Assembly: GCA_025462725.1 (NCBI GenBank)
Contig: JAOAPE010000001.1
Location: 248,001-312,000, forward strand
From: Terriglobales bacterium
Lineage (GTDB): Bacteria; Acidobacteriota; Terriglobia; Terriglobales; Acidobacteriaceae
Length of the DNA: 64,000 nucleotides
Direction of reading: 5' to 3'
Numbering within the stretch: the first letter of the stretch is position 1; each line of letters begins with the position of its first letter. The notes below the pieces were generated by a model. The model did no database searches. It was not told the DNA's origin and saw only the letters and a program-made list of their open reading frames with translations. Made by a program: the position numbers and the translations under genes. Shown piece after piece: positions 1 to 64,000 of the stretch.

Positions 1-2
1 TG

Positions 3-158
3 GATCGCTACGTTGTCGAGCGGTTGGAGACGAAGCTGAAACCAGGCTTCTGGAGAAATCTCGTTCGCGCCACCCTGAATCCCGCCCGCATCGGGGCAAA
101 CGCCCTTCGCATGAAGGCCCCTTGGTATCGCGACAACCGTCCAGCGCAAGGGGAGTAA
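3..158 (+). CDS. 3' end of an unidentified protein gene (partial)
   Basis: The window opens inside a plus-strand frame giving 51 residues that end ...APWYRDNRPAQGE, with a TAA stop at 156-158. The start lies outside the window. The sequence begins with a charged helix-like stretch (DRYVVERLETKLK) and ends in a basic, aromatic tail, which is plausible protein. I do not recognise the family. A minus-strand frame at 8-193 overlaps it but is Arg/Ser-rich and looks like an antisense shadow. Confidence 0.45.
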   Translation, partial: DRYVVERLETKLKPGFWRNLVRATLNPARIGANALRMKAPWYRDNRPAQGE

Positions 159-266
159 CACAGCAAGCGCCCCACTCTCCCGCAAGGACGCAACTGAAGT
201 TAGCGGCAAAAATCGCCCTGCTGTCGCGAGTGACATGCATTGCTGTTCAAACGGCAGACTGACGCT

Positions 267-647
267 TTAGGTTCCCGCTTCTCTCTCGCTGCTGGTCACC
301 ACGGCGAAGAATGCCGCAATCACTTCGCCATCATCACGCACAAACTTCATGTCGCGATACTTGATCGCGGAGGTCACGATAGAACCGTTCTTGTGCCGCC
401 CACGAAAGGTGATTGGAACATTGAACTGCGGAGTATCGATGGCCTGCTGAGCGTTTCTCATCTCTGCGTCATCCGCCAGCACGGATGGCCACGGAAGGTT
501 CTTTAACTCCTCCTCCGTATAGCCGAGCAGGTCACAAAACAACTGATTCACGCTGATAAATTTATGAGCGGCTCCATCGAACACGAATGCCGGCACTGGC
601 AGAATTTGGAGGGTTCGCTTCAGTTCTGCTTCATTGTTCCTGGGCAT
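267..647 (-). CDS. stand-alone PAS domain protein
   Basis: A 126-aa protein that is almost entirely one PAS domain (about residues 12-118). The core shows FVFDG, then FISVNQLFCDLLGYTEEEL (the conserved PAS helix region), and a later strand FRGRHKNGSIV typical of PAS folds. There is no attached kinase, GGDEF, HTH or receiver domain, so it can only sense or dimerise and must act through a partner. Family knowledge suggests binding of a small ligand or cofactor; the sequence does not show which. It stands alone, with 108 bp to the partial gene on its left and 185 bp to the next gene on its right. The C-terminal end (SSEREAGT) is short, so no output module has been lost within this frame. Confidence 0.85.
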   Translation of the reverse strand: MPRNNEAELKRTLQILPVPAFVFDGAAHKFISVNQLFCDLLGYTEEELKNLPWPSVLADDAEMRNAQQAIDTPQFNVPITFRGRHKNGSIVTSAIKYRDMKFVRDDGEVIAAFFAVVTSSEREAGT

Positions 648-832
648 GAAAAATGATTGTAGCAGGCCCTAACGCTGACGTTAGTACAGCCATTTCACTT
701 CCTGGAGAATGGCTAGAGCACAAACCAGTAATATCTCCGCCCTGAAGCTCTCAAATGCTGTCCCGCGCGAAAATCTAGACGTAGTGGCGCGGGCGACTGA
801 TGCCCCACGTTCGGAAGCTAACGTGGTAATCC

Positions 833-1111
833 TTACTGCTTCGGTGTATCAGGTGTGGTTTCGGTTTTCCCTTCGATTTTTCCAGCGCCCTTCTTGGTGG
901 CGTGAGCGCCTTTGTTCACGCCCTTTTTCGTTGCGTGCGTGGTCGCGTGATAACCCTTCGTGGTTCCCTTTTTTACCGCGCTGCCGGTTTTCTTAGCTGC
1001 ATTCGCGGTGGAATGGGCTGCGTCTTTGGTGTCGTCCTTCGCGGTGTCCTGCGCGAACGCCGTCAAAGACATCAGGCTGGCAAACAGAATTGCTGCTGCA
1101 AATTTCTTCAT
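833..1111 (-). CDS. small secreted Lys/Ala/Thr-rich protein
   Basis: A 92-aa protein with a clear Sec signal peptide (MKKFAAAILFASLMSLTAFA, cleavage before QDTAK). The mature part is low in complexity and very basic: repeated KKG/ATKKG blocks with His and Thr (residues 40-80), then an acidic TETTPDTPKQ tail. The start at 1109-1111 has a good ribosome site (AGGAG a few bases upstream); longer versions of the frame lack this and would bury the signal peptide. The repeats resemble histone-H1-like or PsiF-type tails, but I cannot assign a function. It could bind polyanions at the envelope; that is inference. It is divergent from the HGSNAT-like gene at 1226. Confidence 0.75.
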   Translation of the reverse strand: MKKFAAAILFASLMSLTAFAQDTAKDDTKDAAHSTANAAKKTGSAVKKGTTKGYHATTHATKKGVNKGAHATKKGAGKIEGKTETTPDTPKQ

Positions 1112-1225
1112 TGTGGAGCTCCTCAATTTTTTTTTATGGCTAGCAGGTGAGATGCGGGCCAATGCTGAATTGCTGTATCGCAAGCCGTGTTTTGGGAGAT
1201 ATACTGCCGACCATCGGCTGCCAGA

Positions 1226-2419
1226 ATGTCTGAATCCAATGTTGCGACAATCGAACGCGCTCAGGCGGAAATCCCCGCTCCAAACTTGAACCTGAGCGTC
1301 CCCGCTTCTTCGCGCATGGTCTCCCTCGACGTCTTCCGCGGCATGACCGTAGCCGCGATGATCTTGGTGAACAATTCCGGCGGCAGATCTTACGCGCCAC
1401 TGGAACACGCCGAATGGCACGGTTGGACACACACTGACCTGATATTTCCATTCTTCCTTTTCATCGCCGGTGTCTCTATGGCACTGTCGTTTTCCCGCCG
1501 CGTCGAAAAGGGCGACACCCGCCGGGCACTCCTTCTACACACCGTGAAACGCGGCGTCATCATCTTCGCCATCGGACTCTGGCTGAATCTCTTTCCATAT
1601 TTTTTCGACGCCGCTCGATATCAGAACCTCCGCATTCCCGGAGTCCTGCAACGCATCGGATTCTGTTACATCTTCGCCGGAGCCGCATACCTGCTGCTCA
1701 GTAAGCGCGCGCGGTTCGCATTCATCGTCACCGCGCTCCTCGGATACTGGGCCGCAATGACGCTGATCCCCGTTCCCGGAATCGGAGCCGGAGATCTCAG
1801 CCCCAACAACAATCTCGCCGCATACATCGACAACGCGATCTTTTCCGCAAAACACATGTGGCAACACCGCCCGTGGGATCCCGAAGGATTGCTCAGCAGC
1901 ATCCCCGCCATCTGCACTCTTCTGATCGGAACATTCGTCGGCGAGTGGATGCTCTCACTTCCCACTTGGCAGGACAAAATAAAACGCCTGGTCGCAGTCG
2001 GCCTCGCATTCATCATCGTCGGCGAACTCTGGTCGCTGGTCTTTCCCATCAACAAAAGTCTTTGGACCAGCTCCTACGTCATCTTCACCGCCGGTTACGC
2101 CATGCTTCTACTCGCAGCCTGCTATTGGCTTATCGACATTAGGGGATTCCGCGCCTGGGGCAAACCATTCCTCTTCTTCGGAATGAATGCGATTCTAGCG
2201 TTCACCCTTTCCACCTTCGTCGCCAAGAACCTACTTATATATAGGGTGCAAACTGCGAAGGGATCGACCTCAGCCTATTCATGGATTGCGCAGCACTGGT
2301 TCCGCCCCTACTTCGCAGACCCGCGCAACGCCTCCCTCGCATTCGCGTTGACTTACGCTTCCATCTGGATGCTGCTTATGTGGTGGCTGCATGAGAAGAA
2401 GATATTCCTGAAAATCTGA
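1226..2419 (+). CDS. HGSNAT-like membrane acyltransferase (DUF5009 family)
   Basis: A polytopic inner-membrane protein of about 397 aa. The N-terminal motif MVSLDVFRGMTVAAMILVNN and the following EHAEWHGWTHTDLIFPFFLF are the hallmark of the heparan-alpha-glucosaminide N-acetyltransferase catalytic family (bacterial NagX/DUF5009). These enzymes use a membrane histidine to pass an acyl group across the bilayer to a sugar. About ten hydrophobic segments follow, with short loops. I chose the ATG at 1226 (MSESNVATIE), because the upstream ATG at 1187 adds only a Cys/Trp-containing stretch with no family likeness; neither start has a strong ribosome site. It is not clearly in an operon. The substrate is unknown; a cell-wall or oligosaccharide amino sugar is the family expectation. 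Confidence 0.85.
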   Translation: MSESNVATIERAQAEIPAPNLNLSVPASSRMVSLDVFRGMTVAAMILVNNSGGRSYAPLEHAEWHGWTHTDLIFPFFLFIAGVSMALSFSRRVEKGDTRRALLLHTVKRGVIIFAIGLWLNLFPYFFDAARYQNLRIPGVLQRIGFCYIFAGAAYLLLSKRARFAFIVTALLGYWAAMTLIPVPGIGAGDLSPNNNLAAYIDNAIFSAKHMWQHRPWDPEGLLSSIPAICTLLIGTFVGEWMLSLPTWQDKIKRLVAVGLAFIIVGELWSLVFPINKSLWTSSYVIFTAGYAMLLLAACYWLIDIRGFRAWGKPFLFFGMNAILAFTLSTFVAKNLLIYRVQTAKGSTSAYSWIAQHWFRPYFADPRNASLAFALTYASIWMLLMWWLHEKKIFLKI

Positions 2420-2599
2420 TCAGCAGAGTTGCTGCAACAGCTCTCTTCCAGTGCTGCTGACCCGAGTACCTCGAATAACGCCAAGTCGCGACATCTCCAA
2501 AGGTATGTTGTTCCATCCTAGTTACTACTTTGCTAACCCCAAGAGGACACGTTCCCCGCTCGTAAGGCAGTGAAGAATTTTCCTGAATAGGTACACACC

Positions 2600-3163
2600 A
2601 TGAGCGGAACCAGGACCAAAGTGTTTCAAATCGCCGCAAAGGTTTTTCTACCTTTGCTGGCATTGATGTTCACAGCCACAATTGCAAGCGCGCACGAAAT
2701 TCCCAAACCGTGCGATTTCGTTACCGGTGGCGGTTGGGTGCCCCAAACTTCTCCCACAGCTCTGAAAACGTCCAACGGCAAAGCCAACTTCGGTCTCGTT
2801 GCCGGATGCAAGCACCACGCATTCTGGGGACATCTCAATTTCATTGACCACACCAACAAGCTGCACGTGAACAGCACCAGCATCGTGAGTTACACCATGA
2901 TCGTCGGCCAATCGTTGCGACGCGATTTCTGCGGCACTGCTCGCACCAACCTCTACGGCGACGTGAAATTCCACGTAGTCGTCGTCGACAATGGCGAGCC
3001 CGGCAAACACGATCGTTTCGGCATCTCGCTCTCTAACGGATACATGCTCCACACCCGCTATCTCGGCGGAGGAAACATCCAACTGCACAAGCCCAATCCG
3101 TCAACAACGCCTCCGGCAACGTTCACGGAATGTGACAAGCTTGCGCCGAATCCGTTCAAGTAG
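2600..3163 (+). CDS. secreted post-COAP-1 domain protein
   Basis: A 187-aa protein with an N-terminal signal peptide (hydrophobic LPLLALMFTATIASA, cleavage before HEIP). The mature part carries FVTGGGW, KANFGLVAGCK and the HLNFIDH...LHVNST stretch, the signature of the post-COAP-1 module, a small beta-rich domain that often sits at the C-terminus of bacterial surface and adhesin proteins. Here it is a free-standing exported domain. Four Cys in the mature protein (CDF, GCK, FCG, ECD) could form disulphides outside the cytoplasm. A carboxypeptidase-regulatory-like secreted protein follows on the same strand. The biochemical role is not known to me. Confidence 0.8.
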   Translation: MSGTRTKVFQIAAKVFLPLLALMFTATIASAHEIPKPCDFVTGGGWVPQTSPTALKTSNGKANFGLVAGCKHHAFWGHLNFIDHTNKLHVNSTSIVSYTMIVGQSLRRDFCGTARTNLYGDVKFHVVVVDNGEPGKHDRFGISLSNGYMLHTRYLGGGNIQLHKPNPSTTPPATFTECDKLAPNPFK

Positions 3164-3229
3164 GAATCTCTGCGATGGCGATCGCCGCACGGCAGCAAGT
3201 CCGCCGTGTGGCCGACGCAGCAGAAACAA

Positions 3230-4813
3230 ATGAAACATCATCTCCAACTCGCATTTTTCATTCTGCTTGCCTCCTCGTTTCTATGCGTGGCCCAGGAGCA
3301 GAATGCAACCGCGCCTCAACTCTCCACACTTTCAGGCCATGTGCTCCGCGCCGCCACCGGCGAAGCATTGCGTGAAGCGGAAGTAGTTCTCCAGAGCACA
3401 ACCAACGAAGCGCAAAAGTATAAAGCCAGATCCGACGCCCGCGGCTCCTTCTCCATCGCCAACATCGCGCCCGGAACTTACAAGGTCAAAGCCAAGCACT
3501 ATGGATACGCTCCCCAGAATTACGAATCTGCGTTGGTGATCAAGCCCGCGCAGAACGTCAGTGACATAACTCTGCGCCTCGTTGCCGACGCCGTCGTCAC
3601 TGGCACCGTTGTTGACGAATTCGGCGAGCCCATTCCCGGCATCGAAGTCCACGCCTTGCGCGCAGCAGATAAACGCGTCGCCAGCACCCAGTCCACGCAG
3701 ACCGCAAGAGTTTCCATCACCAACGATCTCGGACAGTACCGTCTTTTCGGTCTCACTCCCGGCGAGTATTACCTCAGCGCCGTGGACACAGGTTCGCGCG
3801 AACTCACGGCTTACAGCGGAGAAAGCGAAGCTACGGATTTGCCGGAGCCAAGTTATCCACCGATCTTTTATCCCGGCACTACTCAGAAGCAAGAAGCATC
3901 AGCGGTCCAGTTGAAACCCGGTGAAGAGACGCGAATCGATTTCAAGTTGCAGCGGATGAAGTCGGTCTCTGTCTCCGGAATCGTCGTCCTTCCGGGACGC
4001 AGGCCCGCAGCAAACATGCAAGTCATGCTTGAGAACGGCAGCGTGCAGACTGCATTTCAAAATGTTGTGACCACAGATCAGTCAGGCCGATTCGTCATCC
4101 GCGGTATCTTTCCCGGTTTATACGCAATAGCGGCTACTGATCATGAAAACGTGCTGGGTTCACGCGAGACGATTCAGGTCACAGAAGAAGACACAAAAGG
4201 TATCGAACTTCTCTTGTCTCCAGCACAGCGGATCATGGGCAAGGTCGTTGTGAACGGCAAGTCCCCGGATTTCGCTGCGCATCCCGCAATCGTTTGGCTG
4301 CGTGCCATCGATGGCGTCGAAAACGGATTCAGCGCCGGGGAGATTCATTCCGATGGCAGTTTCCTGCTCATGCCAGAAATTGGCGAGAACACATATAAGG
4401 TGGAAGTCAGCGATCTTCCCGAGGGCTTCTACTTGAAAGAAGCGCGATACGGCACGCAGGACGCACTCGAAAGTGGCATCGCCATTTCCAATCGCGCGCC
4501 CGCGGAGAAACTAGTTGTGACACTCAGTGACGGTGCGGCGCAGATCAACGGACATATAAGCCAGCAGGGAAGCCCGCTTACCGGCGCCACTCTTGAAGCC
4601 GTCAGCGAATCGCAAAACCAACTCTCTGCTACCGTTGCCACTACAGATGAACAGGGCGCATTTCAATTTAGTGATCTTGCTCCCGGCGAATACCAGATCA
4701 TTAAACCTAATGAAAACGTTTGGCCGGAGCGACAGCAACGAGTGTTGACAATCATCGTTCTCTCTCAAGGTGACCGAAAAGAATTGCAGCTGAGCCTGGC
4801 TCCCAACCAGTAG
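3230..4813 (+). CDS. secreted protein with repeated carboxypeptidase-regulatory-like (Ig-type) domains
   Basis: About 527 aa. A signal peptide (MKHHLQLAFFILLASSFLCVA) is followed by repeated beta-sandwich units marked by the recurring pattern G-x-V/I...G-x-F-x-I/F...L-x-P-G-x-Y. Visible units are SGHVLRAATGEAL...ARGSFSIANIAPGTYKV, VTGTVVDEFGEPIPG...YRLFGLTPGEYYL, VSGIVVLPGRRPA...FVIRGIFPGLYAI, and ...FQFSDLAPGEYQI near the end. No catalytic domain is present. The start at 3230 is chosen because it puts the signal peptide at the N-terminus. Such all-regulatory-domain proteins are common in Acidobacteriota and are probably periplasmic or surface-bound carbohydrate or protein binders (inference). 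It is on the same strand as the phosphodiesterase gene that follows 108 bp later. Confidence 0.82.
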   Translation: MKHHLQLAFFILLASSFLCVAQEQNATAPQLSTLSGHVLRAATGEALREAEVVLQSTTNEAQKYKARSDARGSFSIANIAPGTYKVKAKHYGYAPQNYESALVIKPAQNVSDITLRLVADAVVTGTVVDEFGEPIPGIEVHALRAADKRVASTQSTQTARVSITNDLGQYRLFGLTPGEYYLSAVDTGSRELTAYSGESEATDLPEPSYPPIFYPGTTQKQEASAVQLKPGEETRIDFKLQRMKSVSVSGIVVLPGRRPAANMQVMLENGSVQTAFQNVVTTDQSGRFVIRGIFPGLYAIAATDHENVLGSRETIQVTEEDTKGIELLLSPAQRIMGKVVVNGKSPDFAAHPAIVWLRAIDGVENGFSAGEIHSDGSFLLMPEIGENTYKVEVSDLPEGFYLKEARYGTQDALESGIAISNRAPAEKLVVTLSDGAAQINGHISQQGSPLTGATLEAVSESQNQLSATVATTDEQGAFQFSDLAPGEYQIIKPNENVWPERQQRVLTIIVLSQGDRKELQLSLAPNQ

Positions 4814-4921
4814 CTCTCTGAACTTGCTGGACAATCTCCCACATTGAATTTAACTTTGTTGTATTCAGTTGCGGTCACAACTGATCACCTCAAATTGTTA
4901 TTGCATACCCAAAAAGGAAAG

Positions 4922-6178
4922 ATGCGGGTAGCACTTCTGAACACGCTCGTATGCGTGTTCTTCAGCGCCGTCGTGTCTGCGCAAACTGCCGCCAAGAAGA
5001 TTGACGACCTGCGCCCAACGGTGCTGCTCGTCTCCATCGACGGATTCCGCCCCGATTATCTCGACCGCACTCCCAGCCCCAACCTGCACAAACTCGCTGC
5101 GGGTGGAGTACTCGGCAGCCTCATTCCCTGTTTTCCATCCAAGACTTTTCCCAACCATTACTCCATCGTCACTGGGCTTTATCCTGCTGAACACGGAATT
5201 GTGGCGAACACATTTGAAGATGCTCGACTCGGGACTTTCAAACTTTCCGATCACGATCAGCTTGTGAAAACCGGATGGTGGGGCGGCGAGCCAATCTGGG
5301 TGACGGCCGAAAAACAACATCAGGCCACCGGCATCGAGTACTGGCCCGGCGCTGAAGCTGAGATCGAAGGCGTCCGCCCCGAACACTATGAGGCCTACGA
5401 TAAGAAGAAAAGTTCGATGGCTCGCGCCGAACAAATCTTAAACTGGTTCGATCTGCCCGCCGAAAAGCGTCCTACATTTCTGAGCGTCTACTTCGATATC
5501 GTTGACACCGCCGGACACGATTTCGGTCCTGACTCCGAAGAAGTGAAGCAGGAGATCTCCAAAGTTGACGATGCCATCGGAAAGATCCTCAGCGGATTCG
5601 AAGAGCGCGGCATCTCCGACAAGGTAAACGTGATCATTGTTGCCGACCACGGCATGGCCCCCGTTTCAAAAGATCGCGTCGTTTTATTAGACGACTACCT
5701 CGACCCCTCAAAGTTGGAAATGGTCGAGCAGGGTCCAGCGATGCTCTTTAGGATTAACGATCCCAATCCCAAGAAGATTTTGAAGTCGATGTCCAAAGTT
5801 CCGCACCTGAAAGTCTATTCGCGCGATTCAACACCCAAGCGCTGGCACTATCGCATTAATCCTCGCATCACTCCGTTCGTCGGCATGGTGGATGAAAGCT
5901 GGGTGGTCACTTCGAAAAAGTATCTGGCTGCTCATCCCAAGTACGTCATCGGCGGCCAACATGGATTCGATAACAATCTATATTCCATGCGCGCAATATT
6001 CATTGGCCATGGCCCTGCATTCAAATCGGGCACGACTCTCGCTCCCGTTGAGAACGTGAATATCTACCCCGTGATGGCGAAGATCCTCGGCCTGAATCCG
6101 GCGAAAACAGAAGGCAAGCTTGCGGCATTTGCTCCAGCTCTGACGGGCACGAACGCAATGGCAGCCGCAGCTAAGTAA
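4922..6178 (+). CDS. exported ectonucleotide pyrophosphatase/phosphodiesterase-like enzyme
   Basis: A 418-aa enzyme of the alkaline-phosphatase superfamily, NPP branch. The start at 4922 has an AGGAAAG ribosome site and places a signal peptide first (MRVALLNTLVCVFFSAVVSA). Metal and active-site residues are visible: D40 in LLVSIDGFRPDYL, nucleophile T75 in FPSKTFPNHYSIVTG, the VDTAGHDFGP metal site, ADHGM, and the late histidine in GGQHGFDN. The family cleaves phosphodiester or pyrophosphate bonds of nucleotides or lipids in the periplasm; the exact substrate cannot be read from sequence. The domain is complete and there is no C-terminal anchor. The next gene (ICMT-like) begins 19 bp downstream, so the two are likely co-transcribed. 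Confidence 0.9.
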   Translation: MRVALLNTLVCVFFSAVVSAQTAAKKIDDLRPTVLLVSIDGFRPDYLDRTPSPNLHKLAAGGVLGSLIPCFPSKTFPNHYSIVTGLYPAEHGIVANTFEDARLGTFKLSDHDQLVKTGWWGGEPIWVTAEKQHQATGIEYWPGAEAEIEGVRPEHYEAYDKKKSSMARAEQILNWFDLPAEKRPTFLSVYFDIVDTAGHDFGPDSEEVKQEISKVDDAIGKILSGFEERGISDKVNVIIVADHGMAPVSKDRVVLLDDYLDPSKLEMVEQGPAMLFRINDPNPKKILKSMSKVPHLKVYSRDSTPKRWHYRINPRITPFVGMVDESWVVTSKKYLAAHPKYVIGGQHGFDNNLYSMRAIFIGHGPAFKSGTTLAPVENVNIYPVMAKILGLNPAKTEGKLAAFAPALTGTNAMAAAAK

Positions 6179-6196
6179 GCAACACTCCGGAGGTCA

Positions 6197-6754
6197 ATGA
6201 AGATGAGAGCCAGCAATTGGGAATTCTCCAACCGCGCCTTGTTCTTCGGAATGGTCTTTGCCATTAGCTTCCCTCTCTACGCCATCGATCACGAGAACTC
6301 CGCAGCCGTGATGTCTCATTTTCTCGGAACGAGACTCGTCGTCAACGAAGATCTGATCGCTCGAACTCTCTTTGCGTTTGGCGCTGCTCTCGTCGCCCTC
6401 GCCGCTCTCATCCGTACATGGGCCTCCGCTTTCCTCCACGCGAACGTTGTCTATGCTTCTGAAGTGAAAACCGCTGCTCTCGTTGCAGACGGCCCTTATC
6501 GCCGCGTTCGCAATCCACTTTACCTAGCCAACATACTCATGACGTTAGGACTCGCTCCCATGATGAGCCGCCTCGGCTTCGTCGTCGCGATTACCGCGAT
6601 GATCGTCTTCTGCTATCGGCTCATCCTGCGCGAAGAAGACGAACTTCATCAGACTCAGGGCGAAGGGTATGACAACTTCGCAAGGCCGTCCCCCGACTCT
6701 GGCCGTCGCTCACGCCGCGAGTCGCGCCCGCCGGCGCCAAGGCGAATTGGTTAG
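6197..6754 (+). CDS. isoprenylcysteine carboxyl methyltransferase-like membrane protein, frameshifted C-terminus
   Basis: A 185-aa frame with a strong ribosome site (GGAGG before the ATG). The N-terminal part has several membrane segments and the family motif VADGPYRRVRNPLYLANILMTLGL, typical of the ICMT/PEMT-like methyltransferases that use S-adenosylmethionine at the membrane. At about 6680 the reading changes: ...EGYDNF continues as Arg/Pro-rich residues to a stop at 6752-6754. The expected family continuation KAVPRLWPSLTPRV... is encoded in the next frame and runs to a stop at 6910-6912. A single missing base (making F-C-K-A-V-P-R) would restore one protein of about 238 aa. So this is either an inactivated gene or a sequence error. 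Confidence 0.8.
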   Translation: MKMRASNWEFSNRALFFGMVFAISFPLYAIDHENSAAVMSHFLGTRLVVNEDLIARTLFAFGAALVALAALIRTWASAFLHANVVYASEVKTAALVADGPYRRVRNPLYLANILMTLGLAPMMSRLGFVVAITAMIVFCYRLILREEDELHQTQGEGYDNFARPSPDSGRRSRRESRPPAPRRIG

Positions 6755-6912
6755 CCGGATTCAAAGCTGAACTCTGGTATTGGGGATTTGCTTGCGCCGC
6801 CGCCGCTTTCGCCATCACGCTCAACATCAAGACCTTTTTCGTGATTCTCGCCGCCAGCATCGCGGTCTTTTGGATCTCCAGCATGGCCATGCAGCGGCGC
6901 TCCACCACCTAA
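6680..6912 (+). pseudogene. displaced C-terminal part of the ICMT-like gene (second frame)
   Basis: In the frame shifted by one base from the upstream gene, this stretch encodes KAVPRLWPSLTPRV, a linker, then two hydrophobic segments (LWYWGFACAAAAFAITL and FFVILAASIAVFWISS), ending MQRRSTT and a TAA at 6910-6912. RLWPSLTPR right after a conserved Tyr/Phe is what I expect in full-length members of this family, so this is the rest of the 6197 gene and not a separate gene. It has no start codon or ribosome site of its own. Confidence 0.7.
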
Positions 6913-7061
6913 CCCCCAATTATCTGCAACAAAACTCGCATTCCTGAGTTCTAATAAATTGCAGCCGCACACGGTTCTTGGCTCTGAGTTGAAGTTCTTC
7001 GTCCCCTTCGTGTGAAGAGGTTTGGGACTTACCATAAAATCACGCAGTTAAATCTTTCCCA

Positions 7062-8366
7062 ATGACCAGAACGCTCCGAATAATCTGCCTTGCAATCATC
7101 TTCTCGGCCATCTTCTTCTCTGGCTTCGGCAATACCTCCGCGAGCGCCGCTGACCAGCACGAAAAGCATCCCCTCAGAAAGCTCGATCTCCCCGTTCAAG
7201 ATTGGATTACCCAGGGCGAACACACTGATTTTCCTTGGAAGGTCGAGATTTCCAAGCCCGTTCTAAATTACGAGCAAAGGATTCTCGTGAAGGTCACCGC
7301 CGCCGTTCGCGCTGACAAGTTGCAGGAGCAAAGTGTCACGCGCGATCTTCACTTCATCGTAAAAATGGCTGACGAGAGTGGCAAGTGGACCACCACAGAA
7401 AGCTACACGCCTTTTCCCATCGTGCAAAAGATGGACCGCCACTCTGACGTGCAGATGGAAACTGAGATGTATATACAGCCCGGCAAGTACCGCATTGCCA
7501 CCATCGTTTACGACTCTGTCTTGAAGCAGCGCAACCTCGCCTTCAACAAAGTCGAGATTAATGCCGTCCCGCACGATCCTCTGCCGGAACTACAGAAAAA
7601 TCTTCCGCAAGTGGAATACCTCCCCGGCAGCTCTGAAGGTGATGACTTGTTCGGCGAGGAGCACGTCACTTTGCCGGTCGCAACTTTACGTCCCGTCCAG
7701 CTCGATATCATCATCGACACCGGCAAGTATGAGGACGCTGAAGATCGCACAACCGGTCCTATAGACACCGATCAATACGGGCGCAGGCTTCCCCGCCGTC
7801 TCGGTCGCTTTCCGGTTGCGGCACCAGTGAAAGACTCCGTCTACCTCACACGACTCTTGCAATCCGCTGCGGTGCTCAGTGGTATCAAGCCGAGTGACGG
7901 ATGCGTGCGCGTCACGGCTCTTGACCCGCTGAAACGAAGAATGATCTTTGCGCCCACACAGGTCAACAAATTGGATTGGGAAACATGGCGCGAAAAACTG
8001 CTCGCCAAAGATGGTGATCTCGTCAACGTTGCTGATTATGCTGGCCGCCGCGAAGCGCCCAAGTTCTTTCAGGAGCAACTCGAATCAGTGATGGCAGAGC
8101 CGGGAGAATGCAGATCCGCCGCGCGCATCATCCTGGTTCTTTCCAACGGAAAACATTTTGCCGACAAGACCACTAAACCGCGTGTAGACCCGCATCGCTG
8201 CGCCGGAAAATGCGAGATCTTCTATTTGCACCAGGAAGGCCGCGAAGAGCACGATTCTGACGAACTAAAAATAATGTTAAGCGCCGCCACCATCCTCGAC
8301 GCCAAAGACCCCGCACAATTCCGCCAAAAACTCGCCGACCTCATCAAAATGATTGAGCGGCAGTGA
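7062..8366 (+). CDS. secreted protein of unknown function
   Basis: A 434-aa protein with a signal peptide (hydrophobic IICLAIIFSAIFFSGF, likely cleavage after ASAADQ). The N-terminal third is predicted beta-rich (QRILVKVTAAVRADKL...HFIVKMADESGKW...YIQPGKYRIATIVYD). The middle contains LRPVQLDIIIDTGKYED and the C-terminal part AARIILVLSNGKHFAD. These faintly recall VWFA-related proteins common in Acidobacteriota, but no DxSxS metal site is evident. Two cysteines near the end (HRCAGKCEIF) may form a disulphide. There is no clear ribosome site before the ATG. It ends one base before the convergent lipoprotein gene. I do not assign a function. Confidence 0.75.
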   Translation: MTRTLRIICLAIIFSAIFFSGFGNTSASAADQHEKHPLRKLDLPVQDWITQGEHTDFPWKVEISKPVLNYEQRILVKVTAAVRADKLQEQSVTRDLHFIVKMADESGKWTTTESYTPFPIVQKMDRHSDVQMETEMYIQPGKYRIATIVYDSVLKQRNLAFNKVEINAVPHDPLPELQKNLPQVEYLPGSSEGDDLFGEEHVTLPVATLRPVQLDIIIDTGKYEDAEDRTTGPIDTDQYGRRLPRRLGRFPVAAPVKDSVYLTRLLQSAAVLSGIKPSDGCVRVTALDPLKRRMIFAPTQVNKLDWETWREKLLAKDGDLVNVADYAGRREAPKFFQEQLESVMAEPGECRSAARIILVLSNGKHFADKTTKPRVDPHRCAGKCEIFYLHQEGREEHDSDELKIMLSAATILDAKDPAQFRQKLADLIKMIERQ

Positions 8367-8771
8367 TCACTTTACGTAATCAAGCTCGTGGGAAACTTTG
8401 GGACCACAACGTACGATGATTGGACCCATGTGAACACCATTAGGAAGCAACTCTGCTGGGGAACTCATACCGCCGACATGGGTTCCTCTTCCGTCCTTCA
8501 AAAAATCTAGGAATGGTGTAAATTCCACTGTCTTGAATTCATTGTCAACGCTCCAGGTTCCCTCAAGATGACTAATTTCACCGTTGCTCGTAACTACAGA
8601 TTGCACAAAAGAATGGTTTCTATTCATCTTTAAGGTAATGGTTTCGCAGGTCGCTTCCGCCTTGTAGGTGCCAACGAGCAAGCGGTCACTTGTTACGGAG
8701 CACCCTTGCAAAGACAGCAATGGAACAATCAAAAAGAAGCGATACGCTAACTGACCCATCTTCCGCGCCAT
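8367..8771 (-). CDS. small lipoprotein of unknown function
   Basis: About 134 aa from the ATG at 8771 (MARKMGQLAYRFFLIVPLLSLQGC). The LSLQGC lipobox marks a signal-peptidase II lipoprotein with the lipidated cysteine at about residue 24. The rest is a small beta-rich domain (LVGTYKAEATCETITLKM...GTWSVDNEFKTVEF) resembling the lipocalin-like or META-type small domains that describe deviation from a blank state; the likeness is weak. Two further cysteines (ATCET, IVRCG) may pair. An upstream ATG at 8801 adds ten basic residues and is less likely. It is convergent with the preceding plus-strand gene with no gap. Confidence 0.65.
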   Translation of the reverse strand: MARKMGQLAYRFFLIVPLLSLQGCSVTSDRLLVGTYKAEATCETITLKMNRNHSFVQSVVTSNGEISHLEGTWSVDNEFKTVEFTPFLDFLKDGRGTHVGGMSSPAELLPNGVHMGPIIVRCGPKVSHELDYVK

Positions 8772-8801
8772 TAAATGCCGCTCTCTCACTTTCAACAACA
8801 A

Positions 8802-8978
8802 TCCTTCGTGCCCTTTGTGAAACCATTGTGTCCTTCGTGTGCTCAGGTTTGAGGCTCGCGCCCAAAAATGCGCACTGTCCCGCCATCCTAGGACATTCCG
8901 TGTCCATCCGTGCCTTCCGTGTAATCCGTGGCAAGCTTTTGACTCTTCTGACTACGGACTACTAACTACTGACTACTG
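8802..8978. repeat. intergenic repeat block
   Basis: No gene is seen. The stretch is built from phrases that recur in other gaps of this window: ...ccttcgtgccctttgtgaaacc, cgtgccttccgtgtaatccgtgg, and a run of ACTACTGACTAC-type hexamers just before the amidase stop at 8979. The same hexamer run sits at gene ends at about 13.7, 20.2, 23.1, 44.5, 51.1, 55.4 and 63.9 kb. Confidence 0.6.
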
Positions 8979-10916
8979 CTACACCACCGGATGCTTCAAA
9001 TGAAACTCCGTCGCATCCTGATACGCCTTCGCCACTGCCAGCATCTTCGCTTCGCCAAATAGATTCCCGACAAACGTAATGCTCACCGGAGTCCCCGGCC
9101 CGCCGCCATCCGTGATCTTTTCGGAAACTGGCGCATCCGCGGGTCGAAATCCATTCGGCAGAATGATCGCCGGATGCCCCGTCAGATTCGTCATCGTCAA
9201 CTGCCCGCTGCCCGTCGGCGCAACGAACAGGTCAACCTTCTCGAATATCTTTGCCACTTGTTGCATGCCCATCGTTCGCGCCCGGTTGGCATTCACGTAC
9301 TCCACTGCGGGAATAAATCGCGCATTGCGGAATTGGTTCGGCCAGTCATCATGCGTCTGTCCCGTCAGCAATTTATCGCGACCACTTCGCGTGAGGTCAT
9401 CGAACGCCGCCGCCGCTTCCGCAAGTAGCACCGGAACCATCGATCCAAACGGCAGCTTCGGCAGTTCAACCGGAATCAGTTTTATTCCCAGCTTTTCCTT
9501 CAGCACAGCCAGCGATGCCGTATCAAAGCCCTTCTGTATGATCCGATTCTTCCTCGCCCGATCCCGCGCCTGCTTCACCGTCGCATCCACTTCGTCATCA
9601 TCAGGCAGCGGGATATCGCGCTCAAAATCAGCTTTCAGATATCCAATGCGCAACTTCGAAATATCCAGATCCGGATTCCAACTGAATCCATAATTGTGGA
9701 CACTTCCATCCTCTCCATCCGGCCCATAGATCGCGCTGAGCACGAACGCGCAATCTTCAACGCTGCGGCAGATCGGCCCCAGCTTGTCCATACTCCATGA
9801 AAGCGCCATCGCACCCGTTCGGGGCACTCGCCCAAACGTCGGACGCAGCCCTGTCACTCCGCACCGCGTTGATGGGGACGATATAGATCCCAGAGTCTCC
9901 GACCCGATCGCAAACGCCACACATCCCGCCGATGTCGCCGATGACGACCCCGCCGACGATCCCGACGACCCCTGTGAAGGACGCCACGGATTCCGCGTCC
10001 GCTCGCCGAACCACAGATCGCCTTGCGCCAACGCGCCTAGCGAAAATTTCGCAACCAGCACTGCGCCCGCCGCGTCCAGCCTCTTCACCACCGTGGCGTC
10101 CTCGTCGAACTTCTGGTCTTCGAATCCCGCCGCGCCCCACGTCGTCCTGTAGCCTTTCACCGCCAGTAGATCTTTCGCGCCCCACGGCAATCCATGCAGC
10201 GGCCCCCGATATTTCCCCGCAGCAATCTCCGCATCCGCCTTCTTCGCCTGGGCGCGCGCCCGCTCTTCCGTAAGCGTGATCAGGAAATGCAATTTCGGAT
10301 CCAGCCGCTTGATTCGCGCAATGTACATGTCCGTCAGTGCCGCCGACGTGACCTTCCGAGTCCGCACCAACTCCGAGAGCTGCCTCACCGAGTACAACGC
10401 GAGGTCTTCCAGATTGTTCGAGGTCGCAACCGCCACCTTCAGCTTCGAGACGCGAACCGGCACAGCCTTCGCTCGCGTGCCCGCCCCAGAAACCGCCGGA
10501 GCGGTCGTCGCTGCCGCCTCCGCATCCACCTTGATCCCTGGCAATACAGGATTGAACGCCACCGCCGGAGCAACACTGTTCGGGATCTTGAGATCGTAGA
10601 TCGCTTTGTAGGACTTGAGCTGGTCGTTGAGATCGCCGACCATCATGTCTTTGTATTCGTCGTTGATCTCCACCGCAGCAATCATCGCCGCCGCCGATAT
10701 CATCTCCTTCGTGATCTTCGGCGCTACAACCGCAGCCGGTGCCGCCGGTTTTTTTGCGCCCGCGGGCGCTGGCTGTCCCGCTGCATCTCTCCCCGGCGTC
10801 TGCGCCTTCTCCTGCACCATGCCCCACAGGACACCGGGAAACAGCGTTGACCCAAGTCCAAAAGCAGTACAGACATTCAAAAATCGCCGGCGATCAGGAA
10901 GTGTAGGTGTGCTCAT
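8979..10916 (-). CDS. Tat-exported amidase (amidase signature family)
   Basis: A 645-aa protein. The N-terminus PDRRRFLNVCTAFGLGSTLF is a twin-arginine-type export signal, followed by an Ala/Pro-rich linker and an alpha-helical region. The amidase-signature domain starts near residue 175. The Ser-cisSer-Lys triad is visible: Lys in GLPWGAKDLLAVKG, cis-Ser in QGSSGSSAGSSSA, and the nucleophile in SETLGSISSPS, followed by GVTGLRPTFGRVPRTG. The family hydrolyses amide bonds; GatA is a member, but the export signal, the N-terminal extension and the lack of gatB/gatC neighbours argue against a tRNA amidotransferase role. The natural substrate is unknown. The C-terminal end (NLFGEAKMLAVAKAYQDAT) is complete. 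Confidence 0.9.
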   Translation of the reverse strand: MSTPTLPDRRRFLNVCTAFGLGSTLFPGVLWGMVQEKAQTPGRDAAGQPAPAGAKKPAAPAAVVAPKITKEMISAAAMIAAVEINDEYKDMMVGDLNDQLKSYKAIYDLKIPNSVAPAVAFNPVLPGIKVDAEAAATTAPAVSGAGTRAKAVPVRVSKLKVAVATSNNLEDLALYSVRQLSELVRTRKVTSAALTDMYIARIKRLDPKLHFLITLTEERARAQAKKADAEIAAGKYRGPLHGLPWGAKDLLAVKGYRTTWGAAGFEDQKFDEDATVVKRLDAAGAVLVAKFSLGALAQGDLWFGERTRNPWRPSQGSSGSSAGSSSATSAGCVAFAIGSETLGSISSPSTRCGVTGLRPTFGRVPRTGAMALSWSMDKLGPICRSVEDCAFVLSAIYGPDGEDGSVHNYGFSWNPDLDISKLRIGYLKADFERDIPLPDDDEVDATVKQARDRARKNRIIQKGFDTASLAVLKEKLGIKLIPVELPKLPFGSMVPVLLAEAAAAFDDLTRSGRDKLLTGQTHDDWPNQFRNARFIPAVEYVNANRARTMGMQQVAKIFEKVDLFVAPTGSGQLTMTNLTGHPAIILPNGFRPADAPVSEKITDGGGPGTPVSITFVGNLFGEAKMLAVAKAYQDATEFHLKHPVV

Positions 10917-10993
10917 AGCGCGCGATTATAGGAGAAACCGATGCGGCTGAATAGGGGCGTATTGCGGAAAACGCGCGGTTGACGGAGAAGCTT

Positions 10994-11443
10994 CTACTGC
11001 GACTGCTGTGCGCCGTCCTCCAACTGGCGGCGATAATCAGAGGCATCGAACTCACCTTCGGACTTGGCTATCAGTCCGTCCGTTCCCATCTGCCAACGCT
11101 CCAAGCCGCTGATGCGAACCGGATGCCCAATCCCGTCAGGCCCAACGTTGGTGCCAGTCAGCGTCCAATGGTACTCAACGCAATCCACCCGAACATGTAC
11201 TTCATCCATAATCACTTTCAGGTCCGGGAATGTAGTCATAAATGATTGAGCTAGTCTTGTGATTTCACTCCGTCCCACGGCCGGAGCCCCTGTGTTCACA
11301 GTGAGCGAAGCCCCCGGCGAAAAAAATGCGGCCACGCTCGAAGGATCTTGGCTGCACCAGGCTGCGGTATAGCGCACCGCGAACTCTCGCAATTCGGTTG
11401 GATCGATCCTAATAGTGACTCCTCCGGCGGGTGGCTCACTCAT
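10994..11443 (-). CDS. SnoaL/NTF2-like domain protein
   Basis: A small cytosolic protein (149 aa from the ATG at 11443, which has GAGG just upstream; a TTG start at 11464 would add seven residues). The pattern is that of the cone-shaped SnoaL/NTF2 fold: a helix REFAVRYTAAWCSQDPSSVAAFFSPGASL, then GRSEITRLAQSFMTTFPDLKVIMDEVHVRVDCVEYHWTLTGTN, and GLERWQMGTDGLIAKSEGEFDASDYRRQL. Family members include ester cyclases, isomerases and non-enzymatic carriers; nothing visible decides between them. It is 77 bp from the amidase on the same strand, so co-transcription is possible. Confidence 0.8.
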   Translation of the reverse strand: MSEPPAGGVTIRIDPTELREFAVRYTAAWCSQDPSSVAAFFSPGASLTVNTGAPAVGRSEITRLAQSFMTTFPDLKVIMDEVHVRVDCVEYHWTLTGTNVGPDGIGHPVRISGLERWQMGTDGLIAKSEGEFDASDYRRQLEDGAQQSQ

Positions 11444-11576
11444 CCGCCTCATTGGTTTTGGCAATACTACGCTCGACGGGACACCCCATTCATCGCGCGT
11501 CTTTGCACGATGAGTAGGTGAACGGCATTGACGACTGCGATTGCGTCTTTACGAACTACGAAGTACAAACTACGAC

Positions 11577-12104
11577 CTACGCATTTCTGCGCAGTATCTC
11601 GGCGATTGAGGTTATCGTGTTCCAATTCCGTGTCGTCGCCGGGACGCCAAATATTTTCTCCAGTTCGCCAAGGTAGCGGATAGCTCTCATCTCACGCCGA
11701 TACAAGCCGAAAACGAATCGGCCTTTCGTTGCAATTATTTTCACAGACCATTTGCCGGAAGAAGGAAGATTGAGTGGTGTCAAAAGCAAGGGTTGCGCGC
11801 CTTTCCCCATGATGCTCACAAACCGGACAATTGCGGGCCCTGCGGGTTGGCCGTCGAACGGGTTGCCGGATGCCATCTGTATCACATCTTCTCCTTTGCA
11901 GATCATTACCTCCGCTTCAAACGGCAGTCGTCCCAATAACTCTGCGCGAAGTTCAGCTTGACCAATTCGCTTCCGCACGATGAAGGTTCCGGCTGCGCCG
12001 AGATTCACCACACCGAAGTCACTCATCTGTTTTGCCAAGAGGCTCGGCCGAAAGTTTCTATGGCCGCCAACATTGACTCCCCGCAAAAACACGACCAGTG
12101 CCAT
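11577..12104 (-). CDS. DUF1697 family protein
   Basis: A 175-aa protein starting MALVVFLRGVNVGGHRNFRPS, the diagnostic opening of the DUF1697 family (normally LLRGINVGG.N.. followed by a conserved helix and ...SGNvif). Later motifs include AEVMICKGEDVIQMASGNPF, and VSIMGKGAQPLLLTP. The ATG at 12104 is preceded by TTGAGGACGTG, a plausible ribosome site; a GTG immediately before it gives only one extra residue. The family is widespread in soil bacteria and its biochemical role is not established. It is followed on the same strand by nothing within 130 bp and lies 40 bp downstream of the MFS gene, so it may be the second gene of that transcript. Confidence 0.85.
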   Translation of the reverse strand: MALVVFLRGVNVGGHRNFRPSLLAKQMSDFGVVNLGAAGTFIVRKRIGQAELRAELLGRLPFEAEVMICKGEDVIQMASGNPFDGQPAGPAIVRFVSIMGKGAQPLLLTPLNLPSSGKWSVKIIATKGRFVFGLYRREMRAIRYLGELEKIFGVPATTRNWNTITSIAEILRRNA

Positions 12105-12144
12105 CACGTCCTCAATATCAGCACTACAAACTACGATCCACGGA

Positions 12145-13428
12145 CTACGCCTTCCCCTTTAGTTCCTCGACGCGACGCAACTCCGGGAACTTCCACATCC
12201 ACACACCCACCACCACCAGCGTCCCGATACCCCCAAACACCACGGCCCGTACCGCTCCCAGCCACTGCGCCGTCACTCCGGACTCAAACTGCCCGAACTC
12301 GTTGGACGCGCCAATGAACAGCATGTTCACCGCGCTCACGCGACCGCGCATTTCCGGCGGAGTATTCAATTGGACTAATGTCCCGCGGATGATCACGCTC
12401 ACCATGTCCACTGCGCCCAGTGCGAATAGCATCACCAGTGACAACCAAAAACTTCGCGACAATCCAAACACGATCGTCGTCACTCCGAACATCGTCACGC
12501 ACGCGAACATCACTATGCCCGCCTTTTTCCGCAGCGGACGATAAGCCAACAACAGTCCCATCAGCGCCGCTCCAACCGCAGGCGCACTACGCATCAACCC
12601 CAACCCTCGCGGACCAACGTGCAATATTTCATCCGCATACACCGGCAACAGCGCGACAGCGCCGCCCAGCAACACCGCAAAAAGGTCCAACGATATTGAT
12701 CCCAACAGGATCTTCTGCTGCCACACGTATCGGAATCCCGCCAGCATTGTTTCCACCGAAGCCGCGCGTTGTTCCATGCGTCCCGTGCGCACATGCATTC
12801 CCGCCGTGAGCAATATCCCGCAGACAAACAACACCGCCGACGTGGCATACACCGGCGCAGGAGTTTTCCCTATCGCGTAGATCACTCCTGCCACCGCCGG
12901 CCCCGTGATCGTAGAAAACTGAAATATGGACGAACTCCATGCCACGGCATTTTGAAAGTCCGACTCCGGTACCAGCGCTGGCATCAATGCCTGGCTCGTC
13001 GGCGCGCTGAATGCCCGCGACACTCCCAGCAACAGCAGGATTCCGAAGATCGGCATTACCGTCAGAGGACGAACGCCCCGCGTCGTATACAAGAAGAGCA
13101 GCACCGCGCAACTCATGTACGCGAAGAAGCACGTCAGCATGATCCGACGCCGGTCGAACCGGTCCGCCGTGTGTCCTACTATTAAGGAGAGCAATATCCC
13201 GGGCATGAATTGCACCAGGCCCACATACCCTAAGTCCAGCGGACGCCGCGTGATCTCATACACCTGCCACGCCACCGCCACTGACTGCATCTCGAGTCCA
13301 ACGATCACCAGGAACCGCGCCACTTGGTACAGCCGATAATCCCGATGCCGAAAGGCCGCGAACGTACTCGAAGAAGGAAACTGATTGGCAGCAGGCTGAG
13401 CAGTGGACGAAGGCGCACTCGGCATCAT
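12145..13428 (-). CDS. MFS transporter (EntS-like MFS_3 family)
   Basis: A 427-aa inner-membrane protein with about twelve hydrophobic segments. The N-terminal half carries FRHRDYRLYQVARFLVIVGLEMQSVAVAWQVYEITRRPLDLGYVGLVQFMPGILLSLIVGHTADRFDRRRIM. The loop GHTADRFDRRR is the MFS motif A, and the Q-x-x-AVAW...PLxLG pattern is typical of the MFS_3/enterobactin-exporter-like group. Such proteins export small molecules with proton exchange; the substrate here is unknown and no siderophore genes are nearby. The gene lies 40 bp upstream of the DUF1697 gene on the same strand. The C-terminus (FPELRRVEELKGKA) is intact. Confidence 0.88.
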   Translation of the reverse strand: MMPSAPSSTAQPAANQFPSSSTFAAFRHRDYRLYQVARFLVIVGLEMQSVAVAWQVYEITRRPLDLGYVGLVQFMPGILLSLIVGHTADRFDRRRIMLTCFFAYMSCAVLLFLYTTRGVRPLTVMPIFGILLLLGVSRAFSAPTSQALMPALVPESDFQNAVAWSSSIFQFSTITGPAVAGVIYAIGKTPAPVYATSAVLFVCGILLTAGMHVRTGRMEQRAASVETMLAGFRYVWQQKILLGSISLDLFAVLLGGAVALLPVYADEILHVGPRGLGLMRSAPAVGAALMGLLLAYRPLRKKAGIVMFACVTMFGVTTIVFGLSRSFWLSLVMLFALGAVDMVSVIIRGTLVQLNTPPEMRGRVSAVNMLFIGASNEFGQFESGVTAQWLGAVRAVVFGGIGTLVVVGVWMWKFPELRRVEELKGKA

Positions 13429-13794
13429 TCATTTATACACAATGCCGCGCCGCTTTTGATGTGTGTGGCACAGCCGCCCTGGGCTGTGCCGTCGTCTGCA
13501 ATTTGACCGCGTAGATCCCTCAATCTCGAATTGTCATCCAGAGCGCCTTGTTTCTGGCGCGCAGGATTTTGCGGTTAGACATGGCACTCTCTCGGCATTC
13601 TTCACAAAAGATAACTGGATGTGCCTTCCTCTGCGTCTCCGCGGTGAAGTTGCCTTTGAAACTCGAAACTGCCCTCGCCTTTACGAACTACAAACTACGA
13701 CCCACGACCCACGGGTTTCCCGACTACTAACTACTGACCACCGACTACTGATTTATACTGACCACTGGCCACTAACCACTGGCCACTGGTTCTC
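13429..13794. repeat. 366-bp intergenic repeat block
   Basis: No gene is seen. It holds a GTGGCACAGCCGCCCT...GGCTGTGCC hairpin repeat (13463-13490), a TGTCATCC(A/T)GAGCGCCTTGTTTCTGGCGCGCAGGA-type repeat starting near 13532, and a long run of (C/T)TACTGAC(C/T)AC-like hexamers from about 13681 to 13788 ending directly at the accD start. The last is odd because the accD ribosome site must lie inside or at the edge of repeat DNA (ccactggttctcATGG shows no good Shine-Dalgarno). Confidence 0.65.
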
Positions 13795-14643
13795 ATGGCC
13801 TGGTTCAAGCGCGACAATACGGAGCTCGATCCCAGCGGCGAGAAGCGCGTCCGCACTGAAGGACTTTGGGAAAAATGCGAGCAGTGTAACCACGTCATCT
13901 GGAAGAAGGACCTCGACGCGAATCTCAGCGTCTGCCCCAAGTGCGACCGCCATTTCCGCATTGACGCTGAAGCTCGCCTCAATCTCCTATTCGACGACGC
14001 CAAATATCATCTCTTCGACGACCGCCTCTACTCCACTGATCCCCTCCGCTTTACTGACACCAAGGCCTACTCCGACCGCCTCCGCAAGACTCAGGAGAGC
14101 ACCGGAATCAGTGACGCCATTGTCAACGCCTCCGGAACCATCGACGGACGCCCCGTCATCATCAGCGCCATGGAGTACTCATTTATCGGTGGCAGCATGG
14201 GCGCAGTCGTCGGCGAAGTCATCACCCGCGCCATTGAGCGCGGCGCTGCAGAACGCAAGCCCGTCATCGTCATTTCCGCATCCGGCGGCGCGCGCATGAT
14301 GGAAGGCGCGGTCAGCCTCATGCAGATGGCAAAGATTTCCGCCGCACTCGCCCGCCTTGATGACGCAGGCGTCCCTTACATCTCCGTCCTCACAGATCCA
14401 ACCACCGGTGGCGTCACCGCCTCTTACGCCATGCTCGGCGATCTCAACATCGCGGAACCGGGCGCGCTCATCGGATTCGCCGGCCCTCGCGTCATCGAAC
14501 AAACCATCCGACAAAAACTCCCCGAAGGATTCCAACGCAGCGAATTCCTACTCGAACACGGCATGCTCGACGCCGTCGTGCACAGGAAGAACATGAAGTC
14601 CTACATCTCCCGCGCACTCTCCTTCATGCAACCCTCCAACTAA
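13795..14643 (+). CDS. accD: acetyl-CoA carboxylase carboxyltransferase subunit beta
   Basis: A 282-aa protein of normal family length. The N-terminal zinc ribbon has C28, C31, C47 and C50 (KCEQC...VCPKC), followed by the crotonase-like carboxyltransferase fold with EYSFIGGSMGAVVGEVITRAIE, VISASGGARMMEGAVSLMQMAK and DPTTGGVTASYAMLGDLNIAEPGALIGFAGPRVIEQT. With AccA it transfers the carboxyl group from carboxybiotin to acetyl-CoA to give malonyl-CoA, the first step of fatty acid synthesis. accA is not in the window. folC, which often follows accD elsewhere, is here 31 kb away on the other strand. A repeat block of 366 bp precedes it. Confidence 0.97.
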   Translation: MAWFKRDNTELDPSGEKRVRTEGLWEKCEQCNHVIWKKDLDANLSVCPKCDRHFRIDAEARLNLLFDDAKYHLFDDRLYSTDPLRFTDTKAYSDRLRKTQESTGISDAIVNASGTIDGRPVIISAMEYSFIGGSMGAVVGEVITRAIERGAAERKPVIVISASGGARMMEGAVSLMQMAKISAALARLDDAGVPYISVLTDPTTGGVTASYAMLGDLNIAEPGALIGFAGPRVIEQTIRQKLPEGFQRSEFLLEHGMLDAVVHRKNMKSYISRALSFMQPSN

Positions 14644-14806
14644 GAGTAGAGTTTGTCATCCTGAGCGCCTTTTTTCTGGCGCGAAGGATCTTGCGCTTAG
14701 CGGCAGCACGCTCGTGGAATTCTCCTCGAATTGGGCGAACGCTTTTCCACCCACAAGCAGTCACTGAATGCTAAATGCTGAATGCTGCGCTTATAATCCT
14801 CCCGCC

Positions 14807-16063
14807 ATGAAAAAACTCCTCTTCCTCCTTCTCGCCCTCACCACTTTCGCCACCGCGCAGCGCACCGTCATCCACGCTGCTAAACTCTTTGACGCCAAAT
14901 CCGGCAAGACCCTCAGCAACCAGGACATCGTCATCGAAGGTGACAAGATCGTCTCTGTCGGTCCGGCGGCCAAAGCCGCGCCCGGCGACAAAGTCATCAA
15001 TCTGCCCAACGTCCTTCCCGGACTGATTGACGTGCACACCCACATCACCGGCGACCCCAAGTTCGGATACGAAGAACTCAGCGTCTCCACTCCTGCCGAA
15101 GCCCTCACCGGTGCAAAGAACGCCAAGATCACCATCGAAGCGGGATTCACCACCATCCGCAATCTCGGCGCAGGCGCGTACACTGACATCGCTCTTCGTG
15201 ATGCCATTAACAACGGCGATCTTCCCGGCCCGCGCATCATCGCCAGCGGCCCGCCTCTCGGCATCACCGGCGGACACTGCGACAACAACCTCCTGCCCTT
15301 CGAATACCACGTCAAAGCAGACGGCGTTGCCGACGGCATCCAGGGCGTTCAGCAAAAAGTTCGCGAGGTCATCAAGTACGGTGCGGATGTCATCAAGATT
15401 TGCGCTACCGGCGGAGTGCTCTCCAAAGGAGACGATCCGAAGGCCTCGCAGTACAGCCTCGAAGAGATGAAGGCCATTGTCGCGGACGCGCATCGCCTCG
15501 GCCGCAAAGTTGCCGCCCACGCCCACGGCGGAGAGGGAATCATCTGGGCCTCGGAAGCGGGCGTCGATTCCATCGAGCACGGCTCATATATAGATGATGC
15601 GGGCATCGCCACTCTCAAGAAGAATGGCACTTACATGGTGCCCACGATTTACCTCAACGAATGGCTCCTCGCCAACATGGACAAGATCGGTTTCCCCGCC
15701 ATCTACCGCCAGAAGATGATCGACGTCGCCGCTGTTTCGGAAAAGAATATGGCGCACGCCATGATGTCCGGCGTGAAGACCGCCTTCGGCACTGACGCCG
15801 CCGTTTACCCGCATGGACTCAACGCCCGCCAGTTCGTCACCTACGTGCACATGGGACTAACTCCCGCGCAAGCCATCCAGACCGCAACGGTAAACGCCGC
15901 CGACCTCCTCGGATGGTCAAACAAAGTCGGCACCATCGAAGCCGGCAAATGGGCAGACATCATCGCCACTGACGCCGACCCCACCCAGGACATCACCACC
16001 CTGCAACACGTGAAGTTCGTGATGAAGGGCGGCGTAATTTTCAAAAACGATTATTCAAAATAG
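14807..16063 (+). CDS. exported metal-dependent amidohydrolase (imidazolonepropionase-like)
   Basis: 418 aa from the ATG at 14807, which gives a signal peptide ([17 protein letters not shown]) cleaved before [12 protein letters not shown]. Amidohydrolase-superfamily landmarks are in order: [15 protein letters not shown] (HxH metal pair), a probable carbamylated lysine in [34 protein letters not shown], and [11 protein letters not shown] (metal Asp). The C-terminal small beta domain ends [20 protein letters not shown]. Exported members of this group in Acidobacteriota are usually annotated as prolidase-like or imidazolonepropionase-like; the actual substrate (peptide, lactone or other amide) cannot be told. 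An ATG at 14768 adds only 13 residues and would mask the signal. Confidence 0.9.
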
Positions 16064-16446
16064 AACTGTCATCCTGAGCGAAGCGCAGCGAAGTCGAAGG
16101 ATCTATGCATTTGTCTTTCGTGTGGCACAGTCGCCCTCGACTGTGCCGCTAATCTGCATTGGTTCCGCTTTTGCCTCACCATCTTGAATTGTCATCCTGA
16201 GCGCATTGTTTCTGGCGCGAAGGAGCTTGCGCTTCGCGGAAGCAGGCTCGCTGGATTGTTCCATCTGTCACCCTGAGCGGAGGACGTCAGTCCGGAGTCG
16301 AAGGGCAATGCCTTGGACTTTGATCCTAAAGCTCCGTCAGGAGCGACACGACTTCACAATATCTCCTGATTCCTGCTGGTTTTTTGGCGTCTCTCGGCGC
16401 TTTGGACACAGCACAAGCCCGAGTAGCATGAATCCAGGAGTTCACC
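16064..16446. repeat. 383-bp intergenic repeat block
   Basis: No gene is seen. It contains the CATCCTGAGCGAAGCG...GTCGAAGGATC repeat (16067-16113), the GTGGCACAGTCGCCCTCGACTGTGCC hairpin (16121-16148), a TGTCATCCTGAGCGCATTG...GGCGCGAAGGA variant (starting near 16190), and a CACCCTGAGCGGAGGACGTC...GTCGAAGGGCAATGCC repeat (16264-16320). The last 60 bp before the receiver gene are unique sequence and carry its ribosome site. Confidence 0.65.
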
Positions 16447-16845
16447 TTGTCTTCCCCCGGCCCCTCGGTCTTATTCGCAGACGACAACCAGCTTTCCCTG
16501 CACGTAGCCTGTGCCTATCTCGCACAATTCGGATTTAGAGTTCTTCCCGCATGCAATGCCGGTGAAGCGCTTGCTCTTCTTTCCAACAACTCCGTCCAAG
16601 CGGTTGTCACTGACTTTGATATGCCTGAAGTCAACGGCCTTGAACTCGCCCGCATGATCAAACAGGTGCAGCCCGGCCTTCCTGTATTCGTCCGTTCAGG
16701 GCACATCGGCTCCGTCCGGTTCAACGACTCTGACATCGACGGATGGTTCACGAAAGGCGATCCATTCTCAAGCATCGTTCCTACCCTGCAGAGGTGTGCG
16801 AGGGCTGGCCAGCAATCGCCTCAAGCCTCGTATGAGGTTCACTAG
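16447..16845 (+). CDS. stand-alone response regulator receiver protein
   Basis: A 132-aa protein made of one receiver domain. The active-site residues are all present: D12/D13 (FADDN), phosphoacceptor D56 (VVTDFDMPEVNG), S84 (VFVRSGH) and K103 (FTKGD). There is no DNA-binding or enzymatic output domain, so it probably signals by protein contact, in the manner of CheY. The start is a TTG at 16447 with CCAGGAG six bases upstream; no ATG in this frame would include the conserved first strand. No histidine kinase is next to it. Isolated by a repeat block on its left and followed by a convergent gene. Confidence 0.87.
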   Translation: MSSPGPSVLFADDNQLSLHVACAYLAQFGFRVLPACNAGEALALLSNNSVQAVVTDFDMPEVNGLELARMIKQVQPGLPVFVRSGHIGSVRFNDSDIDGWFTKGDPFSSIVPTLQRCARAGQQSPQASYEVH

Positions 16846-16909
16846 TCCGGAAATGCCCTAGCTGCCAATGTCCCGTTAAGATCATTGACGATCTCTCTAG
16901 GAAGCATCT

Positions 16910-19909
16910 TCACAATCTCCTGACCACCTCTTCCAACTCCCCCGCAATCTCCTCCGGCGACTTGTCCTTGTCAACGCTAATCGCCTCGCCCACCCGCACC
17001 GCCACCGCCCCCGGACGCGCAAAATATTTATCTCTGATTGCAAATAGCCCATCAATTCGCATCGGGACTACCGGAACATCCAGTCCACTAGCCAGTAGTC
17101 CTATCCCACTCCGAAACCGCTGCATCTCGCCCGTGGGGGTACGTAATCCCTCGGGGAAAACCAGCACGCTATACCCGCGCCCCACCGATTCACCTGCATA
17201 AGCAAAGCTCTCGCGGAAGCCGCTCAACTTCGGTAGCGGAAAGACATTGAACAACGCAACAACCAGGAAATACGCGACTCGCGTAACCACGCCCCCATAC
17301 CGCATCGCCCACAACCGCTCACCTTCCATCGCGACGGCCAGCTTATTTCGCAACCGCCAGGGCAGCGCCGCTAACACAAATCCAACATCGATATATGTCA
17401 CGTGATTGCACACCACCAGCACCGGCCCGCGTACATCCCGCAATCGTTCTCGTCCAATCACTCTCGGCGACGCCAGTAAGTAAGTCGCCGGCCACGTCAG
17501 CAAGTAATAGACAACAGCTCTAATCAACGTGACCGGCCACCGCTGCGCCCAACTCGGATACTCATATTTTTTCGGGGATGATTCTTGCGGCACAGCATTG
17601 TTCTGATCTCGTTTGTGTGGCACAGCCGCCCTCGGCTGTGGCTCTTTTCTGTCTTCGCTATCATCGAAAACTTCCGATACCCCCGAGCCAGGTGCCCCAC
17701 TCTGAGCGAAGCGAAACGTCGGATTCGCCGATACCACCGAATCGGCGGCCTCACCCTTATCGCCTAGCGATAGTGTGGGACTGACTAATCTCTCCAACTC
17801 CTCCACTGTTTTCACTGCCGCGATCTCACTCTCATCCAGATCAACCTGATATCTCTCCTCCAATGCGCACTGCAGCTCCACGCGCTCGATTGAACTCAGG
17901 TCGATTCCCCCACCATCCACTTTGCGCCCGCTCACCTTCTCCACCAACTCCGCAACCGACCCTGAAGACGAGACTTGCGCCCTCACTCCGCGCAAACGCT
18001 CTTCAACCACTTTCGCGATCACCGCCGTCTTCGGCTTCTGTGTCGCCGTGCGCGGGAAATCACTTTCCGGCCACGTATACCAGTGCCGCATCTGCTGATG
18101 GAAAGCTAGCGTCTCATTCGCGCGTCGCACCACCTCGCTCGCATCACCGGCCGCAATCAGCACCGCGCAGGGTTCCGCATTTCCATTGCGTGACAGCCCA
18201 ACCACCACCGCATCCCGCACGCCTGGCTGCCTTCGCAGCGCCGCCTCCAGATCCTCGGGATAGACATTCATCCCCTCGGCACTCACGATCACACTCTTCT
18301 TGCGTCCCTTGAAATGCAGATATCCTTCCGCATCCAGTGCGCCCAAGTCGCCCGTATGAAACCACTCACCATCTCCTGACACGGACGACACCGCACCCGA
18401 CTGCCAATATCCAGTCGCCACATTTTCTCCACGGATCAATATCTCTCCACTCTCGCTCAACTTCATGTCGCGTCCCGGCAACACTTTCCCGATTGATCCC
18501 CTCCCGCGATGAAAGGGATGATTCACGCTGATCAGCGACGTCGTCTCAGTCAACCCATATCCTTGGATTACTACCAATCCCACCTTGCGCCAGAATTCTT
18601 CCGTTGCCGCATCCAGCGTCGCCCCTCCGGAGACAAACGCCCAAAACTTCCACCCAAACTGCCGGTGAATGTCGCGATACCTCCACCACCTCTTCCAGAC
18701 ATTTTCAGCCAGGGGTGCCCCTCCCTTATCCAGCAGGGATAGGGTGGAATCCTCGACTTCCGAACCCACCGCTTCGCGTTCAGTCTGATCGGGGTGAACT
18801 GTGGGATTCTGATTTTGAAACTCGAAACTTGAAACTTGAAACTGAACTTTCTTCAACGACTCCAAAATCCTCGGCACCGCGACCAGCACCTGAACCTTCT
18901 CCCGTTTGATCACCGACATCACCTCCGCAGGATTCAGTCCTTCATGGAACACCACGCATCCCCCGATCAGTGGCGGAATAAATATCCCGAGAAACTCGCC
19001 AAAGACGTGACTCAGCGGCAGCAGGTTCATGAACCGGATCCCGCGTCCGCAATTGAACAGACGAAACACGCGTTCATACTTCAAATATTTTTTGATCTCG
19101 CTTTCGAACGGCTCCAGGTTGGCAAGCACATTCCCGTGCGATATCACTACCCCGCGCGGCTCATCTGTCGTTCCAGAAGTAAAAATGATCTGCAGCATAT
19201 CTTTCCGCTCGAGCTCAACAGAGAACGGAGTGCGCTCCCTCGACCGCAACTGTTCCGGCAAATCCTCCAGCACCAGAGAAGCGAATTCGCCAAGATTTTG
19301 CTGGTGATCTTTGTAGCGCCGGCGTCCCGCCGGCTGTCCTGGGGGCGTCTCGCCCCCGTTTCTTCCGCCCTGCTGTTCTCCTCCGCGCCGCTGCGTCTCC
19401 GTGGTGAAAATCTGCTGGGGCACTCTCTCCTTTAAAAGGTTTTCTCTGTGCCTCTGTGTCTCTGTGGTGAACAAGCTTCTCGACGCGACCACCAACTTCG
19501 CCCTCACCTGCCCCGCCACGCGCAGGGCAAACTCAGCCGTGCCCGCGCGATCCATCGGCACCACTACAACCCCGCGCATCATGCATCCCAAGAAGGCGAC
19601 TACCCACTCCGCGCAGTTCTCTCCCCATAGGACAACGTGATCGCCCTTTCGTATTCCACGCGCCTCCAACTCTCGCGCAAACTGGCACGCCGTCTCCAGC
19701 ACCCGCGCATACGTCCACTCCACACGCCGATACCCCCTCCTTTGCACATACGCCACCTCCCTCGCATGCGCGCGAAAATATTCGAGATGCTCAACCAGCG
19801 ACCTTCTCATCTCTCTACTCAGATGCCTTACTCTCACAAGCCCTTCGTGGAACCTGCGTGCCTTTCGTGTGAAAGGTGTTCGGTTCTTATCAACGAACGA
19901 ATTCTGCAA
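16910..19909 (-). CDS. acyl-ligase / acyl carrier / PlsC acyltransferase fusion
   Basis: A 999-aa multidomain protein. Residues 1 to about 640 form an AMP-binding acyl ligase (IIFTSGTTDEPRGVVISHGN, VIQGYGLTETTSLIS, WFHTGDLGALD). Residues about 655-720 look like an acyl carrier domain, with a candidate phosphopantetheine serine in IDLSSIERVEL. Residues about 800-999 are a PlsC-like acyltransferase with NHVTYID (HX4D) and FPEGLRTPTGEM. This could activate a fatty acid, hold it on the carrier and transfer it to a lysophospholipid, by analogy with E. coli Aas, where the order is reversed. Odd feature: linkers contain in-frame copies of intergenic-type repeats, near 17615-17641, 17690-17785, 18720-18835 and 19318-19475, which encode sequences such as FTTETQRHRENLLKE. 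The frame stays open through all of them. Confidence 0.88.
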   Translation of the reverse strand: MQNSFVDKNRTPFTRKARRFHEGLVRVRHLSREMRRSLVEHLEYFRAHAREVAYVQRRGYRRVEWTYARVLETACQFARELEARGIRKGDHVVLWGENCAEWVVAFLGCMMRGVVVVPMDRAGTAEFALRVAGQVRAKLVVASRSLFTTETQRHRENLLKERVPQQIFTTETQRRGGEQQGGRNGGETPPGQPAGRRRYKDHQQNLGEFASLVLEDLPEQLRSRERTPFSVELERKDMLQIIFTSGTTDEPRGVVISHGNVLANLEPFESEIKKYLKYERVFRLFNCGRGIRFMNLLPLSHVFGEFLGIFIPPLIGGCVVFHEGLNPAEVMSVIKREKVQVLVAVPRILESLKKVQFQVSSFEFQNQNPTVHPDQTEREAVGSEVEDSTLSLLDKGGAPLAENVWKRWWRYRDIHRQFGWKFWAFVSGGATLDAATEEFWRKVGLVVIQGYGLTETTSLISVNHPFHRGRGSIGKVLPGRDMKLSESGEILIRGENVATGYWQSGAVSSVSGDGEWFHTGDLGALDAEGYLHFKGRKKSVIVSAEGMNVYPEDLEAALRRQPGVRDAVVVGLSRNGNAEPCAVLIAAGDASEVVRRANETLAFHQQMRHWYTWPESDFPRTATQKPKTAVIAKVVEERLRGVRAQVSSSGSVAELVEKVSGRKVDGGGIDLSSIERVELQCALEERYQVDLDESEIAAVKTVEELERLVSPTLSLGDKGEAADSVVSANPTFRFAQSGAPGSGVSEVFDDSEDRKEPQPRAAVPHKRDQNNAVPQESSPKKYEYPSWAQRWPVTLIRAVVYYLLTWPATYLLASPRVIGRERLRDVRGPVLVVCNHVTYIDVGFVLAALPWRLRNKLAVAMEGERLWAMRYGGVVTRVAYFLVVALFNVFPLPKLSGFRESFAYAGESVGRGYSVLVFPEGLRTPTGEMQRFRSGIGLLASGLDVPVVPMRIDGLFAIRDKYFARPGAVAVRVGEAISVDKDKSPEEIAGELEEVVRRL

Positions 19910-20236
19910 TAGGCTGGGATCACCCGACTGTCATCCTGAGCGAAGCGCAGCGAAGTCGAAGGATCTATTTGCGTGTGCCCCGTCTTAGCTTTGCTACGGC
20001 GGGGATTTGCTTTTGACTGTGTGGCACAGCCGCCCTCGGCTGTGTACGACCTGCCGCGAAGAGGCACCGGAGCAGCGAGACCCGTCCTCAGCCAAGTCGA
20101 ATGCATTTAGCCCCGGGCGCTCTCCTTTGCGTTCCCCCGCGTCCTTTGCGGTTCAAGCCTTTGCCTCTGGCTAAAAGCTAACAGCTATCCACTGCCCACT
20201 AGCCACTGCCCACTGCCTCTCTGTATCATTGCCCAC
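19910..20236. repeat. 327-bp intergenic repeat block
   Basis: No gene is seen. It includes CATCCTGAGCGAAGCG...GTCGAAGGATC (19929-19971), the GTGGCACAGCCGCCCTCGGCTGTG hairpin (20019-20044), a CCTTTGCGTTCCCCCGCGTCCTTTGCGG phrase (about 20128-20156), and a CCACTGCCCACTAGCC hexamer run (about 20170-20220) that ends next to the kinase GTG start. Confidence 0.65.
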
Positions 20237-22972
20237 GTGATCGGCCAATCCTTCTCTCATTACAAGATCATCGACAAGCTTGGTGCCGGCGGCATGGGTA
20301 TCGTCTTCAAGGCTGAAGACACCCGCCTCGGACGCTTCGTCGCGCTCAAATTCCTTCCAGAAGAAATGGAGAAAGATCCGCAAGCTCTCGAGCGATTCCA
20401 ACGGGAAGCCCGCTCCGCATCTGCGCTGAATCACCCGAACATCTGCACGATCTACGACATCGGCGAAGCCAACGGACGCCAGTTCATTGTCATGGAACTG
20501 CTCGATGGCAAGCAGCTCGACCAGGTCATCGGAGATCAGCCACTTGAGCTCGAGCAGCTTCTCGAACTCGCCATCCAATGCGCTGACGCGCTTGACGCTG
20601 CTCACTCGCAAGGCATCATTCATCGCGACATCAAGCCCGGCAACATCTTCGTCACCGCGCGCGGACAGGCCAAGATCCTCGATTTCGGGCTCGCCAAGCT
20701 CACCGGCGCTCCCGTTCGCAACGCGTACGCTATTGCGAATTCCACTGCGGCCACGCTCGATCCGCATCTCACCAGCCCCGGCACCGCCGTCGGCACTGTT
20801 GCGTATATGTCTCCTGAGCAAGCGCGCGGCAAGGAGCTCGACGCCCGCTCTGATGTCTTTTCATTCGGCGCTGTGCTCTATCAAATGGCAACAGGAAGGA
20901 TCGCGTTCGACGGCGAAACCTCAGCCGTTATCTTTGACAACATCCTGAATCGCGCTCCCGTCGCTCCCGTAAGCATTAATCCTTCGCTTCCGGCGAAGCT
21001 CGAAGAAATCATCAACACAGCGCTCGAAAAGGATCGCGATCTCCGCTGCCAGAGTGCCGGCGAACTCCGCGCGGATCTCAAGCGCCTCAAGCGTGACACC
21101 ACGTCCGGACACTCCGTCTCCGTTCCCACCGTCGATTCATCCGGGATTCGCCGCGCTGCAGGTAGCGGATCAGCTCCCGTTCAGCCTCACCACTCAACAG
21201 GCAGTGAAGTCGTCCTCGACGCCGCGAAGCATCACAAGCTCTTCACCGGAACAGGACTTCTCATCACCATCCTCATCCTGCTCGCCGCCGCATTCGGCGT
21301 CTACTCGCTCGTCATGCGCAACCAGTCTGTGCCTTTCCAGCAGATTTCGCTTGCGAAGGTTACCGATTCGGGCAAAGCCTCCTTGGTCGCCATCTCTCCC
21401 GATGGCAAATACGTCCTGTATGTAGTCACTGAGGCCAATCACCAGAGTCTCTGGATTCGCAATATTCCCAGTGACAGCAACACTCAGGTCATTCCGCCCG
21501 GGGAACCACGTTTCTTTGGACTCAAGTTTTCGCCCGACGGCAATTACATCTACTTCACCCGTGGAGATGATCCTGCCCATCCCGGCGTGCACTATCTTTA
21601 CACCGCGCCTCTGCTTGGCGGCTCGCCTCGCCGCTTGATCACGGATATTGACAGCAACATCAGCTTCTCTCCCGACGGTAAGCGCTTTGCTTTTTATCGA
21701 CACAACAGCCCGGAGCCTGGAAAATATCGCGTCATCATCGCTGACGCAGATGGCCAGAACGAACATGATGTCACCGTCGCATCGCTCCCCGGCCCCACAG
21801 ACATAAGCTGGTCGCCGGACGGAAAGACCGTTGCTGTTCTTTTTGCCCAGCCGCAAGGTGCACTCAGTGGTGTCACTGCTTTGGATGCCGCCAGCGGCGC
21901 AGCCACAAATTTCTTTGCCGCGAATGACTACATCGTCACCGGTATCGAATGGATGCCGGACGGCAAAGGACTCGCTACAACCTACAGCAGCCGCGATACC
22001 AACTTTAAGCGTTCGCAGATTGGCTATATCAGCTATCCCAAGGGCCTACTTCGCGGACTGACAAACGATTTGAACAGCTACGCAGGTCTAGGAGTCTCCG
22101 CCGACGGCAAAACACTCGCCACTGTCCTGCGCGACGCGAAAATTGATCTTTATCTCGCTCCCACAGAGGGTGCGAACGATGACCAGATCACCCAACTCAC
22201 CAATCATCACCCTTCTGAAGGTTTCTCTTGGACTCCCGACGGTCAGATCCTCGCCGATCACGATCTCAAGATCACGCGATACTCTCCCGCAGGTGGCGCC
22301 GGAACACAGTTACTGAGCGATCCCAAGTATCCTTCACTTCGCCCGGTCTCCTGCGACGCCGGAAAGTACATTGTTTTCGCGAGCGCTTTCCGCACCGGCA
22401 GCTCTTCCGTGAATCTCTGGCGCATTGACGCTAACGGCGGAAACCTAACGCAACTTACCACCGGCACTCGAGATGTCCAGCCGCTCTGCGCCACCATTGG
22501 CGATAGCAAGTGGGTCTATTTTTTCCGGTTTGATGAGAACAGAGTCATGCGGGTCTCCATCGACGGTGGCACTCCTGAAGTCTTGTCCGCAAGTGCCGGC
22601 GGCGCATTCAATCTTTCCGCCGACGGCAGATTGCTTATCGTCTCCGTATTCACCGGGCCGCTGAAGATCAAAGCCGCCGTGCTTCACCCTGACACCCACG
22701 ATCCCGTCACCTACTTGCCTGATCCGCCGCCCAATATGTCCATCAATCCGCGCGCTTATCCTGACGACAAGTCCTTCGGCGTTGGCCTCCGCAAAGAAGG
22801 TGTGGACAACATCTGGCAGGTTGCCTTCACTGGCGGCGCTCCACGCCAACTTACCGATTTCAAAAAAGAAAACATTCAGGACTTCGCCTTCTCTCCCGAC
22901 GGCAAAAAACTCGCCCTCCTGCGTGGCCACATCGACTCCGACATCGTCCTAATCCGCGACGTCAAACCTTAA
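20237..22972 (+). CDS. membrane Ser/Thr protein kinase with C-terminal PD40/TolB-type propeller
   Basis: A 911-aa protein with a GTG start at 20237. Residues about 9-270 form a complete Hanks-type kinase: glycine loop LGAGGMG, catalytic K38 (VALKFL), HRD at 129-131, DFG at 149-151, and [14 protein letters not shown] single membrane segment ([21 protein letters not shown], about 340-360) separates it from an extracytoplasmic domain with at least eight PD40-type repeats ([73 protein letters not shown]). The arrangement suggests the propeller senses a periplasmic ligand and the kinase signals inside. This architecture is abundant in Acidobacteriota. No cognate phosphatase or substrate gene is adjacent. 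Confidence 0.95.
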
Positions 22973-23178
22973 TTGTCGTCCTGAGCGAAGCGCCGTAACT
23001 GTCATCCTGAGCGAAGCGCAGCGCAGTCGAAGGATCCATGCATTTGTTTTTGACTGTGTGGCACAGCCGTCCTCGGCTGTGCCCGACATGCCGCGAAGCG
23101 GCACCGGGGCTTCAGTACTGACTCTTGCCTTTGACTTTCCTGACTACCGACTACTGACTACTAGCTACTGACTACGGG
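22973..23178. repeat. intergenic repeat block
   Basis: Contains a truncated (22973-22992) and a full (23000-23046) copy of the CCTGAGCGAAGCG...GTCGAAGGATC repeat in tandem, the GGCACAGCCGTCCTCGGCTGTGCC hairpin (23055-23083), the ACATGCCGCGAAGCGGCACCGGGG element (about 23086-23110), and a GACTACTGACTAC hexamer run up to the EamA stop codon. Confidence 0.65.
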
Positions 23179-23595
23179 CTACTGAAACGCCAACACCACC
23201 GCCCCCGAACAGATCAACAAACCTCCTACCCACTGGTGCCACGTGAGACTCTCGTGCAAGAACACCACGGCTAGCACGATGGCCACGATCACACTCAGCT
23301 TATCCACCGGAGCCACTCGCGACGCCTCTCCCAGCTGCAACGCTCTGAAGTAACACAGCCATGACAATCCCGTTCCCAGCCCTGAGAGGAACAGAAATAC
23401 CCATGTCTTCCTCCCAATGCTCGACAGCGGCTGCGTGTTCGTGAACATTGCGATCGACCACGCAAAGATCAGGATCACTCCCGTGCGTATCGCCGTCGCC
23501 AGGTTTGAGTTGATGTCCTTTACTCCAACCTTCGCCAGCACCGCTGTTGCTCCCGCAAAAAACGCCGACAACAATGACCACGTGAACCAATTCAT
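23179..23595 (-). CDS. single-domain EamA/DMT family transporter
   Basis: A 138-aa membrane protein with five hydrophobic segments covering one EamA domain: WSLLSAFFAGATAVLAKVGVKDINSNLATAIRTGVIL at the start and PVDKLSVIVAIVLAVVFLHESLTWHQWVGGLLICSGAVVLA at the end, the typical EamA closing motif. Most DMT exporters carry two such domains; half-size members work as homo- or hetero-dimers, as small multidrug resistance proteins do. No partner gene is adjacent. The substrate is unknown. The ATG at 23595 has no obvious ribosome site but the N-terminus matches the family. Confidence 0.88.
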   Translation of the reverse strand: MNWFTWSLLSAFFAGATAVLAKVGVKDINSNLATAIRTGVILIFAWSIAMFTNTQPLSSIGRKTWVFLFLSGLGTGLSWLCYFRALQLGEASRVAPVDKLSVIVAIVLAVVFLHESLTWHQWVGGLLICSGAVVLAFQ

Positions 23596-23760
23596 CGTTC
23601 GCTCCTGACCTCAAGAAAATATATTTCGCCTTTGCACTACGCCCGGTGCCATCCAGCGTTGAATCAGCAAACCTTCATACGTAGGGTAATGCAATCGAAC
23701 GGGGCCATTCGGCTCCAACAACGCAAGCCAACATAAAAATTAAATAAGAGGTAAACAAAC

Positions 23761-24372
23761 ATGACCAATCAGGAAGCCACCTTCAACCCTCGTGCCGGAA
23801 ACGGCAGCGCCTATGACTTGATGAACTCATATGCCGCGCTGCAACAGCAAGCCGGCGTTCCTAACCAATCCTTCTATCAAACTCCCACTGCTGGACAAAA
23901 ACAAAATTGGCAACAGAACGCCTGGCAGCAACAGCCGTGGCAACAGCAACAATTCTCGCAGCAGCCCTGGCAGCAACAACAATTCTCACAGCAACCATTC
24001 TTCAACCAGCAATACCAGATGCAACCATATTCCAACCAGCAGTTTTCGCAGCAACAACCAAACTTCGGCGCACAGCAGCAGTTCGCCACGCCGTGGCAGA
24101 ACCAGAACATCTACGGTCAATCACCATACGCTGGATACAACGCCCAGCAATCGCAGACTCCCGCCATCACACATCGCGCCGCCGAACTGAAGTTGAAGAT
24201 TCCCATTCACCGCATCATCGGCAGACACCCCGTCGAAGTCCAACAGTATCTCCAGCAAGTCGTGCTGCCGCTTCTTCTTGACGGACTCGCCAGGCGCGCT
24301 GTCTCCAACGAACTCGGCCTCTCGATCACCACTGATTTACGCGGAGAACTCGTTGCTGAAATCGACATCTGA
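23761..24372 (+). CDS. Gln-rich low-complexity protein of unknown function (first of a tandem pair)
   Basis: A 203-aa protein with a clear ribosome site (AAGAGGT before the ATG) and no signal peptide. Residues about 48-125 are a prion-like, Gln/Phe/Trp/Asn-rich repeat (units resembling PWQQQQFSQQ and NQQFSQQQ). Residues about 136-203 are a compact, ordinary domain (AAELKLKIPIHRIIGRHPVEVQQYLQQVVLPLLLDGLARRAV...LVAEIDI). The aromatic-plus-Gln spacing is of the kind seen in proteins that self-associate or phase-separate; that is inference. The next gene has the same layout, with a different low-complexity repeat and a larger C-terminal domain, so the two probably work together. I do not recognise either family. 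Confidence 0.78.
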   Translation: MTNQEATFNPRAGNGSAYDLMNSYAALQQQAGVPNQSFYQTPTAGQKQNWQQNAWQQQPWQQQQFSQQPWQQQQFSQQPFFNQQYQMQPYSNQQFSQQQPNFGAQQQFATPWQNQNIYGQSPYAGYNAQQSQTPAITHRAAELKLKIPIHRIIGRHPVEVQQYLQQVVLPLLLDGLARRAVSNELGLSITTDLRGELVAEIDI

Positions 24373-24389
24373 TCCGATCCGACACCACG

Positions 24390-24412
24390 GCCCGCAGCTC
24401 GTAACTGCGGGC
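24390..24412 (+). other. RNA hairpin between the two low-complexity genes
   Basis: A perfect 8-bp inverted repeat (GCCCGCAG / CTGCGGGC) with a 7-base loop, 18 bp after the stop of the Gln-rich gene. No T-run follows, so it is not a standard terminator. It could attenuate or process a shared transcript, giving the two proteins different amounts. Confidence 0.4.
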
Positions 24413-24508
24413 GCCGCCGACGCTCCACCAGCCATCACTTCGCCGGTGGGCCCGGGCGAATACGAAGTCAAACACGTAACCGACATCAAAAATGTTCCGG
24501 AGGAACAC

Positions 24509-25387
24509 ATGTATCAATACGAATCTTCGCCTTTTACAAACGTTAATCCATCGCAATCAACGCCATTCCAGAACTTCCAGGGATCGGCATTCCAGAATCC
24601 GCAATCGCAAGGCTACGCCAACCGATTCGGCGTCAGCGCCAACATGCCGCCATTCCAATCGGCATTCGCTTTCCAGGGACCGCAACCCTTCCAAGGCTTC
24701 ACCGGCTCCGGATATCAATCATCACCATTCCAAGCCTCACCGTTTCAGACGTCTCCGTTCCAGAGCTCGCCATTTCAAACCTCACCTTTTCCCGGCGCTT
24801 CGTTCCAAGGTTCGCCGTATCAATCCACGCCGTATCAAACCTCGCAAGCGGGATTCGAGAACGTCAGCTCGCGCCTCTCGCCTGAAGAATTTGCGGGAAG
24901 TCTCGGCAGCGGACGCTTCTCTGAGAACCGACTCACCAATCTCGCGCTCGTCGATCCCATCTTCATCACCGAGCTAAGCCGTTCCGCTCGCGGACTGCAA
25001 GATGTCGCCGAACAACTCGAAGGCATCCAGTCACCAGGACAAAGCCAAAGCCAATCCAGCTCCAAAGACGACACGCAACGCAAGGGCATCTATGCCGCCA
25101 CTGCGCATCTCTTCTACACATTCGGATTGCTCGCCAGCAAAGGCATCTTCATCACTGGCGACATGCCCGGAAAGATCCGCACCGAATCCGGCGGCCCCGC
25201 CAACGCCTGCCGCGAGTTCGGCAAACAGCTCGAGCGCTTCGTCGACAAAGCTGCCACCGGCCGCGGCGTCACCGAAGAACTCAGCCGATTAGTCGAGCGC
25301 GGCACCGCCTGCTACGCCGAGATCACTCGCACCATTGAGGGCTCAGAAACCAGCGACCAGACAACACGCAAGAAGGTCGCCGCCTAA
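24509..25387 (+). CDS. SPFQ-repeat low-complexity protein of unknown function (second of a tandem pair)
   Basis: A 292-aa protein starting at the ATG at 24509, which has CCGGAGGAA just upstream; the frame is open to 24278 but that part overlaps the previous gene and lacks a ribosome site. Residues about 8-120 are Phe/Gln/Ser/Pro-rich with repeated SPFQ(T/S/A) pentamers. Residues about 125-292 form an ordinary helical domain (SRLSPEEFAGSLGSGRFSENRLTNLALVDPIFITEL...RKGIYAATAHLFYTFGLLASKGIF...FGKQLERFVDKAA...LVERGTACYAEITRTIEG). There is no signal peptide or membrane segment. Domain layout and position mirror the Gln-rich gene 136 bp upstream. Function is unknown; a self-assembling cytosolic structure is a guess. 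Confidence 0.78.
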   Translation: MYQYESSPFTNVNPSQSTPFQNFQGSAFQNPQSQGYANRFGVSANMPPFQSAFAFQGPQPFQGFTGSGYQSSPFQASPFQTSPFQSSPFQTSPFPGASFQGSPYQSTPYQTSQAGFENVSSRLSPEEFAGSLGSGRFSENRLTNLALVDPIFITELSRSARGLQDVAEQLEGIQSPGQSQSQSSSKDDTQRKGIYAATAHLFYTFGLLASKGIFITGDMPGKIRTESGGPANACREFGKQLERFVDKAATGRGVTEELSRLVERGTACYAEITRTIEGSETSDQTTRKKVAA

Positions 25388-25832
25388 CCACGAACGGACC
25401 ACGAAACGGGTGCCCCACCTGTGGCTTCTCACAGGTGGGATCACTCGTGGCCCAAATACAACCCCTCCCACTCCTCCCCACCCATGTGGTCTTTCAGAAT
25501 CACAGAGTTACACACAACGGTCTGGCAGAGTCCTTGACGCGAAAGCAGTTACGGGCAAAATTTTGATAGCGCGGTACTTAGGCATTGGTTGCCCGTGACA
25601 GCTCGGCGGATTCCGGGTGCCGTCGCTCAGCGGCTGCGAGAAGGATATCGGAGTGGATTCTAATTGTCAATTGATAGATGTGTATGTTTTCTTATAGTTA
25701 TGCAGACAATCGAGGCGTTTTTGAAGGTCTAGGGGAATCAAGGTTCTGTGTAGAAGAGCACGGCTTCAGCCGTGCGTTAGGGATTTGAAAAATCCCATCC
25801 ATCCTGCCGGAGGCCGCGCGCAACGCGCGAAA
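25388..25832. other. 445-bp non-coding region with three hairpins
   Basis: No gene is seen. Right after the SPFQ gene is a perfect 10-bp hairpin CCCACCTGTG/CACAGGTGGG (25414-25439). Near the end are GCACGGCT/AGCCGTGC with a 2-base loop (25759-25776) and GGGATTT/AAATCCC (25781-25797), next to the convergent hsdR stop. None has a long T-run; they may serve as convergent transcript ends or be repeat elements. The middle (about 25560-25740) is AT-richer unique sequence. Confidence 0.5.
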
Positions 25833-28154
25833 TTACGCGATACTCTGCTCGTACAGATGTTTCTGGAAGTCGACGAACATGGCTTTGATCGTAGACACCC
25901 CGCCTAATTCCACTTCCGCATCGGTCAGTGCCTTGTATTTGAGAGTAAGTAAGTCGGGCAGCTTCTCTTGGTCTAACTCTTCAACGCCGCTTTCCACATA
26001 CTTTTGCAGAACGAACTCGACAAATTCCTTCTGCTTCGGCGTCAACGCCGAAAAAATTGCGGCTTTTGCGTTGTTCACCCGCGCTTGACGCGTGATCGGC
26101 GCAACTGCGTACGACACATATTCAAGCACATCGAAGATGTCGCTCTTCTCGGCATTCACTAGCTTTTGCAATGCCGTCAATTCGGACTTCCCATATCCGG
26201 CATCAGCGAGCTTTTGTAGTAAAGCTCTTCGGGTTGCAGGCACTTTCCATATCTTTCGCAGCTCCGCTTCGTTTGAAAAGAACTTCGGCAATTCTCCAAA
26301 CAAGTTCTTCATGAACTGCTCAGCGGATATTGGCCCTTTGGCGCTCCAGTAAGAGACATGCACCATGTGCTGTATCTCAAGCTCTTTGCCCCCACCGAGT
26401 TTCACTTTCACCTTGCGCGGCGGCTCGTCCGGCCCCGGCTCCGGACGTGGTTCTCTCGGTTCCCGCGGTGATCGCGGCTCTTTGGGTTCTCCATCCCCAC
26501 CCGTGGACACATCTACCGGCTCGCCATCCCAATCCGGGTCGGCAAAATGGTGGTAAGCATCTACAAAATCGTAAATCGTGAAAAAGTCTTTGCCGTCGAA
26601 TAAGCGCGTGCCGCGCCCAATGATCTGCTTGAACTCGATCATTGAATTCACACGCCTCATCAGCGCAATATTCCGCACATTTCGCGCGTCCACACCCGTC
26701 GAGAGTTTCTGTGAAGTTGTCAGGATCGTGGGAATGGATTTCTCATTGTCCTGAAATTCCCGCAAGTACTGTTCGCCTAATTCCCCATCGTTAGCAGTCA
26801 CGCGCACACAATAGTTTGGCTCGGCGATGGTCTTGTTCTGGTTTATCAGATCGCGCAGCAGCGCCGCATGCGCCTGAGTTGCACCAAAGACCAGCGTCTT
26901 TTCACTTGGCTCAATGCCGTCTTCTTCTGAAAGTAGAATGCGTACCCGCTTGCGCTCGCGCTCTTCTATTTCAATTGTCCGATTGAAGTCCGGCTCTGTA
27001 TAAAGCTTGCCTTCTTCTATCTCCCCTTCCACCACGTAGTCGTCCGAAGTGTAGAAGTAATCGTCTAGTGTCGTTTTAATCCGTTTTACTTTGAATGGAG
27101 TGAGGAATCCGTCATTGATTCCCTCTTTCAACGAATAGATATAGACGGGCTCGCCAAAGTATTTGTATGTATTTACATTGTCTTCCCGACGCGGAGTTGC
27201 AGTCAGTCCCAACTGCGCGGCGGGGGAGAAGTACTCCATGATCTCCCGCCAGTTGCTTTCATCGTTCGCGCCGCCGCGGTGGCATTCATCAATGACGATG
27301 AAATCGAAGTAGTCCTTAGGATAATCACCAAAGTAAGGTGTCTCATTTGGACCAGACATAAACGTCTGAAAGATGGTGAAGAAGATGCTGCCGTTAGTCG
27401 GCACTCCGCCCTTCTTGCGTATCTCGCTCGGCTTGATTCGCACTAACGCATCTTCGGGAAACGCCGAGAACGCATTGAATGCCTGGTCTGCCAAAATGTT
27501 CCTGTCGGCTAGAAACAGAATCCTCGGCCTCCGTGACCCATCCCGCCGCAAGTTCCATTTCGAATGAAACAGCTTCCATGCGATCTGAAAGGCGATGAAC
27601 GTCTTCCCGGTCCCTGTCGCTAGCGTCAGCAATATGCGTGGCTTCTCTCCCGCTACCGCCTCCATTACGCGGTTAATGGCTATCTCCTGGTAATAGCGTG
27701 ACTTCTTGCTTCCCCCAACGTCCTCATACGGGACATCATCAAACCTCTTCTGCCACTCAAGCTGCTTCCCAAACGTCCGCGGCCACAGCTCGTCCGGAGT
27801 GGGAAAGCGGTCAACTACTCCCTCTTGCCCCGTCCGCATGCAGATCTGGTAAATCTGTTTTCCGTTGGTAGAGTAGGCAGTGGCAAGCTGCATCTTTTCG
27901 GCATAGTTCTTCGCTTGGCCTACGCCTTCGCTCACTTCCTGTTCATTTGATTTGGCTTCGATTACCGCCAGCTTGCGCCCGCGATACGTCAGGATGTAGT
28001 CGGCTATCAGCGGCTTCGCCCGCGTGCCGCCTATCTGGATGCGGCCGTCGTTTATCTTGAACTCGCGAAGCACACGTGCGCCCTCGGTCGAACTCCAGCC
28101 GGCAGCCGCCAGCTTCGGATCGATTAACTCCGCTCGTGTGTCCGCTTCATTCAT
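25833..28154 (-). CDS. hsdR: type I restriction endonuclease subunit R
   Basis: A 773-aa protein. N-terminal nuclease motif: IADYILTYRGRKLAVIEAKSNEQ (D...ExK). SF2 translocase motifs: Walker A LATGTGKTFIAFQ, IVIDECHRGG (DEAH-type box), LGLTATPRRED, and QIIGRGTRLFDGKDFFTIYDF (motif VI). The C-terminal region matches the EcoEI_R_C type. It is shorter than EcoKI HsdR and fits the EcoEI-like group. Between the motor and the C-terminal domain is a Pro/Glu/Arg repeat linker (GEPKEPRSPREPREPRPE). With HsdM and HsdS it would cleave unmethylated foreign DNA after translocation. It lies 21 bp downstream of hsdS, last in the operon. Confidence 0.95.
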   Translation of the reverse strand: MNEADTRAELIDPKLAAAGWSSTEGARVLREFKINDGRIQIGGTRAKPLIADYILTYRGRKLAVIEAKSNEQEVSEGVGQAKNYAEKMQLATAYSTNGKQIYQICMRTGQEGVVDRFPTPDELWPRTFGKQLEWQKRFDDVPYEDVGGSKKSRYYQEIAINRVMEAVAGEKPRILLTLATGTGKTFIAFQIAWKLFHSKWNLRRDGSRRPRILFLADRNILADQAFNAFSAFPEDALVRIKPSEIRKKGGVPTNGSIFFTIFQTFMSGPNETPYFGDYPKDYFDFIVIDECHRGGANDESNWREIMEYFSPAAQLGLTATPRREDNVNTYKYFGEPVYIYSLKEGINDGFLTPFKVKRIKTTLDDYFYTSDDYVVEGEIEEGKLYTEPDFNRTIEIEERERKRVRILLSEEDGIEPSEKTLVFGATQAHAALLRDLINQNKTIAEPNYCVRVTANDGELGEQYLREFQDNEKSIPTILTTSQKLSTGVDARNVRNIALMRRVNSMIEFKQIIGRGTRLFDGKDFFTIYDFVDAYHHFADPDWDGEPVDVSTGGDGEPKEPRSPREPREPRPEPGPDEPPRKVKVKLGGGKELEIQHMVHVSYWSAKGPISAEQFMKNLFGELPKFFSNEAELRKIWKVPATRRALLQKLADAGYGKSELTALQKLVNAEKSDIFDVLEYVSYAVAPITRQARVNNAKAAIFSALTPKQKEFVEFVLQKYVESGVEELDQEKLPDLLTLKYKALTDAEVELGGVSTIKAMFVDFQKHLYEQSIA

Positions 28155-28175
28155 GGGTCTTTCTAGACACTTGGT

Positions 28176-29315
28176 TCAAAGCAGCCCACCCGAAAAGGCC
28201 TTTTGCAAAATTGACTTCTTCAATTCGTCGAGCGAGGCGAGCTTGCGCTTGCTAATCGACTTGAGCTCATCCGCCTCAGTAGAGAGTTCTTTTAATACGG
28301 CGGCGATTCGCAGCTGTTCCTTTACCGGAGGCAAAGAGAAGCCGAATCGGAACAAATACTCTCGATTGACCTTGGGCATGCCTGCGCGTGAAGAACCCAG
28401 GATTGCATATTCAGTGAACCTCTTCGAGATCAGCAGCCAGAAGAGATAGTCATTCATTATTTCCGAGCAACGCGGTACAAGAGGGTAAATATCGGCACTG
28501 CAAAGTCCCTCGAAATCCGGTACAGCCACCTTAACTAGGTATGGCCGGATCTTGCTGTACAACACCACGGGCGGTTTGAAGCAGAACTTCCCGGAAATGA
28601 GCTTTTCCTGACGGGCGCTCCGGAGATTAAACAATCGGCCAGTCTTTGATTCGATGTTGGCAGCCCCCACATGTATCAGATCGAGAAACTCGGAGTTCTT
28701 TGGATCAACGAGCGACGAAGATATTTCACAAACATCCTCGAGAGTTACCGCCTCCCAATCGCTTTTGGGTTGTGCAATTTGTCTATCTATTTCCGAATTC
28801 ACTAGACCATCAGCTGCCTGATAACTTCGCTCCGCGTTCGCCTTGGCTTCGGCAATCGCGGCAAACGCAGCATCCAGCCGCGCCACTATTCGCTGCTGAA
28901 CTGTGCGTGGTGGAAGCGGTAACGGCAATTGTTCAAAGTGTCTGCGCCGTAGCGATTTTGCCGTTGCTCCCACTGCGACCTGCTCGAAATATTTGTGAAA
29001 GTAAATCAAGAACCAATAAATGTATTCAACATCCACGCTGTCTTTGAAACTGTGAAGGGCGTACGCTCTCTGGTGAAGGTCGAATTTGCCCCGAAATAAT
29101 CGAGGAGTGAATTCCTTCCCTTCCCCTGGAACAATCACGGCATCGCAGTCGAATAAGAAGCGCGAGCTGCGTTTAATGATTTTGGAGCGATCAAAGAACG
29201 CGTAAGCACCATCGGCCACAGCTTGGTTGGCATTGGAATCGCCTGTGCTGATTTCGCACAGATTTCCGAGATAGTTCTGCTGCCAAGAGCTAATCACACC
29301 AGCTCCCTTATCCAC
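28176..29315 (-). CDS. hsdS: type I restriction-modification specificity subunit S
   Basis: A 379-aa protein with the usual two-target-domain layout. TRD1 spans about residues 1-140, ending ARSL-like RRRHFEQLPLPLPPRTVQQRIVARLDAAFAAI; the central coiled-coil is about 140-185. TRD2 spans about 185-320, followed by LPPVKEQLRIAAVLKELSTEADELKSISKRKLASLDELKKSILQKAFSG, the second conserved coiled-coil. TRD1 is rather short. The two TRDs set a bipartite recognition site that cannot be read from sequence. The ATG overlaps the hsdM 3' end by 22 bp, indicating translational coupling. Confidence 0.93.
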   Translation of the reverse strand: MDKGAGVISSWQQNYLGNLCEISTGDSNANQAVADGAYAFFDRSKIIKRSSRFLFDCDAVIVPGEGKEFTPRLFRGKFDLHQRAYALHSFKDSVDVEYIYWFLIYFHKYFEQVAVGATAKSLRRRHFEQLPLPLPPRTVQQRIVARLDAAFAAIAEAKANAERSYQAADGLVNSEIDRQIAQPKSDWEAVTLEDVCEISSSLVDPKNSEFLDLIHVGAANIESKTGRLFNLRSARQEKLISGKFCFKPPVVLYSKIRPYLVKVAVPDFEGLCSADIYPLVPRCSEIMNDYLFWLLISKRFTEYAILGSSRAGMPKVNREYLFRFGFSLPPVKEQLRIAAVLKELSTEADELKSISKRKLASLDELKKSILQKAFSGGLL

Positions 29316-30469
29316 TCCAATATCTCCGCGCTCTCTTTATCTAATCGCGCAATCTCATCCAATATCTCTTTCGGGTCGCGCAATGTTGCTTCATCTTTCT
29401 TATGCGGGTTCCGCACCGACAAGTCGAATGTTGCCTCGTCTATCTTTGTGACTTCTACCGTCCAGGAGTCCTCTGAATCCGCCTTAGTCTTCTGCAGCTT
29501 CACGAACTCCGCCAGGTCTTCCTCGGTCAGCGGATACGTCTTCCCCAGGTTCCGCGCGAGATTCAGCTGGTAGTACCAGACCTTGCGGGTCTTTGTCCCC
29601 TTGTCAAAGAAGAGCACCACAGTCTTTACGCCCGCGCCCTGAAAAACTCCGCCTGGCAAGTCCAGCACTGTGTGCAGATTGCAGTCTTCCAGTAACTTCC
29701 TGCGCAGCGCGACTGACGCGTTGTCCGTGTTCGACAAGAACGTGTTCTTAATGACGATGCCCGCCTTGCCGCCCGCCTTCAGCATCCTTATAAAGTGATT
29801 CAGGAACAGGTACGCCGTCTCGCTCGACTTCACATCAAAGTTGCCCTGAACCTCCGGACGCTCGCTGCCCCCAAAAGGCGGATTGGCCAGCACAATGTCA
29901 TGCCGGTCCTTCTCCTGAATGTCTCGCACGTTTTCTGACAGCGTGTTGGTATGCAGGATGTTCGGCGCTTCAATCCCGTGCAGAATCATGTTCATGATTC
30001 CCACGATGTACGCCAGTGACTTCTTCTCTTTGCCATAGAAAGTGTTTTTTTGTAGGGTGTTGTGCTCTTTGGTCGAAATGCCGGGCTTATTCAAATACGC
30101 GTAGGACTCGGCAAGGAAGCCGCAGGAACCACATGCCCCGTCATAAATTGTTTGCCCTATCTTCGGTCCAACAACTTTCACAATCGCCTTGATCAGCGGG
30201 CGCGGCGTGTAATACTCCCCGCCATTCCGTCCGGCGTTCCCCATGTTTTTGATCTTGGTTTCGTACAGATGTGACATCTCGTCTTTTTCAGCCCGCGACT
30301 GAAAAACGCATCTCATCCACCCGCTCGATAACCTCGCGTAGGTTGTAGCCGCTTTGAAATTTGTTTTTAAGTTCCGAGAAGATTTCCCCGATCTTGTATT
30401 CGATCGTTTGCGGGTCTTCCGTGTCCTTCTTGAACTTCCGCAGATAAGGAAACAATTTTCCGTCCACAA
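29294..30469 (-). CDS. hsdM: type I restriction-modification methyltransferase, catalytic part (frameshifted from its N-terminal part)
   Basis: The open frame runs to 30469, but genuine HsdM sequence starts only at about 30294 (FQSRAEKDEMSHLYETKIKNMGNAGRNGGEYYTP); the first 55 or so residues are an out-of-frame reading of the N-terminal domain and look unnatural (Arg/Ser-rich). The N6-adenine methyltransferase motifs are present: motif I TIYDGACGSCGFLAE and motif IV IVLANPPFGG. Joining this frame to the 30288-30746 frame needs removal of one T from a run of five (coding strand) at about 30295-30299 and gives a normal-sized HsdM of about 483 aa. As printed, no single full-length methyltransferase is made unless there is slippage or an internal start (an ATG lies at 30277). 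Confidence 0.88.
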   Translation of the reverse strand: MWTENCFLICGSSRRTRKTRKRSNTRSGKSSRNLKTNFKAATTYARLSSGWMRCVFQSRAEKDEMSHLYETKIKNMGNAGRNGGEYYTPRPLIKAIVKVVGPKIGQTIYDGACGSCGFLAESYAYLNKPGISTKEHNTLQKNTFYGKEKKSLAYIVGIMNMILHGIEAPNILHTNTLSENVRDIQEKDRHDIVLANPPFGGSERPEVQGNFDVKSSETAYLFLNHFIRMLKAGGKAGIVIKNTFLSNTDNASVALRRKLLEDCNLHTVLDLPGGVFQGAGVKTVVLFFDKGTKTRKVWYYQLNLARNLGKTYPLTEEDLAEFVKLQKTKADSEDSWTVEVTKIDEATFDLSVRNPHKKDEATLRDPKEILDEIARLDKESAEILEWIRELV

Positions 30470-30746
30470 ACTCTTTCAGGTCATCGCCGGTCAGCGCCTT
30501 GTGATGGTCAAGCTTGCCGTCTTTGCCGCGCGGCATGGCCCACCGATGCCAGCGGAACTCATCTTTAAGAATTAGCTTGTGATCTTTGACCGTTAATTCC
30601 GCGCGCCTGGCGCGGTCTTTTTCCAGGTCGTCAAGGTACTTGAGGAAAAGCAACCATGAGGTCTGCTCAATGTAGTCCAGTTCAGTCGAACAACCCGCGT
30701 CTTTACGCAGGGTGTCGTCTATATTCTTGAATGCTTGTTCAAACAA
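30288..30746 (-). CDS. hsdM: type I restriction-modification methyltransferase, N-terminal domain (HsdM_N)
   Basis: A 152-aa frame starting MFEQAFKNIDDTLRKDAGCSTELDYIEQTSWLLFLKYLDDLE, the typical helical HsdM N-terminal domain, and continuing to NLREVIERVDEMRF. The next codons (SVAG-stop) follow a run of five T on the coding strand; with four T the frame would pass into FQSRAEKDEMSHLYE of the downstream frame. So this is the front half of a split hsdM. The ATG is 96 bp after the stop of parB on the same strand, so the operon either has its own promoter in that gap or reads through from parB. Confidence 0.88.
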   Translation of the reverse strand: MFEQAFKNIDDTLRKDAGCSTELDYIEQTSWLLFLKYLDDLEKDRARRAELTVKDHKLILKDEFRWHRWAMPRGKDGKLDHHKALTGDDLKEFVDGKLFPYLRKFKKDTEDPQTIEYKIGEIFSELKNKFQSGYNLREVIERVDEMRFSVAG

Positions 30747-30841
30747 GGAAGGTCACCTGGTGGAGGTTGAGGTACCTGCGTATGTTAATGAACTGTGCAG
30801 GTCTCTACCACACAAATCAGCTTGGGATAATTTCGGCGCCC

Positions 30842-31930
30842 CTACCTCTTCCCCAGCACTTCCACTATCCGATCAAAATCTTCCAACCCGGCATACTCCA
30901 AAATGATCTTGCCCTTCCCACCGTTATCTTTGATCGTCACTCTGCAACCGAGCGTGCGCTGAATCTCCTGCTCGGCTGCGCGGACATTCGGGTCCTGCCA
31001 CTCTTTCACCTTGCTCTCCACGCCCCGCGGAGGCCCCATCAGCTTCTGCACCATCTCCTCAAGCTGCCGCACTGACATTCCATCCTCAATCGCCTTCTCC
31101 GCCACCCGCGCCACCATCTCCGCCGGCTCGTTCGTCAGCATCATCAGCACTTTCCCGTGCCCCAGGCTCAGCGTGCCATCTTCAATCGCCGATTGCGCCA
31201 CCATCGGCAGCTTCAACAGCCGCATGAAGTTCGACACCGTCGTGCGGTCTTTCCCCGTCTTGATCGCTATCAAGTCCTGCGTCAACTGGAACTCCCGCGA
31301 CAACCTCTCGAACGCCCGCGCCTGCTCCATCGCATTCAGGTCTTCGCGCTGCAGGTTCTCGATGATCGTGATCTCCATCGCCTGCACGTCTGACACTTGC
31401 TTCACGATCGCCGGGATCGTCAACTTCCCCGCGGCCTTTGACGCTAACCACCGCCGCTCCCCCGCCATCAATTGATAACGGACAACAGCTTTCCCCGACT
31501 CCCCCGCACCCGATTCATTCGGCGAAGCCGTTCCGCTTCCTTCTGGTTTTCCAATTACGTTCGGCGAAGCCGTGCCGCCCTGCCGAAGGCCGCTGTTGCC
31601 TTTGCCTTCCTGACCACTAGCCCCTGACGACTGCCCACTGCCCTTGTCACCAACGGTGACAGGACGCACCAGCACCGGCTGCAATACTCCTGACGCCTTG
31701 ATGCTCGCCGTCAACTCCGCCAGCGCAGTCTCATCGATCTTCCCGCGCGTCTGATACGGATTCCGATCGATCAACTCAACAGGAATCTCTTTCGACCCAG
31801 CGATGCCCACCTCAACAGCCTTGGCTCCCGCCGCGCCTTCAGCGGTCGTCGCCGTGCCGCCCGGTCCACGAGACGGCAGAAGTGATTCCAATCCCCTGCC
31901 TAACGCCTTCCGCTTATCTTTAATATCCAT
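30842..31930 (-). CDS. parB: chromosome partitioning protein ParB
   Basis: A 362-aa protein. The N-terminus KRKALGRGLESLLP is the ParA-interacting motif. The CTPase/clamp domain shows IPVELIDRNPYQTRGKIDETALAELTASIKASGVLQPVLVRP and, after an insertion, VRYQLMAGERRWLASKAAG with ITIIENLQREDLNAMEQARAF. The HTH region (LTQDLIAIKTGKDRTTVSNFMRLLKLP) reads parS, and a C-terminal dimer domain closes the protein. ParB loads at parS (see 33889-34076) and spreads to help segregate the origin. Odd feature: about 55 low-complexity residues (Gly/Ser/Asn, with GTASPN twice) interrupt the clamp domain between the LVRP strand and the GERR box; the DNA there (about 31485-31660) matches intergenic repeats. Confidence 0.96.
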   Translation of the reverse strand: MDIKDKRKALGRGLESLLPSRGPGGTATTAEGAAGAKAVEVGIAGSKEIPVELIDRNPYQTRGKIDETALAELTASIKASGVLQPVLVRPVTVGDKGSGQSSGASGQEGKGNSGLRQGGTASPNVIGKPEGSGTASPNESGAGESGKAVVRYQLMAGERRWLASKAAGKLTIPAIVKQVSDVQAMEITIIENLQREDLNAMEQARAFERLSREFQLTQDLIAIKTGKDRTTVSNFMRLLKLPMVAQSAIEDGTLSLGHGKVLMMLTNEPAEMVARVAEKAIEDGMSVRQLEEMVQKLMGPPRGVESKVKEWQDPNVRAAEQEIQRTLGCRVTIKDNGGKGKIILEYAGLEDFDRIVEVLGKR

Positions 31931-32085
31931 ATGAGTTGTCTTTCACTTCTCTAACCTGCAATTTTCCTTTGCGCACGTTTGCGTCCTTTGCGGTAAATGC
32001 TTTCGCCCTAATCCGCGTTCATCTGCGCAAATCCGCGGCCAAGCTCTTGACTAGAGCGAAGAGCATCTGCCTCCATGGCAAATCG

Positions 32086-32736
32086 TTAACGCGCCCGCGC
32101 CGGACACGCCCCCTTCACCCACTTCAATGCCTTCGACCTCGCAAAACTCGGCGCGACACTCACCTTCAAACTGAAGCGCATCCAGCGCACCTGTTTTGGA
32201 TCGCCCTCGCGCTCGTAGTCCACCGCACTGACCACCGCCGACGCAGTCTTCACTTCGCTCAACGCACTGAGCAGCGGACCCACTGCCTTTGAATTTTTCT
32301 GTTGCTCTTCCACCAGCTCTGACATCCAGTCATAGTCTGCCTTGTTGAGCACGAACCGAACCTGGTGCGGACGCTTCAATTGGTCTCGAGCGTTCTCGCC
32401 ATAGCCGGTCCCGAGGAGTTGCGAATTGCCGGAGTGATACGGCGGATTCGTCACCCACGCCCAATCCTGCGGAGAACCCAGCGGCCCGGCTTCGATCAAC
32501 CAGCCCCAATCGTCCTTCATCGGCACCAGGCGGACTTCAAGATCCGACCCGACAGCGAGCGAATATCCTTCGCCCCTTTTTACGTATCCGCTGACGGTCG
32601 TCTCCTGGCAACTTTGTCCAACAGCGACCACGCAAAACAGACAAACGCCTGCGAGCACAATTGCGATCCTGATTCGGTTTCCTATGCGTCCAATTTCCCT
32701 GATCCGAGTCCTCAGTCCAAAAATCGCAACCCCCAA
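32086..32736 (-). CDS. secreted protein of unknown function
   Basis: A 216-aa protein with an N-terminal hydrophobic export segment (IRIAIVLAGVCLFCVVAVG, cleaved before QSCQE). The mature part has a short beta-rich region (VSGYVKRGEGYSLAVGSDLEVRLVPMKDDWGWLIEAGP) followed by WVTNPPYHSGNSQLLGTGYGENARDQLKRPHQVRFVLNKADYDWMSELVEE, which recalls secreted Acidobacteriota proteins of unknown role. It sits between parB and parA on the same strand, 155 bp and 227 bp away, so the usual parA-parB operon is broken here. I cannot assign a function. Confidence 0.72.
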   Translation of the reverse strand: MGVAIFGLRTRIREIGRIGNRIRIAIVLAGVCLFCVVAVGQSCQETTVSGYVKRGEGYSLAVGSDLEVRLVPMKDDWGWLIEAGPLGSPQDWAWVTNPPYHSGNSQLLGTGYGENARDQLKRPHQVRFVLNKADYDWMSELVEEQQKNSKAVGPLLSALSEVKTASAVVSAVDYEREGDPKQVRWMRFSLKVSVAPSFARSKALKWVKGACPARAR

Positions 32737-32963
32737 TTAGATTTCCTCTGCGTACCTCGCGTCCTATGTGGTAAACGCTTTTGCGGTTGTCTTCCGGATC
32801 CGTGGAATTGCACAGCGGGATCCGCTCTTCTGGGTTTCTCAACCGAAATTAGTTTATGCATAAACTAATTTTCACCCGCGCCAGAAGCAGCTTCTATGAA
32901 TACTGCCCCTCGTTGAGCCGATCCTTATGCAGGAGCGAAGTCGCCAGCCTCGATGGCCTATCC

Positions 32964-33779
<816 letters not shown>

Positions 33780-33888
33780 GGAGATATGTTCGTGCGCTAA
33801 CGAATATATCAGCCGCGCTCAAATTAGCCGGTTGTGGATTGTTAGGATTTCCTAGTTGGAATGAGGAAAAGGCGGAAACTTTGAAAAA

Positions 33889-33914
33889 TGTTCCACGTGG
33901 AACGTTGTGGAAAA
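33889..33914. promoter_or_regulatory. parS site plus adjacent DnaA-box-like site, copy 1
   Basis: TGTTCCACGTGGAACG at 33889-33904 matches the parS consensus TGTTTCACGTGAAACA with the central CACGTG intact. It is followed by TGTGGAAAA (33906-33914). Confidence 0.85.
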
Positions 33915-33975
33915 CTCGGATTTCTGGATCGGGCGTGGTTCCCCGGCAGGCAGATTTTGGTGGAGAATGAGAAAA

Positions 33976-34001
33976 TGTTCCACGTGGAACGTTGTGGAAA
34001 A
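33976..34001. promoter_or_regulatory. parS site plus adjacent DnaA-box-like site, copy 2
   Basis: Same 16-bp parS sequence as copy 1 at 33976-33991, followed by TGTGGAAAA at 33993-34001. It starts 87 bp after copy 1. Confidence 0.85.
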
Positions 34002-34060
34002 GTCCGAATTGCGGCGAATTGGCAATTCTGCCGCCAGATTGGCTGGTGCCGCCCGGATAT

Positions 34061-34086
34061 TGTTCCACGTGGAACACTGTGGAAAA
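34061..34086. promoter_or_regulatory. parS site plus adjacent DnaA-box-like site, copy 3
   Basis: TGTTCCACGTGGAACA at 34061-34076 is a perfect 16-bp palindrome, followed by TGTGGAAAA at 34078-34086. It starts 85 bp after copy 2. Confidence 0.85.
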
Positions 34087-34451
34087 CTCTCATTCCTGGT
34101 GTTGTCGAGTTTGGTTCGGGTAGGAGTATTTCCCACTGACTTGGTTTAAACCGGAAGATATCGGAAGAAATAGATACGAAAACGTGTAGCGCTACCCACT
34201 TAGCTGATAATGTCTGGCGGTTACGGGTGTTATTTGGCGGCCTTGGATGTTTACTTTCTCGGCACATAGGTGCAAGAGAGCATTTATTGAGTGATCTTGA
34301 GTGGCCGTCGGGCAGGGTGTGGGTTACAGAGTACTTTATATAGCAAAGTCAACAACGTACCCTTCTCAGGGCGAGTGGAGGCCGCCTCGCAATGAGAGGC
34401 GGATCCTAAAATGCGCTTACGGGCGAATCTTGAGATCGATCGGGAAAAATT

Positions 34452-35372
34452 TCAAATGCCGGTGGCGAGTGGCTTGGTGCGGTCAGTGGTGAGGGAAGGA
34501 ACGGCGCTGATCAATCCCCTTGTGTAGGGATGGTTAGGGGTGGCGAAGACTTGTTTGATGTCGCCGGTTTCGACGATCTCGCCGCGGTACATGACGGCGA
34601 CTCGTTTGGCGACGCGAGAGACGACGCCGAGGTCATGCGAGATGAAGAGCATGGCCAGGCCGAATCGTTGGCGGAGGTCGTTGAGGAGATCGAGAATTTG
34701 TGCCTGGATGGTGACGTCGAGCGCTGTGGTGGGTTCGTCGGCGATGAGGAGTTGCGGGCGGTTGACGAGCATCATTGCGATCATGATGCGTTGTCGCATG
34801 CCGCCGGAGAGTTGGTGTGGATAGTCGCGGGCGCGGCGTTCGTGCTGCGGGATTGCGACTTCGCGCATGGCATCGACGGCGCGGCGCCAGGCTTCGGATT
34901 TTGTGACGCGAGTGTGCGCGAGAACGGCTTCGGCGATCTGGTCGCCGACGCGCATGACCGGGTTGAGCGCGGACATTGGCTCCTGAAAGATCATGGCTAT
35001 GTGTCGGCCGCGGATGGAGCGCATGGCGGCTTCAGGAAGTTGGAGAAGATCGAAAGGCGCTTCGGTGCGAGCAGGCTTGTCGGGAGTCTCGACGGTGGGC
35101 GAAAAGAAAATGCTTCCGGTGGCGCGGGCTTGCGGGGCGAGCAGTCGCATGATGGCGAGCGAGGTGACGGATTTGCCGGAGCCGGATTCACCGACGAGTC
35201 CGAGGACTTCGCCGGCCTCGATGCAGAAGGAGACGCCGCGGACGGCATGGGCGAGCGGAGCGGGGCTGCCGGAGTTTGCGGCGAGAACGAAATCGATGTT
35301 GAGATTTGTTACTTGCAACAAGGGAGTGGCCAAGCGGCTATGGTAGCAGGGGTTGACTAACAGCGAAGCCAT
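34452..35372 (-). CDS. peptide/nickel-type ABC transporter ATPase (OppD/DppD family), orphan
   Basis: A 306-aa ABC ATPase. Walker A GLVGESGSGKSVTSLAIMRLL, Q-loop region IAMIFQEPMSALNPVMRVGDQIAEAV, signature QLSGGMRQRIMIAMML, Walker B LLIADEPTTALDVTIQAQILDLL and H-loop FISHDLGVV are complete. The C-terminal NHPYTRGLISAVPSL is the OppD/DppD oligopeptide-binding tail, slightly shorter than usual. The family powers import of peptides or nickel together with a second ATPase, two permeases and a binding protein; none is next to it in the window. It lies immediately right of the parS region and its coding strand is C-rich, the reverse of parA. Confidence 0.9.
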   Translation of the reverse strand: MASLLVNPCYHSRLATPLLQVTNLNIDFVLAANSGSPAPLAHAVRGVSFCIEAGEVLGLVGESGSGKSVTSLAIMRLLAPQARATGSIFFSPTVETPDKPARTEAPFDLLQLPEAAMRSIRGRHIAMIFQEPMSALNPVMRVGDQIAEAVLAHTRVTKSEAWRRAVDAMREVAIPQHERRARDYPHQLSGGMRQRIMIAMMLVNRPQLLIADEPTTALDVTIQAQILDLLNDLRQRFGLAMLFISHDLGVVSRVAKRVAVMYRGEIVETGDIKQVFATPNHPYTRGLISAVPSLTTDRTKPLATGI

Positions 35373-35636
35373 CGTAACCGCGGATAAAAGAAAGATAAAA
35401 GACGGACAAGGCGGATGCGGGTTGTTTGGGGGCGTGAACTCGAACCTGTGGTCGGTTAGTTTCCGCGTTTCAAGTGGGCGAAGTCAGTTTCGAGTTTCGG
35501 AGTTTCAAAGGCGGAAGCAAGAGCATCCACCGCCAATGACGCAAAGGTGCGCAAAGGGAAAGGCAACGGTCAAGCTAACCGGGGATCGAAGAAAAACAAG
35601 AGACGCATAAAGCTAGCCGAAAGTACTTCCCCGCCT
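35373..35636. repeat. 264-bp intergenic region with repeat phrases
   Basis: No gene is seen. Contains a GTTTCGAGTTTCGGAGTTTCAAAGG phrase of the 'gaaactcgaaact' family (about 35490-35513) and CCGCCAATGACGCAAAGGTGCGCAAAGGG, the reverse orientation of the phrase found left of 33 kb. Confidence 0.5.
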
Positions 35637-35957
35637 TTACCCCGTCACGCTCATAGTTTTTGGAGGAATTGGAGGATCCTGAGTAACTGCAGGAATTGTA
35701 GGAACTGAGTCCGAGGGGGCACTTAACTTTTCCAAGTCCTTCTGGGATTGATTAAAGGCTGTTGTCCATTCCGAGTAGGTCTCTCCCATCAACTTAAAAC
35801 AAGCAATCGTGCGGTAAAGCATGACGATGAATAGCAAGCAAGCTGCGGTGGTCTCGGTATGGCTTACGGTGGCATTCAAAGTGTCTCCGGACCGCATCGT
35901 TCTTAGGTCTTCAACAATCACCACGCACTGAGCAATGACGGCGGTCCACATTATCAA
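35637..35957 (-). CDS. small membrane protein, possibly the displaced C-terminus of the upstream gene
   Basis: A 106-aa frame with two hydrophobic stretches (MIMWTAVIAQCVVIVEDL and TTAACLLFIVMLYRTIACF), an amphipathic linker and a Pro-rich cytosolic tail. The ATG overlaps the stop of the upstream gene by four bases (ATGA), the form expected for translational coupling. However, upstream of this ATG the same frame stays open and reads TPPNLGQEVVRLPSL, more natural than the ARRLSAFPA end of the other frame. A one-base change in a C-run at about 35992-35997 would fuse the two genes into one membrane protein of roughly 340 aa. No family is recognised. Confidence 0.6.
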   Translation of the reverse strand: MIMWTAVIAQCVVIVEDLRTMRSGDTLNATVSHTETTAACLLFIVMLYRTIACFKLMGETYSEWTTAFNQSQKDLEKLSAPSDSVPTIPAVTQDPPIPPKTMSVTG

Positions 35958-36661
35958 GCTGGGAAGGCGGACAACCTCCTGGCCAAGGTTGGGGGGAGTG
36001 GCGGGTTGATCCGGCTAGGAGGCACGGTCAACACTTGCGTCATTGCAAGTAGATCGTAGGCAACCGGTAACTCCTTCAATTCGGCCGCGAAGTCAAAGAC
36101 TTGCCGAATGTTGTCATGCTGGCGGCGCAAGCTGAACTGGAACCAGCTTAAGAGGAAGGTGAAAGTCAATCCAGAAACCAAGCTTAGATCATTAATGTCA
36201 AAAGCAATGCCCAGCACCGGCACAGTGAAAGCCATCACCCTGGTGTTCATGATCTGCTGAAGGTCAGCTTCGTTCTTGCGGGCTTCTGCGAGAGAGAAAT
36301 TCCATTGCCGGATGTAGTTGACGGCGCTGTCGTGGTCGGCCTTGGTCAGCTTTTGGGCGCAGCGATATTCAAAATCCCGGCGGTCGAGTGCATCGTTATG
36401 ACCGCGGGCCGATTCTGTGACAGGCAAGTCCGCTGGCGAAAGCCCTTTGGAGTACACCGATTGCGGTTCGCAGGTCAATATCCAAACCGCATTCTGAGCG
36501 GTGGTGAGGCGAAGTGTGGCCCAGCTCAAGTTTTCCTGTTCCCACGTGGAAGCAAGAACCAGGACCACTCCCAACTGCAACAGAAAAATAATCCAGCGAC
36601 ATCGCTTTGATGCCTCGTCAGCGTAAGTGATAGCTAACTTGGTTTCCTCGGAAATTGCCAT
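35954..36661 (-). CDS. membrane protein of unknown function in the patatin operon
   Basis: A 235-aa protein with a strong ribosome site (GCAGGAGG before the ATG). One membrane segment lies near the N-terminus (WIIFLLQLGVVLVLAS). A long, probably extracytoplasmic, charged region follows (about 40-135, with two Cys), then two segments separated by a short polar stretch (VMAFTVPVLGIAFDI and LVSGLTFTFLLSWFQF). The last residues LARRLSAFPA may be out of frame (see the overlapping gene). It is 41 bp downstream of the patatin-like gene and surely co-transcribed. I do not recognise the family; the constant position suggests it partners the phospholipase. Confidence 0.75.
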   Translation of the reverse strand: MAISEETKLAITYADEASKRCRWIIFLLQLGVVLVLASTWEQENLSWATLRLTTAQNAVWILTCEPQSVYSKGLSPADLPVTESARGHNDALDRRDFEYRCAQKLTKADHDSAVNYIRQWNFSLAEARKNEADLQQIMNTRVMAFTVPVLGIAFDINDLSLVSGLTFTFLLSWFQFSLRRQHDNIRQVFDFAAELKELPVAYDLLAMTQVLTVPPSRINPPLPPTLARRLSAFPA

Positions 36662-36702
36662 GTGAATCCTCCTGCATAAATCTGCGGCTTTATTGAAAGT
36701 GT

Positions 36703-39459
36703 TTAGCGCTGCTCTACTAATTTGACGGCTATAGGAATCCTGATCCGGAACTGGTGCTCGGCGTAAAGCGCCGCGCTACTCACGAATTGGGACAGAGAAG
36801 CTGTGCCTGGAGGCAATTTCATTCTCTTCAATTCCCCGGCCATGTGACGGACGGTGTGGAGACCAAGACTGCGGTAACTTTCAAATTGGGATTCGCTGAA
36901 CCACTGTTCGGTTGTGGGTTGTTGCGGGAACAGCGGATCTGATGAAGCATATTGGGCGACGTCCGCCGGCTCTTCTCCGCAGAGCACTGGTTTGATGTAA
37001 ATCAGCGTACCGACAGTGGCGGCTGTTCCATCAACACAGGGATAATCAATTTTTCCAATTGCGCAGTGCCGGTGGTTAATCTTGCTGGGAAGAGCATCTT
37101 TTTCGAACTCGATCGGGACACCCATGTCGATCCGGATCTTCCTGACTGCATTCCCAAGATCCTCAAAGGTGTAATCTGGATCAGCCCCTGCGTCGACCAC
37201 AATGATGGTTGTGCAACGCCGCAAGACCAATTCATACAGCCCCAAATTTTCGAAGTGTCCGCCGTCTGAAAGATAGATCCACTCCTGGGTGTCGTTTGTT
37301 TGGCCCAAGGCTTCGTCTAGCAGAGGCTTGAAGGCATACTTCGGAGCATTCTTGGACCAGGATTCTCGTCCCACCTCATTTGGATTCGGGAGCCACCATC
37401 CCAAACGGACGTTGAAGAATGTCATTACGGCAGTAAGTATTGGTGAAGAGTTGTAGCCCATGTTCGGACTGGCGGCTGCGCCGGAAATCGCTACCGCCGT
37501 TCCCAAAGTGACACCTCCATCCCCTCCGTATTGGTGTGTTCTTTGGTAGGATCCTCTCGGATCTCCATCCTTCGTTGTAAGCATGCAACTACCGCAGTGC
37601 AATGCAGAAAAAGAAAAGGATTCGGCTTTCCTTTGTTGCCAAGCGAGGTTATCTCCCTTTACCAAGTTCAATGCAGCATTAATCAGGTGAAGAGGTGTTT
37701 CGACAACCGCCGACGAGTCATGTGGCCGGTTGATTCTTGCAAGAGAGATATTGTCAGCTGGATCAAAACCGCTAAACAGGTTTGGGTTTCTCTTTCGCGA
37801 AGCTCCAAGGTATGCCCGAATAAGCCGGTTACGATACATAGAATGAAGCGAAAATTTGTTCACATTCACAAAGCCTGAAGCCAAGAACATTATTCCGAGC
37901 TCAAGAGGCAGGGCTAAAAGAAATGCCAGCACGATATCTACATCTACGCTCTTGACGGCTGCTGCAGCTTCTTGGATCAGAAACTCATTTGCGTAGCACA
38001 AGAACGTGGCCACAACCAATATGCCGACGATACCGAATAGTGGCAGTAGCACAGCAGCGAATTGGCTAAGGGTACTTTGGCCATCCGTCTTGTTGGAAGA
38101 TGTCTTAGAGCTGGCGCCGATCTTACTGGCTATGAATGAAATAACTGCACCGACGCCAGCTATGCTGAACCTAGACTTGAGAGTAGCTATTTGCGGTACC
38201 ATTTTGGCCGCAAAGACAAAAACGACGGTGGCCAACACCAGCCAGAAAATCGTCGCTAAGAGCACATAAGCACCGGAACGCGCCCACCATTCCCGGTCTT
38301 CGTCTTCCGTGAATTTGCTTGTCAAGCCCACCAGTAGTATTCCAACGAAGCCAATGATGCTCATAATGATGGGAACACTAAGGAGGACAAACATTTCAGG
38401 CGAATGCATGAACCCGGGCAGTCGATTGACTGCGGTAGCCGCAACGTAAGCGAGTGTGCCGCCGCAGAGACCTGACACCACTGCCGCAAAAATCGCTTTG
38501 CCGAAATGGCTGGTTCTCTGAAGTGCAGAGGCATTTGCAATTGCGCCGGAAACTCCGGAGGGTTCCTGGACCAGGGCTATGAGCGTTCCAATCGAATGCA
38601 CTAACGCTGCATACATCCAGAAGTATTCGAGGGTGTTCCATTTTCCGCTGAATCCATTGCTGAGATACCAGTAAATTGAAAGCATGACAGCCCAAAGCAA
38701 CAATGGAAGCAGACACCAGGAAAAGTAGGACTTTTCGCCTTTGTTGGAGTTGCCAAATGCCGGCAGGTTTGCAATTGCAAACCGTACCCCCACAATTCCC
38801 GCCAGAGTCCCGAAACCGAGGATGAAGTACAAATAGCTCTCGTCAACTTGTCCCGTATGCAATTTCAAGAGTTCAGCGGCAATGCGCGGAACTAACATGA
38901 TGGTGGTCAAAAGAGGAATGAGAATGAACCAATTCAGGGTCACATTCCGTAATGAAGTTGCAATCAACGTCCAAGTGTCTGCCGAAGTAGCCCCGAGTTG
39001 GGGGCTGAGGTAGTTGCTATATTTTCTTAAGTGCTCCAGGGGCTTAGGCTCGGGAGCGAGAGGATCGCTTGCAGCCGCCGAAAGGTCAGCGATGACTCCA
39101 CTCAACCCCAAACTGTGTTGCTCGCGCCAGCGTGTCAACCATCCACCCAGGAAGCCTCCACCAGAAACCGTGGAGAGATAGTCAATCTGCTTTAGGACGC
39201 CATCGTCCTCTCCGGACAATTGTGCCAGGCCCTGAAGCACACCCAAGCCAAAAGTCGCGCTGCGAATCCCACCGCCTGAAAAACAAATGCCCGATCTCTT
39301 CTGCTTGTTCAAAGAACACAGCAGCGGACTCATCCGCTCGGGAAGGTCTTTCGACCTATTGGGACTTAACGCCTCTGCTTCTTCGCGAAGGACTTGGCTC
39401 AGCGACAGTGGATTGATAACAGCCGCAGTCTTGGAGGAGAACAAATTTTTGACTTTCAA
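36703..39459 (-). CDS. polytopic patatin-like phospholipase
   Basis: A 918-aa protein starting at a TTG at 39459 with AAAGGA upstream. Patatin motifs are split in sequence: the oxyanion loop SGGGIRSAT (61-69) and nucleophile S99 in DYLSTVSGGGFLGGW near the N-terminus, and the catalytic Asp at 732 in YLSDGGHFENLGLYELVLRRC. Between them are nine or ten hydrophobic segments (about 176-531). So the lipase domain is assembled from both ends around a membrane domain, as in other large membrane patatin-like proteins that share the DYLSTVSGGG and DGGHFENLG motifs. The predicted reaction is hydrolysis of membrane phospholipid acyl esters. It is third from the end of a compact operon and its base composition is less skewed than its neighbours. 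Confidence 0.9.
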   Translation of the reverse strand: MKVKNLFSSKTAAVINPLSLSQVLREEAEALSPNRSKDLPERMSPLLCSLNKQKRSGICFSGGGIRSATFGLGVLQGLAQLSGEDDGVLKQIDYLSTVSGGGFLGGWLTRWREQHSLGLSGVIADLSAAASDPLAPEPKPLEHLRKYSNYLSPQLGATSADTWTLIATSLRNVTLNWFILIPLLTTIMLVPRIAAELLKLHTGQVDESYLYFILGFGTLAGIVGVRFAIANLPAFGNSNKGEKSYFSWCLLPLLLWAVMLSIYWYLSNGFSGKWNTLEYFWMYAALVHSIGTLIALVQEPSGVSGAIANASALQRTSHFGKAIFAAVVSGLCGGTLAYVAATAVNRLPGFMHSPEMFVLLSVPIIMSIIGFVGILLVGLTSKFTEDEDREWWARSGAYVLLATIFWLVLATVVFVFAAKMVPQIATLKSRFSIAGVGAVISFIASKIGASSKTSSNKTDGQSTLSQFAAVLLPLFGIVGILVVATFLCYANEFLIQEAAAAVKSVDVDIVLAFLLALPLELGIMFLASGFVNVNKFSLHSMYRNRLIRAYLGASRKRNPNLFSGFDPADNISLARINRPHDSSAVVETPLHLINAALNLVKGDNLAWQQRKAESFSFSALHCGSCMLTTKDGDPRGSYQRTHQYGGDGGVTLGTAVAISGAAASPNMGYNSSPILTAVMTFFNVRLGWWLPNPNEVGRESWSKNAPKYAFKPLLDEALGQTNDTQEWIYLSDGGHFENLGLYELVLRRCTTIIVVDAGADPDYTFEDLGNAVRKIRIDMGVPIEFEKDALPSKINHRHCAIGKIDYPCVDGTAATVGTLIYIKPVLCGEEPADVAQYASSDPLFPQQPTTEQWFSESQFESYRSLGLHTVRHMAGELKRMKLPPGTASLSQFVSSAALYAEHQFRIRIPIAVKLVEQR

Positions 39460-39486
39460 GGGGTGGTCCTTTCTTGATCAGGATGG

Positions 39487-41034
39487 TTAAAAGCCCCGTA
39501 TTTTGGCGACAAGTTTTCCGACATCAAATTTTGTGCCGAAGAGGAATCGCAAATCATCTTTGGCAAAATTCTTGACCACCCCGGATGAGGATGGCGTGCC
39601 TTGGAGTCGAAGGTTGGCGCTGAATCCGATGACCAGCGGTGTGCTGGGCACTTTCAATAACCCCTCCATGCCGGCACGGAGAAGCCGCTTGCGGAAATCC
39701 GTCCCATTCAGAGTCATGGTGGTTTCCAAATTACTGAATCGACCAACAAAGATATCCAGGTGACTGATCAATTCCGGGGCTTGGTTTTCAGTGCTCGCCA
39801 TTTTGTAGTGTCCAAGCCGGACTCCGTAGGCGGAGAAGACGTAAAACCTTTCGTTGCTGACGGGCGTGATCGTAACGCCGGTTGCAGCAGTGGCTCCGGT
39901 AGCGGGCTGCTGGATAGCTTCAGTGGGTGTCTCAAATCCGACCTTTGCCAAGGGCGCGATGAAAAGGCCGTTGGGCGCACCGTTGTATTCCCATCGGGCG
40001 GTGACCACGGGAAAATAGGCTCCCATTTGGAAGAGCGCAGCCTTTCTGGAAACCAGGAAGGAATCGAGCGAAGCGGCGGTGTTGTTTGTGGAGCTACCTC
40101 CAGTGCCTGTTCCGCCGCTCGCATTGTCGGTCACAGCAACGGGCACGGCGGTCAGCCTTGATTCGAAGAAAGTATTGATGCCCACGGGGGAGCCAGTTGT
40201 TTCGGCAGAATCGTTCTTAAGCCTTCTCCAGGTCTTGTCCAAACTGAAAGAGAGAAAAAGATCTTGTTTGGAAAAGCTTTCGCGTTCGCGGGAACTCAAA
40301 ATGCCAGAGGTGAAATACGCCCTTACTCGACCCCAATCGGTGAGTGAAACAACTTGTGTTACAGGTGAACTGACGACCTTCGTTACTCCGGGCGCGGGAT
40401 TGCTCAAGGCTTGCTGTACGGAGATCGCTTGACCGGCGTTCAAAGGGTTAGCGAGTTCTACAGAAAAGAAGCCGTTGGAGTCGGTGGTCAACGAAGCACT
40501 CGGATTCTTTAGATCCGCGGCAACGCCGTCAACCATCACGCGGACCTTGGTCTCATTACCATTGGCGCCAGAAGTGGTGGGAGTAGCCAATCCACTGAGC
40601 GTAGTGACCCCTTCCGAGACCCTAGTGATGATCCTGGCATCGACCGACTGAACACCTGGGTTGGCGCCCGCGACTTGCGCAACGGGGTAATCAGTGGAAA
40701 CAACAATCTTGTAAACGGTGGAAGAAATCTCAGTGGAATCGGAGTCGAGAACCTTAACGGTGAATTGAAAGCCGTCCGGCTTGGCCTGAGTAGGACGGCC
40801 ACTCAACACGCCGGTGTTGTCCAAAGTGAGCCCGTTCGGCAGCGTGGCCTTATCAACTTCGTAAGTGACAGGACCAATGATCTGATCCTTCTTGCGCTTG
40901 GCACCATAGGTCAGGCGGATTCCATAGTCTTGCTTAAGGCTGGCTGGATTCAGAGGTATGGCATCGTCTGCGAACGACGATATAGAAAAGGTCAAACAAA
41001 GTACGAGAACGAGCAGGGGGGACTTTCTATTCAT
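39487..41034 (-). CDS. exported Ig-like/beta-barrel surface protein, first gene of the patatin operon
   Basis: A 515-aa protein with a signal peptide (SPLLVLVLCLTFSISSFA) and a ribosome site (GAGGAAAT before ATG). Residues about 25-125 form a putative Ig domain with the motif LPNGLTLDNTGVLSGRPTQ. A second beta-rich region follows (about 130-225, SGANGNETKVRVMVDGVAADL). From about 235 the sequence alternates polar and hydrophobic residues in short strands separated by turns (RVRAYFTSGILSSR..., ERFYVFSAYGVRLGHYK, HLDIFVGRFSNLETTM, LRFLFGTKFDVGKLVAKIRGF), and ends with an aromatic residue, as in outer-membrane barrels. It likely sits in the outer membrane and pairs with the inner-membrane patatin gene 27 bp downstream. 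Confidence 0.78.
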   Translation of the reverse strand: MNRKSPLLVLVLCLTFSISSFADDAIPLNPASLKQDYGIRLTYGAKRKKDQIIGPVTYEVDKATLPNGLTLDNTGVLSGRPTQAKPDGFQFTVKVLDSDSTEISSTVYKIVVSTDYPVAQVAGANPGVQSVDARIITRVSEGVTTLSGLATPTTSGANGNETKVRVMVDGVAADLKNPSASLTTDSNGFFSVELANPLNAGQAISVQQALSNPAPGVTKVVSSPVTQVVSLTDWGRVRAYFTSGILSSRERESFSKQDLFLSFSLDKTWRRLKNDSAETTGSPVGINTFFESRLTAVPVAVTDNASGGTGTGGSSTNNTAASLDSFLVSRKAALFQMGAYFPVVTARWEYNGAPNGLFIAPLAKVGFETPTEAIQQPATGATAATGVTITPVSNERFYVFSAYGVRLGHYKMASTENQAPELISHLDIFVGRFSNLETTMTLNGTDFRKRLLRAGMEGLLKVPSTPLVIGFSANLRLQGTPSSSGVVKNFAKDDLRFLFGTKFDVGKLVAKIRGF

Positions 41035-41434
41035 ATTTCCTCATGGAGAACCATGAGCATCAACACAGTTGGTGCCCTGTGTTCCCTGGGTGACTACATC
41101 ATCTTTTGAATTGCTTGGCCCGTGAACCCAACGGCGGGAGAGACACTTATCTACACGTGAACTAGATGGCTTGCGGAATTGGGGCGCTATTATGCATGCG
41201 CTTGATGAAACGTCACCATTAAAATTCGTTTTTTTGGTTTTCCGGAATTTGAATGTAAAGGCAGGTATGGGTTTGATTCCTGACGGGAGAAGGATTTCTA
41301 GGTCCTGACGTGAGCTTGAGTAGGGGCATAACGTGCCGGGAGTGTTGTCACTATGCTGTTCATTGGCAACTTTGGTGTTCATCGGAGTTTGTGGTTCGCA
41401 AAGGCGCGGGCAGGACATTACAATCCACCCATTC
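41035..41434. other. 400-bp non-coding region between divergent genes
   Basis: It should hold the promoter of the patatin operon (reading left) and that of the SemiSWEET gene (reading right). I see no clear sigma-70 boxes and no repeat family copies, in contrast to most gaps of this window. Open frames here (for example minus-strand 41041-41532) have no family features. Confidence 0.4.
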
Positions 41435-41701
41435 ATGTTGAACAAAGAGGCGATCAATTTTGTGGGGCTGTGTGCGGGGGCGTTGACAACGTTCTCGTTC
41501 TTGCCGCAGTTGGTGGCGACGTTCCGGAGCAAGTCGGCGAAGGGGTTGAGCTATGGATATCTGCTGACGTTTGCCGGGGGCGTGGTCTTGTGGATTTCGT
41601 ATGGAGTGCTGTTGAAGGCGCCGCCGGTGATACTTACGAATGGCGTGACGCTGGGATTGCTGGTAGTGATTGTGGGGTTGAAGGTGCGGTATGAGAGGTA
41701 G
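41435..41701 (+). CDS. SemiSWEET-type sugar transporter (PQ-loop/MtN3 family)
   Basis: An 88-aa protein with three membrane helices: INFVGLCAGALTTFSFLPQLVATFRSKSAKGLSYGYLLTFAGGVVLWISYGVLLKAPPVILTNGVTLGLLVVIVGLKV in outline, with the FLPQ motif in helix 1 and a KGLSYGYL stretch before helix 2. That is the exact size and layout of bacterial SemiSWEETs, which dimerise to move mono- or disaccharides across the inner membrane down the gradient. The start at 41435 (MLNKEAINF) is chosen over 41333 because the upstream residues are Cys/Arg-rich and do not match the family. No ribosome site stands out. Confidence 0.88.
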   Translation: MLNKEAINFVGLCAGALTTFSFLPQLVATFRSKSAKGLSYGYLLTFAGGVVLWISYGVLLKAPPVILTNGVTLGLLVVIVGLKVRYER

Positions 41702-42099
41702 GGGATTTGTGATTGGTGATTTGTAATAGGTGATTGAACGTCAAAAGCAAAGGCTTGCCACGGAATTCACGGATGGCACGGATTTGCAGGAAGAAGGTAT
41801 CGATAGAACGGTAGTACGGGCGTAGGTTTGACCAAAATCTGCTAAACACGTTAGAATTGTTGGAGTTTGTCTGTTCTGCGTGTCCTCTTCAGGGGGGCTG
41901 CCGTGGTCGGCGCGGACGGGAGGAATTCCCGCGCATCCGATACATCCGATAGGAATCAGCAAGCGCAATTTCAAATAAGATTCGCCTGACATAAGTGCGC
42001 GGCGTTCTAGTGCAAGCGCGTAATCCATCTGCATGAAGCAATGGAGCAGGTACGTTGGCTCGATGCGACGGCTTGAAAGTCAGAAGCGACGGAGGTTTT
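41702..42099. other. 398-bp region upstream of rplU
   Basis: Contains a repeat phrase (CAAAGGCTTGCCACGGAATTCACGGATGGCACGGATTTG, about 41748-41786) and then unique sequence. The promoter and any L21 leader of the rplU-rpmA-obgE group must lie here; I cannot define it. The minus-strand frame at 41889-42308 overlaps rplU and looks spurious. Confidence 0.4.
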
Positions 42100-42555
42100 A
42101 TGTACGCGGTCATTCGCGCTGGTGGAAAGCAGTATCGCGTTGCTCCTGGGGACGTGATCAAGTTGGAGTCGTTCGCGTCGTCAGATGACGGCAAAGTGGA
42201 GTTCGCGCAAGGCGACATCCTCGCCGTTTCAGCTGAGGCAGGCAAGATCACCACGGGCGGCAGCGGGGCAAGCGTCTCCGGCGAGATCGTGGACGAGGGC
42301 CGCGGCAAGAAGATCCTGGTCTTCCACTACAAGCGGAAAAAGCAGTACAAGAAGTTGCAGGGGCATCGGCAGGGGTATACGGCAGTGCGGATCACCGAGA
42401 TCGCCCTTGATGGGCAGAAGGTGACTGCGCCGGCATTAGCCGCGCGGAAACCGAAAGCCTCAGCGGAAGCTGCTGCTCCAAAGGCAAAAGCGGCAGCTAA
42501 GAAAGCGGTTCCGAAGAAAAAGGCTGTGGCGAAGAAGGCTACTAAGAAGAAGTAG
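42100..42555 (+). CDS. rplU: 50S ribosomal protein L21 with Lys/Ala-rich C-terminal extension
   Basis: 151 aa from the ATG at 42100, preceded by GGAGG. Residues 1-103 are ordinary bL21 (MYAVIRAGGKQYRVAPGDVIKLES, ... ILVFHYKRKKQYKKLQGHRQGYTAVRITEI). Residues about 104-151 are an added tail of Lys/Ala/Pro (repeats of [14 protein letters not shown] type), absent in E. coli L21. The tail probably binds rRNA or DNA non-specifically; obgE, two genes on, has a similar tail. It is followed by rpmA (80 bp) and then obgE, the common L21-L27-Obg order. Confidence 0.96.
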   Translation: MYAVIRAGGKQYRVAPGDVIKLESFASSDDGKVEFAQGDILAVSAEAGKITTGGSGASVSGEIVDEGRGKKILVFHYKRKKQYKKLQGHRQGYTAVRITEIALDGQKVTAPALAARKPKASAEAAAPKAKAAAKKAVPKKKAVAKKATKKK

Positions 42556-42635
42556 TCAGTGGCTAGTTAGTGTTCTACCAAATTTTGATTTCAAAGCTGA
42601 AGGCTGAACGCTGACAGCTAAAGGCTGGTTTCTCA

Positions 42636-42905
42636 ATGGCACATAAAAAAGGTTTAGGAAGTTCTAAAAACGGGCGCGATTCAAATGCGCAGCGACTTGG
42701 CATCAAGGCGTTCGGGGGACAGTTGGTGCCGGGCGGGTCGATCATCGTGCGTCAGCGTGGAACACCGCTGAAGCCGGGGCTCAATGTTGGTCGCGGCAAA
42801 GATGACACCCTGTTCGCGAAAGTCAGCGGCGTGATCGAGTTCCGCGATCGCGGCGCGAAGGGCAAGTTCGTGTCGATCGTTCCGCAGGAATTGAACAAGG
42901 CGTAA
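42636..42905 (+). CDS. rpmA: 50S ribosomal protein L27
   Basis: An 89-aa bL27 of normal length: [69 protein letters not shown]. The N-terminus lies near the peptidyl-transferase centre in known structures. There is no N-terminal cleavable extension of the Firmicute type. A strong terminator follows 20 bp after the stop, so obgE probably has its own promoter or depends on readthrough. Confidence 0.98.
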
Positions 42906-42925
42906 GCGGGTAAGAGCTTAACGAG

Positions 42926-42953
42926 AGGGCGGGGCTAACGTCCCGCCCTTTTG
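42926..42953 (+). terminator. rho-independent terminator after rpmA
   Basis: Perfect 8-bp GC stem AGGGCGGG/CCCGCCCT with an 8-base loop, followed by TTTT. Well placed after the rplU-rpmA pair. Confidence 0.85.
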
Positions 42954-43218
42954 TATTTGGAGCGGTTTCTAGTTTCTAGTTTTTAGTTCCTAGAAAAGTC
43001 AAAGGCAACGGCAAAGGCGTTGTCCTTCGACTAGGATGCGCTTCGCTCATGATGACAAGCCCTGGTGGATGCGGATTGATTTCAGAGTGATAGGGGTCCC
43101 TCGTCGCGACTGCGTCGCTCGCTCGGGATGACAAGTTGAACGATGTCCATGAGTAACAATGGAATCGAAGGTTTGAATAAAATCTATTTAAGAGTTTACG
43201 AAAAGCAGATAAGAAAAC
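42954..43218. repeat. intergenic repeat block before obgE
   Basis: Holds a TCCTTCGACTAGGATGCGCTTCGCTCATGATGACAAG copy (about 43022-43060, reversed relative to copies left of 23 kb) and a GGGGTCCCTCGTCGCG...GCTCGGGATGACAAG repeat (about 43090-43135). The last 60 bp before obgE are AT-rich and may carry its promoter. Confidence 0.6.
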
Positions 43219-44505
43219 ATGTTCATTGATGAAGCAAGAATTCGGGTTTATGCGGGTGGTGGCGGAAACGGGTGCATGGCGTTCCGCAGGGAGAAGTTCG
43301 TTCCGCGCGGTGGGCCGAGCGGCGGCGATGGTGGCAGGGGCGGCGATATCGTCATGGAATCGAGCGAGCGGCACAACACGCTCGTCCACTTCCGATTTAA
43401 TCCTGAGTACAAAGCGCAGCGCGGACGCCACGGCGAAGGATCGAACTGCACGGGAAAAGACGGCGAAGGCATTGTGCTGAAGGTTCCGGTGGGGACGATT
43501 GTTTATGACGATGTGACCGGCGCGGTGGTGCATGATTTTTCGCGTCCTGATGACAGGATGATCATTGCGCGCGGTGGACGTGGCGGGCGCGGCAACCAGC
43601 ATTTTGCGACGGCGACACACCAGGCGCCGCAGGAGCATGAGGCGGGGCGTCCGGGAGAAGAGCGGATGCTGCGGCTGGAGTTGAAGCTGCTGGCGGATGT
43701 GGGGCTGGTGGGGTATCCGAACGTGGGGAAGTCGACGTTGATATCGAGAATATCGGCGGCGCGGCCGAAGATAGCGGATTACGAGTTCACGACGTTGCAG
43801 CCGAACCTCGGCGTAGTAACGATCGGCGAGATGCCGGACCAGGAAAGTTATGTAGTCGCGGATATTCCCGGGTTGATCGAGGGAGCACACGAAGGACATG
43901 GACTCGGCGTTCAATTCTTGCGGCACATTGAGCGAACGCGATTGCTCGTTCACCTGGTGGACGTGAGCGATGCGAGTGGGCGCCCGGATCCGGTGAAAGA
44001 TTTTGAAGTGATCATGGCGGAGCTCTCGAGCTTTGGCGCGGGCCTTGATGAAAAGCCGATGATCGTGGCGGGCGCGAAGATCGATGTTGCAAATAAGGAA
44101 AAGCTGGCGAAGCTGCAAAAGTATTGCGATAAGCGTGGGTATCCGTTTATTGGGATCAGCGCGGTGTCGGGCGAGAACATTAACAAGCTGAAGTGGCAGG
44201 TTGGGGCGATCGTACGGCAGATGCGGCAAGGAAGTTATGAGGGCCCGAAACCGAAATCGCTGCGGTTGCGTGGTTCAGAGGTTGCGAAGCCTGCGGTGAA
44301 AAAGGCTGTAGCGAAAAAAGCCGTTGCGAAGAAGAAGGTTGCAAAAGCACCAGCGAAAAAGGCAGCGAATCAGCAGAAGAGTGCGAACAAACGGGTGTCG
44401 CAGTCGCGGAGAGCGCAGACGGCGAGGCCGTCGGCGGGTAGGAAGAAAGCTACTGCGGCGAGGCCGAAGAAAAAGTTGTCCGGGAAGCAGAGGGCGAGAA
44501 GATAG
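43219..44505 (+). CDS. obgE: ribosome-assembly GTPase Obg with Lys-rich tail
   Basis: A 428-aa protein. The Obg fold (1-158) has its glycine-rich stretch [33 protein letters not shown]. The G domain shows G1 GYPNVGKST (166-173), switch [10 protein letters not shown]3 DIPGLIEG (215-222) and G5 ISAVSGEN. The G4 motif reads GAKID (285-289) instead of NKxD, with Ala at the usual Asn. Residues about 350-428 are a Lys/Ala/Arg tail ([20 protein letters not shown]...) replacing the optional C-terminal domain. Obg binds the 50S subunit and links GTP level to ribosome assembly. The gene follows rplU-rpmA, its usual partners. Confidence 0.96.
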
Positions 44506-44535
44506 TAGTCAGTAGCAAGTAGTCAGTAGTCAGGG

Positions 44536-44566
44536 AAAGCTCAACGCATTCGCGTTGGGCTTTTTT
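44536..44566 (+). terminator. rho-independent terminator after obgE
   Basis: 11-bp stem AAGCTCAACGC/GCGTTGGGCTT (one G-T pair), 4-base loop ATTC, then a run of T. It follows a TAGTCAGTAG hexamer run that starts at the obgE stop. Confidence 0.85.
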
Positions 44567-44843
44567 GTTGGAAGGCCCAGGGCTAAAGCCCCTGTTTTGC
44601 TCGTGCGTGACGCGGGGCTAAAGCCCCGCTCTCCCACCGGTGCCGCTTCGCGGCATGTCGGTGAAAATTATTGCCAGTGCGCGCTTAATGGACAGAGATA
44701 GGGGTCCTTCGACTTCGCTGCGCTCCGCTCAGGATGACAAGGGTTGGTTAATCATTGCAGAGTTAGAACGATCCCCTGGTCGCGCTTGCGGCGCTCGCTT
44801 GGGATGTTTTTTGAGGGGACGAGAATTCGCTGGATAACAGGCT
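44567..44843. repeat. intergenic repeat block between convergent genes
   Basis: Two GGGCTAAAGCCCC palindromes (about 44580-44595 and 44613-44626), CCGGTGCCGCTTCGCGGCATGTCGG (about 44637-44661), a TCCTTCGACTTCGCTGCG...CAGGATGACA copy (44704-44740), and a diverged CCCTGGTCGCGCTTGCGGCGCTCGCTTGGGATG element. Confidence 0.6.
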
Positions 44844-45626
44844 CTAGACGGAGTGTTCCGCGAGGCGTGGGTCGGGGATGTTGGAGTGGGTGTAGTACAT
44901 GTCCTCGATGGATTTTTGCGTTTGTGCGGCGACGGATTCGAGGTCGTGTGTGGTAAGGCCGGTTGTGGGGATGGGGTCTCCGATGATGAGGCGCAGATTG
45001 TGCGGCATGATGTGGAAGGTGTTCATGGGCAGCATCTCAAAGGTGCCGATAATCGCGAGCGGGACGATGGGCACTTGCGCTTTGATGGCGAGATAAAACG
45101 CGCCATTCATAAAGGGCATGATGTGTCCGTCATGGGAGCGTCCGCCTTCGGGGAAAATCATGACGGAGAGTCCGTCACGGAGATCGTGCACCGCGGAGTT
45201 CAGGCTCTTGAATGTGGCGCGCGGGGAGGAGCGGTCAATGGGGATTTGTCCCGAGCGCTTGAGGTGCCAGCCGAGGAAGGGGTATCGGAAAAGGTATTTG
45301 TTGGCGACGATACGGAATTGGATGGGCAGATTGTCATAGAGGACGGGGATGTCCATGGCGGAGATGTGATTGGCCGCGTAAACGTAAGGGCGCGAGAGGT
45401 CGAGCTTGTCGAGTCCGATGACTTCGACAGGCGACATGCTGGTGCGAAGAATCAGGTGCGACCAGAAGCGGGCGAAGTTGTGTTGTGTGCGTCCTTCGTG
45501 ATCGAAGAACGAGGAAATGAGCGAGAGCGCGCCGAGGATTCCAGTGTAGAAAAAGATCAGTGGGTTGAGGACGAAGTACGAGCGGAGCCGGGAGAGCCAA
45601 TGACGCAATGTGTTTGGAGAGTTCAC
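44844..45626 (-). CDS. plsC: 1-acyl-sn-glycerol-3-phosphate acyltransferase (PlsC family)
   Basis: A 260-aa protein with an N-terminal hydrophobic segment (FVLNPLIFFYTGILGALSLISSFF) and the acyltransferase motifs in order: AANHISAMDIPVL (NHX4D), GQIPIDRSSPRAT, and MIFPEGGRSHDG, with a late VPIVPLAIIGTFEMLP. It transfers a second acyl chain onto lysophosphatidic acid to form phosphatidic acid at the membrane. The window encodes a second PlsC-like domain in the 16910-19909 fusion, so this is the better candidate for the housekeeping enzyme. It is convergent with obgE and isolated by repeat blocks on both sides. Confidence 0.92.
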   Translation of the reverse strand: MNSPNTLRHWLSRLRSYFVLNPLIFFYTGILGALSLISSFFDHEGRTQHNFARFWSHLILRTSMSPVEVIGLDKLDLSRPYVYAANHISAMDIPVLYDNLPIQFRIVANKYLFRYPFLGWHLKRSGQIPIDRSSPRATFKSLNSAVHDLRDGLSVMIFPEGGRSHDGHIMPFMNGAFYLAIKAQVPIVPLAIIGTFEMLPMNTFHIMPHNLRLIIGDPIPTTGLTTHDLESVAAQTQKSIEDMYYTHSNIPDPRLAEHSV

Positions 45627-46089
45627 TCGTATAAATCAGAACACTAATGGGGGATTTAGGAAAGATAAATGCGGCGAGGATCCCAGGGCTAAAGCCCAGC
45701 TTTTCTATCGATGCCGCTGCGCGGCGAAGTGATTGTGTCGCGCCTCTGGCGCTCTGCCTTTTTGATTGTCTATACCCGCCCTTACGGGCGGGGCTATTTC
45801 CTTTCGCGCCGCTGGCGCTCGCGTTCGTATTGCGGTGCCGCGACGCGGCAGATTGAAAATGCATAGATCCTTCGACTTCGCTGCGCTCCGCTCAGGATGA
45901 CAATTCGAAATTGTAAGCTTGTGCATCAGGATTGCAGACGAAGCAGGTGCAGATTCCTCGCTGCGCTCCGAATGACCAACAATCGTTGGTGCAAGCTGAT
46001 TGCAGATTGATAGGGGTCCCTCGTCGCGCTTGCAGCGCTCGCTCGGGATGACAAATTAATGGGGTTGCGGGTGACCACTGCTCTGATAC
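45627..46089. repeat. 463-bp intergenic repeat block
   Basis: No gene is seen. It has a CCAGGGCTAAAGCCCAGCTTTT element (about 45681-45702), a CCCGCCCTTACGGGCGGGGC hairpin (about 45777-45796), an ATGCATAGATCCTTCGACTTCG...CAGGATGACA copy (45859-45902), and a GGGGTCCCTCGTCGCGCTTGCAGCGCTCGCTCGGGATGACA copy (about 46013-46053). Confidence 0.65.
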
Positions 46090-47472
46090 TCAGGAGGAAG
46101 CCTTGTGCCGGGAGTGGAGCAGGCCGAATGCTTCCCCCACTATATATATAGACCCGGTGATGACGATGACCCCGTTTGCGGGAGTGCTGGCGCGGGCGCG
46201 TTGGATGGCTTCAGGGACTGTGGTCGCGGCGATGATGTCGGTGGCTGAGGGGCCCGCAAGTTGGAGGAGTTCGTCAGTAGTGGCGGCGCGAGGGGTTTCG
46301 GCATGGGTAATGATGACGTGGTCGGCCAGCGGGAAAAGTATCTGCGACATTTCGGCGACGGCTTTGTCGCGCATGGCTCCGAAGATGAAGGTGATGGAAC
46401 GCGGAGTGGCGTCGTCGCCAAAGTTTTCTGAGAGAGCGGAGCGGAGTGCCCAGGCTCCGGCGGGATTGTGGGCTACATCGAGGATGAAGTCTGGAGTGCC
46501 CGGAGCGCCGGGGATAAGCTGGAAGCGCCCGGGCCAGTAGGTGTCGCGAATGCCGGTGGCGATGTTCTGCGCGGTGATGGTGAATCCGCATTGGTTGAGT
46601 TCTTCGGCGGCGGCGATGGCGAGAGCGACGTTGCGGAGTTGATGTCGGCCGAGGAGTGGAGTCTCGATGAGAATCTCTTCGCCCATGACTTCAAGAAAAT
46701 ATCTGCTACGGAAAAATTGTCCGAGTTGCGTGGCGGCGGGGCGCAGATTGTCGAAGCGCGCAGCGCCCGGGGTGACGTTGGGAACGTATTTCGTTGCGCT
46801 GACGCCGCGGGCATTGCGTTCGGTGGCGATGCGTCCAATGGCGTCATTGGCTTCGGGATGCTGCGGCAGAGTTATGAGGACGCCGTTCTCGCGGATGATG
46901 CCGGCTTTTTCGGCGGCGATAAGGGAGATGGTGTCGCCGAGATATTGCTGGTGATCGAGCGCGACGTCGGTGATGACGGAGAGGCAAGGGTCAGAAATGT
47001 TCGTGGCGTCGAGGCGTCCGCCCATGCCAACTTCGAGGACTGCGATCTCAACTCCGGAGCTGGCGAAGTATTCGAATGCCATGGCGGTGAGCGTTTCGAA
47101 AAAGCTGGGCATGAGCGGGAGAGCGCCAGAGTCGACGAGTTTGCGCGCGGCTGCGTCTACGCGGGAATACATTTCAGTAAACTCGGGGTCACTGATGGGC
47201 TCGCCGTCAATCTGAATTCGCTCGTTGATCTGAAGCAGATGCGGCGAGGTGTAGAGAGCGGTGCGGTATCCGGCGGCGTGGATGATGCTGGCGAGCGTGG
47301 CCGATGTTGAACCCTTGCCATTGGTGCCGGCGATCAGGACGCTGGGGAAACGTCGGTGAGGATTGCCGAGAGCAGCAGAGAGAACACGCATGTGCTCGAG
47401 GTCGAATTTGCGTGGCTTGCCGAGCTCGTGTCCGAGAGCGTAGAGAGCGGCGACGGTTTGCGCGTATGTCAT
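46090..47472 (-). CDS. folC: bifunctional folylpolyglutamate synthase/dihydrofolate synthase
   Basis: A 460-aa Mur-ligase-type enzyme. KFDLEHMRVLSAALGNPHRRFPSVLIAGTNGKGSTSATLASI gives the P-loop; TSPHLLQINERIQIDG and AVLEVGMGGRLDATNI are the family motifs, followed by TDVALDHQQYLGDTISLIAAEKAGIIR and, in the C-terminal domain, FILDVAHNPAGAWALRSAL and FIFGAMRDKAVAEM. It adds glutamate to dihydropteroate and to folates, retaining them in the cell. The length is normal. It has no folate-pathway neighbours; accD, a frequent partner, is 31 kb away. The coding strand is C-rich, opposed to the replication polarity proposed here. Confidence 0.95.
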   Translation of the reverse strand: MTYAQTVAALYALGHELGKPRKFDLEHMRVLSAALGNPHRRFPSVLIAGTNGKGSTSATLASIIHAAGYRTALYTSPHLLQINERIQIDGEPISDPEFTEMYSRVDAAARKLVDSGALPLMPSFFETLTAMAFEYFASSGVEIAVLEVGMGGRLDATNISDPCLSVITDVALDHQQYLGDTISLIAAEKAGIIRENGVLITLPQHPEANDAIGRIATERNARGVSATKYVPNVTPGAARFDNLRPAATQLGQFFRSRYFLEVMGEEILIETPLLGRHQLRNVALAIAAAEELNQCGFTITAQNIATGIRDTYWPGRFQLIPGAPGTPDFILDVAHNPAGAWALRSALSENFGDDATPRSITFIFGAMRDKAVAEMSQILFPLADHVIITHAETPRAATTDELLQLAGPSATDIIAATTVPEAIQRARASTPANGVIVITGSIYIVGEAFGLLHSRHKASS

Positions 47473-48141
47473 GCGGTGGAGTTAATGATAACAAGCGTAG
47501 TTTGTGGTTCGTAGTTTGTAGTTTGTTAAGTCAAACACAAAGGCTTGCCACGGCGGGCACGGATTTGCACGGAAGATTGTTGTGGAGTGTGGTAGGGGCA
47601 AATTGATTGCAGAGTGGAAAATGCATAGATCCTTCGACTGCGTGCTTACGCGCTTCGCTCAGGATGACAATACTTGTTCAGTGCGAACCGATTGCAGAGT
47701 GACAGGGCCCCCTCGTCGCGCTTGCAGCGCTCGCCCGGGATGTTGTGGGTAGACACTGATGCTGATTTGATTTCGAAAAAGAGACTGCACAAGTCTTGCG
47801 GCATTGTCATTCTTACTACTTGACGCGTGAAAGTTTTTTGCGTACGTGTGAGAATAAGCGCGGAAAAAAAGCGGTGTTCCACTTATCCACATGTGGAAAT
47901 ATTCATGCTAGTATCCCTTCAGTTCAAAAAGAGATTTGCAACGCACATCGCCCTTTGCTCCATCGCCCTGCCGACGGCTACGCGCCCGAGGTCAAACGAA
48001 AACTCAATATCCACAAGGCTGATCGAACGGGTCATTTTTGTTTTATTGCCCGAGGACCAGTGGGACGAGAGTTTTCATTCGTGATGAGACTGCGCGGCAC
48101 AGCGAGTGCGAGTTCGAGCAAGATCAAGGCCAGGAAGAATA
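47473..48141. other. 669-bp region upstream of dnaA with one perfect DnaA box
   Basis: The left half holds repeats: GGCTTGCCACGGCGGGCACGGATTTGCACGG (about 47543-47573), ATGCATAGATCCTTCGACTGC...CAGGATGACA (47620-47670) and a CCCTCGTCGCG...GCTCGCCCGGGATG copy (about 47708-47742). The right half, from about 47760, is unique: TTATCCACA at 47883-47891 inside the palindromic TCCACATGTGGA, and ATATCCACA at 48007-48015. A TTGACG hexamer at 47820-47825 could be a -35 box, but no convincing -10 box follows. It may be the dnaA control region and autoregulated by DnaA. Confidence 0.55.
47883..47891 (+). promoter_or_regulatory. perfect DnaA box
   Basis: TTATCCACA, the consensus DnaA-binding sequence, 251 bp before the dnaA start. 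The overlapping opposite-strand TTTCCACAT forms a near-palindrome. Confidence 0.75.
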
Positions 48142-49563
48142 ATGTCATTGACGTCTACCGCTGCAACCGCCGCCAATCCGTGGATACAAATCCTGGGAGC
48201 ACTAGAGAAGAAGATCAACCGCCACAGCTTCGACACGTGGCTGAAGCCCACGCGCTATAGCCATGCGAATGGCGCAATTCTTTTTGTGCGGGTGCCCACG
48301 CCGGAGTTTCGCCACATTGGAGAGAAATATGCTGACCTTATCCAGGAAGCGATTGACAACCTGGCGATGGAGTTCAGCGATGTCCAGTTTGTGACGGCGG
48401 AAGAAGATCCAACGGCGTCAAAGCATGATGGCGCGAATGTGAAACACGATGGGGGATTTGCTCCGGCGAGTTCTCATTCTTCGAATGCTCCCGCGCGAAA
48501 TACGGGAGCGCCGGGCAGCCAAGTGAGGTTCGACTGGGACACAGCCGCACAACTCAATTCGAAGTACACGTTCACGGATTTTGTCATCGGCTCAGGAAAC
48601 CAGTTTGCTCATGCGGCGGCGCAGGCAGTGGCGGAGCGTCCTTCGAAGGCGTACAACCCGCTGTTCCTCTACGGCGGTGTGGGAATGGGCAAGACGCACT
48701 TGATGCAGGCGATTGGGCATGAAGTGAAGAAGCACATGCCGCATGCGTCGATTTGCTATCTCTCGACCGAGAAGTTCACCAACGAGATGATCAACTCGTT
48801 GCGGTACGACAAGATGACGAGCTTCCGCGACAAGTTCCGGAATGTGGATGTGCTGTTGATAGACGATATCCAATTTCTGGCGGGCAAAGAGCGCACGCAG
48901 GAAGAGTTCTTCCACACGTTCAATGCGCTGCACGAGTCGATGAAGCAGATCGTGATCGCGAGTGACCGTCCGCCAAAAGAATTGTCAGAGATCGAAGACC
49001 GATTGCGCAGCCGCTTCGAATGGGGATTGATCGCCGACATTCAACCTCCGGATCTGGAGACGAAGGTCGCCATCCTACAGAAGAAGGGCGAATCTGAGCG
49101 GGTGCAGTTGCCGACGGATGTGGCGCTGTTCATTGCACAGAATGTCCGGACCAATGTGCGTGAACTGGAAGGCGCGATGATCCGGCTGGTGGCTTATTGC
49201 TCGCTGACAGGCGCTGAGATCACGTTGAGCACGGCGCAACAGGTGCTGCGGAATTTTATTGAACAGCAGATCAGGAAGATTTCTATCGAGAGCATTCAGA
49301 AAGCTGTGTCAGAACAGTTCGGGATGCGCACGGCAGAGATCAAGGCGAAAAATAATTCTCGCTCGGTGGTTGTGCCGAGGCAGATTGCAATGTATCTGGC
49401 TAAACAGTTGACGGATTGTTCGCTGCCGGAAATCGGAAGACAGTTTGGTGGCAAACATCACACTACTGTCATGCACTCAGTAGAGAAGATAGTGGAGCAA
49501 CGCAAGACCGACAAGGATTTGAACAGGATGTTGAATCAACTGACCGACCACTTGACGGGCTAG
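48142..49563 (+). CDS. dnaA: chromosomal replication initiator protein DnaA
   Basis: 473 aa from the ATG at 48142 (MSLTSTAATAANPW), with CCAGGAAG upstream; the 12-codon-longer start at 48106 gives an Arg-rich extension and no ribosome site. Domain I (about 12-95, IQILGALEKKINRHSFDTWLKPTRY) is followed by a short flexible domain II. The AAA+ domain has Walker A LFLYGGVGMGKTHLMQAIG and Walker B VDVLLIDDIQFLAGKERTQEEFFHTFNAL. Domain IV carries the DnaA signature QFGGKHHTTVMHSVEKI for DNA-box binding. It initiates chromosome replication. dnaN follows 334 bp later and gyrB 3.2 kb later, the usual dnaA-dnaN-(recF)-gyrB order without recF. Confidence 0.97.
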   Translation: MSLTSTAATAANPWIQILGALEKKINRHSFDTWLKPTRYSHANGAILFVRVPTPEFRHIGEKYADLIQEAIDNLAMEFSDVQFVTAEEDPTASKHDGANVKHDGGFAPASSHSSNAPARNTGAPGSQVRFDWDTAAQLNSKYTFTDFVIGSGNQFAHAAAQAVAERPSKAYNPLFLYGGVGMGKTHLMQAIGHEVKKHMPHASICYLSTEKFTNEMINSLRYDKMTSFRDKFRNVDVLLIDDIQFLAGKERTQEEFFHTFNALHESMKQIVIASDRPPKELSEIEDRLRSRFEWGLIADIQPPDLETKVAILQKKGESERVQLPTDVALFIAQNVRTNVRELEGAMIRLVAYCSLTGAEITLSTAQQVLRNFIEQQIRKISIESIQKAVSEQFGMRTAEIKAKNNSRSVVVPRQIAMYLAKQLTDCSLPEIGRQFGGKHHTTVMHSVEKIVEQRKTDKDLNRMLNQLTDHLTG

Positions 49564-49897
49564 ATGCGGTTTGGGACACGATATCCACCGAATGTGGGGT
49601 TTGTTCCTCACCATTGAATGTGGAGTGGTTGTGGAAGATGTGAAGAAGCAGTAAAGAATTTTAGTTAGGTACGGGATGTACACGGCGGAGATGTTTTCCG
49701 GGACTGCTTACTGACAGGCGAGAGTAGTGGTTCAGCCATACTGAGTGGGATTTGGTAGGAGATTTCCACTTTCCCTACTCACCTATTATTACTACTGTTT
49801 TTAAGTACTGTTTCTTTTGATATAAGTAACCGTAAAGGCGAGCGAAGCGCGAGGATGAGGCGAGAGATCGCCGAGTCTAAAACAACGAGGGAATAAA
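49564..49897. other. dnaA-dnaN intergenic region, possible unwinding element
   Basis: 334 bp. The left part has weak DnaA-box-like sites: ATATCCACC (49581-49589), and GTTGTGGAAGA near 49627. At 49783-49797 the plus strand reads CTATTATTACTACTG, so the minus strand carries 3'-GAT-AAT-AAT-GAT, a run of the DnaA-trio type, directly followed by an AT-rich stretch (about 49797-49826, ending GATATAAG). This order, box-like sites, GC spacer, trio, AT-rich, is that of a bacterial unwinding element. The AT-rich part could equally hold the dnaN promoter. Confidence 0.45.
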
Positions 49898-51076
49898 ATG
49901 GCGACGACGACCAGTATCGGGACAGACTCCTCAACTGCCGCGGCTCAGGGGACAGCAATGGAAATCACCGTAAACAAAGCGGACCTACTGCGAGAACTAA
50001 CGGCGACGCAGGGTGTGGTGGAACGCAAGACCACAATCCCAATCCTTTCTAATTTCTTATTTGAGGCGGCGGATGGAAAGTTGTCGATCACGGCGACTGA
50101 CCTGGACCTGAGCTTGAGGACGTCCTGCGCGGCGAAGGTGAAGAAGGAAGGCTCGTGCACGATCCCGGCGCGGAAATTTTATGACTATGTGAAGCTGCTG
50201 CCGGAAGGCGAAGTATCCATCAAGTTGATGGAGAACCACTGGGTGCAGATTCGCAGTGGGCGTTCGAACACCAAGATGGTAGGCATGGCGCGGGCGAATT
50301 TCCCTGCACTGCCGGCGTTTCCTGACAGCCTCTCAATGCAATTGCCGGCGCAGGTTTTGCGGACACTGATCGGGAAGACAATATTCGCGATATCGTCAGA
50401 GGAGTCGCGCTACACGCTGAATGGCGCGCTGATGGTGTTGAAAGCGGAATCGATCACGATGGTGGCCACGGATGGACATCGGCTGGCGCACATCGAGAAC
50501 AGCAAAGCGCGTTTCACCGGAATTTCCGGCGAGATGAAGACATTGGTTCCAAAAAAAGCAATGGCGGAATTGAATTCGCTGCTGCAGAACAGTGATGTGG
50601 AGAGTATCGAGTTTGCGAAGGATGATTCCACGCTGTTTTTCCGCATTGGGCCGCGAGTGCTGACATCACGACAACTTACGGGCCAGTTCCCCAACTACGA
50701 AGCGGTGCTGCCGCGCGACAACAACAAGTCGGTGGCATTGCGTTGCGAAGAGTTGGCGAGTGCGATCCAACGCGTTGCGCAGTTCGCGGACGAACGGTCG
50801 GGGGCTATCCGGCTGAAGCTGGATAAGAATGAGCTGAGGTTGTCATCGTCATCGACGGATTCGGGCGAGTCAGAGGATTCGATCGAAGTGGTCTACGACA
50901 GTGACCCCATGGTGATCGGATTCAATTCGCAGTATCTGCTGGAGTTCTTGAAAGTCGCGAACGATGGCGGAGTGCGGCTAGAGTTGAAGGATTCGCAGTC
51001 GGCAGGGCAGTTGCGACCGGATGATGCTGGCGATGAGTATAAGTATCGGTATATTGTGATGCCGATGAGAATTTGA
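49898..51076 (+). CDS. dnaN: DNA polymerase III beta sliding clamp
   Basis: A 392-aa protein with three similar clamp domains. The core opens MEITVNKADLLRELTATQGVVERKTTIPILSNFLFEA and ends YKYRYIVMPMRI, the normal C-terminus. The ATG at 49898 has ACGAGGGA upstream and adds a 20-residue Thr/Ser/Ala-rich leader before the conserved MEITV; that inner ATG at 49958 is the usual family start but lacks a clear ribosome site. The clamp encircles DNA and tethers the replicative polymerase. A strong terminator follows 26 bp after the stop. Confidence 0.97.
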   Translation: MATTTSIGTDSSTAAAQGTAMEITVNKADLLRELTATQGVVERKTTIPILSNFLFEAADGKLSITATDLDLSLRTSCAAKVKKEGSCTIPARKFYDYVKLLPEGEVSIKLMENHWVQIRSGRSNTKMVGMARANFPALPAFPDSLSMQLPAQVLRTLIGKTIFAISSEESRYTLNGALMVLKAESITMVATDGHRLAHIENSKARFTGISGEMKTLVPKKAMAELNSLLQNSDVESIEFAKDDSTLFFRIGPRVLTSRQLTGQFPNYEAVLPRDNNKSVALRCEELASAIQRVAQFADERSGAIRLKLDKNELRLSSSSTDSGESEDSIEVVYDSDPMVIGFNSQYLLEFLKVANDGGVRLELKDSQSAGQLRPDDAGDEYKYRYIVMPMRI

Positions 51077-51102
51077 GGCGGTAGTCAGTAGCTAGTAGTC
51101 AG

Positions 51103-51127
51103 AAAGCCGGGTGAATCCCGGCTTTTT
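51103..51127 (+). terminator. rho-independent terminator after dnaN
   Basis: Perfect 9-bp stem AAAGCCGGG/CCCGGCTTT with a 5-base loop, followed by further T. It is preceded by a TAGTCAGTAGCTAGTAGTC hexamer run. Confidence 0.85.
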
Positions 51128-51203
51128 GTTATGGTGCTCGAGTGTCTCGTTGTACTTTGGCGCGAGCCTCAAATCTGAGCACACGAAGGATTACTGGGCA
51201 GTA

Positions 51204-51246
51204 GCAATAAGAAAAGCCGGGAGAGAATCCCGGCTTTTCTTATTGC
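51204..51246. terminator. bidirectional terminator with 19-bp perfect stem
   Basis: The arms 51204-51222 and 51228-51246 are exact reverse complements with a GAGAA loop; A-runs on one side and T-runs on the other make it work in both directions. It lies between dnaN (plus) and the membrane protein gene (minus). Confidence 0.85.
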
Positions 51247-51259
51247 AGATGAATTGTAT

Positions 51260-52126
51260 CTAGTGGATCTGGTTCTTGGCGGTTTCGTTCGCGCTTTGGG
51301 CCATGATGGTTTCGACTGTGCGCTCGAGTTCGCTGAGGTAGGCGTGCTCGCTTCCGATCGCTTCTGACGCTGCTACTGGAGCAATGAGAGACATGGCGGC
51401 CTGGTTCCAGCGGTCGAAGATCGGGCGGTAAGTGAAGTCGGTGCGGACGCGCTGGCGGGCGGATTCAGGGATGGCGGAGTATCCCAGCCAGATGAGGACG
51501 CTTAGGTTATAGGCCGCGGTGGTGATGTAGCTGACGCTCGAGTCCCAACCGTGACCAAGCTGGGAGCGCAGACTGTACATGACCAAGTTAGTTGCAGCGA
51601 AAACGCCATATCCTAAGGCCATACCGGAAGCGAAGTTCTTCCAAGTGAGACCCAACGATGAAGAGAAAAGAAAGATGAAAAGCAGGAGTCCACACTGCAT
51701 TAGGCGGATGGCACGTTCGACATCCACGATGGCCAGCACCAGTTGCTTGCTGCTCATGCCGGAGCCGGATACGGCCAGGAGGGCACCGACGAGGAGAAGG
51801 ACGAATGCAGCCCAACGGAAGAGCTTGGCGCCGAGATCCCGCAGTCCTGTATAGGGGCGAATCGCATACATGAAGACTTCTTGGATGACGGCAAAGCCGA
51901 GCATGACGCCGAGGGCGCTGGAAGTCCAGTAGGCGTAGAAGTAGTTGGATGGTGAGATCCTGTAGATCGTAAAAAGTACCGCCACCGTCAAGACCTGCAG
52001 CAGGGTGTAAGAGAAAAAGAATGGGAACTCAGCGCGAAGTTTGCGCTTCACCATGAAGAATAAGATTGCGATCTGCAGCGCTGGGGCCGCGAACCAAAGC
52101 AGATAGTCCAGAACAGAAAGAGACAT
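51260..52126 (-). CDS. polytopic membrane protein of unknown function
   Basis: A 288-aa protein with about seven hydrophobic segments (LLWFAAPALQIAILFFMV, FFFSYTLLQVLTVAVLFTIY, SALGVMLGFAVIQEVFMYAI, WAAFVLLLVGALLAVSG, LMQCGLLLFIFLFSSSLGL, MALGYGVFAATNLVMYSL, YITTAAYNLSVLIWLGYS) and a soluble C-terminal tail of about 60 residues that ends in a helix (SEHAYLSELERTVETIMAQSANETAKN). I have seen this layout annotated only as hypothetical in Acidobacteriota. There are no catalytic motifs. It is convergent with dnaN across a strong two-way terminator. Confidence 0.75.
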   Translation of the reverse strand: MSLSVLDYLLWFAAPALQIAILFFMVKRKLRAEFPFFFSYTLLQVLTVAVLFTIYRISPSNYFYAYWTSSALGVMLGFAVIQEVFMYAIRPYTGLRDLGAKLFRWAAFVLLLVGALLAVSGSGMSSKQLVLAIVDVERAIRLMQCGLLLFIFLFSSSLGLTWKNFASGMALGYGVFAATNLVMYSLRSQLGHGWDSSVSYITTAAYNLSVLIWLGYSAIPESARQRVRTDFTYRPIFDRWNQAAMSLIAPVAASEAIGSEHAYLSELERTVETIMAQSANETAKNQIH

Positions 52127-52231
52127 AGTGGGGCCTCGAGATTCGGAGGATAGTCCGTTTCGGGAAGCCCCACAAGAACTTTCTTATGACTTTGGAGTTA
52201 CGTAGGTAACCTTATGGAAGATGACGTGCGG

Positions 52232-52381
52232 CTACGGGCGGCAGTCTGTTCCGGGCTGGCACAACGGCACTGGGCTGCTGCCTTCACCGAGGGCGGCATT
52301 CGCGGTGGAACGGGTGCTGGCGACGGCGAAAGTTGCAATGACGAAGAGCAGGACGGCGAGGACGCGAAGAACTTTATTCAC
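52232..52381 (-). CDS. small secreted peptide (49 aa)
   Basis: A short minus-strand frame with a GTG start at 52379-52381 and a near-perfect ribosome site AAGGAGAT seven bases upstream. The first half is a signal peptide (MNKVLRVLAVLLFVIATFAVA, cleavage likely near TANA-ALGE), and the mature peptide is about 20 residues ending PLCQPGTDCRP with two cysteines. Signal peptide, ribosome site and Cys pair together make it a real gene despite its length. Function is unknown; a small extracytoplasmic peptide, perhaps disulphide-closed. It is on the same strand as, and upstream of, the membrane protein gene at 51260-52126, about 105 bp away. Confidence 0.65.
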   Translation of the reverse strand: MNKVLRVLAVLLFVIATFAVASTRSTANAALGEGSSPVPLCQPGTDCRP

Positions 52382-55391
<3,010 letters not shown>

Positions 55392-55426
55392 AAGCAGTAG
55401 TCGGTAGACAGTAGTCTGTAGTCAGG

Positions 55427-55455
55427 AAAAGCCCAGCCGGGATGGTTGGGCTTTT
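55427..55455 (+). terminator. rho-independent terminator after gyrB
   Basis: 12-bp stem AAAAGCCCAGCC/GGTTGGGCTTTT (one G-T pair) with a 5-base loop, then T. It lies about 36 bp after the stop, behind a TAGTCGGTAG hexamer run. Confidence 0.85.
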
Positions 55456-55568
55456 TCTATGGTGTCCTCGCAGTAGAACCGTGTCGCGCCTACGGCGCTT
55501 TAGAGTCAAAGTCCAAGGCATTGCCCTTCGACTCCGGACTGACGTCCTCCGCTCTGGGTGACAATAAG

Positions 55569-55596
55569 AAAGCCCGGCCAAGATGGCCGGGCTTTT
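55569..55596. terminator. terminator facing the DUF2911 gene
   Basis: AAAGCCCGGCC/GGCCGGGCTTTT, perfect 11-bp stem with a 6-base loop; A-run and T-run on either side suit the minus-strand gene that ends at 55614. Between this and the gyrB terminator is a CATTGCCCTTCGACTCCGGACTGACGTCC repeat copy. Confidence 0.8.
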
Positions 55597-55613
55597 GTTC
55601 ATGCAGAGCCTGC

Positions 55614-56669
55614 TTACTTGTTGATGTCGTCTTTCTTTTCGAGGCGTCCGACTAGTGCTTGCAGATTTGGTTTGACCTGGTCTGGGGCTGCGGCGGTGGC
55701 CAGTTTCATTTCTTTTACAGCTGTATCGAAATCGCCGGTGGAGACTGCGAGGCGCGCTGCATCGTTGTGAGCGGTCCAGTGATCAGGATTGCGCTTGACG
55801 TTGACGCGAAAGACTTCGAAGGCCTCAGCCTGTTTGCCCTGACCCTGGAGTTGGCGTCCGTAGCTGTGAAGCTGCACGGCGCTGCCGATGGACATCCCCT
55901 TGGTGCGGGCTGTCTTGGCTTCGTCGGTGCGGTTGAGGGCATCGAGGACGCGGGCCTTGGTCATTATGTTTTCAAACCGCTCTTCGTTACCGATGGAGTT
56001 GTTGACGTACTTCAAAGCGTCATCCATGTTGCCCTTGTTCTCGACCAAGTATGCAGCGGCTTCCTGGCCGGATTCCCACTCGTATTGGACACGTCCGCGC
56101 ATCTGGTTCTTCAGGCTCTGCTGGACGAGGGCGGGAGTGTCGACTTCGACTTTGAAGGGCACGGCGACTTTGTCCCAACGCATGGTGACGGCGGCGGAGT
56201 TGGGTTGGAGGTCGTCAAAGTCATAGGTGAGTGCTTCATGGAAATCCGCGGCTTGCGGAGTGACGGTGACGCGCAAGGCGTCCTCGGCTTGATCGTAGGT
56301 GAAGCTGCCCCAGGAAGTTGAGTTCTTGGAGAAGACGACAGTCCACTCCTTTTCGCCGGGGATCATGTGCAGACCGTACACGCCTTTGGCAAGCGACTGA
56401 CCGTTGATTGTGACCGGGTCACTGACTTCGAAAGTGGAATTCTCATTGGCACCGGCGCGCCAAACTTTTCCGTAAGGCTCAAGGGTGCCGAAGACTTTGC
56501 GTCCTTTGGCGAGCGGACGGTGATAGCGAAGCGTGATGTTAGTGATGCCGAGTCGCTGGCTCACTGTGGCGCGCTGGCTGGCGCGGGGCAGGTCCAACAG
56601 CGCCGATTGCGCGGACGCACTGGAGATGGCGAAGAGCAGAGTGAAGATAAGCAAATGGAGTTTACGCAT
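55614..56669 (-). CDS. exported DUF2911 protein
   Basis: 351 aa from the ATG at 56669, which has GAGG six bases upstream (a GTG at 56681 is the only longer option). A signal peptide (MRKLHLLIFTLLFAISSASA, cleaved before QSALLDLP) leads into the DUF2911 domain (about 25-190): LPRASQRATVSQRLGITNITLRYHRPLAKGRKVFG, GKVWRAGANENSTFEVS and GVYGLHMIPGEKEWTVVFSKN. The C-terminal half (about 195-345) is helical with tetratricopeptide-like repeats (AAYLVENKGNMDDALKYVNN, RVLDALNRTDEAKTARTKG, YGRQLQGQGKQAEAFEVFRVN). The function of the family is unknown; it is common in Bacteroidota and Acidobacteriota. Probably periplasmic. Confidence 0.88.
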   Translation of the reverse strand: MRKLHLLIFTLLFAISSASAQSALLDLPRASQRATVSQRLGITNITLRYHRPLAKGRKVFGTLEPYGKVWRAGANENSTFEVSDPVTINGQSLAKGVYGLHMIPGEKEWTVVFSKNSTSWGSFTYDQAEDALRVTVTPQAADFHEALTYDFDDLQPNSAAVTMRWDKVAVPFKVEVDTPALVQQSLKNQMRGRVQYEWESGQEAAAYLVENKGNMDDALKYVNNSIGNEERFENIMTKARVLDALNRTDEAKTARTKGMSIGSAVQLHSYGRQLQGQGKQAEAFEVFRVNVKRNPDHWTAHNDAARLAVSTGDFDTAVKEMKLATAAAPDQVKPNLQALVGRLEKKDDINK

Positions 56670-56681
56670 GAGGAACCTCAC

Positions 56682-56982
56682 GTGAAATTTAGGGATGGGG
56701 GCCTAGAGAGTACAAGGTTAGACGCGGGAGTGTGGGGGAGGTGAGCGGGGAGGCGGCAGCATTTAGCCGTTAGCACTTAGCATTTAGGGGCTGCTTGATT
56801 GGGATTGGATCATCGGCTCATTTGTTCATTGGACCATTCAGGGGCAAAATCAAATGCATAGATCCTTCGACTCCGCTGCGCTTCGCTCAGGATGACAAAT
56901 CCACGAGCCACGAGGATTGCTATTCAAAGGCTCCCTCGTCGCGCTTTCCGCGCTCGCTCGGGATGTATGTGCGGAATCGAGC
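56682..56982. repeat. 301-bp intergenic repeat block
   Basis: Contains a TAGCCGTTAGCACTTAGCATTTAG phrase (about 56763-56786), ATGCATAGATCCTTCGACTCCG...CAGGATGACA (56853-56898) and a CCCTCGTCGCGCTTTCCGCGCTCGCTCGGGATG copy (56934-56966). No gene is seen. Confidence 0.6.
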
Positions 56983-57480
56983 TTAACCTAAGACTTCCTT
57001 TAGTCGCCCCGTCTTCACGTCATAGACGAAGCCGCGCACTCCGATCTCTTTGGGGATCCAGGGGTGGGATTGGAGTTTTTGCATTTGTTCGCGGACACTG
57101 CGTTCGACGTCTTTGAATGCATAGAAGTGGTGCGGTGAAAGGACAGCGGTACCGCTGATCCGCTGGAGTTTGGTGCGGAGTTCATCGTCAGTGAAGGTGA
57201 GCATGCCGCAATCGGTGTGGTGGATGAGCACGAATTCTTCAGAGCCGAGCTGGTAGTGCGAAATGATGAGCGAGCGCAGCGCGTCTTCAGTGACGATGCC
57301 GCCGGCGTTACGGATGATGTGGGCGTCGCCGACGTCAAGACCGAGAGTGCGGATGGAGAGTCGCGTGTCCATGCAAGTGAGGATGGCGAGTTTGCGCGCG
57401 GGGCGCGGCGAGAGGTGTTTGAGTTCGTGGTGTTGCGCGTAGGTCTCATTGGCAATGAGGATCTCATCGGTTACGGACAT
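56983..57480 (-). CDS. beta-class carbonic anhydrase
   Basis: 165 aa from MSVTDEILIANETYAQ (ATG at 57480; an ATG seven codons upstream is also possible). Zinc ligands C36 (LTCMDTRL), H88 and C91 (IHHTDCGM) and the D38/R40 dyad are all in place, and the RNAGG motif follows. It belongs to the short, ferredoxin-like subgroup of Mycobacterium Rv1284 type. It interconverts CO2 and bicarbonate in the cytoplasm, supplying carboxylases such as acetyl-CoA carboxylase (inference). Single gene between repeat blocks. Confidence 0.92.
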   Translation of the reverse strand: MSVTDEILIANETYAQHHELKHLSPRPARKLAILTCMDTRLSIRTLGLDVGDAHIIRNAGGIVTEDALRSLIISHYQLGSEEFVLIHHTDCGMLTFTDDELRTKLQRISGTAVLSPHHFYAFKDVERSVREQMQKLQSHPWIPKEIGVRGFVYDVKTGRLKEVLG

Positions 57481-57810
57481 GGAAAGATGATAATTCAGCA
57501 TTCAGCAGTTAGCACTTAGCATTCAGTGGCCGGCTGTTGGGAATCGCGGCAAGTGCACCAGGCGCTGACCTCAGCGGCTAGCCGGCCGTAGTCCAGTGTT
57601 ATCGGCACGACCGAAGTCGTGCCCTCCCCATGCAATCTGCGAAAAGCGTATTAGCTTCGCGAATGCATAGATCCTTCGACTTCGCTGCGCTCCGCTCAGG
57701 ATGACAACTTTCAAGTGTGTAGACAAATTGCAGATTTGCAACCAGCGCTCGCTGCTCTTAGGGATGCGAACCACGGGACCGCAGAGGAAGTTGTCCTGTC
57801 CGTTGCAGAA
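57481..57810. repeat. intergenic repeat block
   Basis: Contains a TTCAGCAGTTAGCACTTAGCATTCAG phrase (about 57497-57524), an ACGACCGAAGTCGTGCC hairpin-like element (about 57605-57622) and ATGCATAGATCCTTCGACTTCG...CAGGATGACA (57662-57707). No gene is seen. Confidence 0.55.
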
Positions 57811-59751
57811 TCAGGCAGCGTCATCCTGATTGGAGCGGGTTGAGTGTTGGCGCTCGAAGATTTCGCGGACGCGGGCGAGGGTGTCGATCTCGCTTACCGG
57901 CTTGTCAGGGCGGAGGCGGAGAATGCGGGGGAAGCGGAGGGCGTATCCGCTTTCGTGGCGATCGGATTCCATGACGTTGTTGAAGGCGACTTCGAGGACA
58001 ATGCGCGGTTCGACGAGGCGCCGGTGTCCTTGGTCTTCGATGGTGTGCTGCATGAACCAGGTGGTGAGGTTGGCGATCTCGACGTCAGTGAGTCCGGAGT
58101 AAGCTTTGCCGACATTGAGAAGGCGTCCTGCGTCAGAGTTGGGTTCGGGATGGGGCGAGGTGTCGCGAACGGCGAAGGTGTAGTCGCTGAGGACGGCGGC
58201 GCGCTTGCCGTGTCCGAACTCGACGGCGGTGACGACGACGTCGAGGGTGGCGAGTTCGCGTTTGAGTTTGAGCCAGGACTTGCCGCGGCGTCCGGGAGTG
58301 TAGGGGGAGTCGAGCGCTTTGAGCATGAGGCCTTCATTGCCGCAGGCCTGAGCGGCGTCAAAGAGCGAGTCGAGTTCTTCGGGAGTGCTTGCGCTGTAAA
58401 TGGGGGCGCGGAGTAGCGGCGGAAGAGGAACGGAGTTTTCGGGCTCGGCTACTGCGACTAAATGGTCGTGTTGCGATGGCGCAAAGAGATGTTGTTGAGT
58501 GGAGCGCGGCGGAGCCTTTCGAGCTTTGATCGTGGGTTGGGGCGTGGGAAGAAAATAACTTCCCCTTGGTTGCGGTGCGGTTGCGAAAAGACGGTCGAGG
58601 AGTTTGTTGCGTTCGCGCAGAGACTTTTCGATCACGAGATTGTCATTCGCATAGAGAACGTCGAAGGCGACGTATGCAAGGGGGAAATCGCGCATGAGTT
58701 GTGCGGTGGGAAACTTGCGGCCGAGGCGCGGTTGAAGTCGGGTGAAGGGAAGAGCGCGGCCGGAAAACGGTTTCTCGTTTCCCGTTTCTGGTTTCCCGAG
58801 AGTAGCTAAACCATTCGCCAACGGTTCGCTGCGCGCAGAGTTGATATCCCAAGCTAGGATTTCGCCGTCGAGAATCACGGGCTGAGGGAAATCGCGGAAG
58901 GATTCGGCGAGTTCGGGGAAGGATTCGGTGATGTCGTCCATAGTGCGGGAGAAGATGCGCACGCGGGTGTCGCAGGTCTCGGGATCCGGGCCGATATGGA
59001 TCTGGGCGCGGATGCCGTCGTACTTGTCTTCGATCTGGAATGGAGTTTCTTTGAGATAGGCGAAAGCATCAGTGGAGTTTTCGATCGGTGTCGCGAGCAT
59101 GAGGCCGATGGGATGGAAGAGGCGCATGTGCGCCTCGGTAAGGCGATGGTCGGCGGCGAGGAGGAGCGTGGCAGCGATGTCGCCAAGGAGCATGTTGGCG
59201 CGACGAACCTGGGTCGCATCCTCGGCGTAGGCCTTGGCTGTGGCTTCTTCGACAAGGCTCTCGCGGAGTCCGATGCGGAGATCTCCACCCATAAATTTGA
59301 CGAGGTACTTGGCTTCGAGCGGGGAGGCGCGCTGGAAGAGGTCGCCGATGAGGGCAGATTTCTTGGCAGGGCCGGATGCAGAGGCGATGTCGCGGAATTT
59401 GGATTCGAGTTCGGGGAGGGTGATTTCCACCCTATCCCTTTGGGTACCCGCAAATTTTTCGGTGAAGAGGTCGAAAGCGGCGGAACCGAGGTCGCCGTGT
59501 CGGCGATAGGCGAGGCCGAGTTGATGATCATTGGCATGCGTGACTTCGACGATGACGCGCGCGAGTAGTGCGCCGCCGACATTGAGAGTGGTTTCTTCGT
59601 AGGCGGGGAAGGCGCGTCCGGAGAGGAAGACGGCGGCGTTAGCGGAGTCGGTGGGTGCGTGGTTTTGGAAGTAGTCGGCGACGAGAGCTATCTTCTCAGT
59701 CTTCTTGGTGGTACGGGAGACGGATTCGCAGAGGTCGGCGAGCTGCTTCAT
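57811..59751 (-). CDS. ATP-dependent DNA ligase
   Basis: A 646-aa ligase of the archaeal/eukaryal type (separate from NAD-dependent LigA). The N-terminal DNA-binding domain (about 1-215) includes DYFQNHAPTDSANAAVFLSGR and MGGDLRIGLRESLVEEA. The nucleotidyltransferase domain has the adenylation motif FQIEDKYDGIRAQIH (Lys), then RIFSRTMDDITESFPEL, DGEILAWD and, after linkers, EGLMLKALDSPYTPGRRGKSWLKLKRE (motifs IV-V), with an OB domain at the end. It seals nicks, probably in repair. Two unusual linkers sit inside the catalytic domain: one contains KPETGNEKPF encoded by a GTTTCTCGTTTCCCGTTTC-type repeat (58769-58799), the other is Pro/Gln-rich. No Ku gene is nearby. Confidence 0.93.
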   Translation of the reverse strand: MKQLADLCESVSRTTKKTEKIALVADYFQNHAPTDSANAAVFLSGRAFPAYEETTLNVGGALLARVIVEVTHANDHQLGLAYRRHGDLGSAAFDLFTEKFAGTQRDRVEITLPELESKFRDIASASGPAKKSALIGDLFQRASPLEAKYLVKFMGGDLRIGLRESLVEEATAKAYAEDATQVRRANMLLGDIAATLLLAADHRLTEAHMRLFHPIGLMLATPIENSTDAFAYLKETPFQIEDKYDGIRAQIHIGPDPETCDTRVRIFSRTMDDITESFPELAESFRDFPQPVILDGEILAWDINSARSEPLANGLATLGKPETGNEKPFSGRALPFTRLQPRLGRKFPTAQLMRDFPLAYVAFDVLYANDNLVIEKSLRERNKLLDRLFATAPQPRGSYFLPTPQPTIKARKAPPRSTQQHLFAPSQHDHLVAVAEPENSVPLPPLLRAPIYSASTPEELDSLFDAAQACGNEGLMLKALDSPYTPGRRGKSWLKLKRELATLDVVVTAVEFGHGKRAAVLSDYTFAVRDTSPHPEPNSDAGRLLNVGKAYSGLTDVEIANLTTWFMQHTIEDQGHRRLVEPRIVLEVAFNNVMESDRHESGYALRFPRILRLRPDKPVSEIDTLARVREIFERQHSTRSNQDDAA

Positions 59752-60006
59752 TCATCTGTTTGGATGTGAATTCAATCGCAGAGGACGCGGGGGAGGCGGG
59801 CGGCTTTACCGCAAAGGACGCTAAGGTTCGCAAGGGAAGTCGGCATGGATGACCTTCGACTTGGCAGTGCTCCGGTCGGAATGACGGCATGGAAATGCTC
59901 AGGCTCAGCTGTGGGCGGCAGTGCCACAGAGGCAAGAGCGAATACATAGATCCTTCGACTCCGCTTCGCTCAGGATGACATTTTGCAAGCAGAAGGCCGA
60001 GAGCGC
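59752..60006. repeat. intergenic repeat block
   Basis: Holds TACCGCAAAGGACGCTAAGGTTCGCAAGGG (59810-59839) and a shortened ATACATAGATCCTTCGACTCCGCTTCGCTCAGGATGACA copy (about 59942-59980), both in the orientation typical of the right-hand side of the window. Confidence 0.6.
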
Positions 60007-60426
60007 CTATTGTGTCTGTTTGCTGGATTTTCCGCTCTGGTGGAGGTCCATGGCGGAGTTAGCGATGGTGTTGATGACGTCAAAAAAGGATTTGGCTTCG
60101 GGAGAGGCTGAGCCCTTGGCGCCGTCCACGGTGGGCTGAAGGATCTTCAGCATCTCCGTGACGCGCTGCATGCGGACGCTCTGCAATGTGTCAGAGACGG
60201 TGAGGCTGCCCTTGGAGGATGAGGCTTCGATATAGGACCAGAGGAGGTGTCGCATGTGGTCAACGGAAGTCTTAAATTCATTGATCAACTCGACGTTGAT
60301 CATCTCCTGCATGACGGCGTCGCGCTCCGAACTGGGGGCATCGGGCCGGGCGGCGGAACTGAGTTGTTGTTGAACGGCTTGCAGGTCTTCCGTGATGCGG
60401 CGGATTCGGGTAGTGAGTTCAGACAT
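60007..60426 (-). CDS. helical protein of unknown function
   Basis: A 139-aa, mainly alpha-helical soluble protein without signal peptide or membrane segment: MSELTTRIRRITEDLQAVQQQLSSA is a likely coiled coil, followed by MQEMINVELINEFKTSVDHMRHLLWSYIEA and LQSVRMQRVTEMLKILQP. I do not recognise a family, though proteins with this start and size are frequent as hypotheticals in Acidobacteriota. No strong ribosome site is visible. It is divergent from the DUF1385 gene, so the 216-bp gap between them should carry both promoters. Confidence 0.72.
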   Translation of the reverse strand: MSELTTRIRRITEDLQAVQQQLSSAARPDAPSSERDAVMQEMINVELINEFKTSVDHMRHLLWSYIEASSSKGSLTVSDTLQSVRMQRVTEMLKILQPTVDGAKGSASPEAKSFFDVINTIANSAMDLHQSGKSSKQTQ

Positions 60427-60642
60427 ATATACGGGCTTTCAACTCTGACGATTAGAGTAACCGCATGGGACAAAAGTAGCACATAATGTTTCGGCAACAA
60501 CGCTGACAACCCAAGTTCCGGAATTCGTAACAGTGCGCCAACTTGCGACATTGGTCATTTCTGTAAATCGGGCAATTCTGCGATAATGAGCGAAAGGCGC
60601 GTTTTAAGCTTTTGAAACGCATGTACTAGGGCTGACATCTAA

Positions 60643-61641
60643 GTGGGTATGAAGAAATTTCTGCGGCGAAATCTCCGGTTCCTTACCGCATTGCAACTCC
60701 TACCTGCTCTGGAGAGTGGTGAGGAGACCCTTGTGGGCGGGCAGGCGGTGCTTGAGGGCGTGATGATGCGCTCTCCTCATGCTTGGGGGATAGCCGTACG
60801 CAAGCCCAATGGCGAGATGATGGTTCATAGTGAGGGGCTGGAACGTCCTTCAGAGAAGCACAAGTGGATGGGATGGCCGATCGTCCGGGGAGTGACAACG
60901 CTGGGCCAGGCGATGACGCTGGGATTCAGGGCATTGCAGTTTTCAGCCAATGCGGCGCTTGAAGAAGAACAGAAAGATACTCCCAAAGAAGAGCAAATGA
61001 AGTTCAGCGGGTGGTTGGCAGCGGTGAACATCGCCATTTCACTGGGATTCTTCATTGGGATGTACAAGCTTTTGCCATGGCTGGCGACAACGCAGTTGAA
61101 GCATAGCTATCCGGCGATGGATACGCGGTTCGGCGCGGGGCTGGTGGACGGGGTGATCCGCATAACGTTGTTCCTGATCTTCATCTATGCGACGTCGAAG
61201 ATGAAGGATATCCGTAGGGTTTTTGAGTATCACGGAGCGGAACACAAGACGGTGTTTGCGTTTGAATCGCGGGAGCCGGTCACGGTGGAACACGCGCAGA
61301 GTTATGAGACGTATCATCCGCGGTGCGGGACAAGCTTTCTCATGACCGTGATGTTGATATCGATACCGATTTACATGCTGTTTCCGCGCATGAATTTCTG
61401 GCAGGGGTTTGGCGTTCGCATCTTGATGCTACCCGTGATCGCAGGGGTGTCGTACGAGATCATTCGGTTTGCGGCGAGGCATCAGCAATCATTGTTTGCC
61501 ATGCTGACGAAGCCGGGATTGTGGTTGCAGCGGATCACCACGCAGCCTCCTTCAGATGACCAGGTTGAATGCGCGGTCAAAGCGCTGGACTGCGCGATGG
61601 ACCTGGAAAAAGAGCGTGGCGGCGAATTGGTGCTTGCCTAG
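60643..61641 (+). CDS. DUF1385 membrane protein (YqhQ-like)
   Basis: A 332-aa protein. Residues about 25-100 carry the family block EETLVGGQAVLEGVMMRSPHAWGIAVRKPNGEM...WMGWPIVRGVTTLGQAMTLGFRAL. Hydrophobic segments follow (AAVNIAISLGFFIGMYKLLPWLA, GVIRITLFLIFIYATS, TSFLMTVMLISIPIYMLF, VRILMLPVIAGVSYEII) around the highly conserved VFEYHGAEHKTVFAFE...ETYHPRCGTSF, whose His, Glu and Cys look like a metal or catalytic site. The role is not established. The start is a GTG at 60643 or ATG at 60649. It precedes prfA and prmC on the same strand, a gene order (DUF1385-prfA-prmC) seen widely in bacteria. Confidence 0.9.
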   Translation: MGMKKFLRRNLRFLTALQLLPALESGEETLVGGQAVLEGVMMRSPHAWGIAVRKPNGEMMVHSEGLERPSEKHKWMGWPIVRGVTTLGQAMTLGFRALQFSANAALEEEQKDTPKEEQMKFSGWLAAVNIAISLGFFIGMYKLLPWLATTQLKHSYPAMDTRFGAGLVDGVIRITLFLIFIYATSKMKDIRRVFEYHGAEHKTVFAFESREPVTVEHAQSYETYHPRCGTSFLMTVMLISIPIYMLFPRMNFWQGFGVRILMLPVIAGVSYEIIRFAARHQQSLFAMLTKPGLWLQRITTQPPSDDQVECAVKALDCAMDLEKERGGELVLA

Positions 61642-61771
61642 CGGCGCCCGCCGCCTAATTATTTCCTCCCTCAAAGCAGTGACGCTCCTACGGAGCTCTA
61701 AAGTCAAAATCCAAGGCATTGCCCCTCGACTCAGGACTGACGTCCTTTGCTCGGGGTGACAGGATGTTTAT

Positions 61772-62848
61772 ATGTTAGGACGATTAGATCAAATCGAAGC
61801 GAAGTACGAAGAGCTGAATAAAGCGCTGTCGTCGCCGGATATCGTGAATGATTCGGCGAGATACCAGAAGACCGCCAAGGCGCATAGCGAGATCAGCGAA
61901 GTGGTAGAGAAGTATCGCGAGTACAAGGACTTGACGCGGGGCATCGCCGAGAGCAAGGCGATGCTGGCGGACGAGAGCGATGCAGAAATGCGCGCGTACG
62001 CGGAAGAAGAGTTGGCGCGGTTGCAGTTGCGGGTGGAGCAAGTAGAAACCGACATTAAGGTGCTGCTGGTACCGAAGGACCCACTGGACGAGAAGAACGT
62101 GATCCTGGAAATCCGCGCAGGAACAGGCGGCGATGAAGCCACGCTTTTTGCCGCGGAGATGTTCCGCATGTATTCCCGCTACGCGGAGACGCAGCGATGG
62201 AAGGTGGAAATCCTTTCGAGCTCGGATTCGGGCGTGGGCGGGATGAAAGAAGTCATTGCCATCATTGAAGGCAAAGGCGTGTACTCGCACCTCAAGTATG
62301 AGAGCGGTGTGCATCGCGTACAGCGAGTGCCGGCAACGGAGACGCAGGGTCGGGTGCATACGTCGGCGATCACGGTTGCGGTGTTGCCGGAAGCGGAAGA
62401 CGTTGACGTGAAGATCGAAGCCAAAGACCTGCGCATCGATACGTTTTGCTCCTCAGGCCCAGGGGGACAGTCAGTGAATACGACCTATTCGGCGGTGCGT
62501 ATCACGCATATCCCGACAGGCACGGTCGTGAGCTGCCAGGATGAGAAGTCGCAGATAAAGAACCGTGAAAAGGGAATGCGTGTGTTGCGATCGCGCTTGT
62601 ATGAATTGGAACTCGAGAAGCAACAAGCGGCGCTGGCGAAAGAGCGCAAACAGCAAGTGGGAACGGGCGACCGCAGCGAGAAGATCCGCACATACAATTT
62701 CCCGCAGAACCGGGTGACGGACCACAGGATCGGGCTGACAATCCATCAATTGTCTGAAGTGATGGATGGAAAGCTGCAACCGACGATTGATGCACTGACT
62801 ACGCACTTCCAGGCGGAGAAGCTGAAGCACGAAGCGGTGAGTGTGTAA
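61772..62848 (+). CDS. prfA: peptide chain release factor 1
   Basis: A 358-aa class I release factor of normal length. The GGQ motif is in [21 protein letters not shown] and is followed by [27 protein letters not shown]. The N-terminal coiled coil opens [24 protein letters not shown], typical of RF1. It recognises UAA and UAG stop codons; RF2 is not in the window. The ATG has a CAGGATG-type region upstream that belongs to a repeat copy (CTCGGGGTGACAGGATG), so the ribosome site appears to be built from repeat DNA. prmC, which methylates the GGQ glutamine, follows. Confidence 0.97.
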
Positions 62849-63017
62849 CAGTTGCTGTTTGCTCTTAGCCTTTAGCTAAAGGCTGAAGCGGGGCCGCAGA
62901 TTGATGTGTTGCCTCGTTACGGCTGCGCGCTCGCGAACGAGCGGTGACCACGACGTAATATCCACAGCCGAGGGCGGCTGTGCCGCACAGAATCGAAATC
63001 AATCCAGATCGATAAAC
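62849..63017. repeat. repeat copies between prfA and prmC
   Basis: Contains a CTTTAGCTAAAGGCTGAAG phrase (about 62867-62887) and the hairpin repeat TCCACAGCCGAGGGCGGCTGTGCCGCAC (62961-62989), reversed relative to copies left of 23 kb. Confidence 0.55.
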
Positions 63018-63866
63018 ATGAACATCAAAGACGCGATCGGCGAGGCGGCGGAAAAGTTGTCGCGCGAGGGGATTGGCTCGTCAAAGATGGCGGCGGAGTC
63101 GCTGATGATGTTTGCGCTGGGATGCGACCGGGCGTATTTGTATGCACATCCGGAGTGGGGGTTGAGTGCCGAGGAAGAACGGCAGTTCGCGGCGGTGGTG
63201 CGGGAGCGTTTGACAGGCAAGCCGTTGCAGTACATCACGGGGCGTCAGGAATTTTGGGGATTGGAGTTTGTGGTGTCTCCGGCGGTATTGATACCGCGTC
63301 CGGAGACGGAGCATCTGGTGGAATCGGCGCTGGAGATTGTGCGCGCGGAGCGATTGGCGAGGCCGCGAATCATTGATGTGGGCACGGGTTCGGGGTGCGT
63401 GATCGTGGCGCTGGCGAGCGAGTTGCGGGATGCGGAGTTGCAGGCCACCGATATTTCGGCGGCAGCGTTGGAAGTGGCGCGGGAAAATGCCAAGCGGCTG
63501 GGATTCGGTGAGCGCGTGCGGTTTCATGAATGCGATCTGCTGGCGGGAGTTGATGGCGAGTTTGATGTGGTGGTATCGAATCCGCCGTATGTGGGATTGT
63601 GCGAACGCGATAAGGTGCAGCGCGAAGTCCGCGAGCATGAGCCGGAGACGGCAGTGTTCGCCGGCGAGCAGGGACTGGATATTTATCGGCGACTGATTCC
63701 GCAGGCCTGGGAGCGGTTAAAGCCGGGTGGATGGTTGTTGATGGAGATAGGGTTTTCGATCGAGCAGCAGGTGAGGGAGTTGTTGGTCAATTGGAGTGAT
63801 GTGAGAACTGTGGCGGATTTGCAGGGGATAGCGAGGGTGGTGGTTGCGAAAGTAGTCAGTAGTTAG
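63018..63866 (+). CDS. prmC: peptide chain release factor N5-glutamine methyltransferase
   Basis: 282 aa from the ATG at 63018 (MNIKDAIGEAAEKL); the longer frame to 62901 only translates repeat DNA (AEGGCAAQNRNQ). The N-terminal helical domain ends with GKPLQYITGRQEFWGLEFVVSPAVLIPRPETEHLVE, then the methyltransferase fold has IIDVGTGSGCVIVALASEL (SAM-binding motif I) and FDVVVSNPPYVG (NPPY catalytic motif). It methylates the GGQ glutamine of RF1 and RF2, improving termination. Its neighbour prfA encodes the substrate, so the pair is functionally coherent. Confidence 0.96.
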   Translation: MNIKDAIGEAAEKLSREGIGSSKMAAESLMMFALGCDRAYLYAHPEWGLSAEEERQFAAVVRERLTGKPLQYITGRQEFWGLEFVVSPAVLIPRPETEHLVESALEIVRAERLARPRIIDVGTGSGCVIVALASELRDAELQATDISAAALEVARENAKRLGFGERVRFHECDLLAGVDGEFDVVVSNPPYVGLCERDKVQREVREHEPETAVFAGEQGLDIYRRLIPQAWERLKPGGWLLMEIGFSIEQQVRELLVNWSDVRTVADLQGIARVVVAKVVSS

Positions 63867-64000
63867 TAGTCGGTAGTCATGAAAGGCATTAGCCTTTAGC
63901 ACTCAGCATCTAGTTGTGAATGGGAGTGGAGTTTGCGGAAGGCGAGTGAAACGTAGTTCGTGGGTTGTAGTTCGTAACGCGAAGGCTAGGACAAAGGCTT
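63867..64000. repeat. hexamer and phrase repeats at the window end
   Basis: TAGTCAGTAGTTAGTAGTCGGTAG starts inside the prmC stop region, followed by AGCCTTTAGCACTCAGCATCTAG and the beginning of a GTTCGTGGGTTGTAGTTCGTAACG run. No gene is seen. Confidence 0.55.

Follow-up and report, generated by a model that had tools for sequence, protein, structure and literature searches.

Four minus-strand reading frames at 35637–41034 of the window (the whole 64,000-nucleotide stretch of DNA that was analysed) probably form a locally acquired operon, in which the identifiable enzyme is an inner-membrane lipase whose domain is split by an insert of ten helices. On this reading the neighbouring genes are not shown to act with the lipase, and the set was assembled once. 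The layout given in the preliminary description, with gaps of 27 and 41 bp followed by a 4-bp overlap, was confirmed. The frames and the features within them, in order of transcription, are as follows:

39487–41034, minus strand: exported protein of 515 aa, with a putative signal peptide, an Ig-type He_PIG domain (aa 38–112), a linker and a C-terminal beta-rich (barrel-like) domain of ~285 aa belonging to an unnamed Terriglobia family; the barrel fold is suggested by sequence pattern only
36703–39459, minus strand: polytopic patatin/cPLA2-like lipase of 918 aa, with the oxyanion motif SGGGIRS (61–67), the nucleophile S99 in STVSGGG, ten predicted helices (aa 173–527) and D732 in SDGGHFENLG
37879–38943, minus strand: segment of the lipase gene that encodes the predicted membrane insert of ten helices (aa 173–527), between Ser and Asp, from alignment-averaged hydropathy of 9 homologues
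35954–36661, minus strand: membrane protein of 235 aa, with two predicted helices flanking a soluble segment; no relative found
35991–35996, minus strand: C6 run within the 60 bp over which the two small frames are both open; a slip of one base here would join the frames
35637–35957, minus strand: 106-aa frame with two predicted helices, lying in frame -1 relative to the 235-aa gene; either a gene of its own, coupled to that one, or the second half of a 341-aa protein

The starts of the 515-, 918- and 235-aa frames are preceded at normal spacing by the ribosome-binding-like sequences GAGGA, AAGGA and GGAGG, respectively, and the 918-aa lipase frame begins with TTG. The four genes are probably co-transcribed.

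Catalytic motifs and membrane insert of the lipase

The 918-aa product had been described as a polytopic patatin-like protein with Ser and Asp motifs, and this description holds. It matches Pfam Patatin (PF01734) above the cut-off (E 1.1e-6; 29.4 bits against 27.7), though over aa 58–112 only, corresponding to the first quarter of the profile, because the lipase domain is interrupted. A match to Pfam PLA2_B (E 0.1) falls below the cut-off. In an alignment of the window protein with eight acidobacterial and verrucomicrobial relatives, 40–45% identical, all nine homologues keep the motifs SGGGIRS, STVSGGG and SDGGHFENLG, with one Ile-to-Leu change in the first. The motifs by which the superfamily is recognised are present, namely a glycine-rich oxyanion stretch, a Ser nucleophile (TVS99GGG) and an Asp in D732GG; lipase activity is predicted from these motifs and the family.

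Averaged over the nine homologues, hydropathy predicts exactly ten helices between Ser and Asp. This even number would bring the halves that carry Ser and Asp to a common side of the membrane, a requirement for a split domain whose two catalytic residues have to be on one side. Both halves are predicted to be cytosolic, the side favoured by loop charges: Lys and Arg are richer in the even-numbered loops in seven of the nine homologues, the two that break the pattern carry insertions of 103 and 159 aa in an outer loop, and the window lipase itself shows almost no difference between even and odd loops (9 vs 8). The lipase would be a patatin/cPLA2-type core with a ten-helix membrane insert between its catalytic Ser and Asp; the motifs and helix count are read from the sequence, and the assembly of the two halves is predicted.

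The AlphaFold model of the lipase, built from only 9 sequences, has a mean pLDDT of 50, and residues 518–744, which include D732, fall under 50. In this low-confidence model, residues 48–895 (both halves) align to human cPLA2-delta and cPLA2-alpha at Z 16.3 and 15.3, against Z 10–11 for patatin, CapV and CapE and Z 7 or less for unrelated entries. To the extent that such a model can be relied upon, the halves together appear closer to human cPLA2 (Z 15–16) than to patatin (Z 10). A plain Foldseek search with the model gave no significant match, and a PDB sequence search with the lipase gave no match.

Group IV cPLA2 shares with the lipase the SGGGxR oxyanion stretch, the Ser nucleophile and the dyad Asp, and the low-confidence model aligns to it over both halves, but in the window lipase the insert between Ser and Asp is made of ten predicted membrane helices, whereas eukaryotic group IV cPLA2 enzymes are soluble. 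Patatin-like phospholipases (PF01734; e.g., CapV and CapE) have in common with it the Pfam Patatin match and the Ser/Asp dyad motifs, and differ in that the window domain is interrupted by the membrane insert. The lipase is a member of the databank group named “patatin-like phospholipase family protein” of ~900–1200 aa, as exemplified by Azospirillum WP_111069335.1 (38% identity, same length class), although the neighbouring genes are different. A search of the accessible literature on membrane-inserted bacterial patatins returned no functional description of this family. Type Vd autotransporters (PlpD/FplA) combine a patatin domain and a barrel in one exported chain with a POTRA domain. The pairing of patatin domain and barrel recalls the window operon, but identity with this class was rejected: the lipase and the barrel-like protein are encoded by separate genes, and the lipase has membrane helices, no barrel and no signal peptide.

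The neighbouring genes of the operon

The 515-aa product, originally proposed to be an exported protein with Ig-like and barrel-like parts, bears an Ig-type He_PIG domain (E 3e-10) and a signal-peptide-like N-terminus. Its family, with members in 7 of 299 genomes from its own class, Terriglobia, is defined by the conserved C-terminal ~285 residues. The N-terminal part varies by member: the window protein has an Ig domain there, L052 a repeat rich in Ala, Glu and Lys, and L061 a weak match to TPR. The same unnamed beta-rich C-terminal domain (DWGRVRAYF...DDLRFLFGVRFD), with changing N-terminal parts, is seen in the Terriglobia loci L050, L051, L052, L053 and L061. No Pfam model covers this domain or gives a barrel match in the seven proteins scanned. 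The single-sequence structure model of the 515-aa protein is poor (pLDDT 32), and a PDB sequence search with it gave a weak light-chain match only. In the barrel-family loci inspected in detail, no lipase lies within about 8 kb.

Downstream of the lipase, “one or two” small membrane proteins had been described, and of these the 235-aa frame stands, with its GGAGG site, while separate-gene status of the 106-aa frame is not proven. The latter has no ribosome-binding site upstream of its start and is open in its own frame only from position 36014. Its codon score (0.02) is near that of the lipase (0.035) but inside the range of spurious ORFs, and it may be a chance frame. The two frames may be two genes coupled by stop-restart, or they may be one four-helix protein of 341 aa whose reading frame is broken by a change of one base or a -1 slip. 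Searches for relatives of the small membrane genes in 299 and 120 genomes and in plasmids found none, and neither did an ND-motif scan of neighbouring proteins. In the Sinorhizobium plasmid locus L164 (2112–6932), a lipase relative is followed 3 bp later by a 238-aa membrane protein, a layout like that of the window's 235-aa gene, although the two proteins have no visible sequence similarity. The membrane proteins beside the lipases of L018 and L164, considered as candidate relatives of the small genes, look unrelated in a comparison by eye only.

Setting of the block and distribution of the lipase family

The less polarised strand composition noted earlier, and its hint at acquisition, are borne out. 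GC skew is about 0 across 35.6–41 kb and about +0.24 on both sides, and the adjoining oppD-like gene, on the same strand as the block, retains the skew of the flanks. Every housekeeping gene of the window has a higher codon score than the lipase and the two small frames, and the barrel gene scores at the low end. The block is situated between the oppD-like gene, which adjoins ParA/ParB, and PQ-loop, rplU, rpmA and obg genes (obg and rpmA being identified by sequence). Genomes of the same genus and family have these flanks (oppD; rplU–obg) next to other genes or on separate contigs. No lipase was found in the four same-genus genomes searched, an absence that is not firm because these genomes are 71–84% complete. 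No tRNA, clear direct repeats or integrase was recognised at the locus as an insertion junction. Composition, together with absence beside the same genes in relatives, suggests that the four-gene block was locally acquired.

The position beside ParAB and parS and near a type I restriction-modification operon was likewise confirmed. Three parS-like sites (TGTTCCACGTGGAAC[AG]), about 86 bp apart and each followed by TTTTCCACA on the other strand, occur at 33889–34076; they adjoin parA where GC skew changes sign, and none of 100 shuffles gave three matches. The hsdR-hsdS-hsdM operon at 25833–30469 adjoins parB, and the codon usage of hsdS is also atypical. It lies ~5 kb from the block, with parB, parA and the oppD-like gene in between. 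Short interspersed repeats (~37–50 bp) at 41741–41790 and 44500–44542 recur in the window, and in genomes of the same genus they also lie close to several genes (loci L135, L136, L139 and L141). An Acido-Lenti-1 RNA match at 45774–45819 exceeds the gathering score of Rfam.

Matches to the lipase family turned up in 26 of the 297 Acidobacteriota genomes sampled and, counting the window's own genome, in 5 of 41 near relatives. The family is also found in Verrucomicrobiota, in Pseudomonadota (Betaproteobacteria among them), in Bacteroidota, and on 40 plasmids, most of them from rhizobia and related bacteria. No relative was present in phage records or viral contigs, and a prophage or viral origin was rejected on these grounds. 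In the tree, the window lipase sits on a long branch, grouped weakly with two Acidobacteriota sequences (L018 and L025), while the lipases of same-family genomes (G018, G146 and G169) fall in a distant clade. Judged from its sequences, the family has the tree and distribution pattern of a patchily transferred gene, and the window lipase belongs to a membrane-inserted branch of the patatin/cPLA2 superfamily that is widespread and seems not to have been described.

The genes around the various lipase loci have almost nothing in common. Of 45 neighbour proteins that were scanned, GMC oxidoreductases alone come up repeatedly (in three), and this points to a possible link of the lipase relatives to lipid or alcohol oxidation. 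Genes for GMC oxidoreductases lie near polytopic lipase relatives in L018, L025, L092 and L133, and L018 also has an adjacent GDPD-type gene. On a Bradyrhizobium plasmid (L167, 164–6170), a Mov34/MPN protein and a second patatin of shorter length come a short way before a distant polytopic lipase.

Possible roles of the lipase and its neighbours

In the reading we favour, the ten-helix insert would hold the lipase active site at the inner leaflet, where, judging by the family, the Ser–Asp dyad would hydrolyse or transfer acyl chains of membrane lipids. The upstream gene would supply an exported Ig-plus-barrel-like surface protein, and the downstream frames one or two small membrane proteins of undefined role, probably co-transcribed with the lipase.

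There is nearly an even chance that the enzyme is a stand-alone membrane lipase for lipid remodelling or catabolism, to which the operon neighbours are accidental passengers. The unrelated neighbourhoods of its relatives, with GMC oxidoreductases as the only recurring family and the GDPD-type gene beside one lipase, are in keeping with such a role. A precedent is PlaF of Pseudomonas aeruginosa, a single-pass phospholipase A in the cytoplasmic membrane that acts in membrane remodelling (PMC9132575); the comparison is one of working principle, a phospholipase A held in the cytoplasmic membrane, and implies no family relation. The patchy presence of the family (26 of 297 genomes) would be unusual for a housekeeping role, however, and the tight operon spacing suggests co-expression of the lipase with its neighbours, which counts against a passenger status for them.

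The preliminary description had put forward an envelope-spanning module, in which a receptor or exporter of the outer membrane, a lipase of the inner membrane and an accessory regulator or immunity protein act together. Such a module would fit the tight operon with its good ribosome-binding sites and the atypical composition common to its genes, and its relatives might have escaped notice in a lineage too sparsely sequenced. Indeed, none of the genomes searched yielded a lipase relative above about 45% identity overall, which may mean that the operon's lineage has not been sampled. Gene-neighbourhood conservation, the check that had been recommended, speaks against it: about 38 lipase loci contain no relative of the barrel-like or small membrane genes, the barrel family occurs without a nearby lipase, and the small genes are without relatives. 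A conserved lipase module was rejected on the basis of these lipase and barrel-family loci. As far as the data reach, the genes occur independently of each other, which the preliminary description had named as grounds for abandoning the module. A true module is thus unlikely, and a joint envelope-spanning function of the four proteins is not supported. As far as sequence comparison can tell, the four-gene set was assembled once in this lineage and is not a conserved system.

It is very improbable that the lipase is a membrane-damaging effector in phage defence or competition, akin to CapV or CapE of CBASS, with a partner protein as sensor or immunity factor. The patatin fold is common to CapV and CapE (Z 10–11, low-confidence model), the type I restriction-modification operon is 5 kb away, and the arrangement on the Bradyrhizobium plasmid is reminiscent of CBASS. 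Against this, the four proteins have no match in PADLOC, and the flanking genes are others (parA, oppD-like, PQ-loop protein, rplU, rpmA and obg) that include no nucleotide cyclase or defence gene. The sole recurring neighbour family is metabolic, and no phage carries a relative of the lipase. Identification as a CBASS lipase effector was rejected because there is neither a PADLOC match nor a cyclic-nucleotide synthase among the flanking genes, and a defence system in general was rejected for want of a PADLOC match. No link to regulation, immunity or defence was found either, the restriction genes lying beyond parB, parA and the oppD-like gene. There is also only a slim chance of a transport-coupled lipase, in which the ten-helix insert would be a flippase- or scramblase-like feeder bringing outer-leaflet or foreign lipids, via the barrel partner, to a cytosolic cPLA2-like site.

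The four-gene set has been seen in one genome only, which keeps this neighbourhood from being named a new system. The lipase, in contrast, represents a family that spans several bacterial phyla and for which no described member was found. A catalytic domain that is interrupted by ten membrane helices and still comes together on a single side of the membrane would be an uncommon build for a membrane enzyme, and it is this architecture that makes the lipase the part of the locus worth pursuing.
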